Part shown: positions 1-64,000 of the stretch, one piece after another
Numbering within the stretch: position 1 is the first letter of the stretch
Layout: the number at the start of each line of letters is the position of its first letter
From: Streptomyces cathayae
GTDB lineage: Bacteria; Actinomycetota; Actinomycetes; Streptomycetales; Streptomycetaceae
Reading direction: 5' to 3'
NCBI RefSeq assembly: GCF_029760955.1
Contig: NZ_CP121682.1
Span: 3,720,001 to 3,784,000, forward strand
Length of the DNA: 64,000 bases
The notes under the pieces: model-generated
Told to the model about the DNA's origin: nothing
What the model saw: only the letters and a program-made list of their open reading frames with translations
Databases searched by the model: none
Translations under genes and position numbers: made by a program

Positions 1-421
1 TGATCTTGTCGGCGTAGGTCGGGCCGATGCCGCGGCCGGTCGTCCCGATCTTGCGCTTGCCGAGGAAGCGTTCCGTCACCTTGTCGACGGTCACGTTGTA
101 CGGCGTGATGATGTGCGCGTTGCCGCTGAGCAGGAGCTTGGACGTGTCGACGCCCCGCTCGTTCAGCCCGCTCAGCTCGGAGAGCAGGACGGAGGGGTCG
201 ACAACGACGCCGTTGCCGATGACCGGCGTGCAGCCGGGGGACAGGATTCCGGAAGGGAGCAGGTGCAGGGCGTACTTCTGATCGCCCACGACTACCGTGT
301 GGCCGGCGTTGTTGCCGCCTTGGTAACGCACCACGTAGTCGACGGAACCTCCGAGCAGGTCCGTCGCCTTTCCCTTGCCTTCGTCACCCCACTGAGCACC
401 GAGCAGCACAAGTGCGGGCAC
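1..421 (-). CDS. purA: Adenylosuccinate synthetase, N-terminal 140 residues (runs off the left edge)
   Basis: PurA joins IMP and aspartate with GTP to form adenylosuccinate, the first committed step from IMP to AMP, in the cytosol. The N-terminus reads [18 protein letters not shown], the P-loop-like GDEGKGK signature with the catalytic Asp, followed by GGNNAGHTV and [11 protein letters not shown], both diagnostic of the family. The full protein is usually about 430 aa, so roughly one third is present and the stop lies outside the window. The start is a GTG at 421 with a GGAAGGGG ribosome site about 10 nt upstream. It is divergent from the kinase-like gene at 607. Confidence 0.97.
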
Positions 422-560
422 GCGCGTACACCCCTTCCGGGCGGGGCATGTCCAGGGTCAGGGGCGTACGCGGTGGATCTCTGTCGCGTGCACCGCGACC
501 ACCGTTGACCGCCAACCGTCGGACCGGGTGCCCCGGAATAGACGAAGCCCCTGCGCAAAA

Positions 561-580
561 GTGCAAAGGGGCTCTTGCAC
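561..580. promoter_or_regulatory. Inverted repeat GTGCAA-N8-TTGCAC between purA and the kinase-like gene
   Basis: A perfect 6-bp inverted repeat, GTGCAA at 561-566 and TTGCAC at 575-580, lies in the 185-bp divergent gap, 27 nt before the ATG at 607. A further similar half, GCGCAA, sits at 553-558. It could be an operator for either gene or a short hairpin in the leader. No regulator is assigned. Confidence 0.35.
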
Positions 581-606
581 AAAGATGCTACCCGAGGAAG
601 CGAGGC

Positions 607-1464
607 ATGGCCGAGGTGGCGACTTCCCCGACGTCCGATCAGCTCCTGGTGGTCATCGATCCGGTCGCCCGCCGCAGGGACGGCGAGTCCGTGCGCATCG
701 CGAAAGACGTGCTCAGCGGGGGTGCGCCGACGAAGGTCTGCCTGCCGGACGGGCCGGAGGAGTTCGCCCGCGCGCTGGCCCGGCTGGGTTCCCGGCGGCC
801 GGTGGTGATCGGCGACGACCGGGCCCTGATGCGGGCGGTGGAGGTGCTGCACCGGCAGCGCGAGCTGACCGGCTGCGCGCTGTCCCTGGTGCCGGTCGGC
901 GGCACGCTGTCCCTCGCCCGGTCGCTGGGGGTGCCCACGGAGACGGTGGCGGCGGCGCGGGCCGTGCTGGACGGCGCCGAGCGGCGACTGGACCTGCTGG
1001 TGGACGACAGCGACGGCGTGGTGCTCGGCGCGGTGCGGATCCCGCCGGTCGGAGGTGTGACGCCGGTACGGGAGACGGTCGGCGGGGTGGGGCGCCCCTG
1101 GCTGCAGACGTGCCGGTCCCTGGTACGGACCCTGGTGCCGGCCCGGCCGTCCGAGATCGCCCCCGTCACCGAGGCGCATCCCTCCCGGCTGCGGGTGGAG
1201 GTCGACGGAGAGACCCTGGTCGACCTGCACCAGCCGGTGCAGGCCGTGTCGGTCGTCCCGGGCGCCTCCGGGACGGCCAGGGTCGAGGTGCGCCCGGCGT
1301 CGGTGGGTGCGGAGGCGTCCCCGCTGCTGGCGGAGGGGCGCACGGTGACGGTCTCGGGCGCCCACTTCCGCTACCGCGCGGACGCGGTGGTCTCGGGGCC
1401 GGTGCGGACCCGGACGTGGGTGGTGCTGGAGGGTGCCCTGGGGCTGACCCTGCCGAAGAGCTGA
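607..1464 (+). CDS. Diacylglycerol-kinase-like protein lacking the kinase glycine motif
   Basis: 285 aa. The N-terminal half has the alternating strand-helix pattern of diacylglycerol/sphingosine kinase catalytic domains (LLVVIDPVARR, then VVIGDDRALMRAVEVLH, then LSLVPVGGTLSLARSLG), and the C-terminal half is a beta-rich domain with RLRVEVDGETLV, as in bacterial DgkB/YegS proteins. The family's nucleotide-binding GGDGT is replaced by GDDRA, and the GTGND-type second motif by GGTLS, so phosphotransfer is doubtful. The start ATG at 607 has GAGGAAGCGAGG just upstream. It is divergent from purA and convergent with the Uma2 gene. It may be a regulatory or lipid-binding relic of the kinase fold. 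The family assignment is moderate and the function unknown. Confidence 0.75.
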   Translation: MAEVATSPTSDQLLVVIDPVARRRDGESVRIAKDVLSGGAPTKVCLPDGPEEFARALARLGSRRPVVIGDDRALMRAVEVLHRQRELTGCALSLVPVGGTLSLARSLGVPTETVAAARAVLDGAERRLDLLVDDSDGVVLGAVRIPPVGGVTPVRETVGGVGRPWLQTCRSLVRTLVPARPSEIAPVTEAHPSRLRVEVDGETLVDLHQPVQAVSVVPGASGTARVEVRPASVGAEASPLLAEGRTVTVSGAHFRYRADAVVSGPVRTRTWVVLEGALGLTLPKS

Positions 1465-1473
1465 CCGACCGGC

Positions 1474-2064
1474 TCAGGGGGCCTTGAAATCGGTCGTGTC
1501 CAGCAGGCAGTCGAACGGCTGGGGAATCGGCAGCTTCTCGCCGAACGGCTTGGAGCAGCGAGCCTCGTAGCCCTTGGCCGAGGGCATCGAGAAGACCGTG
1601 GCCTGTTCCTCCTGCATGTCGAGGAGCAGGTAGACGGGGATACCGGCTCGCCCATAGACCTCGACCTTGTCCGTCAGGTCGTCGTCCCGGGTGGAGGAGG
1701 AGGTCAGTTCGGCGACGAAGGAGAGGGCTTCGCCATCCAGACGGTTACTGGTCGTCTCGAAGGCACGGTCGGACGCTGCATGGATATCCGGTCCGTACGC
1801 ACTCTCGTCCCCCGGGAAGACATACAGGAACGGGCCGCAACTGATGGAATGCCCTGCAGGAAGATGCGGCTCCAGTTGTTTGCACACCAGGTGCATCACG
1901 CGCTGGTAGTAGCCCTTCGACCACGGCGACACAACGATGTTCCCCCTGATGATCTCGGCCTTGAAGCCGTCGCGCAGATGCAGCTCGTCGAGGAGGTCCA
2001 ACAGTTCCTCGAAGTTGCCGGACTCAGTGCCGCTTATCATCGGTCGCTCTGCCATGACTGTCAT
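1474..2064 (-). CDS. Uma2 family (DUF820) putative endonuclease
   Basis: 196 aa, the usual length of Uma2 proteins, a PD-(D/E)XK-fold family abundant in Streptomyces and cyanobacteria whose cellular role is not established. Visible core motifs: EIIRGNIVVSPWS near residue 40, the catalytic-type acidic residue in AYGPDIHAAS (about 92), and the strand FVAELTSSSTRDDDLTDKVEVYGRAGIPVYLLLD (abridged: FVAELTSSST then a conserved Lys). The usual EV(x)SPS is replaced by ELTSSS. The start ATG at 2064 has a GGGAGGG ribosome site; a second Met lies 3 codons in. A stand-alone gene, convergent with the kinase-like gene, with only 9 bp between stops. Confidence 0.88.
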   Translation of the reverse strand: MTVMAERPMISGTESGNFEELLDLLDELHLRDGFKAEIIRGNIVVSPWSKGYYQRVMHLVCKQLEPHLPAGHSISCGPFLYVFPGDESAYGPDIHAASDRAFETTSNRLDGEALSFVAELTSSSTRDDDLTDKVEVYGRAGIPVYLLLDMQEEQATVFSMPSAKGYEARCSKPFGEKLPIPQPFDCLLDTTDFKAP

Positions 2065-2143
2065 GATGCGCCCTCCCTTTGATGCGGACCAGCCACCACT
2101 CAGAGCATCCGATCACTCACAGAGCCGTGACCGGCTTCCGCAC

Positions 2144-2647
2144 CTATGCCCCACCCCGCCCGAAGCGCTCCTCCCGCTGCACGCGCCAGCGCGCCATCAT
2201 CCCCTCGACCTCCTTCTCCACGAACTCGAAGAAGGCCAGGGTCTCCGCCAGCCGACGGCCCGCCGGGGTGTCGGACCCCAGGCTGGTGACGCCCTCGCGC
2301 AGGGCGTCCTCCCAGCGCCGGATGACGGCCTCGCGGTTGGTCAGGGCCTCGTACCACTGGTCGCCGCGCACCCGGTACCGCTCCCGGCGCGAGCCGGGCT
2401 CGCGCTCGCGGGAGACCATGTGCTGCTGCGCCAGATAGCGCACCGCGCCGGAGACCGCGGCGGGCGAGATCCGCAGCCGCTCCCCCAGTTCGGCGGAGGT
2501 CATGACACCGGTGTCGGAGGAGAGCAGCGCGGCGAAGACCCGGGCGGGCATGCGCGGCAGTCCGGCCTCCACCAGCTGTGCCGCGAAGTGCTCGACGAAC
2601 CGTGAGACGGCCTCCAGGTCCCGCCTCGTCGCGCTCGGTTCCGCCAT
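2144..2647 (-). CDS. MarR/GbsR-type winged-helix transcriptional regulator
   Basis: 167 aa. A winged helix is visible around residues 30-105: helix-turn-helix TSAELGERLRISPAAVSGAVRYL, then wing residues SRERE and RRERYRV. The C-terminal helix (residues 120-160) is the dimerisation part typical of the GbsR-like MarR branch. It is divergent from the ABC exporter at 2751 with a 103-bp A+T-rich gap carrying an inverted repeat, the usual arrangement for a repressor of an adjacent drug exporter. The ligand is unknown. Confidence 0.88.
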   Translation of the reverse strand: MAEPSATRRDLEAVSRFVEHFAAQLVEAGLPRMPARVFAALLSSDTGVMTSAELGERLRISPAAVSGAVRYLAQQHMVSREREPGSRRERYRVRGDQWYEALTNREAVIRRWEDALREGVTSLGSDTPAGRRLAETLAFFEFVEKEVEGMMARWRVQREERFGRGGA

Positions 2648-2705
2648 GCCTCGATCATCTCCCCTGTTCAGACGCCGTTCGCCAGTCTAGCCACCGTTTA
2701 TACAG

Positions 2706-2734
2706 TTCCTTAACTTCACAAAATTCTGAAGGAA
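2706..2734. promoter_or_regulatory. Probable operator between MarR-type regulator and ABC exporter
   Basis: Nested inverted repeats in an unusually A+T-rich stretch: outer TTCCTT (2706-2711) with AAGGAA (2729-2734), and inner CTTCA (2714-2718) with TGAAG (2727-2731). The site lies 17 bp before the exporter ATG and 59 bp from the regulator start, so binding could affect both genes. The assignment to the adjacent MarR-type protein is inference. Confidence 0.5.
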
Positions 2735-2750
2735 ATGTACGTTCGTCGTC

Positions 2751-3848
2751 ATGACGAAGGCCATCACCGTGTCCGGACTCCACAAGTCGTTCGGTCGCAC
2801 GCGCGCACTCGACGGTCTCGACCTGGACGTCGAGTCCGGCGAGGTCCACGGCTTCCTGGGCCCGAACGGCTCCGGCAAGTCCACCACCCTCCGCGTCCTG
2901 CTCGGCCTGCTGCGTGCCGACTCGGGTGCCACCCGGGTGCTCGGCCGTGATCCGTGGGCGGACGCCGTGGAGCTGCACCGCCGCCTCGCCTATGTCCCCG
3001 GCGACGTCGAGCTGTGGCCGGGCCTCACCGGCGGCGAGGCCATCGACCTGCTGGCGCGGCTGCGCGGCGGCCTGGACAGGAAGCGGCGCACCGAGCTCAT
3101 CGAGCGCTTCGACCTGGACCCGACCAAGAAGGGCCGCGCCTACTCCAAGGGCAACCGGCAGAAGGTCGCCATCGTCGCCGCGCTCGCCTCCGACGCCGAG
3201 CTGCTGCTGCTCGACGAGCCGACCGCGGGACTGGACCCGCTCATGGAGGTCGTCTTCCAGGACGTCATCGGCGAGGCCAAGGCGGCCGGCAGGACCGTCC
3301 TGCTCTCCAGCCACATCCTGGCCCAGGTGGAGAAGCTCGCCGACCGGGTGAGCATCATCCGGCTGGGCCGCACCGTCCAGTCCGGCACCCTCGGCGAGCT
3401 GCGCCACCTGACCCGCACCACCATCGAGGCGGAGACCGAGCGTCCCGTCACCGGTCTCGCCGAGTTGCCCGGCGTGCACGGCCTGCAGACCCTCGACGAG
3501 GCCACCGGCCGGGTCCGTTTCGCCGTCGACGGCGGCCAGGTCGGCGCGGCGGTCCGCAGGCTCACCGAGTGCGGCATCCGCAGTCTCGTCAGCCACCCGC
3601 CGACCCTGGAGGAGCTGATGCTCCGCCACTACGGCAGCGAACTCGCCGCCAACGGCCACGGCACGGACGGGCCGGACACGGGTGCACCGGACACGGCCGG
3701 GCCGGACACCGAACAGTCCGGGCAGACCAAGCAGGCCGGGCAGGCCGGGCAGGCCGGGCAGGCCGGGCAGGCCGGGCAGGCCGGGCAGGCCGGGCAGGCC
3801 GGGCAGGCCGGGCAGGCCGGGCAGCGCACGGACGGAGACCCGCGATGA
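2751..3848 (+). CDS. ABC transporter ATP-binding protein with (QAG)10 C-terminal tail
   Basis: 365 aa. ATPase subunit of an ABC-2 type exporter. Walker A is GPNGSGKST near residue 40, the signature is [15 protein letters not shown] near 136, Walker B is [14 protein letters not shown] near 158, and the switch His is in SSHIL. After about residue 300 the family domain ends and a low-complexity tail begins: Asp/Pro/Gly/Thr-rich, then ten tandem QAG triplets, then RTDGDPR. The tail is encoded by a 9-bp minisatellite. The stop overlaps the permease start (ATGA, 3845-3848), so the two are translationally coupled. The regulator at 2144 is divergent. The substrate is not identifiable; this pair resembles the exporters annotated as antibiotic (polyketide) transporters in Streptomyces. 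Confidence 0.93.
3732..3821 (+). repeat. 9-bp minisatellite, 10 identical copies of CAGGCCGGG
   Basis: Ten perfect head-to-tail copies inside the exporter ATPase gene, in frame, each encoding Gln-Ala-Gly. The copies are identical at every base, which suggests recent slippage expansion, and any change in copy number keeps the reading frame. Confidence 0.97.
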
Positions 3849-5506
3849 CCACCGCGACCTCCGCCCCCGAGGTGCCGGCCCCCGCCGGACCGGCCGCGGG
3901 CGGCAACGCGCTGGCCGGGACCCGGACGCTGATCCGCTTCGCCCTGCGCCGCGACCGGATCCGGCTCCCGGTGTGGATCCTGGCCCTGTTCCTCGGCACG
4001 CTCGCCACGGCGAACAGTTTCACCACGCTCTACAGCTCCCCGGAGGACCGGGCGAACGCCGTCCGGAGCATGGACAGCCCGGCCGGCCTCGCCATGTCCG
4101 GCCCCCGCCACTACCTCGACGACTACGGCTTCGGCTCCATGCTGAGCCACCAGATGCTCGGCTTCATGGCCGTCCTGGTCGGCCTCATGAGCGTGCTGAT
4201 CATCACCCGGCACACCCGTGCCGAGGAGGAGACCGGCCGCGCCGAGCTGGTGCGCTCGACGGTGGTGGGCCGCCACGCCCACCTCGCCGCCGCCCTGTCC
4301 GTCGCGGTCCTGGCCGACCTCACCCTCGCCCTGCTGCTGGCCTTCGGCCTGGCCGGCCTGGGGACGGAGGGCATCGACACGGCGGGCTCGCTGCTCTACG
4401 GCTTCGCCCACGCCGCCGTCGGCCTCGTCTTCGCCGCCGTCGCCGCGGTCACCGTCCAGTTCACCGCGCACACCCGCGGCGCGTCCGGCATGGCGCTCGC
4501 GGTCATCGGCCTCGCCTACGTGCTGCGCGCCGCCGGCGACAGCGGCGCGAACGACGCCCTGTCCTGGCTGTCCCCGATCGGCTGGGTGCAGCGCAGCTAC
4601 CCGTACGTCGACGACCGCTGGTGGCCGCTGCTGCTCTGCCTGGTGTTCGCGGTGGTGTGCGCGGCGGCGGGTTTCGTGCTCTCCACCCGCCGCGACGTGG
4701 GAGCGGGCCTGCGTCCGGAGAAGCTGGGCAGCCCCACGGCCTCCGACGCGCTCGCCACACCGCTCGGCCTCGCCCTGCGACTGCACCGCGGCACGCTGAT
4801 CGGCTTCGGCGCGGGCCTGTTCCTGATGGGCGCGATGTACGGATCGATCCTCGGGGACGCCGAGGAGATGCTGAAGGGCATCGACGAGATCCAGGAGGCC
4901 CTGGCCCGCCTCGGCGGGGCGGGCATCGCCGAGTCCTTCGCCTCCATGGTCATGGTCGTCCTCGCGGTCGTGGCGGCGGTGTACGTCGTCATGGCGGCGC
5001 TGCGGCCCCGCTCCGAGGAGACGGCGGGCCGCGCCGAACCCCTTCTCGCCACCGGCCTCTCCCGCACCCGCTGGGTCGGCGGCCACCTGGCCGTGGCCCT
5101 GGGCGGCGGCACGGTCGTGCTGCTGCTGGCCGGGCTCGGCTTCGGCATCGCGGGCGCGGCCTCGACCGGGGACGGCTCGCTGCTCCCGAAGCTGGTGGGG
5201 GCGGCCCTCGCCTACGCGCCCGCCCTGTGGGTCACGGTCGGCGTGGCCGTGGTGCTCTTCGGCTGGTTCCCCCGGGCGAGCCAGGCGGCCTGGATCGTGC
5301 CGGTGTACGCCTTCGTGGTCGGCTACCTCGGCCAGATCCTCCGGTTCCCGGGCTGGATGAACAACCTCTCCCCCTTCGGCCACGTCCCCCGGCTCCCCGC
5401 CGCGGACATGAACTGGCTCCCCCTCCTCCTGCTCTCCCTCACCGCCACCGGCCTGGTGTGGCTGGGCCTGACGGGCTTCCGCCGCCGGGACCTGGAGACG
5501 AAATAG
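3845..5506 (+). CDS. ABC-2 type exporter permease
   Basis: 553 aa with about 12 hydrophobic segments in two homologous halves of roughly six each (first half residues 40-270, second 310-550), as in the large Streptomyces permeases of the TnrB3 type. Conserved features include [23 protein letters not shown] in the first half (seen as [13 protein letters not shown]) and [21 protein letters not shown] in the second (seen as [14 protein letters not shown]), the repeated cytoplasmic loop that contacts the ATPase. The start ATG overlaps the ATPase stop. The operon probably ends at the hairpin at 5526. Confidence 0.9.
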
Positions 5507-5525
5507 CCTCGCCGCAGCCCCCTGT

Positions 5526-5559
5526 CCTGCCCGGCCGAGACGCACCCTCGCCGGGCAGG
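5526..5559. terminator. Hairpin terminator after the ABC exporter
   Basis: A perfect 10-bp stem (5526-5535 with 5550-5559, CCTGCCCGGC) with a 14-nt loop, 20 nt after the permease stop, G+C-rich and without a U tract, as is usual in actinomycetes. Confidence 0.6.
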
Positions 5560-5693
5560 GCAGGACCGTCGCGGGTCGGGGGCGGTCGGCTGCTCGTGCG
5601 GGCGGTGTTCCACGACCGTCCGAAGGGACGGCGGCCTCAATGTGTCCTCCTTGCGACACTCGCCCATGCCCCGGAGGGGGGACACACCACCCC

Positions 5694-5781
5694 AAAACCG
5701 TGAGCGCTTCGGCCACAACTGTCCCGATCGCGCTCAGGTGAGGGCTCAAGTGACACATGCCCGCCGAGTGCTCACGGTTTT
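5694..5781. repeat. Perfect 12-bp inverted repeat with 64-nt spacer
   Basis: AAAACCGTGAGC (5694-5705) is mirrored exactly by GCTCACGGTTTT (5770-5781). The arms are A-rich at their outer ends, unlike the background. The 88-bp unit could be a long hairpin, a paired operator, or the remains of a small mobile unit with terminal repeats. No target duplication was seen. Confidence 0.55.
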
Positions 5782-5896
5782 CGGCAAGGACCCCGTCTCC
5801 GGCTCCGCGGCCCCGGGACCACGGATCTCCCCTTCGCGGAAGCGGAACGGGCCCGGTGCCTCGCCCTCAGGGGTGACGCGGTTCGGAGTGGCGGGC

Positions 5897-7117
5897 TCAG
5901 ACCTCGACCGTCAGCCCCTCCAGGCCCCGGATCACGAAGTTCGGTGTGCGCTTCGGTTCCTCCGCCAGGCGCAGCGTCGGGGCCTGCTCCAGCAACGCCG
6001 TCATGGACGCTGCGAGTTCGATACGGGCCAGGGGTGCGCCGATGCAGTAGTGGATGCCGGCGCTGAAGGAGATGTGCGGGTTGTCCGCGCGGGTGAGGTC
6101 CAGGCGGGCGGGGTCGGCGAACACGGCCGGGTCGTGGTTGGCGGAGCCGAAGAGCATGGCGATCTCCGCACCCCGGGGGATCACCGTGCCGTCGATCTCG
6201 ATGTCGTCCAGGACCCAGCGTTCGAAGAGCTGGAGCGGGGTGTCGTAGCGCATCAGTTCCTCCACCGCCGTGGGGACCAGGGAGTGGTTCGCGCGGAGGG
6301 CGGCCAGCTGGTCGGGGTGCCGGAACAGCGCCCACCAGCCGTTGACCGTGGAGTTCACCGTCGCCTCGTGGCCCGCGTTCAGCAGCAGCACGCAGGTGGA
6401 GATCATCTCCTGCTCGGTGAGCCGGTCGTCGTCCTCGTCGTGGGCGGCGATCAGCCCCGAGATCAGGTCGTCGCCGGGCTTCGCACGACGCTCGGCGATC
6501 AGCTCCCGCAGATAGTCCGAGAACTCGACCGACGCCCTGACGGCCTTCTCCGCCGACTCCCCCGACGGGTTCAGCTCGTACATCCCGCAGATGTCCGCCG
6601 ACCAGGGGCGCAGCGGGGCCCGGTCGGACTCCGGGATGCCCAGCATCTCGGCGATCACCGCGACCGGCAGCGGTTCGGCGACGTCCGTCAGCAGGTCACC
6701 GCCGCCGGCGTCGACCAGCGCGGCCACCAGGTCCGCCGCCAGCCCCTCGACGTACGGCTTCAGCCGCTCCACCGTGCGCGGGGTGAACGCCTTCGACACC
6801 AGGCGCCGGATCCGGGTGTGGTCCGGCGGCTCCAGGTCGAGCATGCCGTGGTCGTTGAGGGTGTGGAACGGCTCCTGCTCGGGCGGCGGGGCCGTCCGGC
6901 CGAACTCCTCGTGGGTGAAGCGGTGCTGGTACGTCCGCCCCAGCCGCCGGTCGCGCAGCAGCGCCGAGACGTCCGCGTGGTGCGGCACCAGCCACTGGTT
7001 CGTCGGCTCGAACCAGTGCACCCGCCCCCGTTCCCGCAGCTCGGCATAGCCGGCATACGGATCAGCGACGAACGCCGGGTCCCAGGGAGCGAACACGAGG
7101 TCGGATTCAGCCATCAT
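5897..7117 (-). CDS. Cytochrome P450 monooxygenase
   Basis: 406 aa, the standard length of a soluble class I bacterial P450. The heme-thiolate motif is SFSAGIHYCIG, with Cys358 as the iron ligand; the I-helix oxygen-activation motif is LNAGHEATVN and the K-helix ExxR is in EELMRYDTP. The style fits the CYP105/107 group of Streptomyces, which hydroxylate macrolides, terpenoids or xenobiotics. No ferredoxin or reductase gene is adjacent, so electrons must come from elsewhere. The start is one of two consecutive ATGs at 7117/7114; longer upstream frames lack P450 similarity. The substrate is unknown. Confidence 0.95.
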   Translation of the reverse strand: MMAESDLVFAPWDPAFVADPYAGYAELRERGRVHWFEPTNQWLVPHHADVSALLRDRRLGRTYQHRFTHEEFGRTAPPPEQEPFHTLNDHGMLDLEPPDHTRIRRLVSKAFTPRTVERLKPYVEGLAADLVAALVDAGGGDLLTDVAEPLPVAVIAEMLGIPESDRAPLRPWSADICGMYELNPSGESAEKAVRASVEFSDYLRELIAERRAKPGDDLISGLIAAHDEDDDRLTEQEMISTCVLLLNAGHEATVNSTVNGWWALFRHPDQLAALRANHSLVPTAVEELMRYDTPLQLFERWVLDDIEIDGTVIPRGAEIAMLFGSANHDPAVFADPARLDLTRADNPHISFSAGIHYCIGAPLARIELAASMTALLEQAPTLRLAEEPKRTPNFVIRGLEGLTVEV

Positions 7118-7224
7118 GCCCGGACCATAGGCCGCCGACCTGCCCCGTGCCCAGAGCCGCCCGACCGGAAGCAGCTTCTCCTGACTGCACTGCGGTAGGG
7201 AGAGTGCTCCAGCAGGCGGGCGGA

Positions 7225-8127
7225 TCAGCCGTCGGCCAGGGTCGTGAGGAACCGGGTTTCCGCGTCGTCCCGTCCCGCGCACACTCTGGGGACCGCGATG
7301 AGGGCGGCCAGCGCCCCGCACCAGCCCAGCACGCGCTCAGGAGACATACCGGGAACCAGCGCCGCCAGCCTCTCGACCCTCCGCTCCAGCACGGATGCAT
7401 CCTCGACCCCGTCGAGCGCCCAGTCCACGGCGTCGAAGTCCGGGTCGCCCCACGCCGGCCTCGGGTCGATCGCCACCGTGCGGGCACCCGGACCGGACAG
7501 CACGTTGGCCGAGTGGAGATCACCGTGCACGAGTGCCACCGGTCCGCTTTCGGCGAGTTCCAGGGCCCTCGCCCGGGCCCGCCCCAGCACCGCGGGGGCG
7601 TCCAGGCCGTTCCCGGCGTTCACCGCCGACCTGCGGTCGGCCAGGTCGAACAGAAAGCGGATCCGGTGCGAGAGAGGCCGCAGTACCGAATGCTCCCCCG
7701 GCAGGGGAGGCGGGACCCTCAGGTCTCGCAGCAGAGCCGCGACCTCGGGCGGATTCCAGCCCTGCTGCCGCACGGGCACTCCCGGCTCCACGTGCTCCAG
7801 CAACAGGGCCCCGGCGGCCACGTCTTCTGCCAGCAACGTGACGACCGACGGCGTCCCCGCCCAGGCCCGCAGCGCTTCGGCCTCCTCGCGGGCCGGCGCG
7901 GACTCCGGTGTGAGCTTCAGCCACACCGGGGCACCCGTGCCTCGCCTCACGCAGCGGAACACCCGCGAGGTGCCTCCGCCACCCGCCGCGACCAGCTCCA
8001 GATCCCAGCGAGCAGCGAGCTCGCCGACGAGGTCGGGCAACTCGTCGCACCAACCGAGCACCTCGGATCCGAACCGGACGACGAGCCGGTCCCGGGCCTC
8101 CGGAGCGACGTGGGCCAACTCCCTCAA
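7225..8127 (-). CDS. Aminoglycoside/hydroxyurea phosphotransferase-like kinase
   Basis: 300 aa. The kinase fold is shown by the catalytic loop LVHGDLHSANVL (about residue 199) and the metal-binding AIDPRPAWGDPDFD (about 218), the pattern of the streptomycin 6-kinase/hydroxyurea kinase family (APH(6)-like). The N-lobe has VFRCVRRGTGAPVWLKLTP (lysine in WLKL). Such enzymes phosphorylate aminoglycosides or small alcohols, but many chromosomal Streptomyces copies confer no tested resistance, so the substrate is open. It is upstream of and co-oriented with the P450, with a 107-bp gap, and divergent from the MOSC gene. Confidence 0.88.
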   Translation of the reverse strand: MRELAHVAPEARDRLVVRFGSEVLGWCDELPDLVGELAARWDLELVAAGGGGTSRVFRCVRRGTGAPVWLKLTPESAPAREEAEALRAWAGTPSVVTLLAEDVAAGALLLEHVEPGVPVRQQGWNPPEVAALLRDLRVPPPLPGEHSVLRPLSHRIRFLFDLADRRSAVNAGNGLDAPAVLGRARARALELAESGPVALVHGDLHSANVLSGPGARTVAIDPRPAWGDPDFDAVDWALDGVEDASVLERRVERLAALVPGMSPERVLGWCGALAALIAVPRVCAGRDDAETRFLTTLADG

Positions 8128-8216
8128 CGTGCCTCCCGCGGATGATTCTGGGCTGATGTGCTTGTGTGGCCCAGGAGTTAGGGTCGTGGATCGGCATTGT
8201 CACTGGGGGTCCGCTG

Positions 8217-8759
8217 ATGAACGGGACAGTCACGGCAGTCAGCAGCAACGGTGAGTACTCGTTCACCAAGCCGAACCGGGACAGCATCACGCTGCTCGCC
8301 GGGCTCGGGGTCGAGGGGGACGTACATGCCGGCGTCACGGTCAAGCACCGCTCGCGGGTCGCGCAGGACCCCACCCAGCCGAACCTGCGCCAGGTCCACC
8401 TCATCCATGAGGAGCTCTTCGCCGAGGTCGGTGCGGAGGGATTCGAGGTGGCGCCCGGTGACCTCGGCGAGAACATCACCACCCGGGGCGTCGATCTGCT
8501 CGGCCTGCCGGTCGGCACGCTGCTGCGCATCGGCGACGACGCGGTGCTGGAGGTGACCGGCCTGCGCAATCCCTGCCTGCAGATCGACGCCTTCCAGGAC
8601 GGGCTGCTGAAGCAGGTCGTCGGCCGCGACGAAGCCGGACACCTCGTACGCAAGGCCGGAATCATGAGCATCGTGAAGGAGGGCGGCGTGGTGCGCCCGG
8701 GCGACGTGATCGAAGCAGAACTCCCCAGCGGACCGCACCGGCCTCTGGAGCGGGTCTGA
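8217..8759 (+). CDS. MOSC domain protein
   Basis: 180 aa consisting of one MOSC domain, the molybdenum-cofactor sulfurase C-terminal fold that handles Moco or sulfur-carrying substrates. It shows GVEGDVHAG, the motif with the conserved Gly-Asp-His, then APGDLGENITT and the conserved Cys in GLRNPCLQID (about residue 122), thought to accept persulfide sulfur in the family. The start ATG at 8217 follows a CTGGGGGT ribosome site; an in-frame ATG 51 nt upstream lacks one. No molybdoenzyme gene is adjacent, so the partner is unknown. Convergent with the DUF397 gene. Confidence 0.93.
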   Translation: MNGTVTAVSSNGEYSFTKPNRDSITLLAGLGVEGDVHAGVTVKHRSRVAQDPTQPNLRQVHLIHEELFAEVGAEGFEVAPGDLGENITTRGVDLLGLPVGTLLRIGDDAVLEVTGLRNPCLQIDAFQDGLLKQVVGRDEAGHLVRKAGIMSIVKEGGVVRPGDVIEAELPSGPHRPLERV

Positions 8760-8810
8760 CTCACAGGCCGCCACACCCACGCCGCGGTCGGCCTGCCCCA
8801 GCTCACCCGC

Positions 8811-9002
8811 CTATCCGCGCGACCTCTTGACCGACTCTACGAAGGCGCCGAAGGAGCGGGCGGGGAAGGAGAGAGTGGCGCGGGCGGGGGCCTTGGAGTC
8901 GCGTATGGCTATGCGGGGGTGCGCTTCCGCTATCTCGACGCAGGTATCGCCGTCACCGCCGCTTGAATAGGTGGACTTCCGCCAGTTCAGGGCCTCGGTC
9001 AT
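8811..9002 (-). CDS. DUF397 small protein paired with XRE regulator
   Basis: 63 aa with the DUF397 pattern NWRKSTYSSGGDGDTCVEIA and the C-terminal VAIRDSK-like motif (here IAIRDSKAP). These proteins act as partners of adjacent XRE/DUF5753 regulators, in some systems behaving as antitoxin-like or regulatory subunits; many copies affect development or antibiotic production. The ATG at 9002 has GAGG 6 nt upstream; a GTG at 9014 overlapping the regulator stop (GTGA) is the alternative start. Either way it is coupled to the XRE gene. Confidence 0.93.
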   Translation of the reverse strand: MTEALNWRKSTYSSGGDGDTCVEIAEAHPRIAIRDSKAPARATLSFPARSFGAFVESVKRSRG

Positions 9003-9010
9003 CGTGCGCC

Positions 9011-9862
9011 TCACAGTTCCTTCGCCAGCCGGTGGATGACGTCTCGCGACGCCACAGGCTCCAGCGCCGCGCTCTCCACCTTATGGAACAACGCACGGAG
9101 CCATTTCAGTTGGGCCTGTGCATCGCAGAAGACGACGCCCGTGGGCGAATCGCGCAGCCCAGTGTCCAGTTGGGGCACCGGACCACCGAGGTACATCATC
9201 GAAGCTCCAGCTCCCGCGAAGCCTTCGAAGTCGACGGGGATGACACGCACCGTGGCATGCCCCTTCTCGATCTCATCCAGGATGAAGCGCAGTTGAGCAC
9301 GTGACGCCTGGCGATCGACCACATGAACGCGCAGGGCGAATTCATGGATGACCGTTTCATACGGCGTCGGGCTGTCACGCTCGATGATCACGCGTCGGTT
9401 CATCCGGTGCTCCACGCGCGCAGCCACCTCGCTCTCGGAGAGTTCGGGGCGCATGTAGCTGAAGACGGCACGCGCGTAGTCCGCGGTCTGCAACAGACCG
9501 GGCACGTGCATGATCACCACTTCGCGCAGGTATGTCGCGTGGTGCTCGGCTTCGGCCGTGTCCAGGAATGCCGGCGGCAGAATCCCCCGGCACTCCTCCC
9601 ACCAACCGCGCGTACGGTCGGTCGCCATGACCACGAGCGCGTCGATCAACTGGTCGTCCATGCAGGCGTAATGGGCGGCCATGCGGCGAATGCGCTCCGC
9701 GCTGACAGCTGCGATGCCGAGCTCTATGTGACTCATTTGACCCGAGGTCGAGTTCAGAAGTGCTGCCACCTCCCGGGCCTTCAGACCGGCAGCCTCGCGC
9801 AGCCTGCGCAGTTCTGTTCCCAGGCGCACCTGTCGCGCAGTGGGATTACTCCTCGGCGGCAC
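9011..9862 (-). CDS. XRE family regulator with DUF5753 domain
   Basis: 283 aa. The N-terminal helix-turn-helix spans residues 10-65 (LGTELRRLREAAGLKAREVA, then SGQMSHIE), followed by the DUF5753 domain from about residue 90 (PGLLQTADYARA, RVIPVDFEG, and DSPTGVVF near the end). It is the partner of the DUF397 gene downstream. The start is a GTG at 9862 with GGGAGG in front. An 18-bp near-palindrome (9932-9949) upstream is a candidate autoregulatory site. The gene is divergent from an anti-sigma-type ATPase, a conserved actinomycete arrangement. Confidence 0.95.
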   Translation of the reverse strand: MPPRSNPTARQVRLGTELRRLREAAGLKAREVAALLNSTSGQMSHIELGIAAVSAERIRRMAAHYACMDDQLIDALVVMATDRTRGWWEECRGILPPAFLDTAEAEHHATYLREVVIMHVPGLLQTADYARAVFSYMRPELSESEVAARVEHRMNRRVIIERDSPTPYETVIHEFALRVHVVDRQASRAQLRFILDEIEKGHATVRVIPVDFEGFAGAGASMMYLGGPVPQLDTGLRDSPTGVVFCDAQAQLKWLRALFHKVESAALEPVASRDVIHRLAKEL

Positions 9863-9931
9863 GCGCCCTCCCGCTCAACATCCCTTTACTGGACCCACAT
9901 TCGGGTGTAAGGCTACGCCAACCAGTTGCAC

Positions 9932-9949
9932 TGGCACCAATTAGTGCCA
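9932..9949. promoter_or_regulatory. 18-bp near-perfect palindrome, candidate operator
   Basis: TGGCACCAATTAGTGCCA pairs at 8 of 9 positions, centred on AATT, and is preceded at 9927 by TTGCAC, a related half-site. It lies in the 225-bp gap between the XRE regulator (start 9862) and the ATPase (start 10088), where a regulator controlling both genes would bind. That it is bound by the XRE protein is inference. Confidence 0.55.
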
Positions 9950-10087
9950 TACCGTCAGTGACGCGACGCACACGCTACGGAACACCGGGGTGCCGGAAGT
10001 GCACCGCTTCGTCCTGTCATGACGGTTGCGGCAATGACACCGCCCGGTGGCTGCGACGCCCCTCACCTCACCGAACGGAGTTGCCGC

Positions 10088-10537
10088 ATGCCCGAGGACG
10101 AGCCCTGGGAGTACTCCCTGTACATCCCGAACGACCCGCGCGCCGTCACCATCAGCCGCCGCACCCTCCGTCTCATCCTCACGATGCACGGCCTGATCCG
10201 TCTGGTCGACGTCGCCGAACTGCTGGCGACCGAGTTGGTCACCAACGCCGTGCGGCACACCAAGGGGCCCGCCGCGCTGCGGGTGCGGTGGGCGGCCGGC
10301 GTGCTGCGGATCGGGGCGTGGGACGCGGACCCCGAACCGCCGCTCCCTCCTGCCGGGTCGGACGGTGGCGACACCGAGGAGGACGGTCGGGGGCTTGCCC
10401 TCGTCAGGGCCTGCTCCGACCTGTGGGGCTGGCATCCGCTCTCCCGGTTCGGCAACCGGGGCAAGTACGTGTGGTGTGAGCTCTCCGGTCAGCGCGGCCG
10501 GCACGGTCAACCCGGTGTCACCAGTCGGGCCTCGTAG
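10088..10537 (+). CDS. ATP-binding protein, RsbW-like anti-sigma/histidine-kinase fold
   Basis: 149 aa GHKL-fold ATPase of the HATPase_c_2 type, a single domain without sensor or phosphoacceptor His. The N-box is ELVTNAVRHTKG (about residue 55), and the G-box region is DGRGLALVRACSDLWGW (about 100). Such orphan proteins in Streptomyces are thought to act as serine kinases or anti-sigma regulators. The start ATG at 10088 has CGGAG upstream. Its last 31 bp overlap the 3' end of the convergent response regulator. Confidence 0.88.
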   Translation: MPEDEPWEYSLYIPNDPRAVTISRRTLRLILTMHGLIRLVDVAELLATELVTNAVRHTKGPAALRVRWAAGVLRIGAWDADPEPPLPPAGSDGGDTEEDGRGLALVRACSDLWGWHPLSRFGNRGKYVWCELSGQRGRHGQPGVTSRAS

Positions 10538-11172
10538 GCGAAGACGGCTGCCTGGGTGCGGTCGCGCAGGCCCAACTTCACCAGGATGCGGCTCACATGG
10601 GTCTTGATCGTCGACTCGGCGACCACCAGCCGTCCGGCGATCTCCGAGTTCGACAGGCCCTGCGCGATGAGCACCAGGACCTCCGTCTCGCGCTCGGTCA
10701 GGTCGCCGTAGGCCGCGTGCGCGGACGACATCAGGCGCGGGGCCTCGGACAGTCTGGAGAACTCGGTGATCAGGCGCTTGGTCACCGTGGGGGCGAGCAG
10801 CGCCTCGCCGGACGCGACGATCCGCACCCCGTCGGCGAGTTGGCGGGCCGAGGCGTCCTTGAGGAGGAAGCCGGAGGCGCCCGCGCGCAGCGCCTGGTAG
10901 ACGTACTCGTCGAGGTCGAAGGTGGTCAGCACCAACACCTTCGCGGCGCCGTCGGCGGCGACGATCTCGCGGGTCGCCTCGATGCCGTTCAGCTCGGGCA
11001 TGCGGATGTCCATCAGGACGACGTCGGGGGCGAGTTCGCGGACCCGGTCCACCGCCTCCCGGCCGTTGACGGCCTCTCCGACGACCTCGATGCCCGGCAT
11101 CGCGTTCAGCAGCACCGAGAAGCCCTCGCGCACCATCATCTGGTCGTCCGCGATCAGGACGCGAATGGTCAT
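10507..11172 (-). CDS. LuxR-type (NarL family) response regulator, pair 1
   Basis: 221 aa. Receiver domain residues 1-120: acidic pair in IADDQ, phospho-acceptor Asp in VVLMDIRMPE (about residue 54), conserved Thr in VLTTFD and Lys in LLKDAS. LuxR helix-turn-helix in residues 155-215 (LTERETEVLVLIAQGLSNSEIA, then STIKTHVSRILVKLGLRDR). Its ATG overlaps the kinase stop (ATGA), so the two are made together. It is a close paralogue of the regulator at 12613. Confidence 0.96.
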   Translation of the reverse strand: MTIRVLIADDQMMVREGFSVLLNAMPGIEVVGEAVNGREAVDRVRELAPDVVLMDIRMPELNGIEATREIVAADGAAKVLVLTTFDLDEYVYQALRAGASGFLLKDASARQLADGVRIVASGEALLAPTVTKRLITEFSRLSEAPRLMSSAHAAYGDLTERETEVLVLIAQGLSNSEIAGRLVVAESTIKTHVSRILVKLGLRDRTQAAVFAYEARLVTPG

Positions 11173-12518
11173 GCGTCACCCTCGTTCTCGTTCACCGAGG
11201 CGACCGGCAGGAACACCGCGACCTCGTAGCCGCCGTCGTCGGTCGGGCCGGCCGTCATCTCGCCGTTCAGCATGGAGACCCGCTCGCGCATGCCGGTGAC
11301 GCCGTGCCCGGCGCCGGGCGAGGGCTTCACCAGGTTCGGTGAGGGGGCCGGGCCGTTGACCACGCGCAGACCGAGGCCGCCGAGGACGTACCCGATCTCG
11401 ACCCGGGCGCTCGCTCCCGGCGCGTGCCGCAGGCTGTTGCTCAGCGCCTCCTGCACGATCCTGTACGCCGACAGCTCCACGCCCTGCGGCAGCTCGCGCA
11501 CCGCGCCGGTCACCACCTTCTCCACGTCCAGACCGGTGTCCCGCACGTTGGCGAGCAGGGCGTCCAGGTCGGCGAGGGTGGGCTGCGGGGCGTCGGGAGC
11601 CTCGTAGTCCTCGGCGCGGACCACGCCCAGGACCCGGCGCAGCTCGGTGAGGGCGGCCACCGCGTTCTCGCGGATGGTGGCGAAGGCGCGTTCCAGCTCG
11701 GGCGGCGGGTTCTCCACCCGGTAGGGGGCGGCCTCGGCCTGGATGGCGACGACCGACATGTGGTGCGCGACCACGTCGTGCAGCTCACGGGCGATGGTGG
11801 TGCGCTCCTCGAGGAGCGTGCGCCGGGAGCGTTCGTGCGCGGTGACCGTCTGCTGGGCGGTCACCTCCTCCTCGGCCGAACGCCGGATGTGCCACACGGC
11901 CACGCACAGCAGGATCAGCGCGGAGTAGACCAGCATGGGGGCGGTGTTGGTGCTGTGATAGTACGGACCGATTGGGCCGAACAGGGTTTCGGCCAGGCCT
12001 CCGTACAGGGCGGTGAGCGCCCACATCCAGGCGGCGGTGCGGGGCCTGGTGCGCAGCGCGACGACGGTCAGCACCGTGAGGTGGCAGACGATGGAGCCGG
12101 GCAACCACGGCCAGTCGCCCCAGGTGTTGCCGAACAGGGTGGAGACGACGGTGGTCCCCATGGACAGCCAGAACGCGCCGACCGGCCGGACGAGGGTCAT
12201 CAGGATCGGGATCCCGGCGAACAGACCGAGGATCACGCCGAAGGAACCGCCGGAGACGCTGAACGCCAGGAGGGCGAGCGCGACGATCAGGGCGTGCGGT
12301 GCCCAGCCCGCGTGCTCCCGCAGGCGGCCGGGCAGCAGCCGCGCCAGGCGGCCGTTCGTCTCGCGGCGCGGGAGGGGGCGGTAGGCGAACGCGTCGTGGA
12401 TCAGGTCCTGGCGCAGCCCGCGCAGGACGTTCCGGGCCAGCCGGTACTCCGGGCTGCGTGTCGTGGCCCCGTCCCCGGACGGCGGGGCCGCGGGGTGGGT
12501 GTGGGTGGTCTCGGTCAC
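11169..12518 (-). CDS. DesK-like sensor histidine kinase, pair 1
   Basis: 449 aa. An N-terminal membrane domain with about six hydrophobic segments (residues 75-215) has no large extracytoplasmic loop, so it likely senses the membrane or a hydrophobic signal. HisKA_3 phosphoacceptor: ARELHDVVAHHMSVVAIQA, His about residue 250. ATPase domain: IVQEALSNSLRHAPG (N-box) and GAGHGVTGMRERV (G-box). Start GTG at 12518. It couples to the regulator at 10507. A 94-bp gap separates it from the second pair, and the two kinases look like an ancient tandem duplication. Confidence 0.96.
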   Translation of the reverse strand: MTETTHTHPAAPPSGDGATTRSPEYRLARNVLRGLRQDLIHDAFAYRPLPRRETNGRLARLLPGRLREHAGWAPHALIVALALLAFSVSGGSFGVILGLFAGIPILMTLVRPVGAFWLSMGTTVVSTLFGNTWGDWPWLPGSIVCHLTVLTVVALRTRPRTAAWMWALTALYGGLAETLFGPIGPYYHSTNTAPMLVYSALILLCVAVWHIRRSAEEEVTAQQTVTAHERSRRTLLEERTTIARELHDVVAHHMSVVAIQAEAAPYRVENPPPELERAFATIRENAVAALTELRRVLGVVRAEDYEAPDAPQPTLADLDALLANVRDTGLDVEKVVTGAVRELPQGVELSAYRIVQEALSNSLRHAPGASARVEIGYVLGGLGLRVVNGPAPSPNLVKPSPGAGHGVTGMRERVSMLNGEMTAGPTDDGGYEVAVFLPVASVNENEGDA

Positions 12519-12612
12519 GGTGTCACGTTAGGCCGGTCGGGGGACCGTCGTCGTCCCCGGTGAGAGGGGTTCCGGCGCATCCGTCTCAAGTACTACGAGG
12601 CGGCACCGCACC

Positions 12613-13275
12613 TCAGTATCCCGAGGGGCGGACCAGCCCCGACTCGTACGCGAACACCGCCGCCTGGGTGCGGTCGCGCAGGCCCAGTTTCACCAGGATG
12701 CGGCCGACGTGCGTCTTCACGGTCTGCTCGGCGACCACCAGCCGCAGGGCGATCTCCGCGTTCGACAGGCCCTGCGCGATCAGCGACAGCACCTCCGTCT
12801 CGCGTTCGGTGAGGTCGCCCACGCGGTCCCTGAGCGGAGGGCGGGGTCTGGCGTCCATCCGGGAGAACTCGGCTATCAGGCGGCGGGTGATGCCGGGCGC
12901 GAGCAGGGCGTCTCCGGATGCCACCACCCGTACCGCCTCGGCGAGTTGGTCGGAGGAGGCGTCCTTGAGGAGGAAGCCGGAGGCACCGGCCCGCAGTGCC
13001 TCGTACACGTACTCGTCGAGGTCGAAGGTGGTCAGCACCAGCACCCGGATGTGCGGTGTGGCCGTGGTGATGCGGCGGGTGGCCTCGATGCCGCCGAGTT
13101 CGGGCATGCGGATGTCCATCAGGACGACGTCCGGGGCGAGTTCGGCGACCTGGGCGACCGCGTCCAGCCCGTCCACCGCCTGGCCGACCACCTCGATGTC
13201 GGGCTGGGTGTTCAGCAGCACGGTGAAACCCTGCCGGACCATCTGCTGGTCGTCGGCGACGAGTACGCGGATCAT
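12613..13275 (-). CDS. LuxR-type (NarL family) response regulator, pair 2
   Basis: 220 aa, a paralogue of the regulator at 10507 with the same receiver landmarks (VADDQQMVRQGF, VVLMDIRMPELGG, FLLKDASSDQ) and LuxR helix-turn-helix (LTERETEVLSLIAQGLSNAEIA). The main differences are in the linker (FSRMDARPRPPLRDRVGD) and the recognition helix flank (EQTVKTHVGR against STIKTHVSR). The ATG at 13275 overlaps the kinase stop. Last gene of the operon beginning at 16852. Confidence 0.96.
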   Translation of the reverse strand: MIRVLVADDQQMVRQGFTVLLNTQPDIEVVGQAVDGLDAVAQVAELAPDVVLMDIRMPELGGIEATRRITTATPHIRVLVLTTFDLDEYVYEALRAGASGFLLKDASSDQLAEAVRVVASGDALLAPGITRRLIAEFSRMDARPRPPLRDRVGDLTERETEVLSLIAQGLSNAEIALRLVVAEQTVKTHVGRILVKLGLRDRTQAAVFAYESGLVRPSGY

Positions 13276-14672
13276 GCGGGGCCGTCCTGTGGAGGGGTGT
13301 CGGAAGCGTGCGGGGCGGAGACCGGGAGGTGGGCCTCGACCTTGTAGCCGTGGCCGGTCCGGGGGCCGGCCGTGAGGGTACCGCCGAGCATCGCGGCCCG
13401 TTCCCGCATCCCGAGCAGTCCGTGCCCGGCGCCCGAGGACAGCGGTGCCTCGCGGGTGGGGCGGCTGTTGAGGACCTCGATCCGCAGCCCGTCCCGGTCG
13501 TAGGCGAGGCGGACCTGGGCGGTGGCGCCGGGTGCATGCCGCAGGACGTTGCTCAGCGCCTCCTGCACGATCCGGTACGCCGACAGTTCCACGCCGGGCG
13601 GCAGCGGGCGCCGCTCTCCGGTGATCTCGGTGGTGACGGTGAGTCCGGCGGCGCGGGTGTTCTCCACCAGCGCCCCCAGCCGGTCCAGGGTGGGCTGCGG
13701 GGCGTGGGGCGCGTGGGGCGCGGTGGCGGGGCCGTCCGGGCGCGGGCCGGGCACGCCCTCGTGGTCGCCGGTGCCGACGGGGTGTTCGGAGCGCAGGACG
13801 CCCAGGACGCGGCGCAGCTCGGTCAGCGCGTCGACGGCGTTCTGCCGGATGCCGGCCAGGTTCTCCTTCAGCTCCTCGGACGGGTTCTCCACCAGGTGCG
13901 GGGCGACCTGGGCCTGGATGGAGATGACCGACATGTGGTGGGCCACCACGTCGTGCAACTCGCGGGCGATCCGGCTGCGTTCCTCCAGCAGGGTGCGCCG
14001 GGAGCGTTCCTCGGCGGTGAGCGTGGTCTGCTCCACGAGTTCGGCGCGGGCCTCGCGACGGCCGCGCAGGGCGATGCCGAGCACGACCACGACGGTGGAC
14101 AGGGAGGCGGCGAGCACGCCGGTGGACGAGTAGTCCGGGCCGCCCCAGAGTGCCTGGAAGACATAGGTGACCAGCAGGGTGAGCACCAGGGCCTCGACCG
14201 AGACGCGGGTCCGCACGCGCAGCGTGAGCAGCAGCAGGACCAGCAGATGGGCGACGATGCCGGCAGCGGTCCAGGGCCACTGGAAGCCGGCCGCCGGGCC
14301 GTAGAGCAGGTGATGGACCGCGACCGCCCCCAGCACCGTGGACCCCAACGACATCCACCAAGCGGTGATCGGCCGCCACAGCCCGACGATCACGGCGCCG
14401 CCCTGTCCGACCGCGACCGCGGTCGCGAAGCCGATCTCCACGTACCCGTGGTCCCGGAGCTGGGCGAAGCCACCCCCGAAAATCCCGAATCCGGCCAGGC
14501 ACAACACCCCGTGCGGCAGCCAGCGCAGCCATGTGAACGGCGGCAGCGGGTCCGCCCGCGCGGTGCACAGGTCATCGCGCAGCACACGCAGCCAACGCAC
14601 CACCCGGCCCGCCACCATCCGCCCGAACACCCCCGCGACCCCCGATTCCGTCATCCGCGCCAGCCTAGACAT
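13272..14672 (-). CDS. DesK-like sensor histidine kinase, pair 2
   Basis: 466 aa. Five or six membrane segments in residues 50-210, then the phosphoacceptor helix ARELHDVVAHHMSVISIQA (His about 262), N-box IVQEALSNVLRHAPG and G-box GAGHGLLGMRERA. An insertion rich in Gly/Pro/His (about residues 315-345) separates the two catalytic parts and is absent from the paralogue at 11169. The start ATG at 14672 has GGAG 6 nt upstream and overlaps the end of the acyltransferase by 8 bp; an ATG at 14654 is the alternative. Confidence 0.95.
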   Translation of the reverse strand: MSRLARMTESGVAGVFGRMVAGRVVRWLRVLRDDLCTARADPLPPFTWLRWLPHGVLCLAGFGIFGGGFAQLRDHGYVEIGFATAVAVGQGGAVIVGLWRPITAWWMSLGSTVLGAVAVHHLLYGPAAGFQWPWTAAGIVAHLLVLLLLTLRVRTRVSVEALVLTLLVTYVFQALWGGPDYSSTGVLAASLSTVVVVLGIALRGRREARAELVEQTTLTAEERSRRTLLEERSRIARELHDVVAHHMSVISIQAQVAPHLVENPSEELKENLAGIRQNAVDALTELRRVLGVLRSEHPVGTGDHEGVPGPRPDGPATAPHAPHAPQPTLDRLGALVENTRAAGLTVTTEITGERRPLPPGVELSAYRIVQEALSNVLRHAPGATAQVRLAYDRDGLRIEVLNSRPTREAPLSSGAGHGLLGMRERAAMLGGTLTAGPRTGHGYKVEAHLPVSAPHASDTPPQDGPA

Positions 14673-15903
14673 GCCGTACTCCCTCCGCCGCGCCCCGGTC
14701 CGTCAACTGCTGCTGTGTGCACAGCACTTGGGTTCGCGCCCGGCCAGGCGTCCGGGGCCCTCCGCGCCTCCGCCCGCCCTGCTGCTCCCAGGTCCGGAAC
14801 GCGGCCCGGCACACAGCGAGGGCGCAGACGAGCACCGGCAGCCAGGCCAGCCGGGCGGCGATCCAGCCGAGGTCGTCGGGGCGGGTGTGCAGGCCGGGCA
14901 GACGGCCGGCGAGCAGACCGGTGGCGGTGGTCGCCATGAGGGCCGTCTGGTGCCAGAGGAAGATCGTCATCGCGGAGAGGTTGACCAGTGCCACCGCCGT
15001 CCACGCGACCGGCCGCCGCATCGCGTCCCGCAACCGCTCCCGCAGCAGCAGCGCCAGTCCGCACTGGGCGAGGCCGAAGGTGACGGCGGCCAGGGCCGGC
15101 GGGTTGAGGTTGGAGACGGCGGCGCCCGGGACGCCGACCATCGAGGCCGGGTAGCCGGCCCAGACGACGAGCGCGGCCGTGGCCGCCGTACCGCCGGCGA
15201 GCAGGAGCAGGCCGGAACGGCGGCGTTCCAGCTCGCCCCGGGTCCAGGCGGCGCCCAGGGTGTAGGGGACCAGCCAGCCGGCCGCGAGGTTGATCCAGCC
15301 GAGCCAGGCGGGGCCGTCGAGACCGAAACGCACCACGTCCACGTGCAGGACGACGGCGAGCGGCCACAGCGGGTGGAGCCGGGCCAGCAGCGGGGTCGCG
15401 GCGGTGAGGGCGGCGAAGACCAGCAGGAACCAGAGCGGGGACAGGGCGAGTTTCACCAGCGTGCGGACGGTCGCGTACTCGGTTCCGGAGAGCAGGAGCG
15501 CGACCGCGACAACCGTCCACAGGCTGAGGACGGCGGCGACCGGCTTGAACAGCCGGGTCAGCCGGTCCCGCAGCCAGCGGTGGTACGGGACGCCCCGGGC
15601 ACGGGCGGAGGCGTACCCGCGGGTCGCGACATGGCCGCCGACCAGGAAGAACACGGCGAGCGTCTGGAACAGCCAGGAGACGGGGGCCAGCCACGGCAGG
15701 TGTTGGAGGGGGCTGGCCGTGCGCAGGGTGCCGCCGTCCGCGACGAGGGCGGTGACCAGCCAGTGGCCGAGGACGACACCGAGGACGGCGAGGGCGCGCA
15801 GGGCGTCCACGGCGCGGTCGCGGTGGGCGGGGGTGGCGGCGTCGACGCGGTCGGCGGCCTGCCGCAGGGCGTCGCGTACGGCGTTCGGGCTCAGGTCAGT
15901 CAT
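14665..15903 (-). CDS. Acyltransferase 3 family membrane protein
   Basis: 412 aa with about ten hydrophobic helices. The family's catalytic-region pattern is seen as RDRAVDALRALAVLGVVLGHW near residue 28 (core: RALAVLGVVLGHW, with the conserved His) and FFLVGGHVATRGY near 87. These proteins O-acylate sugars, lipids or antibiotics at the membrane. The C-terminal 30 residues are Arg/Gly-rich and cytoplasmic. It overlaps the secreted hydrolase upstream and the kinase downstream by 8 bp each, so all four genes from 16852 to 12613 form one transcript; the kinase may respond to the envelope change made by the acyltransferase, which is inference. Confidence 0.9.
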   Translation of the reverse strand: MTDLSPNAVRDALRQAADRVDAATPAHRDRAVDALRALAVLGVVLGHWLVTALVADGGTLRTASPLQHLPWLAPVSWLFQTLAVFFLVGGHVATRGYASARARGVPYHRWLRDRLTRLFKPVAAVLSLWTVVAVALLLSGTEYATVRTLVKLALSPLWFLLVFAALTAATPLLARLHPLWPLAVVLHVDVVRFGLDGPAWLGWINLAAGWLVPYTLGAAWTRGELERRRSGLLLLAGGTAATAALVVWAGYPASMVGVPGAAVSNLNPPALAAVTFGLAQCGLALLLRERLRDAMRRPVAWTAVALVNLSAMTIFLWHQTALMATTATGLLAGRLPGLHTRPDDLGWIAARLAWLPVLVCALAVCRAAFRTWEQQGGRRRGGPRTPGRARTQVLCTQQQLTDRGAAEGVRHV

Positions 15904-16852
15904 GGGTCACCGCCGTGGTCCGGCCGAGGACGATCCGGGTCAGGTTGGCCAGGGAGGGGGAACCGGGGGCGAAGTAGTCGCTGTGGCCGCCGTCGCCGGC
16001 CGCGAAGACCCGGGCACCGAACTCCGGTGCCACGGGGTCGGTGCCGAAGCCGACGGTGGTGCCGAACAGATCGGCGCTGAGGTGCGGGACGTTCGCCACC
16101 CAGTCGTCGGCGCCCCGAGCCGCCCAGATCCGGGCCCGGGTGTGCAGCGCGGCGGCGGTGTCGACGCCGGTTCCCGGACTGCCGACGAGGACGATGTCGC
16201 CGACGTCCAGGTCGGCGGCGGCACCGGCGCACACGACCGAGCCGTAGGAGTGGCAGATCAGGGAGACGTGGGTGCGGGGACCGGAGACGGCGCGCACGTC
16301 GTGGACGAGAGAGCGCAGTTCGGGGGCGGCCCGGTCGGCCCGGTCGGTGGTGGCGACGGCGACGTCGACCGTGCCGGGCGTCTCGTAGCCGAGCCAGGCG
16401 ACGACCGCCGTCCGGGTGCCCGCCGGGGCGTCCCGGGTGAGCCGCGTGTGCAGGGCCTCGGCGGCGGCGCGGAACCGGCCGTAGGTGTCGATGCCGGTGT
16501 CGGAGCCCGGGACCAGGACGGCGACCCGGTCGGCGTGCGCAAGGTCGCCGAGGACCTCGGTCACCAGCCCGGAGCCGCGGCCGTCGAAGGCGAGCAGCTG
16601 CCGGTCGGGGCCTGCCAGGGCGCGGTCGGCCGCCGCGCGCCGCCGGTCGCCGTGGTCGGCGGCCGTCCGCGCCGCCGCCTCGGCGTCGGCACGGTGGGCG
16701 GCGTAGGCGGCGTCGAGGGTGGCCGCGGTCGGCGGGGCCAGCCCGGCGGGGGCCGGGGCGGGGACCTGGGGGCGGGCCGCACCGGCCACGGGCAGGGTCA
16801 CGGCCGAGGCGATGAGAACGGCGAGTGCGGTACGGCGCCACCGGAACCCCAT
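15896..16852 (-). CDS. Secreted alpha/beta hydrolase (DUF1023-like)
   Basis: 318 aa. A signal peptide is evident in residues 1-26 (MGFRWRRTALAVLIASAVTL, cleavage near AGAA). The alpha/beta-hydrolase nucleophile elbow is ICHSYGS (Ser about residue 204), preceded by VAVLVPGSDTG and followed by the acidic/His region near DGGHSDYF, which provides the catalytic His. This matches the DUF1023 group of actinomycete secreted esterases. First gene of the operon with the acyltransferase and two-component pair 2, with a GGGGGGAAG ribosome site. The substrate is unknown. Confidence 0.9.
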   Translation of the reverse strand: MGFRWRRTALAVLIASAVTLPVAGAARPQVPAPAPAGLAPPTAATLDAAYAAHRADAEAAARTAADHGDRRRAAADRALAGPDRQLLAFDGRGSGLVTEVLGDLAHADRVAVLVPGSDTGIDTYGRFRAAAEALHTRLTRDAPAGTRTAVVAWLGYETPGTVDVAVATTDRADRAAPELRSLVHDVRAVSGPRTHVSLICHSYGSVVCAGAAADLDVGDIVLVGSPGTGVDTAAALHTRARIWAARGADDWVANVPHLSADLFGTTVGFGTDPVAPEFGARVFAAGDGGHSDYFAPGSPSLANLTRIVLGRTTAVTHD

Positions 16853-16988
16853 GATGGTCTTCCCCCCTGTTCGCCCGGGTCATCGGGCTTGTCAGGGAAG
16901 GAAGTTACGGATCGGCGCGGGTAACCCGCGTCCCGCCGGGGGACTCACCCGGGAGGTAGCTCTCAGGTATCACGGGTATGACGGGGCC

Positions 16989-17015
16989 GACGGGTACGAC
17001 GGGTACGACGGGTAC
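16989..17015. repeat. Short 9-bp tandem repeat, GACGGGTAC x3
   Basis: Three perfect copies, with degenerate copies on both sides (16971-17022), in the intergenic region just after the formamidase-like gene. Non-coding. Confidence 0.8.
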
Positions 17016-17046
17016 GACCGGGGACCCGGTGCCCCGGCGCCCCGGT

Positions 17047-17916
17047 TCACCAGGCGAGTTGGGCGATCTCCTCCGCCACCACCGCGCAGGCGTCCGCCGC
17101 CGGGTCGATCAGCGGGAAGTGACCGGCGTCCTCCAGCAGCGTCAGGCCCACCACCTCGCCGGCCTTCGCCGCCGCTTCCGCGTAGGACTCGGCGACCACC
17201 TGCGGGACGTCGATGTCCGTGCGGCCCTGGACGAGGGTGGTGGCGATACCGGTGGGAAGCAACAGCGCCGGGTCGGCGTAGGGCCGGCGTTCGGCGAAGT
17301 GATCGTCTCCGCCCAGGAACTGGCGGGTCGCGCCGCCGCACAGGTCCAGCTTGTCGGCGACCGCGAAGTCGGCGATCGGGGCGAGCGCGACGACCCCGCG
17401 CAGCGGGGCGGGGCCGTCGGTGCGCCACGGCGCGTCGGTGGGCAGGACGTGCCGGGCGGCGGCCCACAGTGCCAGCTGGCCGCCGGCCGAGTGGCCGGTG
17501 AGCACCGTGCGGCGCGGGTCGGCCGCCGGCAGGTGCTGCCGGACCAGCTCGGGCAGGGCGTCCAGCGCGGCGGCGACGTCGTCGAGGGTGTCGGGCCACC
17601 GGCCCGCGACCGGGTCCCCGCCGGCCTCCGGCTCCGCACCGCGCCGGTATTCGACGACGGCCACGGCGAAGCCCCGCCCGGCCAGGAACGCGGCGAACGG
17701 GCTGATGTGGCGGCGGTCGTGGGGGGCGCGCCAGGCGCCGCCGTGCAGGACGGCGACGACCGGCGCGGGTCCGCCCGCGCCGCGCGGCGCGTAGAAGTCG
17801 ATCAGCTGGTCCGGGTGGTCGCCGTAGGCCGCGGTGGCGTCGGGGTCGACGGGCGGGTGGGAGAAGGCCGACTCCTCCTCGGCGGCGGCCCGGGCGGCTG
17901 CGGAGTCGTCCGTCAT
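17047..17916 (-). CDS. Alpha/beta hydrolase, probable kynurenine formamidase
   Basis: 289 aa, cytosolic alpha/beta hydrolase of the esterase/kynurenine-formamidase type: oxyanion-hole HGGAW (about residue 58), nucleophile elbow LTGHSAGGQLALWAA (Ser about 144), acidic residue in GRTDIDVP and catalytic His in EDAGHFPLIDP (about 265). The HGGxW motif is typical of formamidases that open N-formylkynurenine. It lies 224 bp downstream of kynureninase and tryptophan dioxygenase on the same strand, supplying the missing middle step. It could also be a general carboxylesterase; the pathway role rests on context. Confidence 0.8.
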   Translation of the reverse strand: MTDDSAAARAAAEEESAFSHPPVDPDATAAYGDHPDQLIDFYAPRGAGGPAPVVAVLHGGAWRAPHDRRHISPFAAFLAGRGFAVAVVEYRRGAEPEAGGDPVAGRWPDTLDDVAAALDALPELVRQHLPAADPRRTVLTGHSAGGQLALWAAARHVLPTDAPWRTDGPAPLRGVVALAPIADFAVADKLDLCGGATRQFLGGDDHFAERRPYADPALLLPTGIATTLVQGRTDIDVPQVVAESYAEAAAKAGEVVGLTLLEDAGHFPLIDPAADACAVVAEEIAQLAW

Positions 17917-18140
17917 GCTCCAACCTCTCAGCGATGAAACGTACTTGGCGGACGGGAGAAGACGTCGGCCGTTGGCCGGGACGGTATCAGCCCGACGACG
18001 GGCATGGACATGGGGATATCACGCTCGGTGAACACCCTGCGGAGCGGTTCGGCAGCACACCGTGCCGCACCGGCCTCCGCCCCCGTCCACACCCCGCCCA
18101 CGCCCGCACCGCGCGGGCACCGTCCCGGCCGGGCCGTCGC

Positions 18141-19424
18141 CTAGGTCCCGGGCTCCGCCGAGGCATCCGCCGAGGTCTCCGCCAGGACGTCCGCCAGGAC
18201 CCGCGCCGCCCGCTCCACGTCCGCGAAGCCGACGTACAGCGGGGTGAAGCCGAAGCGGAGCACGTCCGGGCGGCGGAAGTCGCCGACGACCCCGCGCTCG
18301 ATCAGCCGCTCCATCACATCACCGGCGTCCGGGCAGCGCAGGGCGATCTGACTGCCCCGCTCCCGGTGCGCACGCGGGGTCACGCACGCGACCCTGCCCT
18401 CGGGGACGTACGCCTCGACGCACTCCAGGAAGAAGTCCGTCAATGCGAGGGACTTGGTTCTCACCGCCTCGACCGTGACGCCGTCCCAGACCTCCAGCGC
18501 CGCCTCCAGGGCGAGCATGGAGAGGATGTCCGGGGTGCCGACCCGCCCGCGCGGCGCGCCCGGCGCCGGTTCGTAGTCCGGGCGCATCCCGAAGGGCTCC
18601 GCGTGGGAGTTCCAGCCGGGCAGCGGGGAGTCGAAGAGGTGCTGCAGGTCCTCGCGCACATACAGGAACGCCGGTGCACCGGGGCCGCCGTTCAGGTACT
18701 TGTAGGTGCAGCCGACCGCCAGGTCCACGCGGTGCGCGTCCAGTCCGACCGGCAGCGCGCCCGCACTGTGGCACAGGTCCCACACGACGTACGCCCCCAC
18801 CGCGTGCACGGCGGCCGTGAGCGAGGGCAGGTCGTGCAGCCGGCCGGTGCGGTAGTCGACGTGGTTGAGCAGCACGGCGGCGGTCCGGGCACCGAGCGTG
18901 CCCGCCACCTCGGACGGCGGTACCGGGCGCAGGGTGCAGCCGGTCATCCGGGCCGCCGACTCGGCGATGTAGCCGTCCGTGGGGAACGTGGTCGCGTCGA
19001 CCACGATCTCGTCCCGCCCCGGGTCCGTCAGCCGCGCCATCCGCACCGCGGCCACCAGTGCCTTGAACACGTTGACACTGGTGGAGTCGCCGACCACGAT
19101 CTGCCCGGCCGCCGCGCCGACCAGCGGCGCGATGCGGTCGCCGATCCGCTCGGGCGCCGTCCACCAGCCGCTCTCCGTCCAGGACCGGATGCGCAGCTCG
19201 CCCCACTCCCGGCGGACCACGTCCTCGATCCGGCCGGGGACGGCGGCGGGCAGCGCGCCCAGCGAGTTGCCGTCGAGGTAGACGGTGTCGCCGTCCTCCT
19301 CCAGCACGAACTCGCTCCGATTGACGGCCAGTTCGTCGGCCGCGTCCAGTTTCTCGGCCTTCTCGGCCTTCTCGGCCTTCTCGGCTTTCACGGCTTTCTC
19401 GGCTTTCTCGACCAGTTCAGACAT
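18141..19424 (-). CDS. kynU: Kynureninase
   Basis: 427 aa PLP enzyme cleaving kynurenine (or 3-hydroxykynurenine) to anthranilate (or 3-hydroxyanthranilate) plus alanine. It shows the N-terminal YLDGNSLGALP, the Asp that contacts the cofactor pyridine in VVWDLCHSAGALP, and the Schiff-base Lys in VGCTYKYLNGGPGAP (about residue 239). Unusual: residues 3-27 are a charged (AEK)n tract encoded by 9-bp repeats before the normal start of the fold at LDAADELA. The ATG at 19424 lies inside the dioxygenase stop (8-bp overlap). Confidence 0.95.
   Translation of the reverse strand: MSELVEKAEKAVKAEKAEKAEKAEKLDAADELAVNRSEFVLEEDGDTVYLDGNSLGALPAAVPGRIEDVVRREWGELRIRSWTESGWWTAPERIGDRIAPLVGAAAGQIVVGDSTSVNVFKALVAAVRMARLTDPGRDEIVVDATTFPTDGYIAESAARMTGCTLRPVPPSEVAGTLGARTAAVLLNHVDYRTGRLHDLPSLTAAVHAVGAYVVWDLCHSAGALPVGLDAHRVDLAVGCTYKYLNGGPGAPAFLYVREDLQHLFDSPLPGWNSHAEPFGMRPDYEPAPGAPRGRVGTPDILSMLALEAALEVWDGVTVEAVRTKSLALTDFFLECVEAYVPEGRVACVTPRAHRERGSQIALRCPDAGDVMERLIERGVVGDFRRPDVLRFGFTPLYVGFADVERAARVLADVLAETSADASAEPGT
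19351..19410 (-). repeat. 9-bp tandem repeat encoding (Ala-Glu-Lys)n at the start of kynU
   Basis: About six copies of a GCCGAGAAG-type unit (plus-strand TTCTCGGCC), three identical and the rest differing by one or two bases. In frame, adding a lysine/glutamate-rich leader to kynureninase. Confidence 0.9.
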
Positions 19425-20247
19425 GGGATCGCGCCGTCCACAGCTCGGGGAACACGTTCTTCCGCGCCCGCTTCTCCAGCCAGGCCACCCCGGCGGAGCC
19501 TCCGGTGCCCGCCTTGGCGCCCATCGCGCGGCGGGTGGCGACCAGGTGGTCGTTGCGCCAGCGCCACACCAGTTCGGCGACATCGGTCAGCGCCTCGCCG
19601 AGGCGGGCCGTCTCGTCCCGTTCGTCACCCGAGTAGACGGCCGTCCAGACCGCCTCCACCTCCGGTGACGGCTCGTACCGCCGGGACACGTCGCGCCGCA
19701 GCACGTCCTCGGGGATCGCGTGCCCGTGCCGCGCGAGGAAGCGCAGCACCTCGTCGTACAGGCTCGGCTCGTGCAGCGCCTTCTCCAGCTCGGCGTGCGC
19801 ACGCGGCGCGCCCCGGTGCGGGACCAGCATGGACGCGGACTTGTCACCGAGCAGGAACTCCAGGCGCCGGTACATCGCCGACTGGAAGCCGGAGCCCTCG
19901 CCGAGCGCGCCGCGGTAGGCGTTGAACTGGGCGGGAGTGAGCTGTCCGAGTGGCTTCCAGGAGGCGTTCAGCGCCTCCAGCTCCCGCACGGACCGCTTCA
20001 GCGCGTCGATCGCGGTCGGTACGTCGTCACCCCGCAGCGCGTTCGCCGCCGTCTCCCACTCGTGCACGATGACGGTGAACCACAGCTCCATCACCTGGGT
20101 CGTGACCAGGAAGACCATCTCTCCGGGATCGTCGGAGAGGGTGTGCTGGAGGTGGGTGAGGACATCCGCCCTGACGTAGTCCTCGTAGGGGGTCGTGCCC
20201 TCGAAGTCGAGATGCGGGGTCTCCGGCTCAAAAGCCTCGTGGGACAT
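19417..20247 (-). CDS. Tryptophan 2,3-dioxygenase
   Basis: 276 aa, the normal length of bacterial TDO, a heme enzyme converting L-tryptophan to N-formylkynurenine. It shows FLVTTQVMELWF (substrate pocket), GSGFQSAMYRRLEF (signature), and the proximal heme His in WRNDHLVATRRAMG followed by GTGGSAGVAWL. First gene of the catabolic operon with kynU and the formamidase-like gene. In actinomycetes the product anthranilate/kynurenine can feed antibiotics or be degraded; nothing here decides which. No attenuator or TRAP-like site was seen upstream. Confidence 0.97.
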   Translation of the reverse strand: MSHEAFEPETPHLDFEGTTPYEDYVRADVLTHLQHTLSDDPGEMVFLVTTQVMELWFTVIVHEWETAANALRGDDVPTAIDALKRSVRELEALNASWKPLGQLTPAQFNAYRGALGEGSGFQSAMYRRLEFLLGDKSASMLVPHRGAPRAHAELEKALHEPSLYDEVLRFLARHGHAIPEDVLRRDVSRRYEPSPEVEAVWTAVYSGDERDETARLGEALTDVAELVWRWRNDHLVATRRAMGAKAGTGGSAGVAWLEKRARKNVFPELWTARSHV

Positions 20248-20417
20248 CGCTGTCTCCTGAAATGTACTCCGGGTAGCGGTCCGCCCCTGCCGTTACCGAC
20301 ACGGGGGCCCCGGTCCCCACGGTGCATCCTGCTCATGCTCCCCCACGACCGCAAGGTCCGCCCGGTGGGAACCTCGCCGGGTCTGCCGGGGGCCCGATTC
20401 CCTGAGACGATCGGGTC

Positions 20418-21593
20418 ATGGGCCGCGGAACGCGTATCGGTCGCAAGGAGTCGAGCGGCCGCGAGGAGTCGACGGAAAGGGTGCCTCGGCTGCGCTGGCT
20501 GCCCGCCGCGATCATCGTGGCCGCGCTCGTCCTCAGCTTCTTCACCCACGGGGGCCTCAACACCTTCCCCCTGCTCGTGGCCGCGCCGGTGGCGGCCGCG
20601 CCGCTTCTCTCCCTGCGCGGGACGATCACCACCGGCGTGGTGGCGAACCTCGTGGGGCTCGGCCTCGTGTTCCTGAAAAGAGAGCCGAGCGTCGACGAGC
20701 TCGTCCCGTTCAGCAGCCTGGTCGTTCTCACCGTCGTCGCGGCGTTCCTCAACGTGCTGCTGACCCGCGACCGAAGAGAGCTGAAGACGAGCCGCGAGGT
20801 GGCGGCCGTGCTGCAGCGGGCGGTGCTCCCGGACCTGCCCGACCGGGTGGGGCGACTGGCCGTGGCCACCCGGTACGAGGTCGCCCACAAGGAGGCCGCC
20901 ATCGGCGGTGACCTCTTCGCGATCCACGAGACGCCCCACGGCATCCGGATGCTCATCGCCGATGTGCGCGGCAAGGGGGTCGAGGCGGTCCGTACGGTCA
21001 ACGCCCTGCTCGGCTCGTTCCACGAGGCCAGCGACCACCGACCGGATCTGCCGGACGTCGTCCGGCAGCTGGAGGGCCGGATGCAGGCAGGCATCAGACA
21101 CGCGAGCGGAGCGGAAGCCGAGTCGTTCGCCACGGCCGTCGTCGCGGAGCTTCCCCCCGACTACTCCGTGCTCCGCGTCGCCAACCGGGGCCACGAGGCA
21201 CCCCTGCTGGTCCACGAGGGCAAGGCGCTCCTGCTGGAACCGACCACTCCGGCGCTGCCCCTGGGCCTCGGCCTCCTCGACGCCGACGACGAGATCCCGG
21301 TCGACCTGTTCGACCTGCCCGTCGGAGCCACCCTGGTGCTGTACACCGACGGCATCAACGAGGCCCGCGACGCGGACGGGGTCTTCTTCGATCCCGTTCC
21401 GGCGCTGTCCCGGCACTTCCCGCCCGATCCGGACGCGGTACTCGACGCCGTCCTCTCCGCCGTCTCCCGGCACACCGGGGGCAATCTCCAGGACGACGCC
21501 GCCCTCTTCGCCGTCACCCTGGACGACGCCGTTCCCGGGGCGGACCGACAGCGGCCCGCCCCGGAGACGGGCCGTCCGGAGCACAGCGCGTAG
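20418..21593 (+). CDS. Membrane-anchored PP2C (SpoIIE-type) protein phosphatase
   Basis: 391 aa. Three or four hydrophobic segments in residues 25-115, then a SpoIIE-type PP2C domain from about 130: IGGDLFAIHETPHGIRML (metal-binding Asp), ADVRGKGVEAV, FATAVVAEL, GHEAPLLV, and LYTDGINEARD with the second metal Asp, then NLQDDAALFAV. These serine/threonine phosphatases usually act on anti-anti-sigma proteins. It stands alone between the divergent dioxygenase operon and the convergent sugar-permease gene, so the target is unknown. Confidence 0.95.
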   Translation: MGRGTRIGRKESSGREESTERVPRLRWLPAAIIVAALVLSFFTHGGLNTFPLLVAAPVAAAPLLSLRGTITTGVVANLVGLGLVFLKREPSVDELVPFSSLVVLTVVAAFLNVLLTRDRRELKTSREVAAVLQRAVLPDLPDRVGRLAVATRYEVAHKEAAIGGDLFAIHETPHGIRMLIADVRGKGVEAVRTVNALLGSFHEASDHRPDLPDVVRQLEGRMQAGIRHASGAEAESFATAVVAELPPDYSVLRVANRGHEAPLLVHEGKALLLEPTTPALPLGLGLLDADDEIPVDLFDLPVGATLVLYTDGINEARDADGVFFDPVPALSRHFPPDPDAVLDAVLSAVSRHTGGNLQDDAALFAVTLDDAVPGADRQRPAPETGRPEHSA

Positions 21594-21611
21594 CCCGGCC
21601 CCGGTGTCCGT

Positions 21612-23036
21612 TCACGCCGTCGGCGCGTTCCACCGCCGGCGCAGGTCCGCGCCCACCTCGTCGGCGTGCCGACTGCGCGTCTCGGGGACGAACCGGGCCA
21701 CGAACCCCACACCCAGGACGCAGATCACGGCGAAGATCCAGAAGGTGGGCCCTTCCCCGATGGCCGAGATCAGAGGAAGGAACACCAGGCTCACCACGAA
21801 GTTGGAGAGCCAGTTCACGGTCGCACCGGCGCTGGATCCCTCGGCGCGTTGGGCAGGGGGGAAGAGTTCGCCGAGCAGCACCCAGAAGACCGGGCCCAGA
21901 CCGACCCCGAACCCGATGATGTACAGCATCATGAAGATGAGCATGAGCACCGGGGGCAGACCCACGGCGAACGCCACCCCCAGCAGCGCGATGGAGACCG
22001 CCATCGCCGCCAGGGAGAAGAGCAGCAGGGGGCGGCGGCCGAGCCGGTCGACGAGGTTGAGGGCGACCACGGTGATGATGACGTTGATGACGCCGATGAA
22101 GACCGAGTAGAAGATCGCGTTCGAGGCGGACAGACCGGCCTGGCCCATGATCGTCGGCGCGTAGTAGAGGATCGTGTTGATCCCGGAGAACTGCTGGAGG
22201 GCGGCGAGGATCACACCGACCAGGAGCGCGGGGCGGACCGCCGGGGCCAGCAGCGCCTTCAGGTTCCCGGAGCCGCTCCCGGGCTCCTCCCGGCGCTGCC
22301 CGCCCTCCCGGCCGGTGCGGCCGAAGCGTGCGACGACCAGGTCCGTGCCGCCCGGTTCGGTGACCTTGTCGAGCGTCCTTCGGGCCTGGTCCGTCTTGCC
22401 GTGGGTGAGGGACCACACCGGGGATTCGGGCAGCCACAGGCACGCCAGGACGAGGAGCGCGGACGGGATGCCGCCGATCCAGAACATCCCGCGCCAGTTC
22501 TCGGAGCCGGAGAAGGCCCAGTTGACGAGGTAGGAGACGAGCAGACCGGTGCTGATGAGCAGTTGGTTGAGGCTGAGGACGCGGCCCCGGACCTGAGCCG
22601 GTGCCATCTCACCGAGGTAGGTCGGCACCGTGGCCGACACACCGCCGACGGCGAGGCCCATGACGATGCGGCCGAGCAGCAGCATCCAGTAGCCGGTGGC
22701 CGCGGCGGCGAGGACGATCCCGAGGAAGAACAGGACGCCGAGGCCGGCCAGGAGCGGACGCCGTCCGTAGCGGTCCGCGATCCTCCCGCTGGCCAGCGCG
22801 CCGACGACCGCGCCGAGCAGCAGGACGCTCACCACCGAGCTCTGCTCGAAGGAGTCGAGACCGAAGTCCTCCCGGATGAACAGCAGCGCGCCGGAGATGA
22901 TCCCGGTGTCGAAGCCGAACAGGAAGCTGCCGAGAGTGATGGCCATCGCCCAGCGGCGGACACGGTGCACCCCCTGCGGGGTGAGGTGGACGAAGTGGCT
23001 CTCCTCCCTGGGGCGTGTGTTCAGTGGCTCGCTCAT
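21612..23036 (-). CDS. MFS sugar:proton symporter
   Basis: 474 aa, 12 membrane helices, of the sugar-porter family: GFDTGIISGALLFI in helix 1, RIADRYGRRPLL after helix 2, PESPVWSL with the conserved PESPRWL signature in variant form before the central loop, QQFSGINTILYYAP in helix 7 (hexose-binding), and PETRSR at the end of helix 12. Probable glucose/xylose/arabinose importer. It is the last gene of the SMP-30/zwf/permease operon; its ATG overlaps the zwf stop by 4 bp. Confidence 0.95.
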   Translation of the reverse strand: MSEPLNTRPREESHFVHLTPQGVHRVRRWAMAITLGSFLFGFDTGIISGALLFIREDFGLDSFEQSSVVSVLLLGAVVGALASGRIADRYGRRPLLAGLGVLFFLGIVLAAAATGYWMLLLGRIVMGLAVGGVSATVPTYLGEMAPAQVRGRVLSLNQLLISTGLLVSYLVNWAFSGSENWRGMFWIGGIPSALLVLACLWLPESPVWSLTHGKTDQARRTLDKVTEPGGTDLVVARFGRTGREGGQRREEPGSGSGNLKALLAPAVRPALLVGVILAALQQFSGINTILYYAPTIMGQAGLSASNAIFYSVFIGVINVIITVVALNLVDRLGRRPLLLFSLAAMAVSIALLGVAFAVGLPPVLMLIFMMLYIIGFGVGLGPVFWVLLGELFPPAQRAEGSSAGATVNWLSNFVVSLVFLPLISAIGEGPTFWIFAVICVLGVGFVARFVPETRSRHADEVGADLRRRWNAPTA

Positions 23037-24499
23037 GGCCTCCTGTCCTCCCAGGCCGCCGGACCGGCACTGCCGGCCTGGTACTCCTCGAGCGGGACCC
23101 GGCCGTCGCGCCACGCGTCCAGCACCGGCTGGACGATGCGCCACGACTCGACCGACATGTCGTCGCGCACCGACAGGGGCTTCGCGTCCTCCAGGACGCC
23201 CCGCAGCACCTCGCCGTACTCGAACAGCTCGCCGGGGCCGAAACGCGTGTCGAGCGTGACCGGGGAGATGGTGGACGGGTCGCCCGGCCCGTTGATGTTG
23301 AGGTCCATCTGGAGGCGACGCGGGCCGAGGCCGATGTGCAGCCGGTTGGCGCGGACCTCGCCGGCGAGTCCGTCCGGGACGTGCCGGGGGGCCTTGAACC
23401 AGAACGTGACCTCCTGACGGGGTGAGCCGATCGCCTTGCCCGAGCGGACGCGGAACGGCACCCCGGCCCACCGCCAGGTGTCGACGGCGAACACCACCTC
23501 GGCCAGGGTCTCCGTCCCCCGGGCGGGGTCGATGCCCTCCTCGTCGACGTACGACGGGAGGGAACGGCCGTCGATCGTGCCGGCGGTGTAGCGGGCGCGG
23601 CGGCTGAACCGCTCGGGGCGGTCGTCCCAGACGCGGGTCGCCCGGAGGATGTGCGCCTTGGAATCCCGTACCTCGAGCTGTTCCAGCGTGCTCGGCGGGG
23701 GCATCGCCGCGATCGCCAGCACCTGGAGCAGATGGCTCTGGATCATGTCGCGCAGGGCGCCCGTCACGTCGTAGAAGCCGGCCCGGCCCTCGAGGCCGAG
23801 CGTCTCGTCGAAGACGATGTCGACCGCCTCGACGTGCTCCGCGGAGAGCAGCGGTTCGATCACCCGGTTGGCGAACCGGACGCCGAGGATGTTGAGCACC
23901 GTCGACATGCCGAGGAAGTGGTCGACGCGGTGCACGTGATCCTCGGGCATGAAGCCGTGCAGCAGTTCGTTCAGCGCGGTCGCGCTGGCCGCGTCGGTGC
24001 CGAAGGGCTTCTCCAGCACCAGGCGCGTACCGTCCGGCACGCCGATCCGGGCCAGCGCCCGGCAGGACTCGACCGTCACGGCCGCCGGCAGCGCGAAGTA
24101 CAGCGTGAGACGGCCGCGGCGGCACTCCAGCAGGCGGCGCAGGTCGTCCTCGTCGGTGGCGTCCGCGGCCGCGTAGCGCGCGTTGCGGACGACGGTGTCG
24201 ACGGCCGGCCCGCTCGCCTCACCGGCCGCGAACGCCTGCGCGACGACCGCTTGCCACGCCTCGTCACCCTGCTCGCCCCGGTCGCTGCCGACGAGGAAGA
24301 GGTCGGTCAGCGAGGACGAGGCGACCAGGCCGCCCAGTCCCGGAAGGAGCAGCCTGGCCGTCAGGTCGCCGCGCGCGCCGAGGATGAGCAGGGTCTGCGT
24401 CTGCCCGGACTCGGTCCCGGCCTCGGAGCCGGCCTGCTTCCCGGTCCGCCCGGCACGCTCGCTCTTCGAGCCGCCCGCGGGGGCGTCGGCGCCGCTCAT
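23033..24499 (-). CDS. zwf: Glucose-6-phosphate dehydrogenase
   Basis: 488 aa. Catalyses glucose-6-phosphate to 6-phosphogluconolactone with reduction of NAD(P). The N-terminal nucleotide fold starts LLILGARGDLTARLLLPGL (the family GASGDLA motif with S changed to R), followed by EKPFGTD and the active-site signature RVDHFLGM (residues around 200, usually RIDHYLGK: the conserved Lys is Met here). An extra 35-residue hydrophilic leader precedes the fold. The changes at GASGDL and in RIDHYLGK are also seen in divergent secondary paralogues, so this may be a second, less active copy. Overlapping operon with SMP-30 and the permease. Confidence 0.9.
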   Translation of the reverse strand: MSGADAPAGGSKSERAGRTGKQAGSEAGTESGQTQTLLILGARGDLTARLLLPGLGGLVASSSLTDLFLVGSDRGEQGDEAWQAVVAQAFAAGEASGPAVDTVVRNARYAAADATDEDDLRRLLECRRGRLTLYFALPAAVTVESCRALARIGVPDGTRLVLEKPFGTDAASATALNELLHGFMPEDHVHRVDHFLGMSTVLNILGVRFANRVIEPLLSAEHVEAVDIVFDETLGLEGRAGFYDVTGALRDMIQSHLLQVLAIAAMPPPSTLEQLEVRDSKAHILRATRVWDDRPERFSRRARYTAGTIDGRSLPSYVDEEGIDPARGTETLAEVVFAVDTWRWAGVPFRVRSGKAIGSPRQEVTFWFKAPRHVPDGLAGEVRANRLHIGLGPRRLQMDLNINGPGDPSTISPVTLDTRFGPGELFEYGEVLRGVLEDAKPLSVRDDMSVESWRIVQPVLDAWRDGRVPLEEYQAGSAGPAAWEDRRP

Positions 24500-25347
24500 C
24501 CCGCGTACTCCCGCACGGGCACACCCCGGACACCGGGTGTGCAGGCGAACAACGCGCCCGCCTCCGGCTCGGCGCCGGGTTCGAGGTGCTCGCGGGAGGT
24601 CGTGATGAACAGCCGGTCGAGTTCCGGCCCTCCGAAGGTGCACGCCGTGACCTTGGTGGCCGGGAGCGTCACGACCTCGTCGAGGGTGCCGTCCGGCGCG
24701 TACCGGCACACCGAGCCGCCGCCGTACAGGGCGACCCACACGCCGCCCTCCGCGTCGACCGTCAGTCCGTCCGGACCGCCGCCCGGACCGCCCGGTACGG
24801 CGGCGAACGGGCGCCGCCCGCTCAGCCCGCGCTCACGGTCGTAGTCGAAGACGTCGACGCGGTCCGTCGCGGTGTCGGCGTAGTAGGCGCGGTCGCCGTC
24901 GGGACTCCACTCGAGACCGTTGGAGATCGTCACGCCGTCGAGCACCGTCGTCGTCGAGCCGTCCGGATCCAGGCGATGCAGCGAACCGGCTCCCGGCCGG
25001 TCGTCGTAGGCCATCGAGCCGCAGTAGAACCGTCCGTCGGGATCGCATCCGCCCTCGTTCATGCGGACACCGTCATCACTCCACAGGGAATCCAAGAGGG
25101 TCACCTTTCCGTCCGTGTCCTCGAGCGCGAACCCACGGGTGACGCCCATGACGGCGCCCCCTCGTCGTCTGGGCCGGACCGCGGCCACCACGGTGTCGAT
25201 GTGCCGCCGCGTCACGGTCCCGTCCGCGGCGAGCGACAGCACGTCCCCCGCCAGCATGTCCAGCCACCGGAGGCCGCCCCACGCCGCGGACCAGACCGGC
25301 CCCTCACCGTGGTAGGCGATCGGTTCGGTCACCTGCTCGACCTTCAC
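24496..25347 (-). CDS. SMP-30/gluconolactonase family lactonase
   Basis: 283 aa, a six-bladed propeller of the SMP-30/LRE family. Metal-ligand and family motifs: YHGEGPVW (Glu), RMNEGGCDPDGRFYCGSM (Asn/Asp region), ISNGLEWSPDGDRAYYADT (Asn and Asp), and GGPDGLTVDAEGGVWVALYGGG (Asp). It should hydrolyse gluconolactone or a similar sugar lactone. Next to glucose-6-phosphate dehydrogenase it may act on the (phospho)gluconolactone produced. The start GTG at 25347 has GGAAGG 8 nt upstream; a GTG 9 nt earlier is too close to that site. The stop overlaps the zwf start (ATGA). Confidence 0.93.
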   Translation of the reverse strand: MKVEQVTEPIAYHGEGPVWSAAWGGLRWLDMLAGDVLSLAADGTVTRRHIDTVVAAVRPRRRGGAVMGVTRGFALEDTDGKVTLLDSLWSDDGVRMNEGGCDPDGRFYCGSMAYDDRPGAGSLHRLDPDGSTTTVLDGVTISNGLEWSPDGDRAYYADTATDRVDVFDYDRERGLSGRRPFAAVPGGPGGGPDGLTVDAEGGVWVALYGGGSVCRYAPDGTLDEVVTLPATKVTACTFGGPELDRLFITTSREHLEPGAEPEAGALFACTPGVRGVPVREYAG

Positions 25348-25448
25348 CGTCGACACCTTCCGTCCGGCACGGGCACGAGCGCAGGCACAGACACCGGTAT
25401 GGCGAGCCGGGGGCGGCCGGCGCCCGGCGGGCGGGGTGACCGGCTGGC

Positions 25449-26708
25449 ATGATGAGCCGGGTGAGCGCGCCGCGGCCCCGCAGAACAGCCCGCGGAGTCG
25501 GCGCGGTGGCACGCCGGACGGTGTCGGGGCTCTCGGTCGGCGGCCGCCGGGTCGCCCTGGACGTGTGGCTGCTCCTTCAGGCCACCGCCAGCGCCACGGC
25601 GGCGTGGCTGGTGGCCCGCTACGTGTTCGACCATCCCGCCCCGTACTTCGCGCCCATCACGGCGATGGTCGCGCTGACCGCGAACCTCGGCGAACGCGGA
25701 CTGCACGCGATCCGGCTCCTCCAGGGCGTGCTCCTCGGTCTGCTGGTCGGCCAACTCGTGCTCGCCGCCCTGGGAAAGGGCCCGGGCACGATGGCACTCG
25801 CCGTCTTCGTCTCGCTCGCGACCGCCCGCGCCCTGCGGAGCGCGCAGGTCGTCGTCGTCCAGGCCGCGGTGAGCTCCATCCTGGTGGTGGCGCTGGGCGA
25901 CCAGGCGAACGGTGTCCAGCGCCTGGTGGACGCACTGACCGGCGCGGGCATCGCTCTCGTGTTCTCGCAACTCCTCTTCCCGCCCGAACCCCTGGCGCTG
26001 CTGCGCCGCGCCGAGGCGGCCGCGCTCCACGCGATCGCCGACGGCCTGACCACCCTGGCCGACGCCATCGACCAGGACGACGACGGGCTCGCCCACCAGT
26101 CGGTCGGGGAACTCCGCGAGGTGCTGGACCACCTGCTGGAGCTGCGCCGGGTCGGGCGGACCGACACGCGCGTCACCCGTCGGGTGCTGACCTGGCGGGC
26201 GAAGGTCGTCGTGCGCGAGAAGGAGAACGCGGAGCACCTCGATCTGCTCGGTGCCAGCTGCCTCATGCTCGCGCGCCTCGTCGCGTCGGCCGACTCCGAC
26301 ACCCGTGGCCGGCTCCAGGAGCCGGTGCGCGGCCTGACGGACGTCATCGCCTCGCTGGCCGGCGGACTCGACGACCGCGATGTGCGCCGGCGCGCCGCGG
26401 ACCGCTCGCTGGAACTCGCGACGCGGATCACCGCGGAGACGGCCGGGGCGGCCGCCTCGGACCGCACCTTCCTGGCCTACGGCCTCCGCACGGTCGCGAC
26501 CGACATCGTCACGTTCGCGGGAGTCGACCTCACCGACACGCTCGAGGCGATCCGCGCGGGCGCGCTGGACCAGCGCGTGCCCCCCGCCAAGATGCCACCC
26601 GGACGACTGCACCGCTGGGCCGGCCGCCTCCTCGGCCGGTCGAGACGACTCCGGGGCAGGGCCCGCCGGTCCTCCGCCCGGAACGGGCCCTCGAAAGAGC
26701 GATCGTGA
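25449..26708 (+). CDS. FUSC-type aromatic acid exporter family membrane protein
   Basis: 419 aa. The N-terminal membrane domain has about five helices (residues 38-160) with the family pattern YFAPITAMVAL and a mid-domain LRSAQVVVVQAAVSS, followed by a long soluble helical region (170-400) and a basic Arg-rich C-terminus. It resembles the ArAE/FUSC exporters that extrude aromatic acids. The gene is divergent from the SMP-30 operon by 101 bp. The substrate is not shown by the sequence. Confidence 0.85.
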   Translation: MMSRVSAPRPRRTARGVGAVARRTVSGLSVGGRRVALDVWLLLQATASATAAWLVARYVFDHPAPYFAPITAMVALTANLGERGLHAIRLLQGVLLGLLVGQLVLAALGKGPGTMALAVFVSLATARALRSAQVVVVQAAVSSILVVALGDQANGVQRLVDALTGAGIALVFSQLLFPPEPLALLRRAEAAALHAIADGLTTLADAIDQDDDGLAHQSVGELREVLDHLLELRRVGRTDTRVTRRVLTWRAKVVVREKENAEHLDLLGASCLMLARLVASADSDTRGRLQEPVRGLTDVIASLAGGLDDRDVRRRAADRSLELATRITAETAGAAASDRTFLAYGLRTVATDIVTFAGVDLTDTLEAIRAGALDQRVPPAKMPPGRLHRWAGRLLGRSRRLRGRARRSSARNGPSKERS

Positions 26709-26930
26709 GGGCGGTCGTCGGGCCGGGAGGGCAGGCTGTGTCCCGCCGTTCCTGAGCATGGCAACTCCGTCCGGGATCGTGGCCAGAGGGGCGGACGTCC
26801 GAAGGCGGTACGAGGGCCCGCAGACGACGCGGGAGCATCACCCGTCCGATGGTCGCCCGCACCCCGGCCACCCGCATCTCCACCGCACGGCCCCGGAAGG
26901 GCACCGCGCCGTAGATGGCAGACTGGCGGC

Positions 26931-27353
26931 ATGACCACTCAGAAGAACCTGCTCGGTGGCCCGGACCCCACGCATCTGCCGGAGAACGAGGAGGCGTACC
27001 GCCTGCTCGCCGAGGACTCCCTGCCGCCGGCCGAGGTGGTGGCGAAGTTCCCCACGTTCTCCCTGGCCTGGGCCATGCTCGCCGACGACGCCTTCGAGGC
27101 GGGGCGGGTGGTGGAGTCGTACGCGTACGCCCGGACGGGTTACCACCGAGGACTCGACGCGCTGCGCCGGTCCGGCTGGAAGGGCCACGGCCCGATCCCG
27201 TGGAGCCACCGCGCCAACCGCGGCTTCCTGCGCTGCCTCGCCGCCCTCACCCGCGCCGCCGAGGCGATCGAGGAGAAGGACGAGGCGGAGCGGTGCCGCC
27301 AGTTCCTCCAGGACAGCAGCGCCGAGGCGTACGAGGAGCTGAAGCGGGCTTAG
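26931..27353 (+). CDS. DUF3151 protein
   Basis: 140 aa, conserved actinobacterial protein of unknown function: N-terminal LLGGPDPTHLPEN, then FSLAWAMLADDAF and ARTGYHRGLDALRRSGWKG, where a helical repeat-like (TPR-like) arrangement is plausible. It lies near fba in this window, as in other Streptomyces. Convergent with the MFS pump, 21 bp between stops. The function is unknown. Confidence 0.92.
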   Translation: MTTQKNLLGGPDPTHLPENEEAYRLLAEDSLPPAEVVAKFPTFSLAWAMLADDAFEAGRVVESYAYARTGYHRGLDALRRSGWKGHGPIPWSHRANRGFLRCLAALTRAAEAIEEKDEAERCRQFLQDSSAEAYEELKRA

Positions 27354-27374
27354 AGCCCCGGACTCCCGAGGCGC

Positions 27375-28907
27375 TCAGGTTCCGGGAGTCCGGGGCCCGG
27401 GCGGTGGTGGTGTTTCACGTGGAACACCACCTTTCCGCCCCACCTCGGGCCCGGTTTCGGTCTCGGCCTCCAGCGGGGGCACGGCCACGCTGCCGTGGGT
27501 GCGGCACTCGGGGCGCCGACAGCCCGGCGCGGGACGCCGTACGGTCGCGAAGGCGAGGGCCGAGCCGGCCACCAGGACCCCGGCGCACAGCACCATCGCC
27601 CGCCGGAACGCGTCGTCGAAGGCGGCCGGCTCCCGGTACGCCTCCGGCCCCATCCCGACCAGCAGCGGCAGCGCGGCCACCGCCACCAGGCCGGCCGCGC
27701 GGGCCGCCGCGTTGTTGATGCCGCTGGCCAGACCCGCCCGCGCGGTGTCCACGGCGGCCAGGACGGTCGCGGTCAGCGGCGCCACCAGGGTGACCATGCC
27801 GAGGCCCAGCACCAGCAGCGCCGGCAGCACATCGGTGAGGTACGAGGCGCCCGGCCCCACCCGCGTCATCAGCAGCATCCCGGCGGCACACAGCAGCGGT
27901 CCGACGGTGAGCGGGATGCGCGGCCCGATGCGCTCGCCGAGTTCACCGGAGCGGGCCGAGAGCAGCAGCATCATCGCGGTCGTGGGCAGCAGGGCCGTAC
28001 CGGCGGCGAGCGCGGACCAGCCGACGGCGACCTGGAGCTGGAGCGCGGCGAGGAAGAAGAAACCGCCGAAGGCCGCGTACACGCACAGCGTGACGACGTT
28101 GACCGCCGTGAACTGGCGGGAGGCGAAGATGTCCAGCGGCATCATCGGGTGCTCGCGGTGTTTCTCCACGGCCACGAAGGCGACGGCGGCGGCCAGCCCG
28201 GCGACGGCGGCGACCGCGACCACCGGAGAGCCCCCACCGGCCTCGATCAGCGCGTACGTCACCAGGGCGAGGGCCAGCGCGCCGAGGACCGCGCCGAGCA
28301 CGTCGAAGCGGCCGGTGGCCTGCGCCCCACTGTCCGACTCCGGTACGTGGCGCACGGCGATCGGGGCGCACACCACGGCCAGCGGCACGTTGATCAGGAA
28401 CACCCAGCGCCAGCCCGGCCCGTCCACCAGCCAGCCGCCGAGGAACGGGCCGACCGCCGCGCCGATCCCGCCGAAACCGGACCACAGGCCCACCGCCCGG
28501 CCCCGGTCGTCGGGGTGGAAGGACGCCTGGATCAGGGCGAGCGAGCCGGGCGTGAGCAGCGCGCCGCCGACGCCCTGCAGGGCGCGGGCGGCGATCAGCA
28601 CACCGGCGTTCGGGGCGATACCGCACAGCAGGGAGGCCGTCGCGAACCACAGCACCCCGACGACGAACACCTTCCGGCGGCCGAACCGGTCCCCCAGCGC
28701 CCCGCCCAGCAGGATCAGCCCGGCCAGCGTGACCATGTACGCGTTGACCGTCCACTGCAGGGCCGCGAGGTCCGCGTCGAGGTCGCGGCCGATGCGCGGA
28801 AGGGCGACGTTGACGACGGTGGAGTCCAGCAGGGCCATGCTGGAACCGAGCACCGTGGTCAGCAGGATCCACTTGCCCTGCGGGGAGGCCAGCCGGACAT
28901 CGGGCAT
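27375..28907 (-). CDS. MFS drug exporter, DHA2 (14-TM) family
   Basis: 510 aa with 14 hydrophobic helices. Family motifs: LDSTVVNVALPRI in helix 1 (motif D1), GGALGDRFGRRKVF after helix 2 (motif A), RALQGVGGALLTPGSLALI (motif B/C region), and GIGAAVGPFLGG in helix 5 (antiporter motif C). The C-terminal 60 residues are hydrophilic with Cys pairs (CRRPECRTHG), an unusual tail. Probable proton-driven multidrug exporter. Separate from fba, whose terminator lies upstream of it. Confidence 0.94.
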   Translation of the reverse strand: MPDVRLASPQGKWILLTTVLGSSMALLDSTVVNVALPRIGRDLDADLAALQWTVNAYMVTLAGLILLGGALGDRFGRRKVFVVGVLWFATASLLCGIAPNAGVLIAARALQGVGGALLTPGSLALIQASFHPDDRGRAVGLWSGFGGIGAAVGPFLGGWLVDGPGWRWVFLINVPLAVVCAPIAVRHVPESDSGAQATGRFDVLGAVLGALALALVTYALIEAGGGSPVVAVAAVAGLAAAVAFVAVEKHREHPMMPLDIFASRQFTAVNVVTLCVYAAFGGFFFLAALQLQVAVGWSALAAGTALLPTTAMMLLLSARSGELGERIGPRIPLTVGPLLCAAGMLLMTRVGPGASYLTDVLPALLVLGLGMVTLVAPLTATVLAAVDTARAGLASGINNAAARAAGLVAVAALPLLVGMGPEAYREPAAFDDAFRRAMVLCAGVLVAGSALAFATVRRPAPGCRRPECRTHGSVAVPPLEAETETGPEVGRKGGVPRETPPPPGPRTPGT

Positions 28908-28924
28908 GCAGGGAGCATACGGAA

Positions 28925-28954
28925 GAGCCCGGCACCTGAGCAGGTGCCGGGCTC
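28925..28954. terminator. Strong hairpin terminator after fba
   Basis: A perfect 14-bp stem (28925-28938 with 28941-28954, GAGCCCGGCACCTG), directly after the fba stop on the minus strand. Confidence 0.9.
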
Positions 28955-28970
28955 GACGCGTACGAGCGGA

Positions 28971-30002
28971 TTACTTGATCCGGGTGCCCGTGGAACGCAG
29001 GTTCTGGCAGGCCTCGACGATGCGGGCGGACATCGACGCCTCGGCCAGCTTGCCCCAGGTACGCGGGTCGTAGGTCTTCTTGGAGCCGACCTCGCCGTCG
29101 ACCTTCAGGACACCGTCGTAGTTCTTGAACATGTGGTCGACGACCGGACGCGTGAAGGCGTACTGCGTGTCCGTGTCGATGTTCATCTTGACCACGCCGT
29201 TCTCCAGAGCGGTCAGGATCTCCTGCTCGCTGGAGCCCGAGCCGCCGTGGAAGACGAAGTCGAACGGCTGCGAACCGGCCGGCTTGCCGTACTTGGCGGC
29301 GGTGCCCTCGTTGAGCTCCTTCAGCAGCTCGGGACGGAGGACCACGTTGCCCGGCTTGTACACACCGTGCACGTTGCCGAAGGAGGCGGCCAGCAGGTAG
29401 CGGCCCTTCTCGCCGAGGCCGAGCGCCTCCGCCGTACGGATCGCGTCGTCGACCGTGGTGTAGAGGGAGTCGTTGATCTCGTGCGAGACGCCGTCCTCCT
29501 CGCCGCCGGTCGGGGTGATCTCGACCTCGAGGATGATCTTCGCGGCGCGGGCGCGCTCCAGCAGCTCCTGGGCGATGCTCAGGTTGTCGGCGAGCGTCTC
29601 GGCGGAGCCGTCCCACATGTGGGACTGGAACAGCGGGTTGCGGCCAGCCTTGACCCGCTCCTCCGAGACGGCGAGCAGCGGACGGACGTACCCGTCGAGC
29701 TTGTCCTTCGGGCAGTGGTCCGTGTGCAGGGCGATGTTGACGTCGTACTTCTCGGCGACGATGTGCGCGAACTCGGCCAGGGCGACCGCGCCGGTCACCA
29801 TCTCCTTCTTGTGCTGGCCGCCCAGGAACTCGGCGCCGCCCGTGGAGATCTGGACGATGCCGTCGCTCTCCGACTCGGCGAAGCCGCGCAGTGCCGCGTG
29901 CAGGGTCTGGGACGAGGTGACGTTGATGGCCGGGTAGGCGAACTTTCCTGCCTTCGCCCGGTCCAGCATCTCGTTGTAGACCTCGGGAGTTGCGATGGGC
30001 AT
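28971..30002 (-). CDS. fba: Class II fructose-bisphosphate aldolase
   Basis: 343 aa, glycolysis/gluconeogenesis. Zn-ligand and active-site motifs: ALHTDHCPKDKLDGYV (His and Asp), EVEITPTGGEEDGVSHE (Glu), FGNVHGVYKPGNV (His), FHGGSGSSEQEI (His), and NIDTDTQYAFTRP for phosphate binding. The length and GGEEDG motif place it in the long type A class II branch. Monocistronic between two hairpins; the upstream gap to pyrE is 179 bp. Confidence 0.98.
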   Translation of the reverse strand: MPIATPEVYNEMLDRAKAGKFAYPAINVTSSQTLHAALRGFAESESDGIVQISTGGAEFLGGQHKKEMVTGAVALAEFAHIVAEKYDVNIALHTDHCPKDKLDGYVRPLLAVSEERVKAGRNPLFQSHMWDGSAETLADNLSIAQELLERARAAKIILEVEITPTGGEEDGVSHEINDSLYTTVDDAIRTAEALGLGEKGRYLLAASFGNVHGVYKPGNVVLRPELLKELNEGTAAKYGKPAGSQPFDFVFHGGSGSSEQEILTALENGVVKMNIDTDTQYAFTRPVVDHMFKNYDGVLKVDGEVGSKKTYDPRTWGKLAEASMSARIVEACQNLRSTGTRIK

Positions 30003-30181
30003 CTGTCCGCTCCTTATGCGTGCGGTGTGGCGTACTGGGTGCTGTCGGCCCTGACCTGGAACCTTGGATGCGACGTCATTGTCGGCCCCATCCTCCCAGA
30101 CGTGCCCGGCTGGTCGACGGCGCAGGTCAAGTCGTTATGTCGGATGATGTCGGACGGAGGTCCGGCCGGTCGGCCACGGCC

Positions 30182-30730
30182 TCAGTCCAGGCCGAGCTGG
30201 TCCTTGCCGAAGGCGAACAGGTACGGCACCCCGGCGCCCTCCTGGATCTTCTCGGCGGCGCCGGTCGCCCGGTCGACGATGGTCGCGACGGCCACCACCT
30301 CGGCGCCGGCCTCGCGCACGGCCTCGACGGCGGTGAGCGGGGAGCCGCCGGTGGTGGAGGTGTCCTCGACGACCAGGACCCGGCGGCCCTTGATGTCCGG
30401 GCCCTCCACGCGCCGCTGCAGGCCGTGCGCCTTGGCCGCCTTGCGGACCACGAAGGCGTCCAGCCTCCGGCCGCGCGCGGCGGCGGCGTGCAGCATGGCG
30501 GCGGCCACCGGGTCGGCGCCCATGGTCAGCCCGCCGACCGCGTCGAACTCCAGCCCGTCGGTGAGGTCCAGCAGCACCTGGCCGACCAGCGGGGCGGCCT
30601 CGCCGTCCAGGGTGACGCGGCGCAGATCGACGTAGTAGTCGGCCTCGAGACCCGAGGAGAGGGTCACCTTGCCGTGCACCACGGCCTTGTCCTTGATCTG
30701 CTGCAACAGTGCGCTGCGTACCTCACTCAT
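30182..30730 (-). CDS. pyrE: Orotate phosphoribosyltransferase
   Basis: 182 aa. Converts orotate and PRPP to OMP in pyrimidine synthesis. PRPP-binding motif RVLVVEDTSTTGGSPL (about residue 120) and the flexible-loop region VRKAAKAHGLQRRVEG; GLTMGADPVAAA is the family's substrate region. It lies upstream of fba and 20 bp downstream of the epimerase gene on the same strand. Confidence 0.97.
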   Translation of the reverse strand: MSEVRSALLQQIKDKAVVHGKVTLSSGLEADYYVDLRRVTLDGEAAPLVGQVLLDLTDGLEFDAVGGLTMGADPVAAAMLHAAAARGRRLDAFVVRKAAKAHGLQRRVEGPDIKGRRVLVVEDTSTTGGSPLTAVEAVREAGAEVVAVATIVDRATGAAEKIQEGAGVPYLFAFGKDQLGLD

Positions 30731-30750
30731 GGCAGCCAGGGTAGACCGCC

Positions 30751-31566
30751 TCAGAGCCTGCGCCAGGTCCAGGTGGTCGTGGCCTCCAGCGGCTCCAGCG
30801 GGGTGACCAGGCGCGGGTGGCTGTTCAGCCCGTCGGGCGGGCCGGTCTGCGGCTCCACACAGACGGCCTCACGCGGCTCGTCGTAGACCACCACCCACTC
30901 CTCGCGGCTGGCCACCTTCAGCTCCAGCCGCCCCGGCCAGGTGAGGGTGACGTCGACGCCGCCCGGCATGCCGAAGCAGTCGTCCCAGGGGCCGGGCTCC
31001 GGGTCGATCCGGCGACCGGTGGGCAGGTGGTCGGCGCCGCGCTCCTCCTGCCATGCGGGCGTGAAGTCGATGCGGACATCCGCTGCGTCTGCTGTGTCTG
31101 CCGCGTTCGTGCCGCCGAGGGTGCGGTTGAACCAGGGGTGCCAGCCGATCTGCGCCGGGAAGGAGGACTCGTACGTCTCGACGGCCATGGCCAGGGTCAG
31201 CGAGTCCGCGCCGAGCGTGATCACCTGCGTCACCCGCCCGGGGTACGGCCAGGGCTCCCCGAGGTCGTACGTGATCACGGCCTCGTCCTCGCTCGCGCGG
31301 GCGGTACGCCAGGCGGTGTCACGGGCGGTGCCGTGGATGGCGTTCGGCGGGGCGTTCAGCGGCATCCGGTGGACGGTGGCACCGTTCCGGAACCGGCCGT
31401 CCCGGATCCGCCCGCACCAGGGAACCATCGGGAAGCACCCGTAGCGGTCGCCCTGGCGCAGCAGCTCGACGCCCCCGACCCGCAGTCCCGAGACCCGCCC
31501 GCCGTTTTCCGGCCGCACGGTGACCTCCGCGTCGCCCGCGGTCAGAGTGATGTCCGTGTTACTCAC
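30751..31566 (-). CDS. Aldose 1-epimerase family protein
   Basis: 271 aa, galactose-mutarotase fold. It shows RVSGLRVGGVELLR, FPMVPWCGRIRDGRF (substrate Arg), NAIHGTARDTAW (catalytic His), and IGWHPWFNRTLGG (second His), with the base Glu in AVCVEPQTGPPDG. Interconverts alpha and beta anomers of a hexose or hexose-6-phosphate. Start GTG at 31566. The 20-bp spacing suggests co-transcription with pyrE. Confidence 0.93.
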   Translation of the reverse strand: MSNTDITLTAGDAEVTVRPENGGRVSGLRVGGVELLRQGDRYGCFPMVPWCGRIRDGRFRNGATVHRMPLNAPPNAIHGTARDTAWRTARASEDEAVITYDLGEPWPYPGRVTQVITLGADSLTLAMAVETYESSFPAQIGWHPWFNRTLGGTNAADTADAADVRIDFTPAWQEERGADHLPTGRRIDPEPGPWDDCFGMPGGVDVTLTWPGRLELKVASREEWVVVYDEPREAVCVEPQTGPPDGLNSHPRLVTPLEPLEATTTWTWRRL

Positions 31567-31636
31567 GGGACGACCCTACTGGGGTGATCAAGAGGGCTCC
31601 CCGGGTTTCGGGCCGGGCCCGCGCCCCGGGTCGGGG

Positions 31637-32545
31637 TCAGCGGCGTCTGCGCAGGGCCCGCACGGCGACGATCGCCGAGGCCACCGCCAGGGCGGCCGCC
31701 GGGGCGGCCCAGCGCAGGGGGGCGGCCGTGGAGACGGTCTGCGGGGCGGGGACGGGGGCGTAACGGCCCCGGGGCGGGGCGTGGTCCACCTCCTCGGCAC
31801 TGCGACCGATCATCGTGCGCCGCGCGTGCGCCGCCTCGGCGACGGTGTCGTCGGCGCCGTCGAGGTCGTCGAGGTCGTCGAGGTCGTCGATACCGGCGAT
31901 GTCATCGATGCCGTCGACATCGTCGAGACCGACGACCTCGTCCACGTCGTCCGTGAGATCCGTGTCGTCCATGCCGTCCGTGCCGTCCATGTTCTCCATG
32001 CCGTCCCCGGCCTCGTCCTGGGGCTCGGGGCCGAGGGGCGGCAGAGAGGGCTCCGGGTCGAAGACGGGGGCCGGTGCGGGGGCCGGAGGCTCGTCCGTGG
32101 GCGGCTCGGGTGCGGAGGGCTCCCCCACCGCCGTGCCCAGGTTCTCCGCGAAACGGTTCAGTAGACGGGCCACCGCCGACGCCACCGCGTCCGCCGGGAG
32201 CTCCGTGACCCGGCCGTCGGCCGTCGCCGTGCCGTCGACGGTGAGCGTGGCGCCGCCCTCCGCGGCCAGCGGACGCAGTCGCAGCGCCAGTCTCACCGCG
32301 CCGGTGCCGCGCGTCTCGACGGCGTCACCCTCGACGGCGTAGGAACCGTCCGCGCGCCGGGACACCCGTACGGAGCCCCGGTAGGTGATGGAGTGGCTGC
32401 CGACCCGGAGCTTCAGCCGGCCGGCGACCGGATCCGCCCCGGCGTCGTGCTGGAGCCCCGGCACCGCGCGGGCGACCCGCGCAGGATCGTCCAGCGCCTC
32501 CCTGAGCCGCTCCACCGGAACCGGAACAAACACCTCGTGCTCCAT
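31637..32545 (-). CDS. CoxG-like SRPBCC protein with Asp-rich linker and membrane tail
   Basis: 302 aa. Residues 1-150 form an SRPBCC/CoxG-like hydrophobic-ligand domain (MEHEVFVPVPVERLREALDD, LKLRVGSHSITYRGSV, RLLNRFAENLG). Residues 155-260 are disordered: Pro/Glu-rich, then a very acidic stretch of DD(L/V)D repeats. Near the C-terminus a single hydrophobic segment (WAAPAAALAVASAIVAVRAL) ends in RRRR, a tail-anchor-like end leaving the rest in the cytosol. CoxG of CO dehydrogenase operons recruits the enzyme to the membrane, but no molybdenum dehydrogenase is nearby. Confidence 0.8.
   Translation of the reverse strand: MEHEVFVPVPVERLREALDDPARVARAVPGLQHDAGADPVAGRLKLRVGSHSITYRGSVRVSRRADGSYAVEGDAVETRGTGAVRLALRLRPLAAEGGATLTVDGTATADGRVTELPADAVASAVARLLNRFAENLGTAVGEPSAPEPPTDEPPAPAPAPVFDPEPSLPPLGPEPQDEAGDGMENMDGTDGMDDTDLTDDVDEVVGLDDVDGIDDIAGIDDLDDLDDLDGADDTVAEAAHARRTMIGRSAEEVDHAPPRGRYAPVPAPQTVSTAAPLRWAAPAAALAVASAIVAVRALRRRR
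31859..31889 (-). repeat. 9-bp tandem repeat (GTCGAGGTC) encoding Asp-rich Asp-Leu-Asp units
   Basis: Three identical copies, with degraded copies continuing to about 31960. They encode the acidic DDLDDLDDL part of the CoxG-like protein linker. Confidence 0.8.
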
Positions 32546-32657
32546 GACTGCGGAGCCTACCCACGGCGACGCCGGGCTGTATCCCCGTCGGCGCGAAAGA
32601 GCGGCACAGCGGCACATCGGCACAGCGGTGCAGCAGTACAGCGAGGTGCGAGCCGGC

Positions 32658-34268
32658 TCAGCGGGCGTACCTGGGGTGCAGCAGCGTCGACGGCGGCAGA
32701 CCGGGAACCCGGGTGCGTGCGGCGGCTCGCGCACCGGCCGCGAGGGAGCCGTCGGTGACGGTACGCGGACGGGGGCCGGCCGGGTCCAGGCGCAGCTCGG
32801 GGACGGAGCGGGCGGCCAGGACGAAACCCCGGTCGCCCCTGCTGTACGGGAGGGTGCGGAAGCCGGCCGCGCGGACCGTCGACTCCACCGTCCAGAACGT
32901 CCGGGGCCGGGACACCACCGGCCCGGCGTGCACCACGAGCCGCCCGCCGGGCGCCAGCACGCGCCGGGCCAGGCCGTAGAACTCCTGCGAGTACAGCTTG
33001 GTGCTCCCGGTGGCCTCCGGGCGCGGCAGGTCGCAGACCACCACGTCGTACGCCGCCGGGGGCGCCCGGCGCAGCCAGTCGAAGACGTCCGTGGTGCTGA
33101 CACGGACCCGCGGGTCGTCGAGGGCGTGGTCGTTCAGCGCGGACAGGGCCGGGTCGCGGCGGGCCAGCCGCACGACGCCCGCGTCGAGCGCGACGACGTC
33201 GACCCGCCGCACCCCGTGGTGGCGCAGCACCTCGCGGGCGGCCAGTCCGTCGCCGCCGCCGAGGACGAGCACGCGCGGGTGCGGGCCGGTCATCGCGGGG
33301 TACGCGAGTGCCTCGTGGTAGCGGAGTTCGTCCCGGCTGCCGGCCCGCAGCCGGCCGTCCAGGAACAGGTCCAGGGGCCGGCCGTCGAGGCCGCCGGTGA
33401 GCACCACTTCCTGCACGTCGGTCTGCAGGGCGACCCGGACGTCCGAGCCGTACATGGCGTGGCGGGCGGCCCGTTCGAAGTCGTCGACGAGGAGAACGGC
33501 CGAGCCGAGGACGGCCAGCACGCAGAGGTTGCTGATCAGCAGCAGCCGGCGGGCGCGGCGGGTCAGGTCCTGCCGGAAGAGTCCGAGCACCAGTGCGCCG
33601 CCGACCACCGTGTTGACCGCGCCGGTGATCAGCGTCCCCGTCAACTGGCCCAGGAACGGCAGGAGGAGGAAGGGGAAGGCGAGCCCGCCGACGAGGGCGC
33701 CGACGTAGTCCGCGGCGAACAGGTCGGCCACCGCGCCACCCGCGTCCTGGCGGCGGATCCGCTGGATCAGCTCCATCAGCAGCGGTACCTCGGCCCCGAT
33801 CAGCAGGCCGACGGCGAGGGAGAAGGCGACCAGCAGGACGTGCGGGCCGTGGGCCCACGGCCCGCCCCAGGAACCGGTCCAGGCGAAGACGGCGTACAGG
33901 CCCATCGCGCTGCATCCGCCGACCAGGGCGAGCGCGGCCTCGACGGCGCCGAAACCGGCCGCCGCGTGCCGGCACAGCCGCTTGGCGGCCAGCGAGCCGA
34001 TCCCCATGGCGAAGACCATGACGGACAGCACGACGGACGCCTGGGTCACCGAGTCGCCCATCAGGTACGAGGCGAGCGCCACGAGTTCGAGCTCGTAGAC
34101 GAGTCCGCAGGCCGCACAGACGAACACACCGGCGAGGACCAGGAACCGGCCGGTGGCCTGCCGCACCGGCAGCTTCAGCGAGCTGTCCGAGGGACTGTCG
34201 CCGTTGCCGCCCGGCCTGTCCCGGGGGTGCGTGGGGCGGGGCGGAGCGGGAGCCTGCGATTCGATCAC
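32658..34268 (-). CDS. Membrane polyamine (spermidine) synthase-like protein
   Basis: 536 aa fusion-type protein: residues 40-240 hold about seven membrane helices (e.g. [21 protein letters not shown], and [11 protein letters not shown] with a conserved Glu), residues 275-490 a spermidine-synthase Rossmann domain. Motif I is [17 protein letters not shown] (SAM-type, [10 protein letters not shown]), followed by [14 protein letters not shown] and [20 protein letters not shown], where DLPRP replaces the usual DxxDP. The soluble aminopropyltransferase acts on putrescine, but membrane fusions have no proven reaction. Start GTG at 34268, in a likely operon with the DUF2617 gene upstream. Confidence 0.9.
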
Positions 34269-34308
34269 CCCTGCGACGTTACGTTACGCCTCCGGCACGG
34301 ATCGTCAC

Positions 34309-34320
34309 CCACACGTGTGG
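34309..34320. promoter_or_regulatory. 12-bp perfect palindrome CCACACGTGTGG upstream of the spermidine-synthase-like gene
   Basis: A self-complementary 12-mer 41 bp before the GTG at 34268 and 38 bp after the DUF2617 stop, beside a repeated GTTACGTTACG. It may be an operator; there is no regulator nearby. Confidence 0.3.
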
Positions 34321-34357
34321 TGTTTGTTTCATGCTGACGGAACCTTCGCGACGCCCC

Positions 34358-34876
34358 TCAGACGGCCGCCTTCACCCGTACACCCACCCTCGTCCGGGTC
34401 ATCACCAGCTGGCCGTCCTGGGGGTAGGCGTGCCAGGTCCGCCAGTGGACCTGGCTCTCGTGGCGCTGGGCGAGCATCGCGGTGAACGCGTGCGGACTCC
34501 CGGGGAACACCCCGGCGAGACCGTGCGGATGGTCGGAGACCAGGGCGAGCAACTCCTGTGCACGGCCCCCGAAGGAGCCGGGGGAGAGCATCTCCACATG
34601 GGCGGCGAACTCGTACTCCCAGTCGCCCACCTGTGTGGCGACGCCCAGCGGAAGGGGCGTGCTGCTGCCCGGAAGGCAGGCCACCGTCTCCGAACAGACC
34701 CCCCGATCCTCTTCCAGCAGCACCTGGTGGGACGCGCCGAGAAGCCTCAACTGGACCTTGGCCCCGGTCAGTTCGAGGTCGAGTGTGGCCAGCGCGGGCA
34801 GCGGCTCGCGCCCCAGGGCCCAGGCGAGGTCGGCCGCGCGCGTGTCGGTGTAGGAGGTGGTCAGAGTCGTGAGCAT
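34358..34876 (-). CDS. DUF2617 family protein
   Basis: 172 aa. Conserved actinobacterial protein: TTLTTSYTDTRAADLAWALG at the N-terminus, QLRLLGASHQVLLEED, AHVEMLSPGSFGGRA, and FPGSPHAFTAML. No known enzymatic motif. The start ATG at 34876 has GGAGCC upstream and longer upstream frames have no conserved sequence. It neighbours the membrane spermidine synthase, so a polyamine link is possible. The function is unknown. Confidence 0.85.
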   Translation of the reverse strand: MLTTLTTSYTDTRAADLAWALGREPLPALATLDLELTGAKVQLRLLGASHQVLLEEDRGVCSETVACLPGSSTPLPLGVATQVGDWEYEFAAHVEMLSPGSFGGRAQELLALVSDHPHGLAGVFPGSPHAFTAMLAQRHESQVHWRTWHAYPQDGQLVMTRTRVGVRVKAAV

Positions 34877-35245
34877 GAATCGGCTCCGCAAGCGGACAAG
34901 GAGGGGCAGGAGAGGGAGATGGAGGGACCGCCGCACCCCGGTCACGCCGGGGAGTTCGGCCCGTCAGCCCGGTCGGACGGCCGGAAAGGGGATCCGCGGG
35001 GAGCCCGAGGGCTGTGTCGGTGATTTAGAGGGAATCACGAACTGTGGTGCTGCCACAGCGTTTTTACCCAACTTCGTGCGCTTTCCATCCCCCCGGGGGC
35101 TCTCCAGATCACCTGTTCAACCCAGCGCACACCCGACACATACGCGGGCGCGTACGCGGGCGCACTGCACGGTGGGGCCCGCACCTGGGCGCGGACCCCA
35201 CCGTCGCGGACGCGTCACCCCCGTACGGAGGCGGGCCGCCCCCCG
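34877..35245. other. 369-bp gap between DUF2617 and a small membrane protein gene
   Basis: A co-oriented gap. It holds a small stem at about 35041-35060 (CTGTGG/CCACAG). No open frame with codon bias; promoter for DUF2617 presumably near 34880-34990. Confidence 0.5.
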
Positions 35246-35521
35246 TCAGCTGCCTCCACCGCATCCGCCGCCGCCCCCGCACGACGCCCCGCCCCCGCAG
35301 GACGAGCCGCCGGAGGACGAGTCACTTCCGCAGGACACCCCGCCATGACTCCCCCCTGCCCCGGTGGAGTTCCCCCCTGAATCCCCGGCCCACCAACTGC
35401 CGCGCCGGCTCCCGGACGCCCCCGCCCGGCGGCCGGAACGGCGCCCCGGTGCCACCGCGAACGCCTTGTACAGCACGAAGACCAGCGCGAAGAGCAGAAC
35501 CAAGGTGATGCCGATGACCAT
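35246..35521 (-). CDS. Small membrane protein with Gly/Ser/Cys-rich tail
   Basis: 91 aa. One N-terminal membrane helix (VIGITLVLLFALVFVLYKAF) followed by an Arg/Gly linker and a C-terminal tail with five or so Cys spaced by Gly/Ser (SCGSDSS, SCGGGASCGGGGG, CGGGS). Such tails could bind metal or form disulfides; none is recognised. The ATG at 35521 has AAAGGACGG upstream. It is conserved-looking (codon bias high) but no function can be given. Confidence 0.7.
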   Translation of the reverse strand: MVIGITLVLLFALVFVLYKAFAVAPGRRSGRRAGASGSRRGSWWAGDSGGNSTGAGGSHGGVSCGSDSSSGGSSCGGGASCGGGGGCGGGS

Positions 35522-35660
35522 GACGTCACCGTCCTTTCGTCCCCCGTGAATCCCCCGAAGCAGCCCCCCGTGGGTGCCTCGCTCACGCGTGTGGACGGGA
35601 GATGCCCGCTGCCCGCGCGAGCCAAAGCAGACTTGAGGAACTCCAGAGGTTCGGCGCAGG

Positions 35661-36848
35661 ATGACCGGTATGACCTCCAGCGCGCGCCCCCTCCTGAACC
35701 GCCGGCTCGCCGAGTTCGGGACCACGATCTTCGCGGAGATGTCCGCCCTGGCCCTGCGGACCGGTTCCCTCAACCTCGGCCAGGGTTTCCCCGACACCGA
35801 CGGCCCCGAGGAGATCAGGGAGGCGGCGGTGCGGGCGCTGCGGGACGGCCGCGGCAACCAGTACCCGCCCGGCCCCGGCGTCCCCGAGCTGCGCACCGCG
35901 ATCGCCGCGCACCAGCAGCGCCGCTACGGCCTGTCGTACAACCCCGACACGGAGGTCCTGGTCACCGCCGGCGCCACCGAGGCGATCGCCGCAGCCCTGC
36001 TCGCGCTGCTGGAACCCGGCGACGAGGTGATCGCCCTGGAGCCGTACTACGACTCCTACGCGGCCTGCATCGCCATGGCGGGCGCCACCCGCGTGCCGGT
36101 CACCCTGCGCCCCCGCGAGGGCCGTTTCCGCCTCGACCTCGACGAGCTGCGCGACGCCGTCACCGACCGCACCCGCCTGCTGCTGATCAACACCCCGCAC
36201 AACCCGACCGGCACCGTCCTCACCCGCGAGGAGCTGTCCGCGATCGCCGCGCTGGCCGTCGAACGCGACCTGCTCGTGATCACCGACGAGGTCTACGAGC
36301 ACCTGGTCTTCGACGACGCCGAACACATCCCCCTGGCCACCTTCCCCGGCATGCGGGAACGCACGGTGACCATCTCCAGCGCGGGCAAGACCTTCTCCTT
36401 CACCGGCTGGAAGGTCGGCTGGGTGACGGGCACCCCCGCCCTGGTCACCGCGGTCCGCTCGGCCAAGCAGTTTCTGACCTACGTCTCCGCGGGCCCCTTC
36501 CAGTACGCCGTCGCCGAGGCCCTCGCCCTGCCGGACGCGTACTTCGACGCCTTCCGAGCCGACCACCAGCGCAAGCGCGACCTGCTGGCGAAGGGCCTGA
36601 GCGCCGCCGGCTTCGAGGTCTACCGCCCCCGGGGCACGTACTTCATCACCACCGACATCGCCCCCTTCGGCGAGAAGGACGCCCACGCCTTCTGCCGCGC
36701 CCTCCCCGAACGCTGCGGCGTCGTCGCCGTCCCCAACTCCGTCTTCTACGACGACCCACAAGCCGGCCGCAGCCAGGTCCGCTTCGCCTTCTGCAAGAGG
36801 GACGACGTCCTCCACGAGGCCACCAGCCGCCTCGCCCGGCTCGGCTGA
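35661..36848 (+). CDS. PLP-dependent aminotransferase (class I/II)
   Basis: 395 aa. Fold-type I: LGQGFPDTDGP, YPPGPGVPELRTAIA, NTPHNPTGTVL with the pyridine-binding region, ITDEVYEHLVFD (Asp/Tyr), PLP Lys in SSAGKTFSFTGWKVGW, and Arg in SQVRFAFCK (carboxylate binding). The pattern SSAGKTFSxTGWKVGW is typical of the DapC/kynurenine aminotransferase/methionine aminotransferase group. Its start has two close choices (MTGM / MTSS). It could act on kynurenine given the operon at 17-20 kb, but the two are not linked in the genome. Confidence 0.92.
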   Translation: MTGMTSSARPLLNRRLAEFGTTIFAEMSALALRTGSLNLGQGFPDTDGPEEIREAAVRALRDGRGNQYPPGPGVPELRTAIAAHQQRRYGLSYNPDTEVLVTAGATEAIAAALLALLEPGDEVIALEPYYDSYAACIAMAGATRVPVTLRPREGRFRLDLDELRDAVTDRTRLLLINTPHNPTGTVLTREELSAIAALAVERDLLVITDEVYEHLVFDDAEHIPLATFPGMRERTVTISSAGKTFSFTGWKVGWVTGTPALVTAVRSAKQFLTYVSAGPFQYAVAEALALPDAYFDAFRADHQRKRDLLAKGLSAAGFEVYRPRGTYFITTDIAPFGEKDAHAFCRALPERCGVVAVPNSVFYDDPQAGRSQVRFAFCKRDDVLHEATSRLARLG

Positions 36849-36860
36849 CGTCCTGACATC

Positions 36861-36891
36861 GCGCCCCCAGCCCGGTGCGGGCTGGGGGCGC
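36861..36891. terminator. Hairpin terminator after the aminotransferase
   Basis: A 13-bp perfect stem (36861-36873 with 36879-36891, GCGCCCCCAGCCC), 5-nt loop, 12 nt after the stop; bidirectional between convergent genes. Confidence 0.88.
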
Positions 36892-36952
36892 GTCGGGCTC
36901 ACGGGGTGCTCACTGCTTCGGTTCCATGAGCACCGCCGTCCTCCGGGTGGTG

Positions 36953-37333
36953 TCAGCAGCCGCTGCCGACGCGAAGGGACGTCATCTTGTCGTTGAAGTG
37001 CGAGGCCACGGCCGCGTCGGAGCCGCCCGGCGCGACCGTGAACATGCACCCGACGTAGTTGGAGTGCTCGTAGACGCTGACCGTCTTACCGGTGCGGTTC
37101 CAGTACGAGGTCATGCGGTCGTTCATGTAGTCGCCCACATTGGGGTTCGACGAGGTGTAGTGCCTGAAGTCGCCCCGGTAGCTGGACTGCTCCCACACAC
37201 AGAAGGATCCGGACGGGCACTGGGTGTAGTCGGCTGCCGCCGGACTCGCGGTCAGGAAAACGGTTCCCGCGGTGAGTGCCAGGGCCGCAGCGGCGGTCCA
37301 TAAGCGCGAGGAGATGCTTCCGATTCGAGACAT
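36953..37333 (-). CDS. Secreted peptidase-inhibitor family I36-type protein
   Basis: 126 aa. Signal peptide residues 1-34 (WTAAAALALTAGTVFLTASP, cleavage AAA). The mature part has four Cys (CPSGSFC, YVGC and a final GSGC) and the gamma-crystallin-like CVWEQSSYRGDF pattern of the I36 family, to which the Streptomyces metalloprotease inhibitor SMPI belongs. It is expected to be secreted and disulfide-bonded. It has two halves of about 45 residues (SYRGDF / NYVGCM), consistent with duplicated crystallin-like motifs. Start ATG at 37333 with AAGGGGAA upstream. Confidence 0.88.
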   Translation of the reverse strand: MSRIGSISSRLWTAAAALALTAGTVFLTASPAAADYTQCPSGSFCVWEQSSYRGDFRHYTSSNPNVGDYMNDRMTSYWNRTGKTVSVYEHSNYVGCMFTVAPGGSDAAVASHFNDKMTSLRVGSGC

Positions 37334-38494
37334 GCTTTTCCCCTTTTTGTTTTGCGGTCGACTGCACAGTACCGCAGCCGCAGCCGACGTGATCGGTACT
37401 TCGATAAGTGGCTGGACGGGATATGCTGCATGGCCGAATCGCCGGTATTTCCAAACCCGTGAGCACCGGACCTGCCATGAGGTAGGGGAGATCTCCGCCT
37501 GCGGCTTTCGACGGGATGCCGGGGGTGTTTCCCTTGGAGGTCTTCCTCGTGTCAGGCCGTGAGGCCGCCACGTCGGCCATTTCCGATCGGCGCTCCGTTC
37601 AACTTTCACCGGGACCACCGGGCTGGAGTCGGTTCCGCTCGGCATCGCGGACGCGATGCCGCCGGACACGGACCGGGACGGAGCACGGTGGGGCTTCGTA
37701 GTGCAGATCCCGTCATCGGTGGGCGTCGGGCAGGGCCGCCCGGTATCACTCCGCCTTCCGGTGAACGTGAAGCACCGGAGGCCATTCGGCGTCCATCGGA
37801 TGTCGAGTGAAGGCGTACACCAGGATTACGGTCGAGGTCTCCGGGCTGACCGAATAGCGACCCCGGCTCCCACTGATGATTTCATGTTCCCACTACTCCG
37901 GTTCGAATCCCTTCCGTTCCTTGGTCGCACGCCTGCCGCACATCTGGTGTTGACGGTTCCGGTTGACACGCGACAGCGGATGACATTCCAGCCACTCAGC
38001 GGCGGGACGCTCGCCCGGTCGCCCTTCCTGAATTCACTCGCTCACCTCGGACGGGCCGAAGTCCACATCACCGAGCGGGCGGAGTGCTGCCCCGAGCTGG
38101 CCGGGGTCGGCGTCGTTGCGGGCAGTCGCCCGCCACGGAACGATCGCTCGGTGCACAGCCTCCCTGGCGCCCGGTGCAGCGGCGTCGGACAGCGTGAGCA
38201 GAAGCGACCTGGCGCCGTCCGCCTGCGTCATCAGAGCCGGAAACAGCCGGGACGCGGTGGTCGGATTCCCCTCGGCGCACTCCGCGTGTACGGCCGTGGT
38301 CGACACCGTGTCGGGCGCGTCCCGGTGTGTGACGCGCGGACACCCCGGAGCAGCAGCCCTGGCTGCCACGGCCTTCGGCTTCCGGGACAGGACGGCTCTG
38401 GTTTCTTCCGGGCCCGTGTCCATCCCGGTGGCCCCCGATGCGGCGGGGGGTCGGCCGGATGGGCGGTGGGGCGGGTTGTTCCTAGCCTCGGGGC
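37334..38494. pseudogene. 1.16-kb gene-poor region with decayed coding signal
   Basis: No intact gene was recognised. On the plus strand, a frame running through about 37590-38110 has G+C-biased third positions and protein-like content (ESVPLGIADAMPPDTDRDG, then LVLTVPVDTRQRM) but no start with a ribosome site; the bias fades, so it may be a remnant. On the minus strand, a frame at 38034-38423 reads FPALMTQADGARSLLLTLSD in a coding-like way. Neither matches a family I know. Both could be fragments of lost genes between the secreted I36-type protein and the serine hydrolase. Confidence 0.4.
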
Positions 38495-39673
38495 ATGGTT
38501 CTTCGTCGATTGTCGTTGTCCGCCGCTGTCCTGGCGCTGGCTGTGTCGGCCGTCCCGCCCGCCGTGGCCTCGCCGTCCGTGCCGCCTCCTTCGGCCGGGG
38601 ACCGGTCCGTGCAGCAGGGCGCCGACGCGCTGCGTGATGCCGGGGTCACGGGGGTCTCGGTCCGGCTGGAGACTCCCCGGGGGACCGTCACCGCCCGCTC
38701 CGGTGTGGGGGACCTGGTCAGTGGCCGTCCGGTTCCCGAGGACGGCCATCTGCGTCTGGGCAGTGTCACCAAGACGTTCGTCGCGACCGTCGTGCTGCAA
38801 CTGGTGGACGAGGGGCGGCTGTCGCTCGACCGGACGGTGGAGCGATTACTGCCCGGGGTGGTGACCGGCGCCGGCAACGACGGCGATGCGATCACGCTCC
38901 GCGACCTGCTGCAGCACACCAGCGGACTGTACGACTACACGGCCGACGTGTTCCCCGAGTACAGCGCCGCGACGTACTACGCCCACCGCCGGCACGCCTA
39001 CCGGCCCGCGCAGCTGGTCGCCCTGGCCATGCGCCACGAGCCCGCCTTCCCGCCGGGAACGGACTGGGAGTACTCCAACACGAACTACGTCCTCGCCGGG
39101 ATGATCATCGAGAAGGTCACCGGCCGCTCCTGGGAGCAGGAGGTCCGCGACCGCGTCCTGCGCCCCCTCGGACTGCGGCACACGGACATCCCCGGCACCC
39201 GGCCCTTCCTGCCGCAGCCGCACGCGGCCAACCACCAGCAGTTCACCCCGGACGGTCCGATGGTCGACACCACGATCCCCTACCGTCCCTTCGACCTCGG
39301 GGCCGACGGAGCGATGACCGGCACGGCCCGCGACCTCAACCGCTTCCTCACCGCCCTGGTCCGCGGCCGGCTGCTGGAACCCGCCACCCTCGCCGTCATG
39401 CGGACCACCGTCCCGATGCCCCGGGACAGTGACCATCCGGCGGGCACCCGAAGCGGCCTGGGGCTGTTCTTCACGCCCTTGTCCTGCGGCGGCGGGTACC
39501 TCGGTCACGGGGGAAGCGGATTCGGCTACCTCGTCCGGGCCGCCACCACGACGGACGGCCGGCGCAGCGTCACCGTCTCCGTGCACAGCCGCCCGGGAGA
39601 CGCGGGCACGGCGGACCGCCAGGAGGAGGTTCTGCGCGACCTCGTCGACCGCGCCCTCTGCCGTCCCGTGTGA
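38495..39673 (+). CDS. Secreted serine hydrolase (class C beta-lactamase/DD-peptidase fold)
   Basis: 392 aa. A signal peptide (residues 1-26, MVLRRLSLSAAVLALAVS, cleavage after VAS). Penicillin-binding motifs in order: SxxK as GSVTKTF (Ser about residue 90), YxN as YSNTNY (about 194), and HxG as GHGGSGFGY (about 335). This matches the secreted D-alanyl-D-alanine carboxypeptidases/esterases of Streptomyces. It contains a TTA leucine codon at 38846-38848 (residue 118), so it should need the bldA tRNA. No SD is evident; the start is chosen by the signal peptide. Confidence 0.93.
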   Translation: MVLRRLSLSAAVLALAVSAVPPAVASPSVPPPSAGDRSVQQGADALRDAGVTGVSVRLETPRGTVTARSGVGDLVSGRPVPEDGHLRLGSVTKTFVATVVLQLVDEGRLSLDRTVERLLPGVVTGAGNDGDAITLRDLLQHTSGLYDYTADVFPEYSAATYYAHRRHAYRPAQLVALAMRHEPAFPPGTDWEYSNTNYVLAGMIIEKVTGRSWEQEVRDRVLRPLGLRHTDIPGTRPFLPQPHAANHQQFTPDGPMVDTTIPYRPFDLGADGAMTGTARDLNRFLTALVRGRLLEPATLAVMRTTVPMPRDSDHPAGTRSGLGLFFTPLSCGGGYLGHGGSGFGYLVRAATTTDGRRSVTVSVHSRPGDAGTADRQEEVLRDLVDRALCRPV

Positions 39674-39709
39674 GAAGCGGTCGGACGGCGCCGGTCCGGC
39701 GGGGAGACC

Positions 39710-39763
39710 GAAGAAGCCCGGCTCCGGGGTGACCGTGGGGTCGCTCCGGGGCCGGGCTCCTTC
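39710..39763. terminator. Hairpin terminator between convergent serine hydrolase and YbjN genes
   Basis: A 13-bp stem with one mismatch (39710-39722 with 39751-39763, GAAGAAGCCCGGC), lying between the two stop codons. Confidence 0.75.
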
Positions 39764-39790
39764 ACGCGTACGCGTGGGGAAAAGGGCTCC

Positions 39791-40315
39791 CTACTCGTCG
39801 TCGGGCTTCTCCGCGTCGTCGATCTCCTGCTCCAGGCCGAGCTGCTCGACGAGCCACTTGTCGAACTCGATCGCGGCCCGCACCCAGCTGACCGTCGAGG
39901 AGACGAAGTGCTCCAGGCTGACGCCCATGCCGATCAGCGTCTGGGCCTCACCGATGAGACGGACGGTGCCGTCGTCGTGGGTGTGGGTGTAGACCTTGGG
40001 CCACAGAGTGCGGCGGTTCCAGTCGTCGATCGACTCGAGCAGCTGCTGCTTCTCCTCGATCTGGTGCGGGCGGTCGTAGAAGGTCCGCACGGAGAAGATC
40101 TGCTGGTCGTCCTCCCCACGGAACATGAAGTAGGTGCGGAACTGCTCCCACGGCGCCGCGAGGTCACCCTCGTCGTCGACGACGTACTTGAGCTCCATCT
40201 GGTCGAGGAGCTGCTTCACGAGGTCCTGATCCGGGACGACGGGGCCCGCCGGTCCTTGGGGCTGCGGCTCGGGCTGGCCCCCGAAATTGGGAATCGAGGA
40301 CGGGTCGATGGACAT
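39791..40315 (-). CDS. YbjN domain-containing protein
   Basis: 174 aa, YbjN-fold (type III chaperone-like). It shows LVKQLLDQMELKYVVDDEGDL, TYFMFRGEDDQQIFSV, LESIDDWNRRTLWPKVY, and EHFVSSTVSWVRAAIEF; acidic C-terminus DDAEKPDDE. Function unknown in actinomycetes. It is downstream of clpB on the same strand, behind a hairpin, with GGAGAG before the ATG. Confidence 0.9.
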   Translation of the reverse strand: MSIDPSSIPNFGGQPEPQPQGPAGPVVPDQDLVKQLLDQMELKYVVDDEGDLAAPWEQFRTYFMFRGEDDQQIFSVRTFYDRPHQIEEKQQLLESIDDWNRRTLWPKVYTHTHDDGTVRLIGEAQTLIGMGVSLEHFVSSTVSWVRAAIEFDKWLVEQLGLEQEIDDAEKPDDE

Positions 40316-40434
40316 GCTGGGACTCTCCTGCGGTCGTCTGGCGTCCGGCCGTGGATGTGGGACCAGACGTATTCCCCACCCTCTCTCTCTTGCCCCGTGC
40401 CGGGCAACCTGCCTGGCCGATGGGCTTCGGCCAT

Positions 40435-40480
40435 GGTCCGGTCTCCGTGATCACATCTCGTCGATCATGGAGACCGGACC
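40435..40480. terminator. Hairpin terminator after clpB
   Basis: A stem of about 18 bp: 12-bp perfect outer part (GGTCCGGTCTCC at 40435-40446 with 40469-40480), plus six inner pairs with one G-T, 10-nt loop, just after the clpB stop. Confidence 0.85.
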
Positions 40481-40503
40481 GCCGGACCGGTGCCCCCGGA
40501 CCG

Positions 40504-43101
40504 CTACAGCGTCTTGCCCGTGGCCGGGCCCACCAGGAGGCCCTCGCCGGAGCGGTCCACGCGGACCGTGTCGCCGTCCTTGATCTCGCCGGAGAGGATC
40601 TCCTTGGCCAGCCGGTCCCCGATAGCGGTCTGCACCAGCCGGCGCAGCGGACGGGCGCCGTAGGCCGGGTCCATGCCCTCCTCCGCCAGCCAGGCCAGCG
40701 CCTCGGGGGTGATGTCCAGGGTGAGCCGGCGTTCGGCGAGGCGCTTGGCCAGCCGGTCGAGCTGCAGTGCGGCGATGCGCTCCAGCTCGGCCTTGGTCAG
40801 CGCGGAGAAGACGACCAGGTCGTCGAGCCGGTTGAGGAACTCCGGCTTGAAGGAGGACCGGACCACTTCCAGGACCTGTTCCTTCTTCTGCTCCTCGGTG
40901 CTGATCGGGTCGACCAGGAACTGGCTGCCCAGGTTGGACGTGAGCACCAGGATCGTGTTGCGGAAGTCGACCGTGCGGCCCTGGCCGTCGGTGAGCCGCC
41001 CGTCGTCGAGGACCTGGAGCAGGATGTCGAAGACCTCGTGGTGGGCCTTCTCCACCTCGTCGAGCAGCACCACGCTGTAGGGGCGGCGGCGCACGGCCTC
41101 GGTCAGCTGGCCGCCCTCCTCGTAGCCGACGTAGCCGGGCGGGGCGCCGACCAGGCGGGCCACGCTGTGCTTCTCGCTGTACTCCGACATGTCGATGCGG
41201 ACCATCGCCCGCTCGTCGTCGAAGAGGAAGTCGGCGAGCGCCTTGGCCAGTTCGGTCTTGCCGACGCCGGTGGGGCCGAGGAAGAGGAAGGAACCGGTGG
41301 GCCGGTCCGGGTCGGCGATCCCGGCGCGGCTGCGGCGCACGGCGTCGGAGACCGCCCGTACTGCCTCGAGCTGGCCGATGAGCCGCTTGCCCAGCTCCTC
41401 CTCCATGCGCAGCAGCTTCTGCGTCTCGCCCTCCAGCAGGCGGCCGGCGGGGATGCCGGTCCAGGAGGCGACGACGTCGGCGATGTCGTCGGCGCCGACC
41501 TCCTCCTTGACCATGGTGTCCTTGGCAACCTCTTCCTCGGCCTCGGAGGCGGCCTCCAGGTCGCGCTCCAGGGCCGGGATCTCGCCGTAGAGGAGCTTGG
41601 AGGCGGTGTCGAAGTCGCCTTCGCGCTGGGCCCGTTCGGCCTGGCCGCGCAGGTCGTCGAGCTTCTCCTTCAGTTCGCCGACGCGGTTGAGGGACTGCTT
41701 CTCCTTCTCCCAGCGGGCGGTGAGGTGGCGCAGTTCCTCCTCCCTGTCGGCGAGGTCGCGGCGCAGTTTCTCCAGGCGCTCGCGGGAGGCGGCGTCGGTC
41801 TCCTTGCCGATCGCCAGTTCCTCCATCCTCAACCGGTCGACGGAGCGCTGGAGTTCGTCGATCTCGACGGGCGAGGAGTCGATCTCCATACGGAGGCGGG
41901 AAGCCGCCTCGTCGACGAGGTCGATGGCCTTGTCGGGCAGGAAGCGGGAGGTGATGTAGCGGTCGGAGAGGGTGGCGGCGGCCACCAGGGCGCTGTCGGC
42001 GATCTGGACCTTGTGGTGGGCCTCGTAGCGGCCCTTCAGGCCGCGCAGGATGGCGATGGAGTCCTCGACGGACGGTTCGGCGACCAGCACCTGCTGGAAG
42101 CGCCGCTCGAGCGCCGGGTCCTTCTCGATCCGCTCGCGGTACTCGTCGAGGGTGGTGGCGCCGACCATGCGCAGTTCACCGCGGGCGAGCATCGGCTTGA
42201 GCATGTTGCCGGCGTCCATGGCGGAGTCGCCGCCGGCGCCCGCGCCGACGACCGTGTGCAGCTCGTCGATGAAGGTGATGATCTGCCCGTCGGATTCCTT
42301 GATCTCCGCGAGGACGGTCTTCAGCCGCTCCTCGAACTCACCGCGGTACTTGGCCCCGGCGACCATCGCCCCCAGGTCGAGCGCGACGAGCCGCTTGTTC
42401 TTCAGCGACTCGGGCACGTCGCCCTTGACGATCCGCTGGGCGAGCCCCTCGACGACGGCGGTCTTGCCGACGCCGGGCTCACCGATGAGGACGGGGTTGT
42501 TCTTGGTGCGGCGGGAGAGCACCTGCACGACCCGCCGGATCTCCTGGTCCCGTCCGATGACCGGGTCGAGCCTGCCCTCGCGGGCGGATTCCGTGAGGTC
42601 GGTCCCGAACTTCTCCAGGGCCTTGTACTGGCCCTCCGGGTCGGCTGTCGTCACCCGGCGTGCTCCTCTCGCCTGCTGAAAGGCATCCTGCAGTTTCTTC
42701 GCGGTGGCGCCCTGCCCCGTCAGCACCTCGCCGGCGGCGCCGCCCTTCGCGGCGATGCCGAGGAGCAGGTGCTCGGTGGAGAGGTACTCGTCCCCCAGGT
42801 CACGCGCGCGGGACTGGGCGTCGGCGATGACGGCGAGCAGCTCGCGGTTCGGCTGGGGCGGCGCGACGGTGGACCCGGTGACGCTCGGCAGGCCGGCGAG
42901 GACGCGCTCGGCTCCGGCCCGTACGGCCGCCTGGTCGGCGTCGACCGCGGCGAGCAGGTCCGTGATGTTCTCGTTGTCCTGGCCCTGCAGCAGGGCGAGC
43001 AGCAGATGGGCGGGGGTGAGGTCGGGGTGCCCCTCGGTCACGGCCCGGTTCCCGGCGGCGTTGATCGCTTCCCGGCTCCGGTTGGTCAGCTCGGCGTCCA
43101 C
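40504..43101 (-). CDS. clpB: ATP-dependent disaggregase ClpB
   Basis: 865 aa, typical full-length ClpB. N-domain ([19 protein letters not shown]), AAA1 with Walker [15 protein letters not shown] (about residue 210), coiled-coil M-domain about 410-530 (visible [15 protein letters not shown]), and AAA2 with Walker [15 protein letters not shown] (about 605) plus the pore loop GYVGYEEG. Rescues aggregated proteins with DnaK. Start GTG at 43101 with AAGGAGG. A perfect HAIR operator (43192-43212) upstream places it under HspR, the repressor encoded at 53602. Confidence 0.98.
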
Positions 43102-43191
43102 GTGTCCGTTCTCCTCCTTGCGACGACCGTGCAGCGGTCCTCATGGCCGGCTCGGCAGCCCGGCCTGGCTGACTCGGTCAGCGTACACAAA

Positions 43192-43212
43192 CTTGAGTCT
43201 ATTCCACTCAAG
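43192..43212. promoter_or_regulatory. HAIR operator (HspR-binding site) upstream of clpB
   Basis: Perfect match to the HAIR consensus CTTGAGT-N7-ACTCAAG: CTTGAGT at 43192-43198, spacer CTATTCC, ACTCAAG at 43206-43212. On the clpB strand TTGAGT could serve as -35 (43211-43206), so bound HspR would block the promoter. It also lies 40 bp before the divergent PPOX gene. Confidence 0.93.
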
Positions 43213-43251
43213 GCGGGAGCGGGAGTGCAGCAGGGGCTAGGTTCCGGGGTC

Positions 43252-43668
43252 ATGAACCACTCGTACTCGGTGGATCCGGGCGATCCGGACGCCCCGTATC
43301 TCAGCTTCTGGCGCGAACGGCACCTGTGCACGCTGACCACCCTCCGCCCGGACGGCACCCCGCATCTGGTACCCGTCGGAGTGACCTACGACCCCGGGGC
43401 ACGGCTTGCTCGGGTGATCACGAACAAGGAGAGCGCGAAGGTGCGCCATGTGCTGGCGGCGGGGCCGGAGGGCGCGGCCGTCGCGGTCTGCCAGGTGGAC
43501 GGCCGGCGATGGGCGACGCTGGAGGGGCGGGCCGTGGTCCGCTCCGAGCGGGAGCACGTCGAGGAGGCGGAGCGGCGGTACGCGGAACGCTACGGACGGC
43601 AGCCGTCGCCGAACCCGTCCCGGGTCGCCATCGAGATCACGCTCACCCGTGCGATGGGGCGCGGATGA
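43252..43668 (+). CDS. PPOX class F420/FMN-dependent oxidoreductase
   Basis: 138 aa split-barrel protein of the pyridoxamine-phosphate-oxidase-like group: FWRERHLCTLTTLRPDGTPHLVPVG at the N-terminus (core HLCTLTTLRPDGTPHLVPVG), GARLARVITNKESAKVRHV, and VDGRRWATLEGRAVV, close to the Rv1155-type F420-binding proteins. Cofactor is F420 or FMN, substrate unknown. Start ATG at 43252, weak ribosome site. It is divergent from clpB, sharing the gap holding the HAIR site. Confidence 0.88.
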   Translation: MNHSYSVDPGDPDAPYLSFWRERHLCTLTTLRPDGTPHLVPVGVTYDPGARLARVITNKESAKVRHVLAAGPEGAAVAVCQVDGRRWATLEGRAVVRSEREHVEEAERRYAERYGRQPSPNPSRVAIEITLTRAMGRG

Positions 43669-43769
43669 CGCGGAGGGGCGAGCGGGCGGGCGAGGGCCGT
43701 CCGGACCGTCGGGCGTCGAGTTCCGGCCATCGGGCGATCGTCCGATACCCGTAGATGTCCCCTAAAACT

Positions 43770-43810
43770 GCAGTGGCGTCACCGTGTTCAGGTCACGGTG
43801 ACGCCACTGC
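43770..43810. terminator. Strong bidirectional hairpin terminator
   Basis: Perfect 17-bp stem (GCAGTGGCGTCACCGTG at 43770-43786 with 43794-43810), 7-nt loop, flanked on the minus-strand exit by CCTAAAA. It separates the PPOX gene from the Rieske-like gene, and is the left edge of the accessory block. Confidence 0.92.
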
Positions 43811-43852
43811 GGGGGAAGCACCTGCGCGATCTTTTACGACGGGGGAATCGCG

Positions 43853-44188
43853 TCAGGCACTGCGGGGGGTGGCCGAGACGGTCCGGTGGGCAGGGGAGTC
43901 GGACTCCATCTGCTCATGGTCCCGCTGGTCGAGGTTCACAAAGATCATTCCGTACCGGATGGCACACCGCACGGGCTGCGGCGCCCCCCGAGGGCGCCGC
44001 AGGCACCGGTACGCCCGCACGTCCCCGTCCTCGTCGCGCGTGACCACGACCGGCTCACCGAACACGGTCACCATCAACGAGTCACCGCTGTGGGGGATGG
44101 CGGTGACCAGGTCGATGAAGTGCCAGCCCGATCGGTAGGCGGTGGCCATCTCGCGGCGGAAGGAACGGTCGTCGGGTGGTGTGGTCAT
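43853..44188 (-). CDS. Rieske-like protein lacking cluster ligands
   Basis: 111 aa. The sequence follows the start of a Rieske domain of aromatic-ring dioxygenases: VFGEPVVVTRDEDGDVRAYRC (core FGEPVVVTRDEDGDVRA), RGAPQPVRC where CPHRGA would be, and RYGMIFVNLDQRD. The Cys-X-His and Cys-X2-His ligand pairs are missing (LRRPRGA replaces CPHRGA), and the catalytic domain is absent, so no [2Fe-2S] cluster is expected. It lies 5 nt after a small secreted peptide gene and is divergent from the LuxR array. It could be a peptide-binding partner; the function is unknown. Confidence 0.65.
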   Translation of the reverse strand: MTTPPDDRSFRREMATAYRSGWHFIDLVTAIPHSGDSLMVTVFGEPVVVTRDEDGDVRAYRCLRRPRGAPQPVRCAIRYGMIFVNLDQRDHEQMESDSPAHRTVSATPRSA

Positions 44189-44193
44189 CGCTA

Positions 44194-44373
44194 TCAGTCC
44201 CAGGTGCTGTCGGCCGGGAAGACCGGCGGCTCGCCCTCGACGGCCACGGAAGACCGAGTGCTGCCCACATGGTGCGCGTCGCCCTCCGCGCCGGAGAGGC
44301 TGGCCAGCGTGCCGAAAGCCACAACGGCGGAGAAAGCGGCGACAAGCACCGAGCGAAGCATTCTGTTACGCAT
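44194..44373 (-). CDS. Small secreted peptide (59 aa), function unknown
   Basis: 59 aa. Basic start MRNRMLRSV, a hydrophobic stretch (LVAAFSAVVAFGTLASL) and a probable cleavage after SGA (about residue 29), leaving about 30 residues: EGDAHHVGSTRSSVAVEGEP, then PVFPADSTWD. No Cys. GAGGACGAA lies 9 nt before the ATG. It is coupled (5-nt gap) to the Rieske-like gene and divergent from the first LuxR-type regulator. A peptide signal or RiPP precursor is possible but no precedent is known to me. Confidence 0.6.
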   Translation of the reverse strand: MRNRMLRSVLVAAFSAVVAFGTLASLSGAEGDAHHVGSTRSSVAVEGEPPVFPADSTWD

Positions 44374-44505
44374 AGTCGGCTTCGTCCTCACTTGAAGGTC
44401 CCCTCTATCCCCCGTCACATAAGACGATGGCTCATTCGGGCACGTCATGGCCACACAATCGGTGCATCATGTTCCTGCACGTTCAGGACCCTGGGGGGTG
44501 GAGAT

Positions 44506-45492
44506 TTGGCAACAAACGGAACTAAGGCGACACATCCCCATTCCGTGACCACGCTGTGTCTGGAGGGGAGCCGCCTCTACGCGGACGCCCTCCGTGCCGG
44601 ACACATACTGCGCACGGACGTCGAGATCGCCCCCTGTCTGATGGAGCTTGCTCTCCTGCACCCCGATCCCGACGACCCGAGCCGGCTGCGGCCGGTGCCC
44701 CCGTCGGTGGCCCTGGCGCAGCGGCTCAACCCCATCGAGCGTGAGATCACCGAACGGCGCCGGCTGTCCATCACGCTCGCCGAGGCCTTCGAGCCATTCA
44801 TGGACATCAGCACGCAGGAAACCAGTCCGCCCCACTCCATCACCGTGCTGGAGGGCCTCGACCGCATCAACACCGCACTCGACCTGGCGACCGCCCAGTG
44901 CCACTCCGAGATGCTCACGGTGCAGCCGAGCGGCCACCGCCGCCCCGAGAACCGGCTTCTGGAAGCACTGGAACGGGACAGGCCGTTGATCGAACGCGGA
45001 GTGCGGATACGAACGCTCTACCAGCACACCGCCCGGTTCAGTCCGGACCGGCTCGCCTACGTCGACCACTTCACCGACGGCAAGGTGGAGTACCGCACCA
45101 TCGACGAACTCGTCGAACGGCTCGTCATCTGTGACGAGACCGTCGCCTTCATCCCCATCAGCGAGGACCGGCAAGTGGCCCTGGAACTCCGCCACCCCGG
45201 GCTGGTCCGCTATCTGGTCAAGGTCTTCGAGTTCATGTGGAACCGAGCCGTCCCGCTCAGTGCCGGTGCTCCCTATGAGACCGCCCCCGACGGCATCACC
45301 GAGATCCAGCATTCCATAGCGAAACTGCTCGTCGAGGGCCACGTCGACGAGGCGATCGCACGCCGTCTCGGCATGAATGTACGCACCTGCCGTGCCCACA
45401 TAGCCAAGCTGGCCTCCGCCCTCGGGAGCGGTAGCCGGGCCCAACTCGGTTACCTGATCGCCCAGTCGGGGATTCTCAACCAAAACCAGTGA
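44506..45492 (+). CDS. LuxR-type regulator with long N-terminal sensor-like region (paralogue 1)
   Basis: 328 aa. C-terminal LuxR helix-turn-helix: HSIAKLLVEGHVDEAIARRLGMNVRTCRAHIAKL (seen as AIARRLGMNVRTCRAHIAKL, residues about 285-320). The N-terminal 260 residues start TLCLEGSRLYADALRAG and include ILEGLDRI-like and LVICDETVAFIPISE-like (here LVICDETVAFIP) blocks, a TrmB/phospholipase-D-like C-terminal style of sensor fold. Not a receiver domain. The TTG at 44506 follows GGGGGG/GGAG and is the best start: upstream in-frame codons lack an SD. Paralogous to the genes at 45516 and 46474. Confidence 0.9.
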   Translation: MATNGTKATHPHSVTTLCLEGSRLYADALRAGHILRTDVEIAPCLMELALLHPDPDDPSRLRPVPPSVALAQRLNPIEREITERRRLSITLAEAFEPFMDISTQETSPPHSITVLEGLDRINTALDLATAQCHSEMLTVQPSGHRRPENRLLEALERDRPLIERGVRIRTLYQHTARFSPDRLAYVDHFTDGKVEYRTIDELVERLVICDETVAFIPISEDRQVALELRHPGLVRYLVKVFEFMWNRAVPLSAGAPYETAPDGITEIQHSIAKLLVEGHVDEAIARRLGMNVRTCRAHIAKLASALGSGSRAQLGYLIAQSGILNQNQ

Positions 45493-45515
45493 AGCCCAGG
45501 AGGTGCAAGCCCGGC

Positions 45516-46511
45516 GTGACTGCATGCACGCGTGATCACGAAGCGGAGGAACTGTGCGACTCGGGCGCCGAACTGTACGCCCGGGCACTACGTGACGGTC
45601 CGCTGCCCGCCGAAGAGGCTCGCGAGACGCCCTGCCCGGTCGACACCGGGCTGCTCCGCCCCTCCCTTGACGACCCCGGCCGGCTGGTGCCCGTCCCGCC
45701 GACGGTCGCCCTGCACCGACTGCTGCGATTTTCCGGAGAACGCGTCGCGGCCCAGCGGCGGCGGGAAGAACGGCTGACCGAGGTCTTCCAGCAGCTCATA
45801 CGGATCGGTGAACCGTGCGCGGAGGAGACGGGAGCTCCCACGCTCAGTGTTCTCAACGGCCAGGAGCGGATCAACGGCGCCGTCGCCGAGGCGCTGGGGG
45901 AAGGGACGACGGAGCTCCTCTGCATACAGCCCCACATCCATTACCACACGTCCGAGGACGCGAGAACGGCTCAGGCCGCGGCCATGGTTCGTGACCAGGA
46001 GTTCCTCGACCGCGGCGGCAGGATCCGCGTGCTCTACCCGCATACGCAGCGGCACATACCCCTGGTCGTCGCCCGTTACGAGCAGTTGAAGGGCGACGCT
46101 CAGGCACGCACCCTGGACGAGGTCGCCGGCCGCCTGATCATCATCGACGGGACGGTCGCCTACATCCCCGGTGACCGAGAAGCAGAACGCAGCGTCGCGT
46201 TGGAGATCCGGCACCCGGCCGTCATCACCTATCTGGTCAACATGTTCGACCGCTTCTGGCGACTGGCGACCCCCATGCACCCCCGAGCCGTCCAGCCGCC
46301 GTCCCTCAACGGCATCACCGCCCGCCAGCGGGCGATCGCCCGCTTCCTCGTCGAAGGCCACACGGATGCCGTCATCGCCGACCGCCTCGGCATGAACGTC
46401 CGCACCGCCCGTGTCCACATCGCCAAGCTCGCCTCGACGCTGGGCAGTCGGAGCCGGGCGCAGCTGGGCTATCTCATCGGGCAGTCCGGAATTCTCGACC
46501 GGGCAGAGTGA
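45516..46511 (+). CDS. LuxR-type regulator with long N-terminal sensor-like region (paralogue 2)
   Basis: 331 aa, same architecture: LCDSGAELYARALRDGPLP at the N-terminus, RLIIIDGTVAYIPGD before the C-terminal helix-turn-helix (RFLVEGHTDAVIADRLGMNV). The GTG at 45516 has AGGAGG 12 nt upstream; a GTG at 45489 overlapping the previous stop is the alternative. It is coupled to paralogue 1, and its 3' end overlaps paralogue 3 convergently by 38 bp. Confidence 0.9.
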   Translation: MTACTRDHEAEELCDSGAELYARALRDGPLPAEEARETPCPVDTGLLRPSLDDPGRLVPVPPTVALHRLLRFSGERVAAQRRREERLTEVFQQLIRIGEPCAEETGAPTLSVLNGQERINGAVAEALGEGTTELLCIQPHIHYHTSEDARTAQAAAMVRDQEFLDRGGRIRVLYPHTQRHIPLVVARYEQLKGDAQARTLDEVAGRLIIIDGTVAYIPGDREAERSVALEIRHPAVITYLVNMFDRFWRLATPMHPRAVQPPSLNGITARQRAIARFLVEGHTDAVIADRLGMNVRTARVHIAKLASTLGSRSRAQLGYLIGQSGILDRAE

Positions 46512-47505
46512 CCGCCGGCCCCCGCGCCCCGTCCAGGCCCGCCTGCGCGATCCGCACCCCCAGCTGCGTACGGCTCGCCGCGCCCAGCGTCTCCGAGAGA
46601 CGGGCGATGTGCGCCCGGCAGGTGCGCACGCTGATGCCGAGGCGTTCCGCTATCACCGCGTCCTGGTGGCCCTCCGCCAGCAGCGCCGCGATGGACCGCT
46701 CCCGGTGCGAGATGCCCTCGATGCCGGTGTCGGGCAGCGGGGCGGTCAGCGGGATGGCGAGGCGCCACAGGCGCTCGAAGACCGTGCCCAGGTACTCCAC
46801 CAGCGCCGGGTGGCGCAGCTCCAGCGCCATGGTGCGCTCGGAGTTGGCGGGGATGAAGGCGACCGTGCGGTCGAACAGGATCAGCCTCTCGGTCACCTCG
46901 TCCAGGGTCCGCGCCTCCACCGCGTCGCCCATCAGCTCCAGGTAGGTGTGCAGGCCCTGGCCGTGCCGGGCCACATGCGTGTAGAGGTCCCGCATCCGCA
47001 CCCCCCGCCCGCGCAGCGCCGTCGCCCGGTGCAGGCCCTCCGACAGCTCCGCCTCACGCCGGATACCGCCCGGCTGGACGGTGAGCACCTCGGTGGTGCA
47101 CGCCTGCGTCGCCTCGTCCATCGCGGCCTGGATGCGGGCCAGCCCGTCCAGCACCCGGATCGCCGGGCCCTCCCTGGCCGAGGGGGAGGCGGGCGGCTGG
47201 GGGCCGAGGCCGGTGTACCACTCGAACGCCGCGACGACCGAGCCCACCCGGCGCCGGCTCGCGCTGACCTCCTCGTACATCCCGCGCAGCAGCCGCGTCA
47301 TGACCTCCTGCGGGGCGGTCGGCACCAGCCAGTCCATGTCGTCCGGGTCCGGGTGCAGCAGGGCGAGTTCCAGCAGACAGGGCACCGGCGCCGCGTCCCG
47401 GCGCGGCACCCGGCCGCGCCGTACGGCCCGGGAGTACACGCGGTCCCCGGAGTCGCACAGCCGGTCAGCACCGTGCGGATGCTCGTCCGTCCCGCGCCCG
47501 GCCAT
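46474..47505 (-). CDS. LuxR-type regulator with long N-terminal sensor-like region (paralogue 3)
   Basis: 343 aa, same family: LCDSGDRVYSRAVRRG, CLLELALLHPDPDDMDWLVP (shared with paralogue 1 at CLMELALLHPDPDD), ILFDRTVAFIPANSER, and helix-turn-helix ALLAEGHQDAVIAERLGISV. Convergent with paralogue 2. It has the cleanest start (ATG at 47505, GGGACGGGGCG upstream). Upstream gap (47506-47788) is shared with the divergent fourth regulator. Confidence 0.92.
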   Translation of the reverse strand: MAGRGTDEHPHGADRLCDSGDRVYSRAVRRGRVPRRDAAPVPCLLELALLHPDPDDMDWLVPTAPQEVMTRLLRGMYEEVSASRRRVGSVVAAFEWYTGLGPQPPASPSAREGPAIRVLDGLARIQAAMDEATQACTTEVLTVQPGGIRREAELSEGLHRATALRGRGVRMRDLYTHVARHGQGLHTYLELMGDAVEARTLDEVTERLILFDRTVAFIPANSERTMALELRHPALVEYLGTVFERLWRLAIPLTAPLPDTGIEGISHRERSIAALLAEGHQDAVIAERLGISVRTCRAHIARLSETLGAASRTQLGVRIAQAGLDGARGPAVTLPGREFRTAR

Positions 47506-47788
47506 CGCCCCGTCCCACCCCCTGGTCCGCCACTTTCCGATGCGCCACTATGCGCGGCCGCACCCGGCTCCGCAACACGGCTCGGTCACACGGACACCCC
47601 TTTTCAGGATTTTAATCACCGTATATCAACCCCCACTGAATGCCTCATTGCAACAAGATGAGGGTGGCGTCCGGGCACGTGGTGGTGCGATGGTCGATGA
47701 TCACTCAGGGATTCCGTCGGGTACCTGGCGCCGCCGCGACCACGGCGACAGCCGCTGCACCGACGCACCACGGGGAGGGGAAACCACT

Positions 47789-48160
47789 GTGACCAGGTGG
47801 GATGTCAAAAATTCGGCCAGCAAAGCTGGTTTGCCAATTTCTTCCGAGGAGGACCACAGGACGAAGAGCGACGTCGCGCCCAGCGGCGCCGGAACAGCCC
47901 AGGAAACAGCAGGCCGTCTCCGCGCCTCACAGAATTTCGACTTCGACCAACTGACGGACCGGGAGCGCCAGGTCCTCGCACTTCTCGCTGACGGCCCGTC
48001 CAATCGCGTGATCGCCAGACGGCTCGGCATAGCGGAACGCACCGCAAAAGCGCATCTGACAAATCTGATGCGAAAGCTGAACATTCAAACGCGGCTCGAA
48101 GCAGCTTTGATCTCCAATCTGCACAGAGAAGGCAGCCGCTTCTTCGAGGAGTGCCCTTAA
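47789..48160 (+). CDS. Short LuxR-type regulator next to the peptide gene
   Basis: 123 aa. Residues 1-50 are hydrophilic and unlike a known sensor (VKNSASKAGLPISSEEDH); residues 55-118 are a LuxR helix-turn-helix: QLTDRERQVLALLADGPSNRV, then RTAKAHLTNLMRKL. The GTG at 47789 has GGGGAGGGG 5-10 nt upstream. It is more A+T-rich than neighbours. 124 bp before the secreted-peptide gene and co-oriented; the likely pathway-specific activator, which is inference. Confidence 0.85.
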   Translation: MTRWDVKNSASKAGLPISSEEDHRTKSDVAPSGAGTAQETAGRLRASQNFDFDQLTDRERQVLALLADGPSNRVIARRLGIAERTAKAHLTNLMRKLNIQTRLEAALISNLHREGSRFFEECP

Positions 48161-48283
48161 GGGCTATGCCCCAAGGTCCAATGGGCAGAACAGCCTTCTG
48201 TGCGGCACCTTTATTCCCGTCGGCCGGACAGGCCGACCGGGCGACCCGCCTTGGGCGCCTCAATGGAATTAAGGGGAGGAACT

Positions 48284-48709
48284 ATGCACAAGAAGACACG
48301 CGCGGTCGCCGCTTCGGTGGTCGCCGCTGTGGCTCTGGGTGTGGCTGCACCCGCAGCGTCGGCCGTTTCCGCTCAGCGGACCGTTGCCGCTGTCGCGTCG
48401 TCGCACGGTGTCGCCGCGCCGGCGGCCGCGGTGGAGGTGTATCCCGAGGTCGAGCTCAGCTCCGAGGCCTCGGCCCGTGCGGAGGGGGAGCGGGTCGCGC
48501 AGGGCAAGCTCAGCGCGCTCAAGGAGCTGCTCAAGAAGAGCAAGCCGCTGTTCAAGGAAGCCGTGAAGGCCGCGAAGAAGGGGAAGGCCGCCTTCGACAA
48601 GTGGGTCAACAGCCTTTCGAACCTCAATCCTGTGAAGTGGGCGATCAAGGCGTCGCCGAGCTACATCATCACTGAGCTGATCGCCTGGCTGGCCCAGCAG
48701 GTCATCTGA
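48284..48709 (+). CDS. Secreted cationic helical peptide precursor, bacteriocin-like
   Basis: 141 aa in three parts: (1) signal peptide 1-27 (AVAASVVAAVALGVAAP, AxA cleavage AASA); (2) acidic pro-region about 28-73, with six Glu in the second half (VEVYPEVELSSEASARAEGE); (3) a cationic domain of 68 residues with 13 Lys, 4 Asp/Glu and three Trp (KKSKPLFKEAVKAAKKGKAA, DKWVNSLSNLNPVKWAIK, IITELIAWLAQQVI at the end), with predicted helices broken at NP and SP. Strong AAGGGGAGGAACT ribosome site. The final domain resembles the saposin-like aureocin A53/lacticin Q type in composition only. Confidence 0.85.
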   Translation: MHKKTRAVAASVVAAVALGVAAPAASAVSAQRTVAAVASSHGVAAPAAAVEVYPEVELSSEASARAEGERVAQGKLSALKELLKKSKPLFKEAVKAAKKGKAAFDKWVNSLSNLNPVKWAIKASPSYIITELIAWLAQQVI

Positions 48710-48717
48710 TCGAACGA

Positions 48718-48755
48718 AGCGGGGCTCCTCCCAGGTCTCGGGGAGGAGCCCCGCT
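48718..48755. terminator. Perfect 15-bp hairpin between the peptide gene and its transporter genes
   Basis: Stem 48718-48732 with 48741-48755 (AGCGGGGCTCCTCCC), 8-nt loop, 8 nt after the peptide stop and 18 nt before the next ATG. In bacteriocin operons such a partial terminator keeps the structural gene mRNA in excess over downstream transport/immunity genes. Confidence 0.93.
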
Positions 48756-48773
48756 CTAGAGGGGGAGGAACAT

Positions 48774-49040
48774 ATGAAGAAGCCGATCGGACAGACAGTC
48801 GCGGACAACATGTGGGGAATGGCGGCGTTGTTCGTCTGCGCTTCTTTCATTTTGTTTGTTTTCATCCGCACCGAGAACGCAAGAACGGTCGGCTGGGTCC
48901 TCTACTACTGCGGCTGGATTCCGCCCGTGAGCATGAGCCTCTGGTGTCTGGTACGGCGGGAAAGGCTCGGCATCGGCGCCCTGTTTTCATTCACCCTGCT
49001 CATCGTGTCCGGATTTCTCTTCTGGTTGAACCATGGCTGA
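48774..49040 (+). CDS. Small three-helix membrane protein, candidate immunity protein
   Basis: 88 aa, three hydrophobic segments: GMAALFVCASFILFVFI, VGWVLYYCGWIPPVSMSLW, IGALFSFTLLIVSGFLFWL. GGGGGAGGAACAT ribosome site before the ATG at 48774. It lies between the hairpin and the ABC ATPase, with which it overlaps by 8 bp. Position and size fit an immunity protein for the peptide at 48284, but no family is recognised. Confidence 0.85.
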   Translation: MKKPIGQTVADNMWGMAALFVCASFILFVFIRTENARTVGWVLYYCGWIPPVSMSLWCLVRRERLGIGALFSFTLLIVSGFLFWLNHG

Positions 49041-49950
49041 CCTGAAAGCCCCGTCGCCTTTGGTGACCGCCCAGGGACTGACCAAAGATTTCCGCGGACA
49101 CCGAGTTCTTTCCGGCGTTTGCCTGCAATTGTTCCCGCACCGGGTGACCGGATTCCTCGGGGCGAACGGGGCGGGAAAGACCACGGCCATCCGGATGATG
49201 CTCGGTCTGTTGCCGGGGAGCGGCGAAACGCTTTTCATGGGGCGCTCCCTCGCTCAGTGGCGTGCTCCGGCCGAGGTGGTCGGCGCAGTTCTCGGCGGCG
49301 TCGCCGGACACCCCGAGCACTCGGTGCGGATGCACTTGAGGATGGTGGCCGCCGGCATCGGCGTTCCAGGTACACGTGAGGACGAGGTCTTGAGCAGGGT
49401 CGGCATGCAGGAGGCCGCCGGGCTGCGCCTCGGGCGTCTTTCCCTCGGCATGGGTCAGCGCGTGGCGATCGCGCAGGCGCTCCTCGGCGATCCCCGTGTC
49501 CTGATCCTCGATGAGCCGACCAACGGACTCGACCCGCACTCCGTGCGTTGGCTGCGTGTCTTCCTCCGGGACTTCGCCGACGACGGTCGTGCCGTTCTGG
49601 TGTCGAGCCATCAGCTGGCCGAGATGGAGCAGTTGGCCGACGAGGTCGTCGTCCTGGCGAGGGGCCGAGTCGTCGCCGACACATCCATGGCAGAGCTCTC
49701 CGGGATCGCTCACGGACGAGTCGGCGTTCAGAGCCCCGCACTGGACAAGTTGACTCAACTGGTCGAGCAACAAGGCGGGACCCTCAAGGTCACCGGTCCC
49801 GGTACCGCCGGCATCACAGGGTTGTCGAGGTTCCAGGTCGGGGACCTGGCGGCCGAACACTCGGTGCCGTTGCACTGGTTGGACGAACGACTGACCTCGT
49901 TGGAGGAGTTCTACCTGTCCGTCGCCGATCAGGAGTTCGAGAGCCGATGA
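49033..49950 (+). CDS. ABC transporter ATP-binding protein (peptide export/immunity)
   Basis: 305 aa. Walker A LGANGAGKTTAIRMM (about residue 38), signature LSLGMGQRVAIAQALLGD (about 137), Walker B VLILDEPTNGLDPHSVRWL, and switch His in SSHQLAEME. Residues 215-300 form a C-terminal extension, as in bacitracin/lantibiotic-type BcrA/NisF-like immunity ATPases. ATGA overlap with the permease at 49947. Confidence 0.93.
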   Translation: MADLKAPSPLVTAQGLTKDFRGHRVLSGVCLQLFPHRVTGFLGANGAGKTTAIRMMLGLLPGSGETLFMGRSLAQWRAPAEVVGAVLGGVAGHPEHSVRMHLRMVAAGIGVPGTREDEVLSRVGMQEAAGLRLGRLSLGMGQRVAIAQALLGDPRVLILDEPTNGLDPHSVRWLRVFLRDFADDGRAVLVSSHQLAEMEQLADEVVVLARGRVVADTSMAELSGIAHGRVGVQSPALDKLTQLVEQQGGTLKVTGPGTAGITGLSRFQVGDLAAEHSVPLHWLDERLTSLEEFYLSVADQEFESR

Positions 49951-50843
49951 GGTCCCTGATGACCGACAAGGCGGACACCGCCTCCCATGACCGCGCGGTC
50001 CCGGTCGTCCCCCCGGCCGGGACCGCGCTCAAACGGGCTCTGAACTTCGAATGGCTGAGGTTGAAGGGCCTGCGCTCGACCTGGGCGGTGCTGGGGGCGC
50101 TGACCGTTCTGGCTCTGCTCAACGGCGTGCTGCTCCCGATGGAGGCCGGCGAGCCGGAGGGAGGAGGTCAGCCCTTCGTCGACGTCGCCCGGCTCGTCGA
50201 GACACTGCAGTTCAACGCAATTGCCATGCAACTCCCCCTCAGTGCTTGGCTTTTGGTGTTCGTGTTCGGAACCGGCCCGATCGCTTCGGAGTTCAGGCAC
50301 CAGACGGCGCGCACGGCCTGGTTGACGGTGGGTGGCCGTGGCCTGTCATATACGGCCAAGCTCCTCGTGGGTGCGCTGGGCGCGCTGACCGGTTCCACCG
50401 TTGGCCTCGGCATCAGCATCGGCGCAGGCTCGACCGCCCTTGCCGTGCGAGGACTGCCACAACCCGACTGGTCGGCGGCCTCCGGCCCCCTGCTGAGATA
50501 CCTGATCATCATGACGTTCCTGCCGGTATTGGCCGGAGGCCTGGCTGCGTTGGTCCGAAGCCGACTGGTGACGGTGCTCTCCATCGCCCTGTGGCCGCTT
50601 CTCCTCGAGCGGATGTTCGGCCTGGCCGTCGCATCGGTCACAGGTGCCGACGAGGTCCGGTCGTGGCTCCCGTTCGCAGCCGCCCGGGCGGCGATGAACG
50701 GTGCGGAGCAACCGGACGGGTTCACCGAGGCGCTGATCGGCAGCGACCTGGCCCCCTTGACGGGTCTGAGCACATTCTGCTTCTACGCGACCGTTCTCGC
50801 GTGCTGTGGTTGGCTGGGCTACCGGCGGCGGGCGGTCTCGTGA
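49947..50843 (+). CDS. ABC-2 type transporter permease
   Basis: 298 aa with about six hydrophobic segments (e.g. TWAVLGALTVLALLNGVLL, LSAWLLVFVFG, VVLSIALWPLLL-like LVTVLSIALWPLLLE). It carries the family's cytoplasmic GPIASEFRHQTARTAWLT, the EF/RHQT motif of BcrB/NatB-type permeases. Partner of the ATPase at 49033, from which its start overlaps 4 bp. Its stop overlaps the DUF418 start (GTGA). Confidence 0.92.
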   Translation: MRSLMTDKADTASHDRAVPVVPPAGTALKRALNFEWLRLKGLRSTWAVLGALTVLALLNGVLLPMEAGEPEGGGQPFVDVARLVETLQFNAIAMQLPLSAWLLVFVFGTGPIASEFRHQTARTAWLTVGGRGLSYTAKLLVGALGALTGSTVGLGISIGAGSTALAVRGLPQPDWSAASGPLLRYLIIMTFLPVLAGGLAALVRSRLVTVLSIALWPLLLERMFGLAVASVTGADEVRSWLPFAAARAAMNGAEQPDGFTEALIGSDLAPLTGLSTFCFYATVLACCGWLGYRRRAVS

Positions 50844-52024
50844 GCCGCCCGAGCACATCGGTGTCCACACGACGTCTGCCTGCCGTGGACGCGCTCCGGG
50901 GACTGGCCCTGCTGGGGATCCTCATGGTCAACAGCACGCAGATCATGGACCCCTATGCGTCGGAGGGGATCCGCGAGCCCGGCGCGGCCTTTGTGGACGG
51001 TTTCGCCATGTGGCTGGTGACGGCACTGGCCGCCACCAAGTTCTACCTGCTGTTCTCGTTCCTGTTCGGCTACAGCTTCACCCTCCAGAAGGCCTCGGCC
51101 GACCGGGAGAACGCGGACTTCACACCACGTTTCCTGCGCCGGTCACTGGGCCTGCTGGTGCTGGGCCTGGCGCACGCCGTGCTGCTGTACAACGGCGACA
51201 TCCTCATGACCTACGGCCTGCTCGGGCTGCTCCTCCTGTGCGCCGGGCGGATCACACCGGCCACCGCGGTGAGGAGCGCCGTCTGGATCTACGGGGTCTT
51301 CGGTCTCGCCCTGATGGGCCTGGGCGCACTCGCGGCATTCGACCCAGGCGGAGGTGGCGCCGAGAAGGAGAAGATCGCAGAAGCCGTGAGCGCCTACCGC
51401 GGCGATGCGGGCACGGTCCTCCAAGCGAATCTGGACCGCTTGCCGGATGCCGTCCTCGGTGTTCTCATCATGGCTCCCGGGGTTTTCGCCGCCTTCCTCC
51501 TCGGGCTGGCCGCAGGCAAGCGGAACCTGCTTTCCCGCGACGGCACGTCCCGTTCCCGGCTGGTCCGGGGCGCCGCCGTCGGACTGATCGTCGGGGTGCC
51601 GGGAGCGCTCTTCTTCGCATCCGCCTCGGTGGGGCCGCTCGATGAGCGGTGGCAGTACCTGGGACTCGGCGTGGGAATACTGACGGCTCCCGCCCTGACG
51701 TGTGCTTACGCCTGCCTGCTGCTGCTCTTGCTCCGTTCGCCGTGGGGAGACGGGGCCCGGCGGTGGCTCGCCCCGGCGGGCCGGATGGCGCTGACGAACT
51801 ACCTGACGCAGTCCGTGGTCCTGACCGTCCTCGCCACCGCCTACGGTTTCTCCCTCTACGGGCGCATGGGCACGGCCGCGCTGATGGTGCTGGTGTGCGC
51901 CGTGTACGGCGTTCAACTCGCGATCAGCGACGCATGGTCGCGGCGGTTTCGGCACGGCCCCGCCGAGTGGTTGCTCCGGATCATCACCCTGGCAGGCACG
52001 GCGCAAGGACGTGCCGATCGGTGA
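50840..52024 (+). CDS. DUF418 membrane protein
   Basis: 394 aa with about nine helices. Family pattern: RLPAVDALRGLALLGILMVN at the N-terminus, FYLLFSFLFGYSFTLQ, and the C-terminal APAGRMALTNYLTQSV (RMxLTNYLxQS) motif. DUF418 proteins are membrane proteins of unknown function found with exporters. Start GTG at 50840, coupled to the permease. It is the last gene of the peptide operon, before a bidirectional terminator. Confidence 0.92.
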   Translation: MSRPSTSVSTRRLPAVDALRGLALLGILMVNSTQIMDPYASEGIREPGAAFVDGFAMWLVTALAATKFYLLFSFLFGYSFTLQKASADRENADFTPRFLRRSLGLLVLGLAHAVLLYNGDILMTYGLLGLLLLCAGRITPATAVRSAVWIYGVFGLALMGLGALAAFDPGGGGAEKEKIAEAVSAYRGDAGTVLQANLDRLPDAVLGVLIMAPGVFAAFLLGLAAGKRNLLSRDGTSRSRLVRGAAVGLIVGVPGALFFASASVGPLDERWQYLGLGVGILTAPALTCAYACLLLLLLRSPWGDGARRWLAPAGRMALTNYLTQSVVLTVLATAYGFSLYGRMGTAALMVLVCAVYGVQLAISDAWSRRFRHGPAEWLLRIITLAGTAQGRADR

Positions 52025-52062
52025 GAGCTGCGGCCTCCCGAGGACGGGACGGCCGAACAGCA

Positions 52063-52111
52063 ACGGCCTCCCGCGTCACCGGATCGCGGGCCGGGCGACG
52101 CGGGAGGCCGT
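52063..52111. terminator. Bidirectional hairpin terminator at the right edge of the peptide cluster
   Basis: A perfect 15-bp stem (ACGGCCTCCCGCGTC at 52063-52077 with 52097-52111), 19-nt loop, between the DUF418 stop and the sugar-binding-protein stop. Confidence 0.9.
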
Positions 52112-52117
52112 CCAATG

Positions 52118-53224
52118 TCACTTCAGGCCGACCGCGTCGCACGCCTCCTTGTACTGCGCCGTGCAGATGTCCGCCACCTTGTAGAACCCGTCGGAGATGA
52201 CCGTGTTCTTGATGTTGTCCTTCGTCAGGGCCACCACGGGCACGAGCTGCGCCGGGATGTCCTTGTCCGTGGGGCTGTCCACCCGCTCACGGGTCAGCGC
52301 GTCGAACTGGATGCCCTTGCCCTGGACCCGCGCCACGGCCATCTCCGCGGCGTTGTCGGCCTCCAGCGGGTAGGACTTGTAGACACTCATGAACTGCTCG
52401 CCCGCGATGATCCGCTGCACTCCCGCCAGTTCGGCGTCCTGGCCGGTGATCGGGGGCAGCTCGGTCACACCGGCGTTCTTGAGCGCCTTGACGATGGCGC
52501 CCGCCATGGTGTCGTTGGCCGAGTAGACGGCGGCGATGTCGTCCTTGCCGATCGCGTTGATCGCCTCGACCATGTTGGCCTCGGCGTTCTCCGGCGACCA
52601 GTCCTCGGTGTCGTAGGACTTGGCGATGGTGACCTTGCCCTTGAGCTCCGACAGCGCGCCCGCCTTGAACTGCTTGGCGTTCGGGTCGGTCGGGGAGCCG
52701 TTCATCATGACGATCTTGCTGGTGGCCGCCCCGTCGCCGCCGAGCTTCTCCAGCAGGGAACGGCCCTGGACCTCGCCGACCAGCTCGTTGTCGAAGGAGA
52801 TGTACGCGTCGATCGGGCCCTCGGCCAGCCGGTCGTAGGCGATGACCGGGATGCCTGCGTCCTTGGCCTTCTTCACGTCCTCGGCGATGGCCTTCGAGTC
52901 GACCGCGTCCAGCACGATGACGTCGACCCTGTCGTCGATCATCTGCTGCATCTGGCTCGACTGCTTGTCGGCGTCCGCCTCGGCGTTGGCGTAGGCGACC
53001 TTCCCCTTGTCGTTGGTGAGCGACTCCACCTTCTTCTTGAAGATGGGGTAGTCGAACTGCTCGTACCGGGTGTTGGCCTTCTCCGGGAGCAGGAGTCCGA
53101 CCGTGATGTCGTTCCCCTTCGTGGGGCTCGCGTCGTCGCTACTCCCTGTCGCGTTGATCACTCCGCAACCGGCAAGCATGACGGACATCGAGGTGGCGGC
53201 CACTGATATGGCGATACGACGCAT
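52118..53224 (-). CDS. Sugar ABC transporter substrate-binding lipoprotein (xylose-type)
   Basis: 368 aa. Lipoprotein signal with lipobox LAGCG (Cys about residue 20), then periplasmic-binding protein fold I: ITVGLLLPEKANTRYEQFD, AEADADKQSSQMQQMIDD, VDVIVLDAVDSKAIAED, IPVIAYDRLAEGP, ISFDNELVG, and PPITGQDAELAGVQRI, all typical of XylF/ChvE-type aldopentose/glucose-binding proteins. No ATPase or permease partner gene is beside it; the stop faces the peptide cluster. It must work with subunits encoded elsewhere or is orphaned. Confidence 0.94.
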   Translation of the reverse strand: MRRIAISVAATSMSVMLAGCGVINATGSSDDASPTKGNDITVGLLLPEKANTRYEQFDYPIFKKKVESLTNDKGKVAYANAEADADKQSSQMQQMIDDRVDVIVLDAVDSKAIAEDVKKAKDAGIPVIAYDRLAEGPIDAYISFDNELVGEVQGRSLLEKLGGDGAATSKIVMMNGSPTDPNAKQFKAGALSELKGKVTIAKSYDTEDWSPENAEANMVEAINAIGKDDIAAVYSANDTMAGAIVKALKNAGVTELPPITGQDAELAGVQRIIAGEQFMSVYKSYPLEADNAAEMAVARVQGKGIQFDALTRERVDSPTDKDIPAQLVPVVALTKDNIKNTVISDGFYKVADICTAQYKEACDAVGLK

Positions 53225-53601
53225 GCGAGGGCTCACTTCAGGTGCGTTTTGGGCGTGGGCACAACATTGCGGCCCATGTGACTGAAAAGCCAACGCTTCA
53301 GCCACCACTGGCGTCAAGAGCAACTACTTAACGAGATGAACACGACACGGTGCGCTGAAGTCGTGAGGGGCCGGCGAAAGACTCGCACAGATCCCCTGGA
53401 GAAGCACACATCCGCTGATCACAGGCGTGCGCGGGGCGCACGGGACGGGGAGTGAGGGGATGTCAGCCGCGTGCACACACGTGAAGGGCCTGGAGGTTCG
53501 GACGAACCTCCAGGCCCTTCAGGACACTTCACTTTTCGGCCAAACGGAACTTTCCCGTCAGCCGGACCACCTGGCCGAACCACCCGGCCGGGTCGGTCGG
53601 G
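53225..53601. other. 377-bp region between the sugar-binding protein and hspR
   Basis: Divergent promoter zone for the sugar-binding gene (a possible TTGACG at 53317-53312 on the minus strand) and the hspR-operon terminator at 53483. The region 53330-53470 holds no gene. Confidence 0.6.
53483..53520. terminator. Strong hairpin terminator of the dnaK operon
   Basis: A perfect 18-bp stem (53483-53500 with 53503-53520), 2-nt gap at the centre, 82 bp after the hspR stop on the minus strand. Confidence 0.95.
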
Positions 53602-54060
53602 TCAGTCGGGCTGCTGCTGACGCTTCGGCCGCCACACCACCAGCGCGCTGGTCTGCTGCACCTCCTGATACGGCACCAGGTCCCGGCGGTACGACGCGTG
53701 CACCGCGGCCTCGCGCTGCCGCATGGTCGCCGCCGCGCCGTCCAGCGCGCCCTCCAGCTCCGCCACCCGGGCCTGCAGCGCGGCGACCTGGTTCTCCAGT
53801 TCGATGATGCGCTTGATGCCGGCCAGGTTGATGCCCTCCGCCTGCGACAGCTGCTGCACCTGACGGAGCAGCTCGATGTCACGGGCCGAGTAGCGGCGGC
53901 CCCGGCCGGCGGCACGGTCCGGCGAGACCAGCCCCAGCCTGTCGTACTGGCGCAGGGTCTGCGGATGCAGACCGGAGAGCTGAGCCGCCACCGAAATGAC
54001 GTAGACCGGTGTGTCCTGCGTCAGTTCGTACGGATTGCGTCGACGGCCGTCCATCTCCAT
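53602..54060 (-). CDS. hspR: HspR heat-shock repressor (MerR family)
   Basis: 152 aa. MerR-type winged helix-turn-helix in residues 13-80: YVISVAAQLSGLHPQTLRQY, GRGRRYSARDIELLRQVQQL, then a dimer helix ELENQVAALQARVAELEGAL. It binds HAIR sites with DnaK as co-repressor in Streptomyces. The start ATG at 54060 makes a 1-nt TGATG overlap with dnaJ; a TTG at 54063 is possible. Its own operon and clpB (43192) carry HAIR sites, closing the feedback loop. Confidence 0.96.
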   Translation of the reverse strand: MEMDGRRRNPYELTQDTPVYVISVAAQLSGLHPQTLRQYDRLGLVSPDRAAGRGRRYSARDIELLRQVQQLSQAEGINLAGIKRIIELENQVAALQARVAELEGALDGAAATMRQREAAVHASYRRDLVPYQEVQQTSALVVWRPKRQQQPD

Positions 54061-55250
54061 CAAGCTCCCTTCGCGGCCTGGAACAGCTCCGCCCGCGGAT
54101 CCTCACCCTCGGTCGCCTCGCGATACGCCTCCAGTGCATCACGAGCCTTCCCCGGCAGGTCCTTGGGAACACTCACCTCCACGGTGACCAGCAGATCGCC
54201 GCGCGAGCCGTCCTTGCGGACCGCTCCCTTGCCGCGGGCCCGCATGGTCCGCCCGTTGGGCGTGCCGGGAGGCAGCTTCAGCGTGACCGGCGGACCGCCG
54301 AGCGTCGGGACGCGGATCTCCCCGCCGAGGGCCGCCTCCGGGTAGGTGACCGGGACGGTGACGGTGAGATTGTCGTCCCGGCGGCCGAACACCGGGTGAC
54401 TGCCGACGTGCACGACGACGTACAGGTCGCCCGCCGGACCGCCGCGCTCGCCCGGTGCGCCCTTGCCGCGCAGCCGGATCCGCTGGCCGTCGCTGACACC
54501 CGCCGGGATGCGCACCTGCATCGTCCGCGAGGACTTGGCCCGGCCGCTGCCCTTGCAGATGTCGCAGGGGTTCTCCGCGATCAGGCCCCGGCCCTTGCAG
54601 TCCGGGCACGGGTCGGTGAGCGAGAAGCCCCCGCCGCTGCCCCGGGCGACCTGCCCGGTGCCGACGCAGGTCGGGCACACGCGCGGTGTGCCGTTCTTGT
54701 CGCCGGTGCCCGAACAGCCCTTGCAGGCCTGCTGGGAGGACATCCGCAGCGGGACCGTCGCCCCCTCGATGGCCTCGGTGAAGCTCAGGGTGACCTCGGA
54801 CTCGATGTCCTGGCCGCGCCGGGGCTGGGTGCGCGTGGTGCCGGTGCCGCCGCGGTTGAACAGCCCGCCGAAGACGTCACCTATCCCGCCGCCGAACCCG
54901 CCGGCGCCGGCCTGGCCGCCCTGCCCGCCCTGGCCGCCTCCGAAGAGGTCACCCAGGTCGAAGTTGAACGACCCGGCGCCGCCCGCCCCCGGACCCGGCC
55001 GGAAGCCACCGCCGCCGAAGAGCGACCGGGCCTCGTCGTACTCCTTGCGCTTCTTGGGGTCGCCGAGGACGTCGTTCGCCTCGGAGATCTCCTTGAACCG
55101 CTCCTCCGCCTTGGCGTTGCCCTTGTTGGCGTCCGGGTGGTACTCGCGGGCGAGCTTCCGGTACGCCTTCTTGATCTCGGCCTCGGTGGCGTCCTGAGGC
55201 ACGCCGAGGACCTTGTAGTAGTCCTTCTCGATGAAGTCCTTGGTACTCAT
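54060..55250 (-). CDS. dnaJ: Chaperone protein DnaJ
   Basis: 396 aa type I DnaJ. J-domain with HPD in [11 protein letters not shown] (about residue 35), Gly/Phe-rich region 75-140 ([15 protein letters not shown]), four zinc-binding repeats [24 protein letters not shown] and CDICKGSG, then the C-terminal substrate-binding and dimer domains. Stimulates DnaK ATPase. 90 bp separate it from grpE, in the same operon. Confidence 0.98.
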
Positions 55251-55340
55251 CCCCGACGTCCCTCCTTCCTTGCCCGCCGGGGCGGCCCGGCAGGTCCTGC
55301 CTGCCCGGCCCGCCCCGGCTTCCTCACGCCCGCTGAGGCG

Positions 55341-58248
<2,908 letters not shown>

Positions 58249-58262
58249 TTACCGCTTAGTAA
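58249..58262. promoter_or_regulatory. Palindrome-like TTACCGCTTAGTAA upstream of the EtfD-like gene
   Basis: TTAC(N6)GTAA imperfect palindrome, 60 bp before the ATG at 58323, in an otherwise G+C-rich stretch. The arm spacing is like that of TetR-family operators. No regulator gene is adjacent. Confidence 0.4.
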
Positions 58263-58322
58263 TGTCGGGAATCCCCTGGCAGGAGCCCCCCGACCAAACC
58301 CTTGCAGGCCCGAGGAGCCCCC

Positions 58323-60605
58323 ATGCAACTCGCCGCGATCATCGTGTCGCTGGCCCTGGCCGTGGTCGGCGCTGCCCTGCTCGCACGCGCGACCGGCCAG
58401 TTCGTCCGGTACTTCAAGCTGGGCCAGCCGGTCCCGGCCGGCACCCGGACCGACAACCCCTACCAGCGCAGCGTGACCCTGGTGCGGGAGTTCCTCGGCC
58501 ACACGCGCATGAACCGGTGGGGCGTCGTCGGCATCGCCCACTGGTTCGTGGCCGTCGGATTCCTGACGCTGCCGCCGACCCTCGCCCAGGCGTTCGGCCA
58601 GCTCTTCCGGGCCGACTGGACGCTGCCGGTGCTCGGCGGCTTCCTGCCGTTCGAGATGTACATCGAGTTCATCGGCGTGATGACGGTCCTGGGCATCCTC
58701 GTGCTCATGGCGATCCGGCTGCTCAGCCTGCCCGGCCGCCCCGGCCGCAAGTCCCGGTTCACCGGCTCGAAGATGGGCCAGGCCTACTTCGTCGAGTACG
58801 TCATCCTCACCATCGGCCTCGCCATCTACGTGCTGCGCGGCCTGGAGGGCGCCCTGCACCACGTGGACGGCTACGAGGCGGCGTACTTCGCCTCGTACCC
58901 GCTGGTGCTCGCCTTCAAGAACCTCGACGTCGGCACCCTGCAGAACCTGGTCTACCTGACCGCCATGATCAAGATCGGGACCTCGTTCGTCTGGATGATC
59001 GTGGTCTCGCTCAACACGAACATGGGTGTGGCCTGGCACCGCTTCCTGGCCTTCCCCAACATCTGGTTCAAGCGCGAGGCCACCGGCGGCACCGCGCTGG
59101 GCGCCCTGCAGCCGATGACCTCGGGCGGCAAGCCGATCGACTTCACCGACCCCGGTGACGACGACGTCTTCGGCGTCTCCCAGGTCGAGCAGTTCTCCTG
59201 GAAGGGCCTGCTGGACTTCTCCACCTGCACCGAGTGCGGCCGCTGCCAGTCACAGTGCCCCGCCTGGAACACCGGCAAGCCGCTCTCCCCCAAGCTGCTG
59301 ATGATGTCGCTGCGCGACCACGCGCACGCCAAGGCCCCCTACCTGCTGGCCGGCGGCGGCAAGACGATGGAGGGCGAGGAGAAGGCGTCCGCCGAGCAGC
59401 TCAAGGACGTGCCCGCGGCGGCCCTCGCGGAGGCCGAGCGCCCGCTGATCGGCACCCTCGAGGAGAACGGCGTCATCGACCCCGACGTCCTGTGGTCCTG
59501 CACCACCTGCGGCGCCTGCGTCGAGCAGTGCCCCGTCGACATCGAGCACATCGACCACATCGTCGACATGCGCCGCTACCAGGTCATGATCGAGTCCAGC
59601 TTCCCCTCCGAGGCGGGCACGATGCTCAAGAACCTGGAGAAGAAGGGCAACCCCTGGGGCCTGGCCAAGAAGCAGCGCCTTCAGTGGCTCAAGGAGCTCG
59701 ACTTCGAGGTCCCGGTCGTCGGCAAGGACATCGAGGACCTCACGGAGGTCGAGTACCTGTACTGGGTCGGCTGCGCCGGCGCCCTCGAGGACCGCGCCAA
59801 GAAGACCACCAAGGCGTTCGCCGAACTCCTGCACATCGCGGGCGTCACGTTCGCGATCATGGGCGGCGACGAGAAGTGCACCGGCGACTCCGCCCGCCGC
59901 CTGGGCAACGAGCCCCTGTTCCAGGAGCTCGGCATGGAGAACGTCTCCGCGCTGAACACGGCCTTCGGCGAGGAGACGGACGACGAGGGCAACGTCACCG
60001 AGGAGTCGAGGAAGCCCAGGTCGGCGAAGAAGATCGTCGCCACCTGCCCGCACTGCCTCAACACCCTCGGCAACGAGTACCCGCAGCTCGGCGGCGACTA
60101 CGAGGTCATCCACCACACCCAGCTGCTCCAGCACCTGATCGACGAGGGCAAGCTGATCCCGGTGACCCCGGTCGAGGGCCTCGTCACCTACCACGACCCG
60201 TGCTACCTGGGCCGGCACAACAAGATCTACACGCCGCCGCGCGAGATCATCGCCAACGTCCCGGGCCTCAGGAACGAGGAGATGCACCGCCACAAGGAGC
60301 GCGGCTTCTGCTGCGGCGCCGGCGGCGCGCGGATGTGGATGGAGGAGCGGATCGGCAAGCGCGTCAACGACGAGCGCGTCGACGAGGCCCTCGCCCTGAA
60401 CCCCGACATCATCTCCACTGCCTGCCCGTTCTGCCTGGTCATGCTGACCGACTCGGTCAACGGCAAGAAGAACGACGGCAAGGCCAAGGAGTCCGTCCAG
60501 GTCGTCGACGTCGCCCAGCTGCTGCTGGAGTCGGTCAAGACGCCCCTCGACCCGACGGACGAGTCGGAGACGGAGAACGCCCCGGAGCCGGAACCGGTGA
60601 AGTAG
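58323..60605 (+). CDS. EtfD-like iron-sulfur/CCG membrane oxidoreductase
   Basis: 760 aa. Residues 1-265 hold about five membrane helices (NarI/cytochrome-b-like: e.g. WGVVGIAHWFVAVGFLTLP), then a double 4Fe-4S ferredoxin domain (CTECGRCQSQCP near 307, CTTCGACVEQCPVDIEHI near 397), and two CCG repeats (YWVGCAGALEDRAKK; YHDPCYLGRHN; FCCGAGGARMW; STACPFCLVM). This is the domain order of the actinobacterial EtfD (Rv0338c-like) that passes electrons from ETF to menaquinone in fatty-acid beta-oxidation. That it acts on ETF here is inference. Start ATG 58323. Confidence 0.9.
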   Translation: MQLAAIIVSLALAVVGAALLARATGQFVRYFKLGQPVPAGTRTDNPYQRSVTLVREFLGHTRMNRWGVVGIAHWFVAVGFLTLPPTLAQAFGQLFRADWTLPVLGGFLPFEMYIEFIGVMTVLGILVLMAIRLLSLPGRPGRKSRFTGSKMGQAYFVEYVILTIGLAIYVLRGLEGALHHVDGYEAAYFASYPLVLAFKNLDVGTLQNLVYLTAMIKIGTSFVWMIVVSLNTNMGVAWHRFLAFPNIWFKREATGGTALGALQPMTSGGKPIDFTDPGDDDVFGVSQVEQFSWKGLLDFSTCTECGRCQSQCPAWNTGKPLSPKLLMMSLRDHAHAKAPYLLAGGGKTMEGEEKASAEQLKDVPAAALAEAERPLIGTLEENGVIDPDVLWSCTTCGACVEQCPVDIEHIDHIVDMRRYQVMIESSFPSEAGTMLKNLEKKGNPWGLAKKQRLQWLKELDFEVPVVGKDIEDLTEVEYLYWVGCAGALEDRAKKTTKAFAELLHIAGVTFAIMGGDEKCTGDSARRLGNEPLFQELGMENVSALNTAFGEETDDEGNVTEESRKPRSAKKIVATCPHCLNTLGNEYPQLGGDYEVIHHTQLLQHLIDEGKLIPVTPVEGLVTYHDPCYLGRHNKIYTPPREIIANVPGLRNEEMHRHKERGFCCGAGGARMWMEERIGKRVNDERVDEALALNPDIISTACPFCLVMLTDSVNGKKNDGKAKESVQVVDVAQLLLESVKTPLDPTDESETENAPEPEPVK

Positions 60606-60652
60606 GCGCGAAGCAGGTACGCGCCTGAGCACGAAGCAGGTGCGCAGCAGAC

Positions 60653-60686
60653 ACGAAGGGGCCGCCCGGCTGGGCGGCCCCTTCGT
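60653..60686. terminator. Hairpin terminator after the EtfD-like gene
   Basis: Perfect 15-bp stem (60653-60667 with 60672-60686, ACGAAGGGGCCGCCC), 4-nt loop, 48 nt after the stop. Confidence 0.92.
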
Positions 60687-60846
60687 CATGTTCACGTACG
60701 CTCCGTCCTGCGGAGGACCGCACCCCTCCGCAGGACGGAGAACGGAGCTGACCGCCCCTTAGGGGATGTCACATCTCGGCCGCAAAGGGGGCCCCGAAAC
60801 CCCGGGCCCGGCCCACCACACCCCCGGAGCAGGTACGTTCGACGAC

Positions 60847-61851
60847 GTGGCTGGATTCAGGATCGGACGCGGCCGGGACAACAACGGCGCTCCTCACGCG
60901 CAACCGCAACAACCCCCGTACGGACAGCAGACGCCGCCGGGGCCGTCGTACGGCTCCCCGCAGGCGCCTCAGCCGTACCCGCCCCAGCAGCCGCCCTACG
61001 GCAGAGGCGGCCACAGCGGCGGCGGCAACGGCGGCGGCTGGCCACAGGTGAACCGCGGTCCGGGCGGTCCGGGCGGCTACGGCGGCCATCACCGCCCCGG
61101 CGGCGGCCACGGCGAGCCCGAGTACTTCGGCGACGGCGGCGCGTACCCTCCCGGCCCGCACGCCCCGCACTCCCCCCACGCCCCGCACGACCCGTACGCG
61201 GCCAACAACCCGGGCCACACCCAGGCCTTCTCGGTCAGCGGGGACCCCTACCTGCAGGGCGGCGGGACGCACCACGGCGGTGCCCCCGAGCCCGTGCCCG
61301 GCCCGGTCGGCCCGCCCCTGCCCTGGAAGGCCCTGCTCAAGGGCATCGTCACCGCCCCCGACCAGACCTTCCTGAGGATGCGCGACTACACGATGTGGGG
61401 CCCCGCCCTCACCGTGACCTTCCTCTACGGCCTGCTGGCGATCTTCGGCTTCGACGGCGCCCGCGAAGAGGCGATCGACGCCACCATCACCACCGCCATA
61501 CCCGTCGTGCTGATGACCGGTGTGGCCATGATGATCAGCTTCCTCATCCTGGGCGTGGTCACCCACTCCCTGGCCCGCCAGCTCGGCGGCAACGGCGCCT
61601 GGCAGCCCACCGTCGGGCTGTCCATGCTGATCGTGGCCCTCACGGACGCCCCCCGCCTGTTCCTCGCGATGTTCGCGAGCGGCGACGCCACCTTCGTCCA
61701 GATCGTCGGCTGGATCACCTGGGTCGCGGGCGGCGCGCTCCTCACCATGATGGTCAGCCGCTCCCACGACCTTCCCTGGCCGAAGGCCCTGGGCGCGTCC
61801 GCGATCCAGCTCCTGGCCCTGCTCTCCCTGGTGAAGCTGGGCACGCTGTAA
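60847..61851 (+). CDS. Yip1-type membrane protein with Gly/Pro/His-rich N-terminus
   Basis: 334 aa. Residues 1-155 are disordered: Gln/Pro-rich (PYGQQTPPGPSYGSPQ), Gly-rich (GGNGGGWPQVN) and His/Pro-rich (PHAPHSPHAPHDPY). Residues 175-330 hold about five helices starting with WKALLKGIVTAPDQTFLRM, the Yip1-like pattern. No catalytic motif. The start GTG at 60847 begins MAGFRIGRGRDN; an in-frame ATG at 60766 is possible but lacks an SD. No function can be given. Confidence 0.82.
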   Translation: MAGFRIGRGRDNNGAPHAQPQQPPYGQQTPPGPSYGSPQAPQPYPPQQPPYGRGGHSGGGNGGGWPQVNRGPGGPGGYGGHHRPGGGHGEPEYFGDGGAYPPGPHAPHSPHAPHDPYAANNPGHTQAFSVSGDPYLQGGGTHHGGAPEPVPGPVGPPLPWKALLKGIVTAPDQTFLRMRDYTMWGPALTVTFLYGLLAIFGFDGAREEAIDATITTAIPVVLMTGVAMMISFLILGVVTHSLARQLGGNGAWQPTVGLSMLIVALTDAPRLFLAMFASGDATFVQIVGWITWVAGGALLTMMVSRSHDLPWPKALGASAIQLLALLSLVKLGTL

Positions 61852-61878
61852 CAGCGAACGGCACCCGCGACACGGCAC

Positions 61879-61907
61879 GAAGGGGCTCCCGATCCGGGAG
61901 CCCCTTC
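61879..61907. terminator. Hairpin terminator after the Yip1-type gene
   Basis: Perfect 13-bp stem (GAAGGGGCTCCCG at 61879-61891 with 61895-61907), 3-nt loop, 28 nt after the stop. Confidence 0.92.
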
Positions 61908-61930
61908 TTCGTCCCGGCCCGAGCACATGG

Positions 61931-62065
61931 CTTGCCCGGGCAAGCCAGCCCGCCCGCGACGAAGACACCACCGCGCGCGATGCCGAGCACGACGTCCGGC
62001 CGGTACCCGTCGTCCACGACGGCCTGGGCGAGCTCACGCACGGCCGCCCCGAACTGCTCGTGACC
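61931..62065 (-). pseudogene. Remnant of a phosphoribosyltransferase gene (N-terminal 45 codons only)
   Basis: The minus-strand frame reads GHEQFGAAVRELAQAVVDDG, then VVLGIARGGVFVAGGLA, the N-terminal beta-strand/helix and PRPP-enzyme RGG motif of the hypoxanthine/xanthine-type phosphoribosyltransferases. There is no start codon with ribosome site (GGGAGGA at about 62075 but no ATG/GTG after it), and the similarity ends abruptly at about 61931, where the terminator of the Yip1 gene begins. The PRPP-binding loop and C-terminus are gone. A gene of this type beside dcd has been deleted, leaving a stub. Confidence 0.7.
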
Positions 62066-62108
62066 GAGGGGTCCTCCCGCCGCGGAGGGCTCTCCTGCCC
62101 GCCCGTGC

Positions 62109-62684
62109 CTACACCTGGGTGCGGTGGAAGTTGAGGAAGGCCCGCGAGGCCGTGGGCCCGCGCTGCCCCTGGTACCGGGAGCCGTACCGCTCACTGCCGT
62201 ACGGGGCCTCGGCCGGCGAGCTGAGCCGGAACAGGCACAGCTGGCCGATCTTCATCCCGGGCCACAGCTTGATCGGCAGCGTCGCGAGGTTCGACAGCTC
62301 CAGGGTCACGTGCCCGGAGAACCCAGGGTCGATGAACCCGGCGGTCGAGTGCGTGACCAGCCCGAGCCGCCCCAGCGAACTCTTCCCCTCCAGCCGCGAC
62401 GCGAGATCGTCGGGCAGCGAGATGATCTCGTACGTACTGGCCAGCACGAACTCGCCCGGATGCAGGATGAACGGTTCGTCCCCCTCCGGCTCCACGAGCC
62501 GGGTCAGCTCCGCCTGCTCGACGGACGGGTCGATATGCGGGTACCGGTGGTTCTCGAACACCCGGAAGAAGCGGTCGAGGCGCACGTCGACACTGGACGG
62601 CTGCACCATGGATTCGTCGTAGGGATCGATCCGTACCCGCCCGGAATCGATCTCGGCCCGGATGTCCCTGTCTGAGAGAAGCAC
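62109..62684 (-). CDS. dcd: dCTP deaminase
   Basis: 191 aa, standard length. Converts dCTP to dUTP (or dUMP in the bifunctional branch). Motifs: [54 protein letters not shown] (core GKSSLGR), [20 protein letters not shown] with the catalytic Glu, and [12 protein letters not shown]. Start GTG at 62684 with a weak ribosome site. Preceded on its strand by the small zinc-ribbon-like gene. Confidence 0.97.
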
Positions 62685-62776
62685 GCCCCGAGGATACGCA
62701 AGGCGCGCGGACCGGCCACCATCGCCGTCCCACGCGCCCACGTCCTGTTGACCCTGCCGGTCCCCCGTGCCCTCGC

Positions 62777-62935
62777 TTACCGCTTCTGGTACGCGACCGG
62801 CACGACGCTGCGAAGCCGCGCACAGCGCGGACACCGCAAGAGCCGGCCGGGGCCGAGTCGCTCGGCCTGCTGCATCGGGAACGAGGCGGCGGCAAACACG
62901 TGCCCATCGGCACAGCGGACGACGGTGCGCTCCAT
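62777..62935 (-). CDS. 52-aa zinc-ribbon-like protein
   Basis: 52 aa: [20 protein letters not shown], then [17 protein letters not shown]. Cys at about 8 and a CPRC pair with a further His (CADGH) give a possible zinc ribbon. This sequence style recurs in Streptomyces as a short conserved protein of unknown role. The ATG at 62935 has AAGGGA upstream; longer upstream frame lacks conserved sequence. Co-oriented with dcd, 92 bp apart. Confidence 0.7.
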
Positions 62936-63212
62936 CAAGTCCAAGAGTCCCTTCCCCAAGAGCCGCGCCTGGCTTCCTGCCCTGGCGCCGAAAGGCACAT
63001 TACGGGATCAAAGAGACGACCCTCCAGGCGGCACTCCGACCCCGCCCGGCCCTCACCACACCCCCACCGTACGCCCCAACTCCGGCCCCCCGTACCCACT
63101 TCCGCACCTCGAACGCCACCAGGCCCCCGGGACCTGAAACACCGGGGACCTGCCATGGGGTAGAGTGACCGAGCATCCGGTCACCGGTCGATTCCGGTGG
63201 TCTGGATCACGC

Positions 63213-63286
63213 GCGGGTGTAGTTTAATGGTAGAACATCAGCTTCCCAAGCTGAGAGCGCGAGTTCGATTCTCGTCACCCGCTCCA
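63213..63286 (+). tRNA. tRNA-Gly (anticodon CCC)
   Basis: 74 nt with genomic CCA. Acceptor GCGGGTG (63213-63219) pairs with CACCCGC (63276-63282), discriminator T, then CCA at 63284-63286. The D-arm, anticodon stem TCAGC/GCTGA with loop TTCCCAA (anticodon CCC, reads GGG) and T-loop TTCGATT are all intact. Possible promoter TAGAGT at 63161. Confidence 0.96.
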
Positions 63287-63291
63287 CGCAA

Positions 63292-63318
63292 AACCCCCAG
63301 GTCAGCGACCCGGGGGTT
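63292..63318. terminator. Hairpin terminator after tRNA-Gly
   Basis: A 12-bp stem with one mismatch (63292-63303 with 63307-63318), 3-nt loop, followed by TCTTTG. Confidence 0.85.
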
Positions 63319-63545
63319 CTTTGTTGTCCAGACCGGTGGGCAACTGCCGCACCACAACCGAACCATTAGCCCGCCGACGGCTCCTCCTTATGGTGCGTAC
63401 GGTCGTCGTTGTGGTGCTTCGCACGTTCGGCCCGTACGAGGTCGTCGAGCCCGGCGGTGACCCTCACGGCCGGGCCTCGTACCAGTGGATCAGCGCCGCC
63501 TGACCGGGGTCGTCCGGCGTCTCCGCCGACTCGACGGTGAGCGGC

Positions 63546-64000
63546 TCAGCGACCGGTCGTCCCGTCGGCCGTCATCCGGTGCCAGATCTCTTCCACCCGT
63601 TGCCGCAGAGTGGGGACCAGTTCCACGTTGTCTCCGCGTTCGGCACTCTGCAGGAGTTCGGTGATGACCACCAGCTCCGCGAAGCGTCCGCCCTCACTGT
63701 CGAGAACGGTGGAAAGTTCCCGGCGGACGCGCTCGGCGGTCTCCGGCATCGTGAGGCTGTAGGCGTGCAGGAGGGCTGCGTCGTAGCCGGCCGGGGCGGT
63801 GCCCCAGCCTTCCCAGTCCAGGATGCCGAGTTCGGGACCGGCGAGGTTGGCCCAGTGCAGGTCACCGTGTGCGGTGGACCATGCGGGAGGCGTCGTGGGG
63901 ACGGGCCCGCCGAGGAAGGCGAGGTACTTCGGCATGGCGCGGTCCAGGTATGCCTGGCGTACGGCCGTACGGTCGGTGCGGACCATCGGGAGACAGGCCA
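63546..64000 (-). CDS. Aminoglycoside-phosphotransferase-family protein, C-terminal part (runs off the right edge)
   Basis: The last 150 or so codons: catalytic loop STAHGDLHWANLAGP and metal site LGILDWEGWGTAPAGYD, the pattern of the APH/choline kinase superfamily. The frame is open to the window edge, so the N-lobe lies outside. A methionine at 63986 is only an internal candidate. Unlike the gene at 7225, the HGDLHxAN motif is followed by DWE instead of DP. The substrate is unknown. Confidence 0.85.
   Translation of the reverse strand, partial: ACLPMVRTDRTAVRQAYLDRAMPKYLAFLGGPVPTTPPAWSTAHGDLHWANLAGPELGILDWEGWGTAPAGYDAALLHAYSLTMPETAERVRRELSTVLDSEGGRFAELVVITELLQSAERGDNVELVPTLRQRVEEIWHRMTADGTTGR

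Follow-up and report, generated by a model that had tools for sequence, protein, structure and literature searches.

Several groups of described bacteriocins share features with the locus analyzed here. Propionicin T1 and the protease-activated peptide PAMP are Propionibacterium (Actinomycetota) products made with a Sec signal peptide: the active C-terminal part of PAMP is released extracellularly from a longer precursor, the mature form of propionicin T1 is 65 aa in length, and an ABC-type gene located 68 nt behind the propionicin T1 gene is thought to confer resistance (PMC5756557). Aureocin A53 and lacticin Q have no leader, a small cationic Trp-containing domain of four to five helices, and membrane/ABC genes nearby; saposin-like bacteriocins are described with four or five helices (PMC6131525; PMC11580447). 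Circular bacteriocins of the enterocin AS-48 kind combine approximately 70 residues and five helices with a small cationic hydrophobic membrane protein and ABC genes (PMC6131525). In LanFEG lantibiotic protection, a self-protection ATPase is encoded next to an integral-membrane partner.

The 64-kb window (the whole stretch of DNA that was analyzed) belongs to a 7.6-Mb Streptomyces genome and contains a six-gene cluster on the forward strand. A gene for a small single-domain LuxR/GerE HTH regulator (123 aa, GTG start; bp 47789-48160; PF00196, E-value: 2.7e-19) is followed by a prepro-peptide structural gene (141 aa, bp 48284-48709) and by genes for an 88-aa multi-TM membrane protein (bp 48774-49040), an ABC ATPase (bp 49033-49950; PF00005 (ABC_tran), E-value: 3.6e-22), an ABC-2 type permease (bp 49947-50843) and a DUF418 membrane protein (bp 50840-52024; PF04235, E-value: 7.2e-39). 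The permease has no Pfam match and was called by position and hydrophobic segments. From the 88-aa membrane protein gene onward through DUF418, the reading frames overlap by 8, 4 and 4 bases. This order, the overlaps and the LuxR-type gene just before the peptide gene had been proposed in a first-pass annotation, and all were recovered, with a single GerE domain in the LuxR-type gene. GC3 values for the cluster are 0.67-0.86, compared to 0.885 on average (sd 0.070) across 56 ORFs of the window, and the small LuxR gene is the one clear outlier in the cluster. A Pfam scan of the six cluster genes detected no peptidase. We propose, with a probability of roughly 0.7, that this cluster encodes a Sec-secreted pro-bacteriocin that is activated outside the cell, together with a TM immunity protein and LanFE-like ABC protection.

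The precursor consists of a signal (residues 1-27, ending in an AxA motif at residue 27), an acidic pro-region (residues 28-73, with 6 acidic residues and a pI of 4.75) and a cationic domain (residues 74-141, encoded by bp 48503-48706), with the leader and both predicted cut sites read from the sequence and alignment rather than from a signal-peptide predictor. The cationic domain contains 13 Lys, no Arg, 4 acidic residues, 3 Trp and no Cys, and has a pI of 10.1 and a charge of +8.8. These values bear out the composition first reported, namely a signal and acidic pro-region preceding a cationic domain of 68 residues with 13 Lys and three Trp. In the precursor alignment, the mature part averages 72% identity to the window copy (31 rows), the signal 66% (29 rows) and the pro-region 46% (30 rows), the lowest of the three. 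The best-kept core lies around WVNSLSNxNPVKW. The cleavage-site alanines are near-invariant among rows that were recruited with the leader included, and this is consistent with the conserved signal cleavage that had been expected. No Pfam or NCBIfam family model fits the window precursor.

Structure prediction, which the first-pass annotation had recommended for the C-terminal domain, gave a confident five-helix model when residues 71-141 were modelled alone with AlphaFold2 (45 aligned sequences; pLDDT 93.4, pTM 0.80). Foldseek and VIA-align matched no solved bacteriocin fold to this model, so the earlier comparison with saposin-like bacteriocins holds for size and helix number and does not include helix arrangement. 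With respect to the leaderless class, it had been pointed out that aureocin A53 and lacticin Q lack a signal and pro-region; in contrast, the window precursor has a conserved leader and a pro-region. The Bacteriocin_IIi model (PF11758) had no match among 53 family members at E ≤ 0.1. A leaderless bacteriocin was set aside based on the presence of the leader and the lack of a PF11758 match. A genome search with PF11758 was silent everywhere, controls included, and is therefore uninformative. Aureocin-like leaderless peptides are predicted in Streptomyces (PMC11580447). No PH domain was detected in the ten proteins scanned with Pfam (the precursor and nine neighbours), nor was a lanthionine synthetase gene found among the same ten. 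A lanthipeptide, including SapB, was rejected because residues 74-141 contain no Cys, and the lactococcin 972 Pfam model had no match among the 53 family members at E ≤ 0.1.

A search of 5.8 billion proteins with the precursor identified 31 homologues (E ≤ 0.01). Those with an organism name are from Streptomyces or Kitasatospora, and the nearest (95% identity) is from Streptomyces. None of these homologues has a named function, the labels being "hypothetical", "secreted" or "uncharacterized". When the search was started from a distant member, 64 further proteins with new ids were present among the matches listed, all unnamed except P0079, a 141-aa homologue labelled as a succinate dehydrogenase subunit that looks misnamed. 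A Pfam scan of 53 relatives gave 16 families matched by any member at E ≤ 0.1, none of which was common to more than 3 of the 53. Among 392 genomes of the genus, a single-sequence search had a match in 12 and a family profile (built from 27 members) in 62. For 30 of these 62 (as counted from the search table) the match extends to model position 115 or beyond; in the others it covers little more than the leader, and these genomes may carry other cargo. Order-wide, the profile matched 55/391 genomes and 2/10 genera, the one genome outside the genus having a leader-only match (E-value: 8.9e-5). Five plasmid records of S. anulatus contain a match. The two that were opened (L027 and L028), both linear, carry in sequence the peptide gene, a TM gene (87 and 79 aa as annotated), an ATPase gene, a gene annotated as hypothetical that is a ~41% match to the permease, and an M23 peptidase gene.

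Gene neighbourhoods were compared in a locus set of 58 rows, comprising the window, L029-L080 (at most 30 best matches from each of the genus and order profile searches, minus L031, which is the window) and L002, L003, L020, L024, L027 and L028. Subtraction of the duplicates L047, L003 and L020 leaves 55 distinct loci, some of which (for example L056, L078 and L080) have the leader in common but a different mature domain. In alignment A3, rows L057 and L058 have no start codon at their beginning. A small multi-TM ORF (65-170 aa, at least two hydrophobic segments by a simple hydropathy script, starting no more than 260 bases from the stop codon of the peptide gene) is found directly behind the peptide gene in 47/55 loci, compared to 10/212 control genes; for three or more segments, the counts are 31/55 and 6/212. 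The Fisher p-value for the TM ORF association is 6e-34 with the loci treated as independent, though related loci are not. Genes in the window and in 14 longer loci, except those with a peptide-like motif, supplied the 212 controls, whose lengths were not matched. Among small secreted-looking control genes, 2/14 have a TM ORF behind them, this closer-matched control being small (n = 14). The eight loci lacking the small TM ORF are L033, L036, L037, L043, L052, L064, L072 and L073. The first-pass annotation had proposed a search for homologues that always have the same membrane protein behind them; a TM ORF is indeed the rule (47 of 55), but it is not always present and its types vary. The window protein had been described as having three helices: three segments are seen by eye and two by the script (which finds two or three in homologues), so three helices are likely.

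The TM types vary with the peptides. Over the 47 loci, the adjusted mutual information between peptide and TM types is 0.78 when clustered at an E-value of 1e-9 and 0.42 at 1e-6, and 0/1000 shuffles reached the observed value at either setting. Such co-diversification is what cognate immunity would give, and shared descent of linked genes gives the same, since neighbouring genes change in step with or without a functional tie. Based on its hydropathy, its position and this co-diversification, the 88-aa protein is a probable immunity protein.

The best NCBIfam model for the cluster ATPase is TIGR03740 (lantibiotic protection), and an integral-membrane partner gene adjoins it. These features are in common with LanFEG, but the score (149.7 bits) is far below the model cut-off (309.75) and, in contrast to lantibiotics, the mature part of the window peptide is free of Cys. 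A probable LanF-like self-protection role is assigned to the ATPase. A related ABC ATPase is encoded within 1.5 kb in 23/55 loci; 19 of these are at 57% identity or more, while 4 are at 43-46%, no better than paralogues. Homologues without transporter neighbours had been named in advance as evidence against the bacteriocin reading, and this applies in part, with 32/55 loci lacking a related ATPase within 1.5 kb and 8/55 lacking the TM ORF. At E ≤ 1e-95 (a cut-off chosen by the analyst, with five candidates per genome scored), ATPase homologues are found in 11/392 genomes, and in 11/11 cases, the window included, they adjoin a family peptide gene. Ten of these ATPase genes lie on the same strand approximately 0.3-0.7 kb behind the peptide gene, and that of genome G363 is divergent. 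In the window's own genome there are 143 ABC matches, the next best of which by score is 40% identical to the cluster ATPase. Because adjacency is complete and the next best paralogue is so distant, this ATPase subfamily looks dedicated to these peptide genes.

One feature absent from the first-pass annotation is a perfect 15-bp hairpin with an 8-nt loop (bp 48718-48755, forward strand) between the peptide and membrane protein genes. The RNA fold of bp 48700-48775 has a free energy of -39.1 kcal/mol (z -3.2). A hairpin with a score ≥ 12 is located within 150 bases of the peptide gene in 32/55 loci, compared to 26/212 control genes (and 3/14 of the small secreted-type controls), leaving 23/55 loci without a strong hairpin. 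Stems of other sequence occupy the equivalent place in L002, L017 and other loci, and none is present in L001 (a S. resistomycificus contig). As the window hairpin has no T-run and is not listed by a terminator scan, its function as a possible partial terminator or attenuator is one that we infer.

The helical model, the TM ORF association and the conserved cleavage alanines together support the reading originally offered, that of a presumptive bacteriocin with immunity. Computation shows the gene order, the conservation of the family and of its leader, the helical model, the association with TM and ABC genes and the co-diversification; killing, proteolytic activation, immunity, attenuation and the target are aspects of the cluster that we infer, and as evidence against the bacteriocin reading we weighed the fact that activity is recorded for no family member. 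The PAMP-type feature set (a signal, a further N-terminal region and a cationic C-terminal domain) is present in the precursor and, likened by such features and not by comparison of sequences, the cluster would work like the Sec-secreted, protease-activated propionicin T1/PAMP. It differs from these systems in having a small TM gene between the peptide and ABC genes and a five-helix model in an unnamed family. The precursor would exit the cell by its signal peptide via Sec, which fits the leader. The acidic pro-region may then keep the cationic five-helix domain quiet until it is removed by an extracellular protease, as suggested by the opposite charges of the pro-region and mature part and by analogy with PAMP; Streptomyces secrete many proteases. 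The freed domain of ~68 residues would damage the membranes of competing, probably related, bacteria. The hairpin may end most transcripts behind the peptide gene, such that more peptide than protection protein would be produced. Cognate immunity would come from the 88-aa membrane protein, and the ABC pair of ATPase and permease would clear the peptide from the producer membrane in the fashion of a LanFE pump, roles for which position, dedication and co-diversification argue. A role in envelope modification is possible for the DUF418 protein.

The window cluster belongs to a large, unannotated family of Streptomyces loci that probably encode pro-bacteriocins. We lean towards the broader view that this is an undescribed superfamily of zymogen-like protein antibiotics in which one conserved Sec leader is joined to many cationic helical domains with matching TM immunity proteins, often with a hairpin attenuator and in several cases with a dedicated ABC pump, and which would constitute a class of Sec-dependent pro-bacteriocins particular to the genus. 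Streptomyces are classic antibiotic makers but, to our knowledge, they have yielded only a small number of ribosomal bacteriocins without modifications. Actinomycetota as a whole are described as under-explored for bacteriocins (PMC11580447). If the proposed function is correct, an unannotated protein antibiotic, mostly with an immunity gene, is encoded in 30 to 62 of the 392 sampled genus genomes (the lower figure being those with a match to model position 115 or beyond), and the TM genes of the family are candidate immunity factors. As the C-terminal domain from the window is without Cys, its direct production and testing should be feasible.

Three other functions were weighed against that of a pro-bacteriocin. 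First, the product could serve in development or signalling, as an amphipathic helical protein secreted to act on the producer's own colony (a surfactant for aerial growth, or a pheromone); the LuxR protein would regulate it and the TM and ABC proteins would export or sense it. The small LuxR gene upstream, the confinement of named homologues to Streptomyces or Kitasatospora and of order matches to 2/10 genera, and the presence of ABC and LuxR genes with SapB as well are in its favour. We nevertheless regard this function as unlikely: presence in 62/392 genus genomes is patchy and ill fits a conserved role, and the plasmid copies, the variety of mature domains that follow one leader and are matched by TM types, and the lack of Cys in residues 74-141 also count against it. 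Second, in a cannibalism-type system, for which Bacillus SdpC with SdpI is the model, the secreted peptide would lyse non-expressing sisters in development and the TM protein would protect expressers. Such a toxin would have the same anatomy (a secreted toxin and a small membrane protein) and the LuxR-type gene in front would suit it, but the patchy, plasmid-borne spread and strong diversification better suit competition between strains, making this function quite improbable. Third, a circular bacteriocin of the AS-48 kind, with the mature domain joined head to tail, would agree with the five helices, the cationic domain of about 70 residues, the ABC genes and the small cationic membrane protein, but is highly improbable given that the cluster has no SpoIIM/DUF95 gene, as stated in the first-pass annotation, and that the single match in the genome (G000:C1:4763446) is about 1 Mb away.

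The outer genes of the cluster vary among related loci. Permease homologues have five or six hydrophobic segments, and L001, L002 and L017 continue, as the window does, with both the permease and the DUF418 gene. In L003 the permease is present and DUF418 was not found, and DUF418 is not annotated in plasmid loci L027 and L028; the DUF418 gene is considered an optional part of the cluster. The small LuxR/GerE gene is likely the cluster regulator. L001, L002, L017 and L019 likewise have a LuxR homologue immediately before the peptide gene; L020 has two peptide genes, the first of which is preceded by a LuxR homologue at a distance of about 3.6 kb.

In some of the related loci from other genomes or plasmids (L025/L078, L056 and L080), the same leader precedes a quite different C-terminal domain, and the peptide gene is followed by one for a membrane protein of 163-169 aa with three to four segments. 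The leader is common to these loci; the cargo and its partner are swapped. A further locus, L020, encodes two peptide-like precursors in tandem (L020:7442-7930 and L020:8485-8916) with mature domains unlike each other, one precursor having eight Trp within its last 68 residues. The two precursors are possibly a two-peptide system; the ABC genes of L020 are divergent.

The copies on two linear S. anulatus plasmids (L027 and L028) have as their last gene an M23 peptidase gene; its product might serve in processing or act as an additional antibacterial. The genome of locus L064 (G424) carries two copies with equal scores, near either end of one contig of ~8.3 Mb and in opposite orientation (G424:C1:36215 and 8247406), a placement consistent with terminal inverted repeats. 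At L024, the mature part of the peptide gene (L024:8341-8571) is out of frame with the leader in this assembly; the adjacent TM and ABC frames are open.

Upstream of the cluster, three LuxR-type genes of ~340-440 aa each (two on the plus strand, one on the minus strand) occupy window positions 44176-47505. These genes are likewise retained beside the cluster in L001, L002 and L017 (52-86% identity) and were not found in L003. Behind the cluster (window 52118-55250), the genes are ordinary: one encodes a xylose-type ABC binding protein, and a MerR/HspR-like and DnaJ pair, recognized by eye only, lies on the minus strand.
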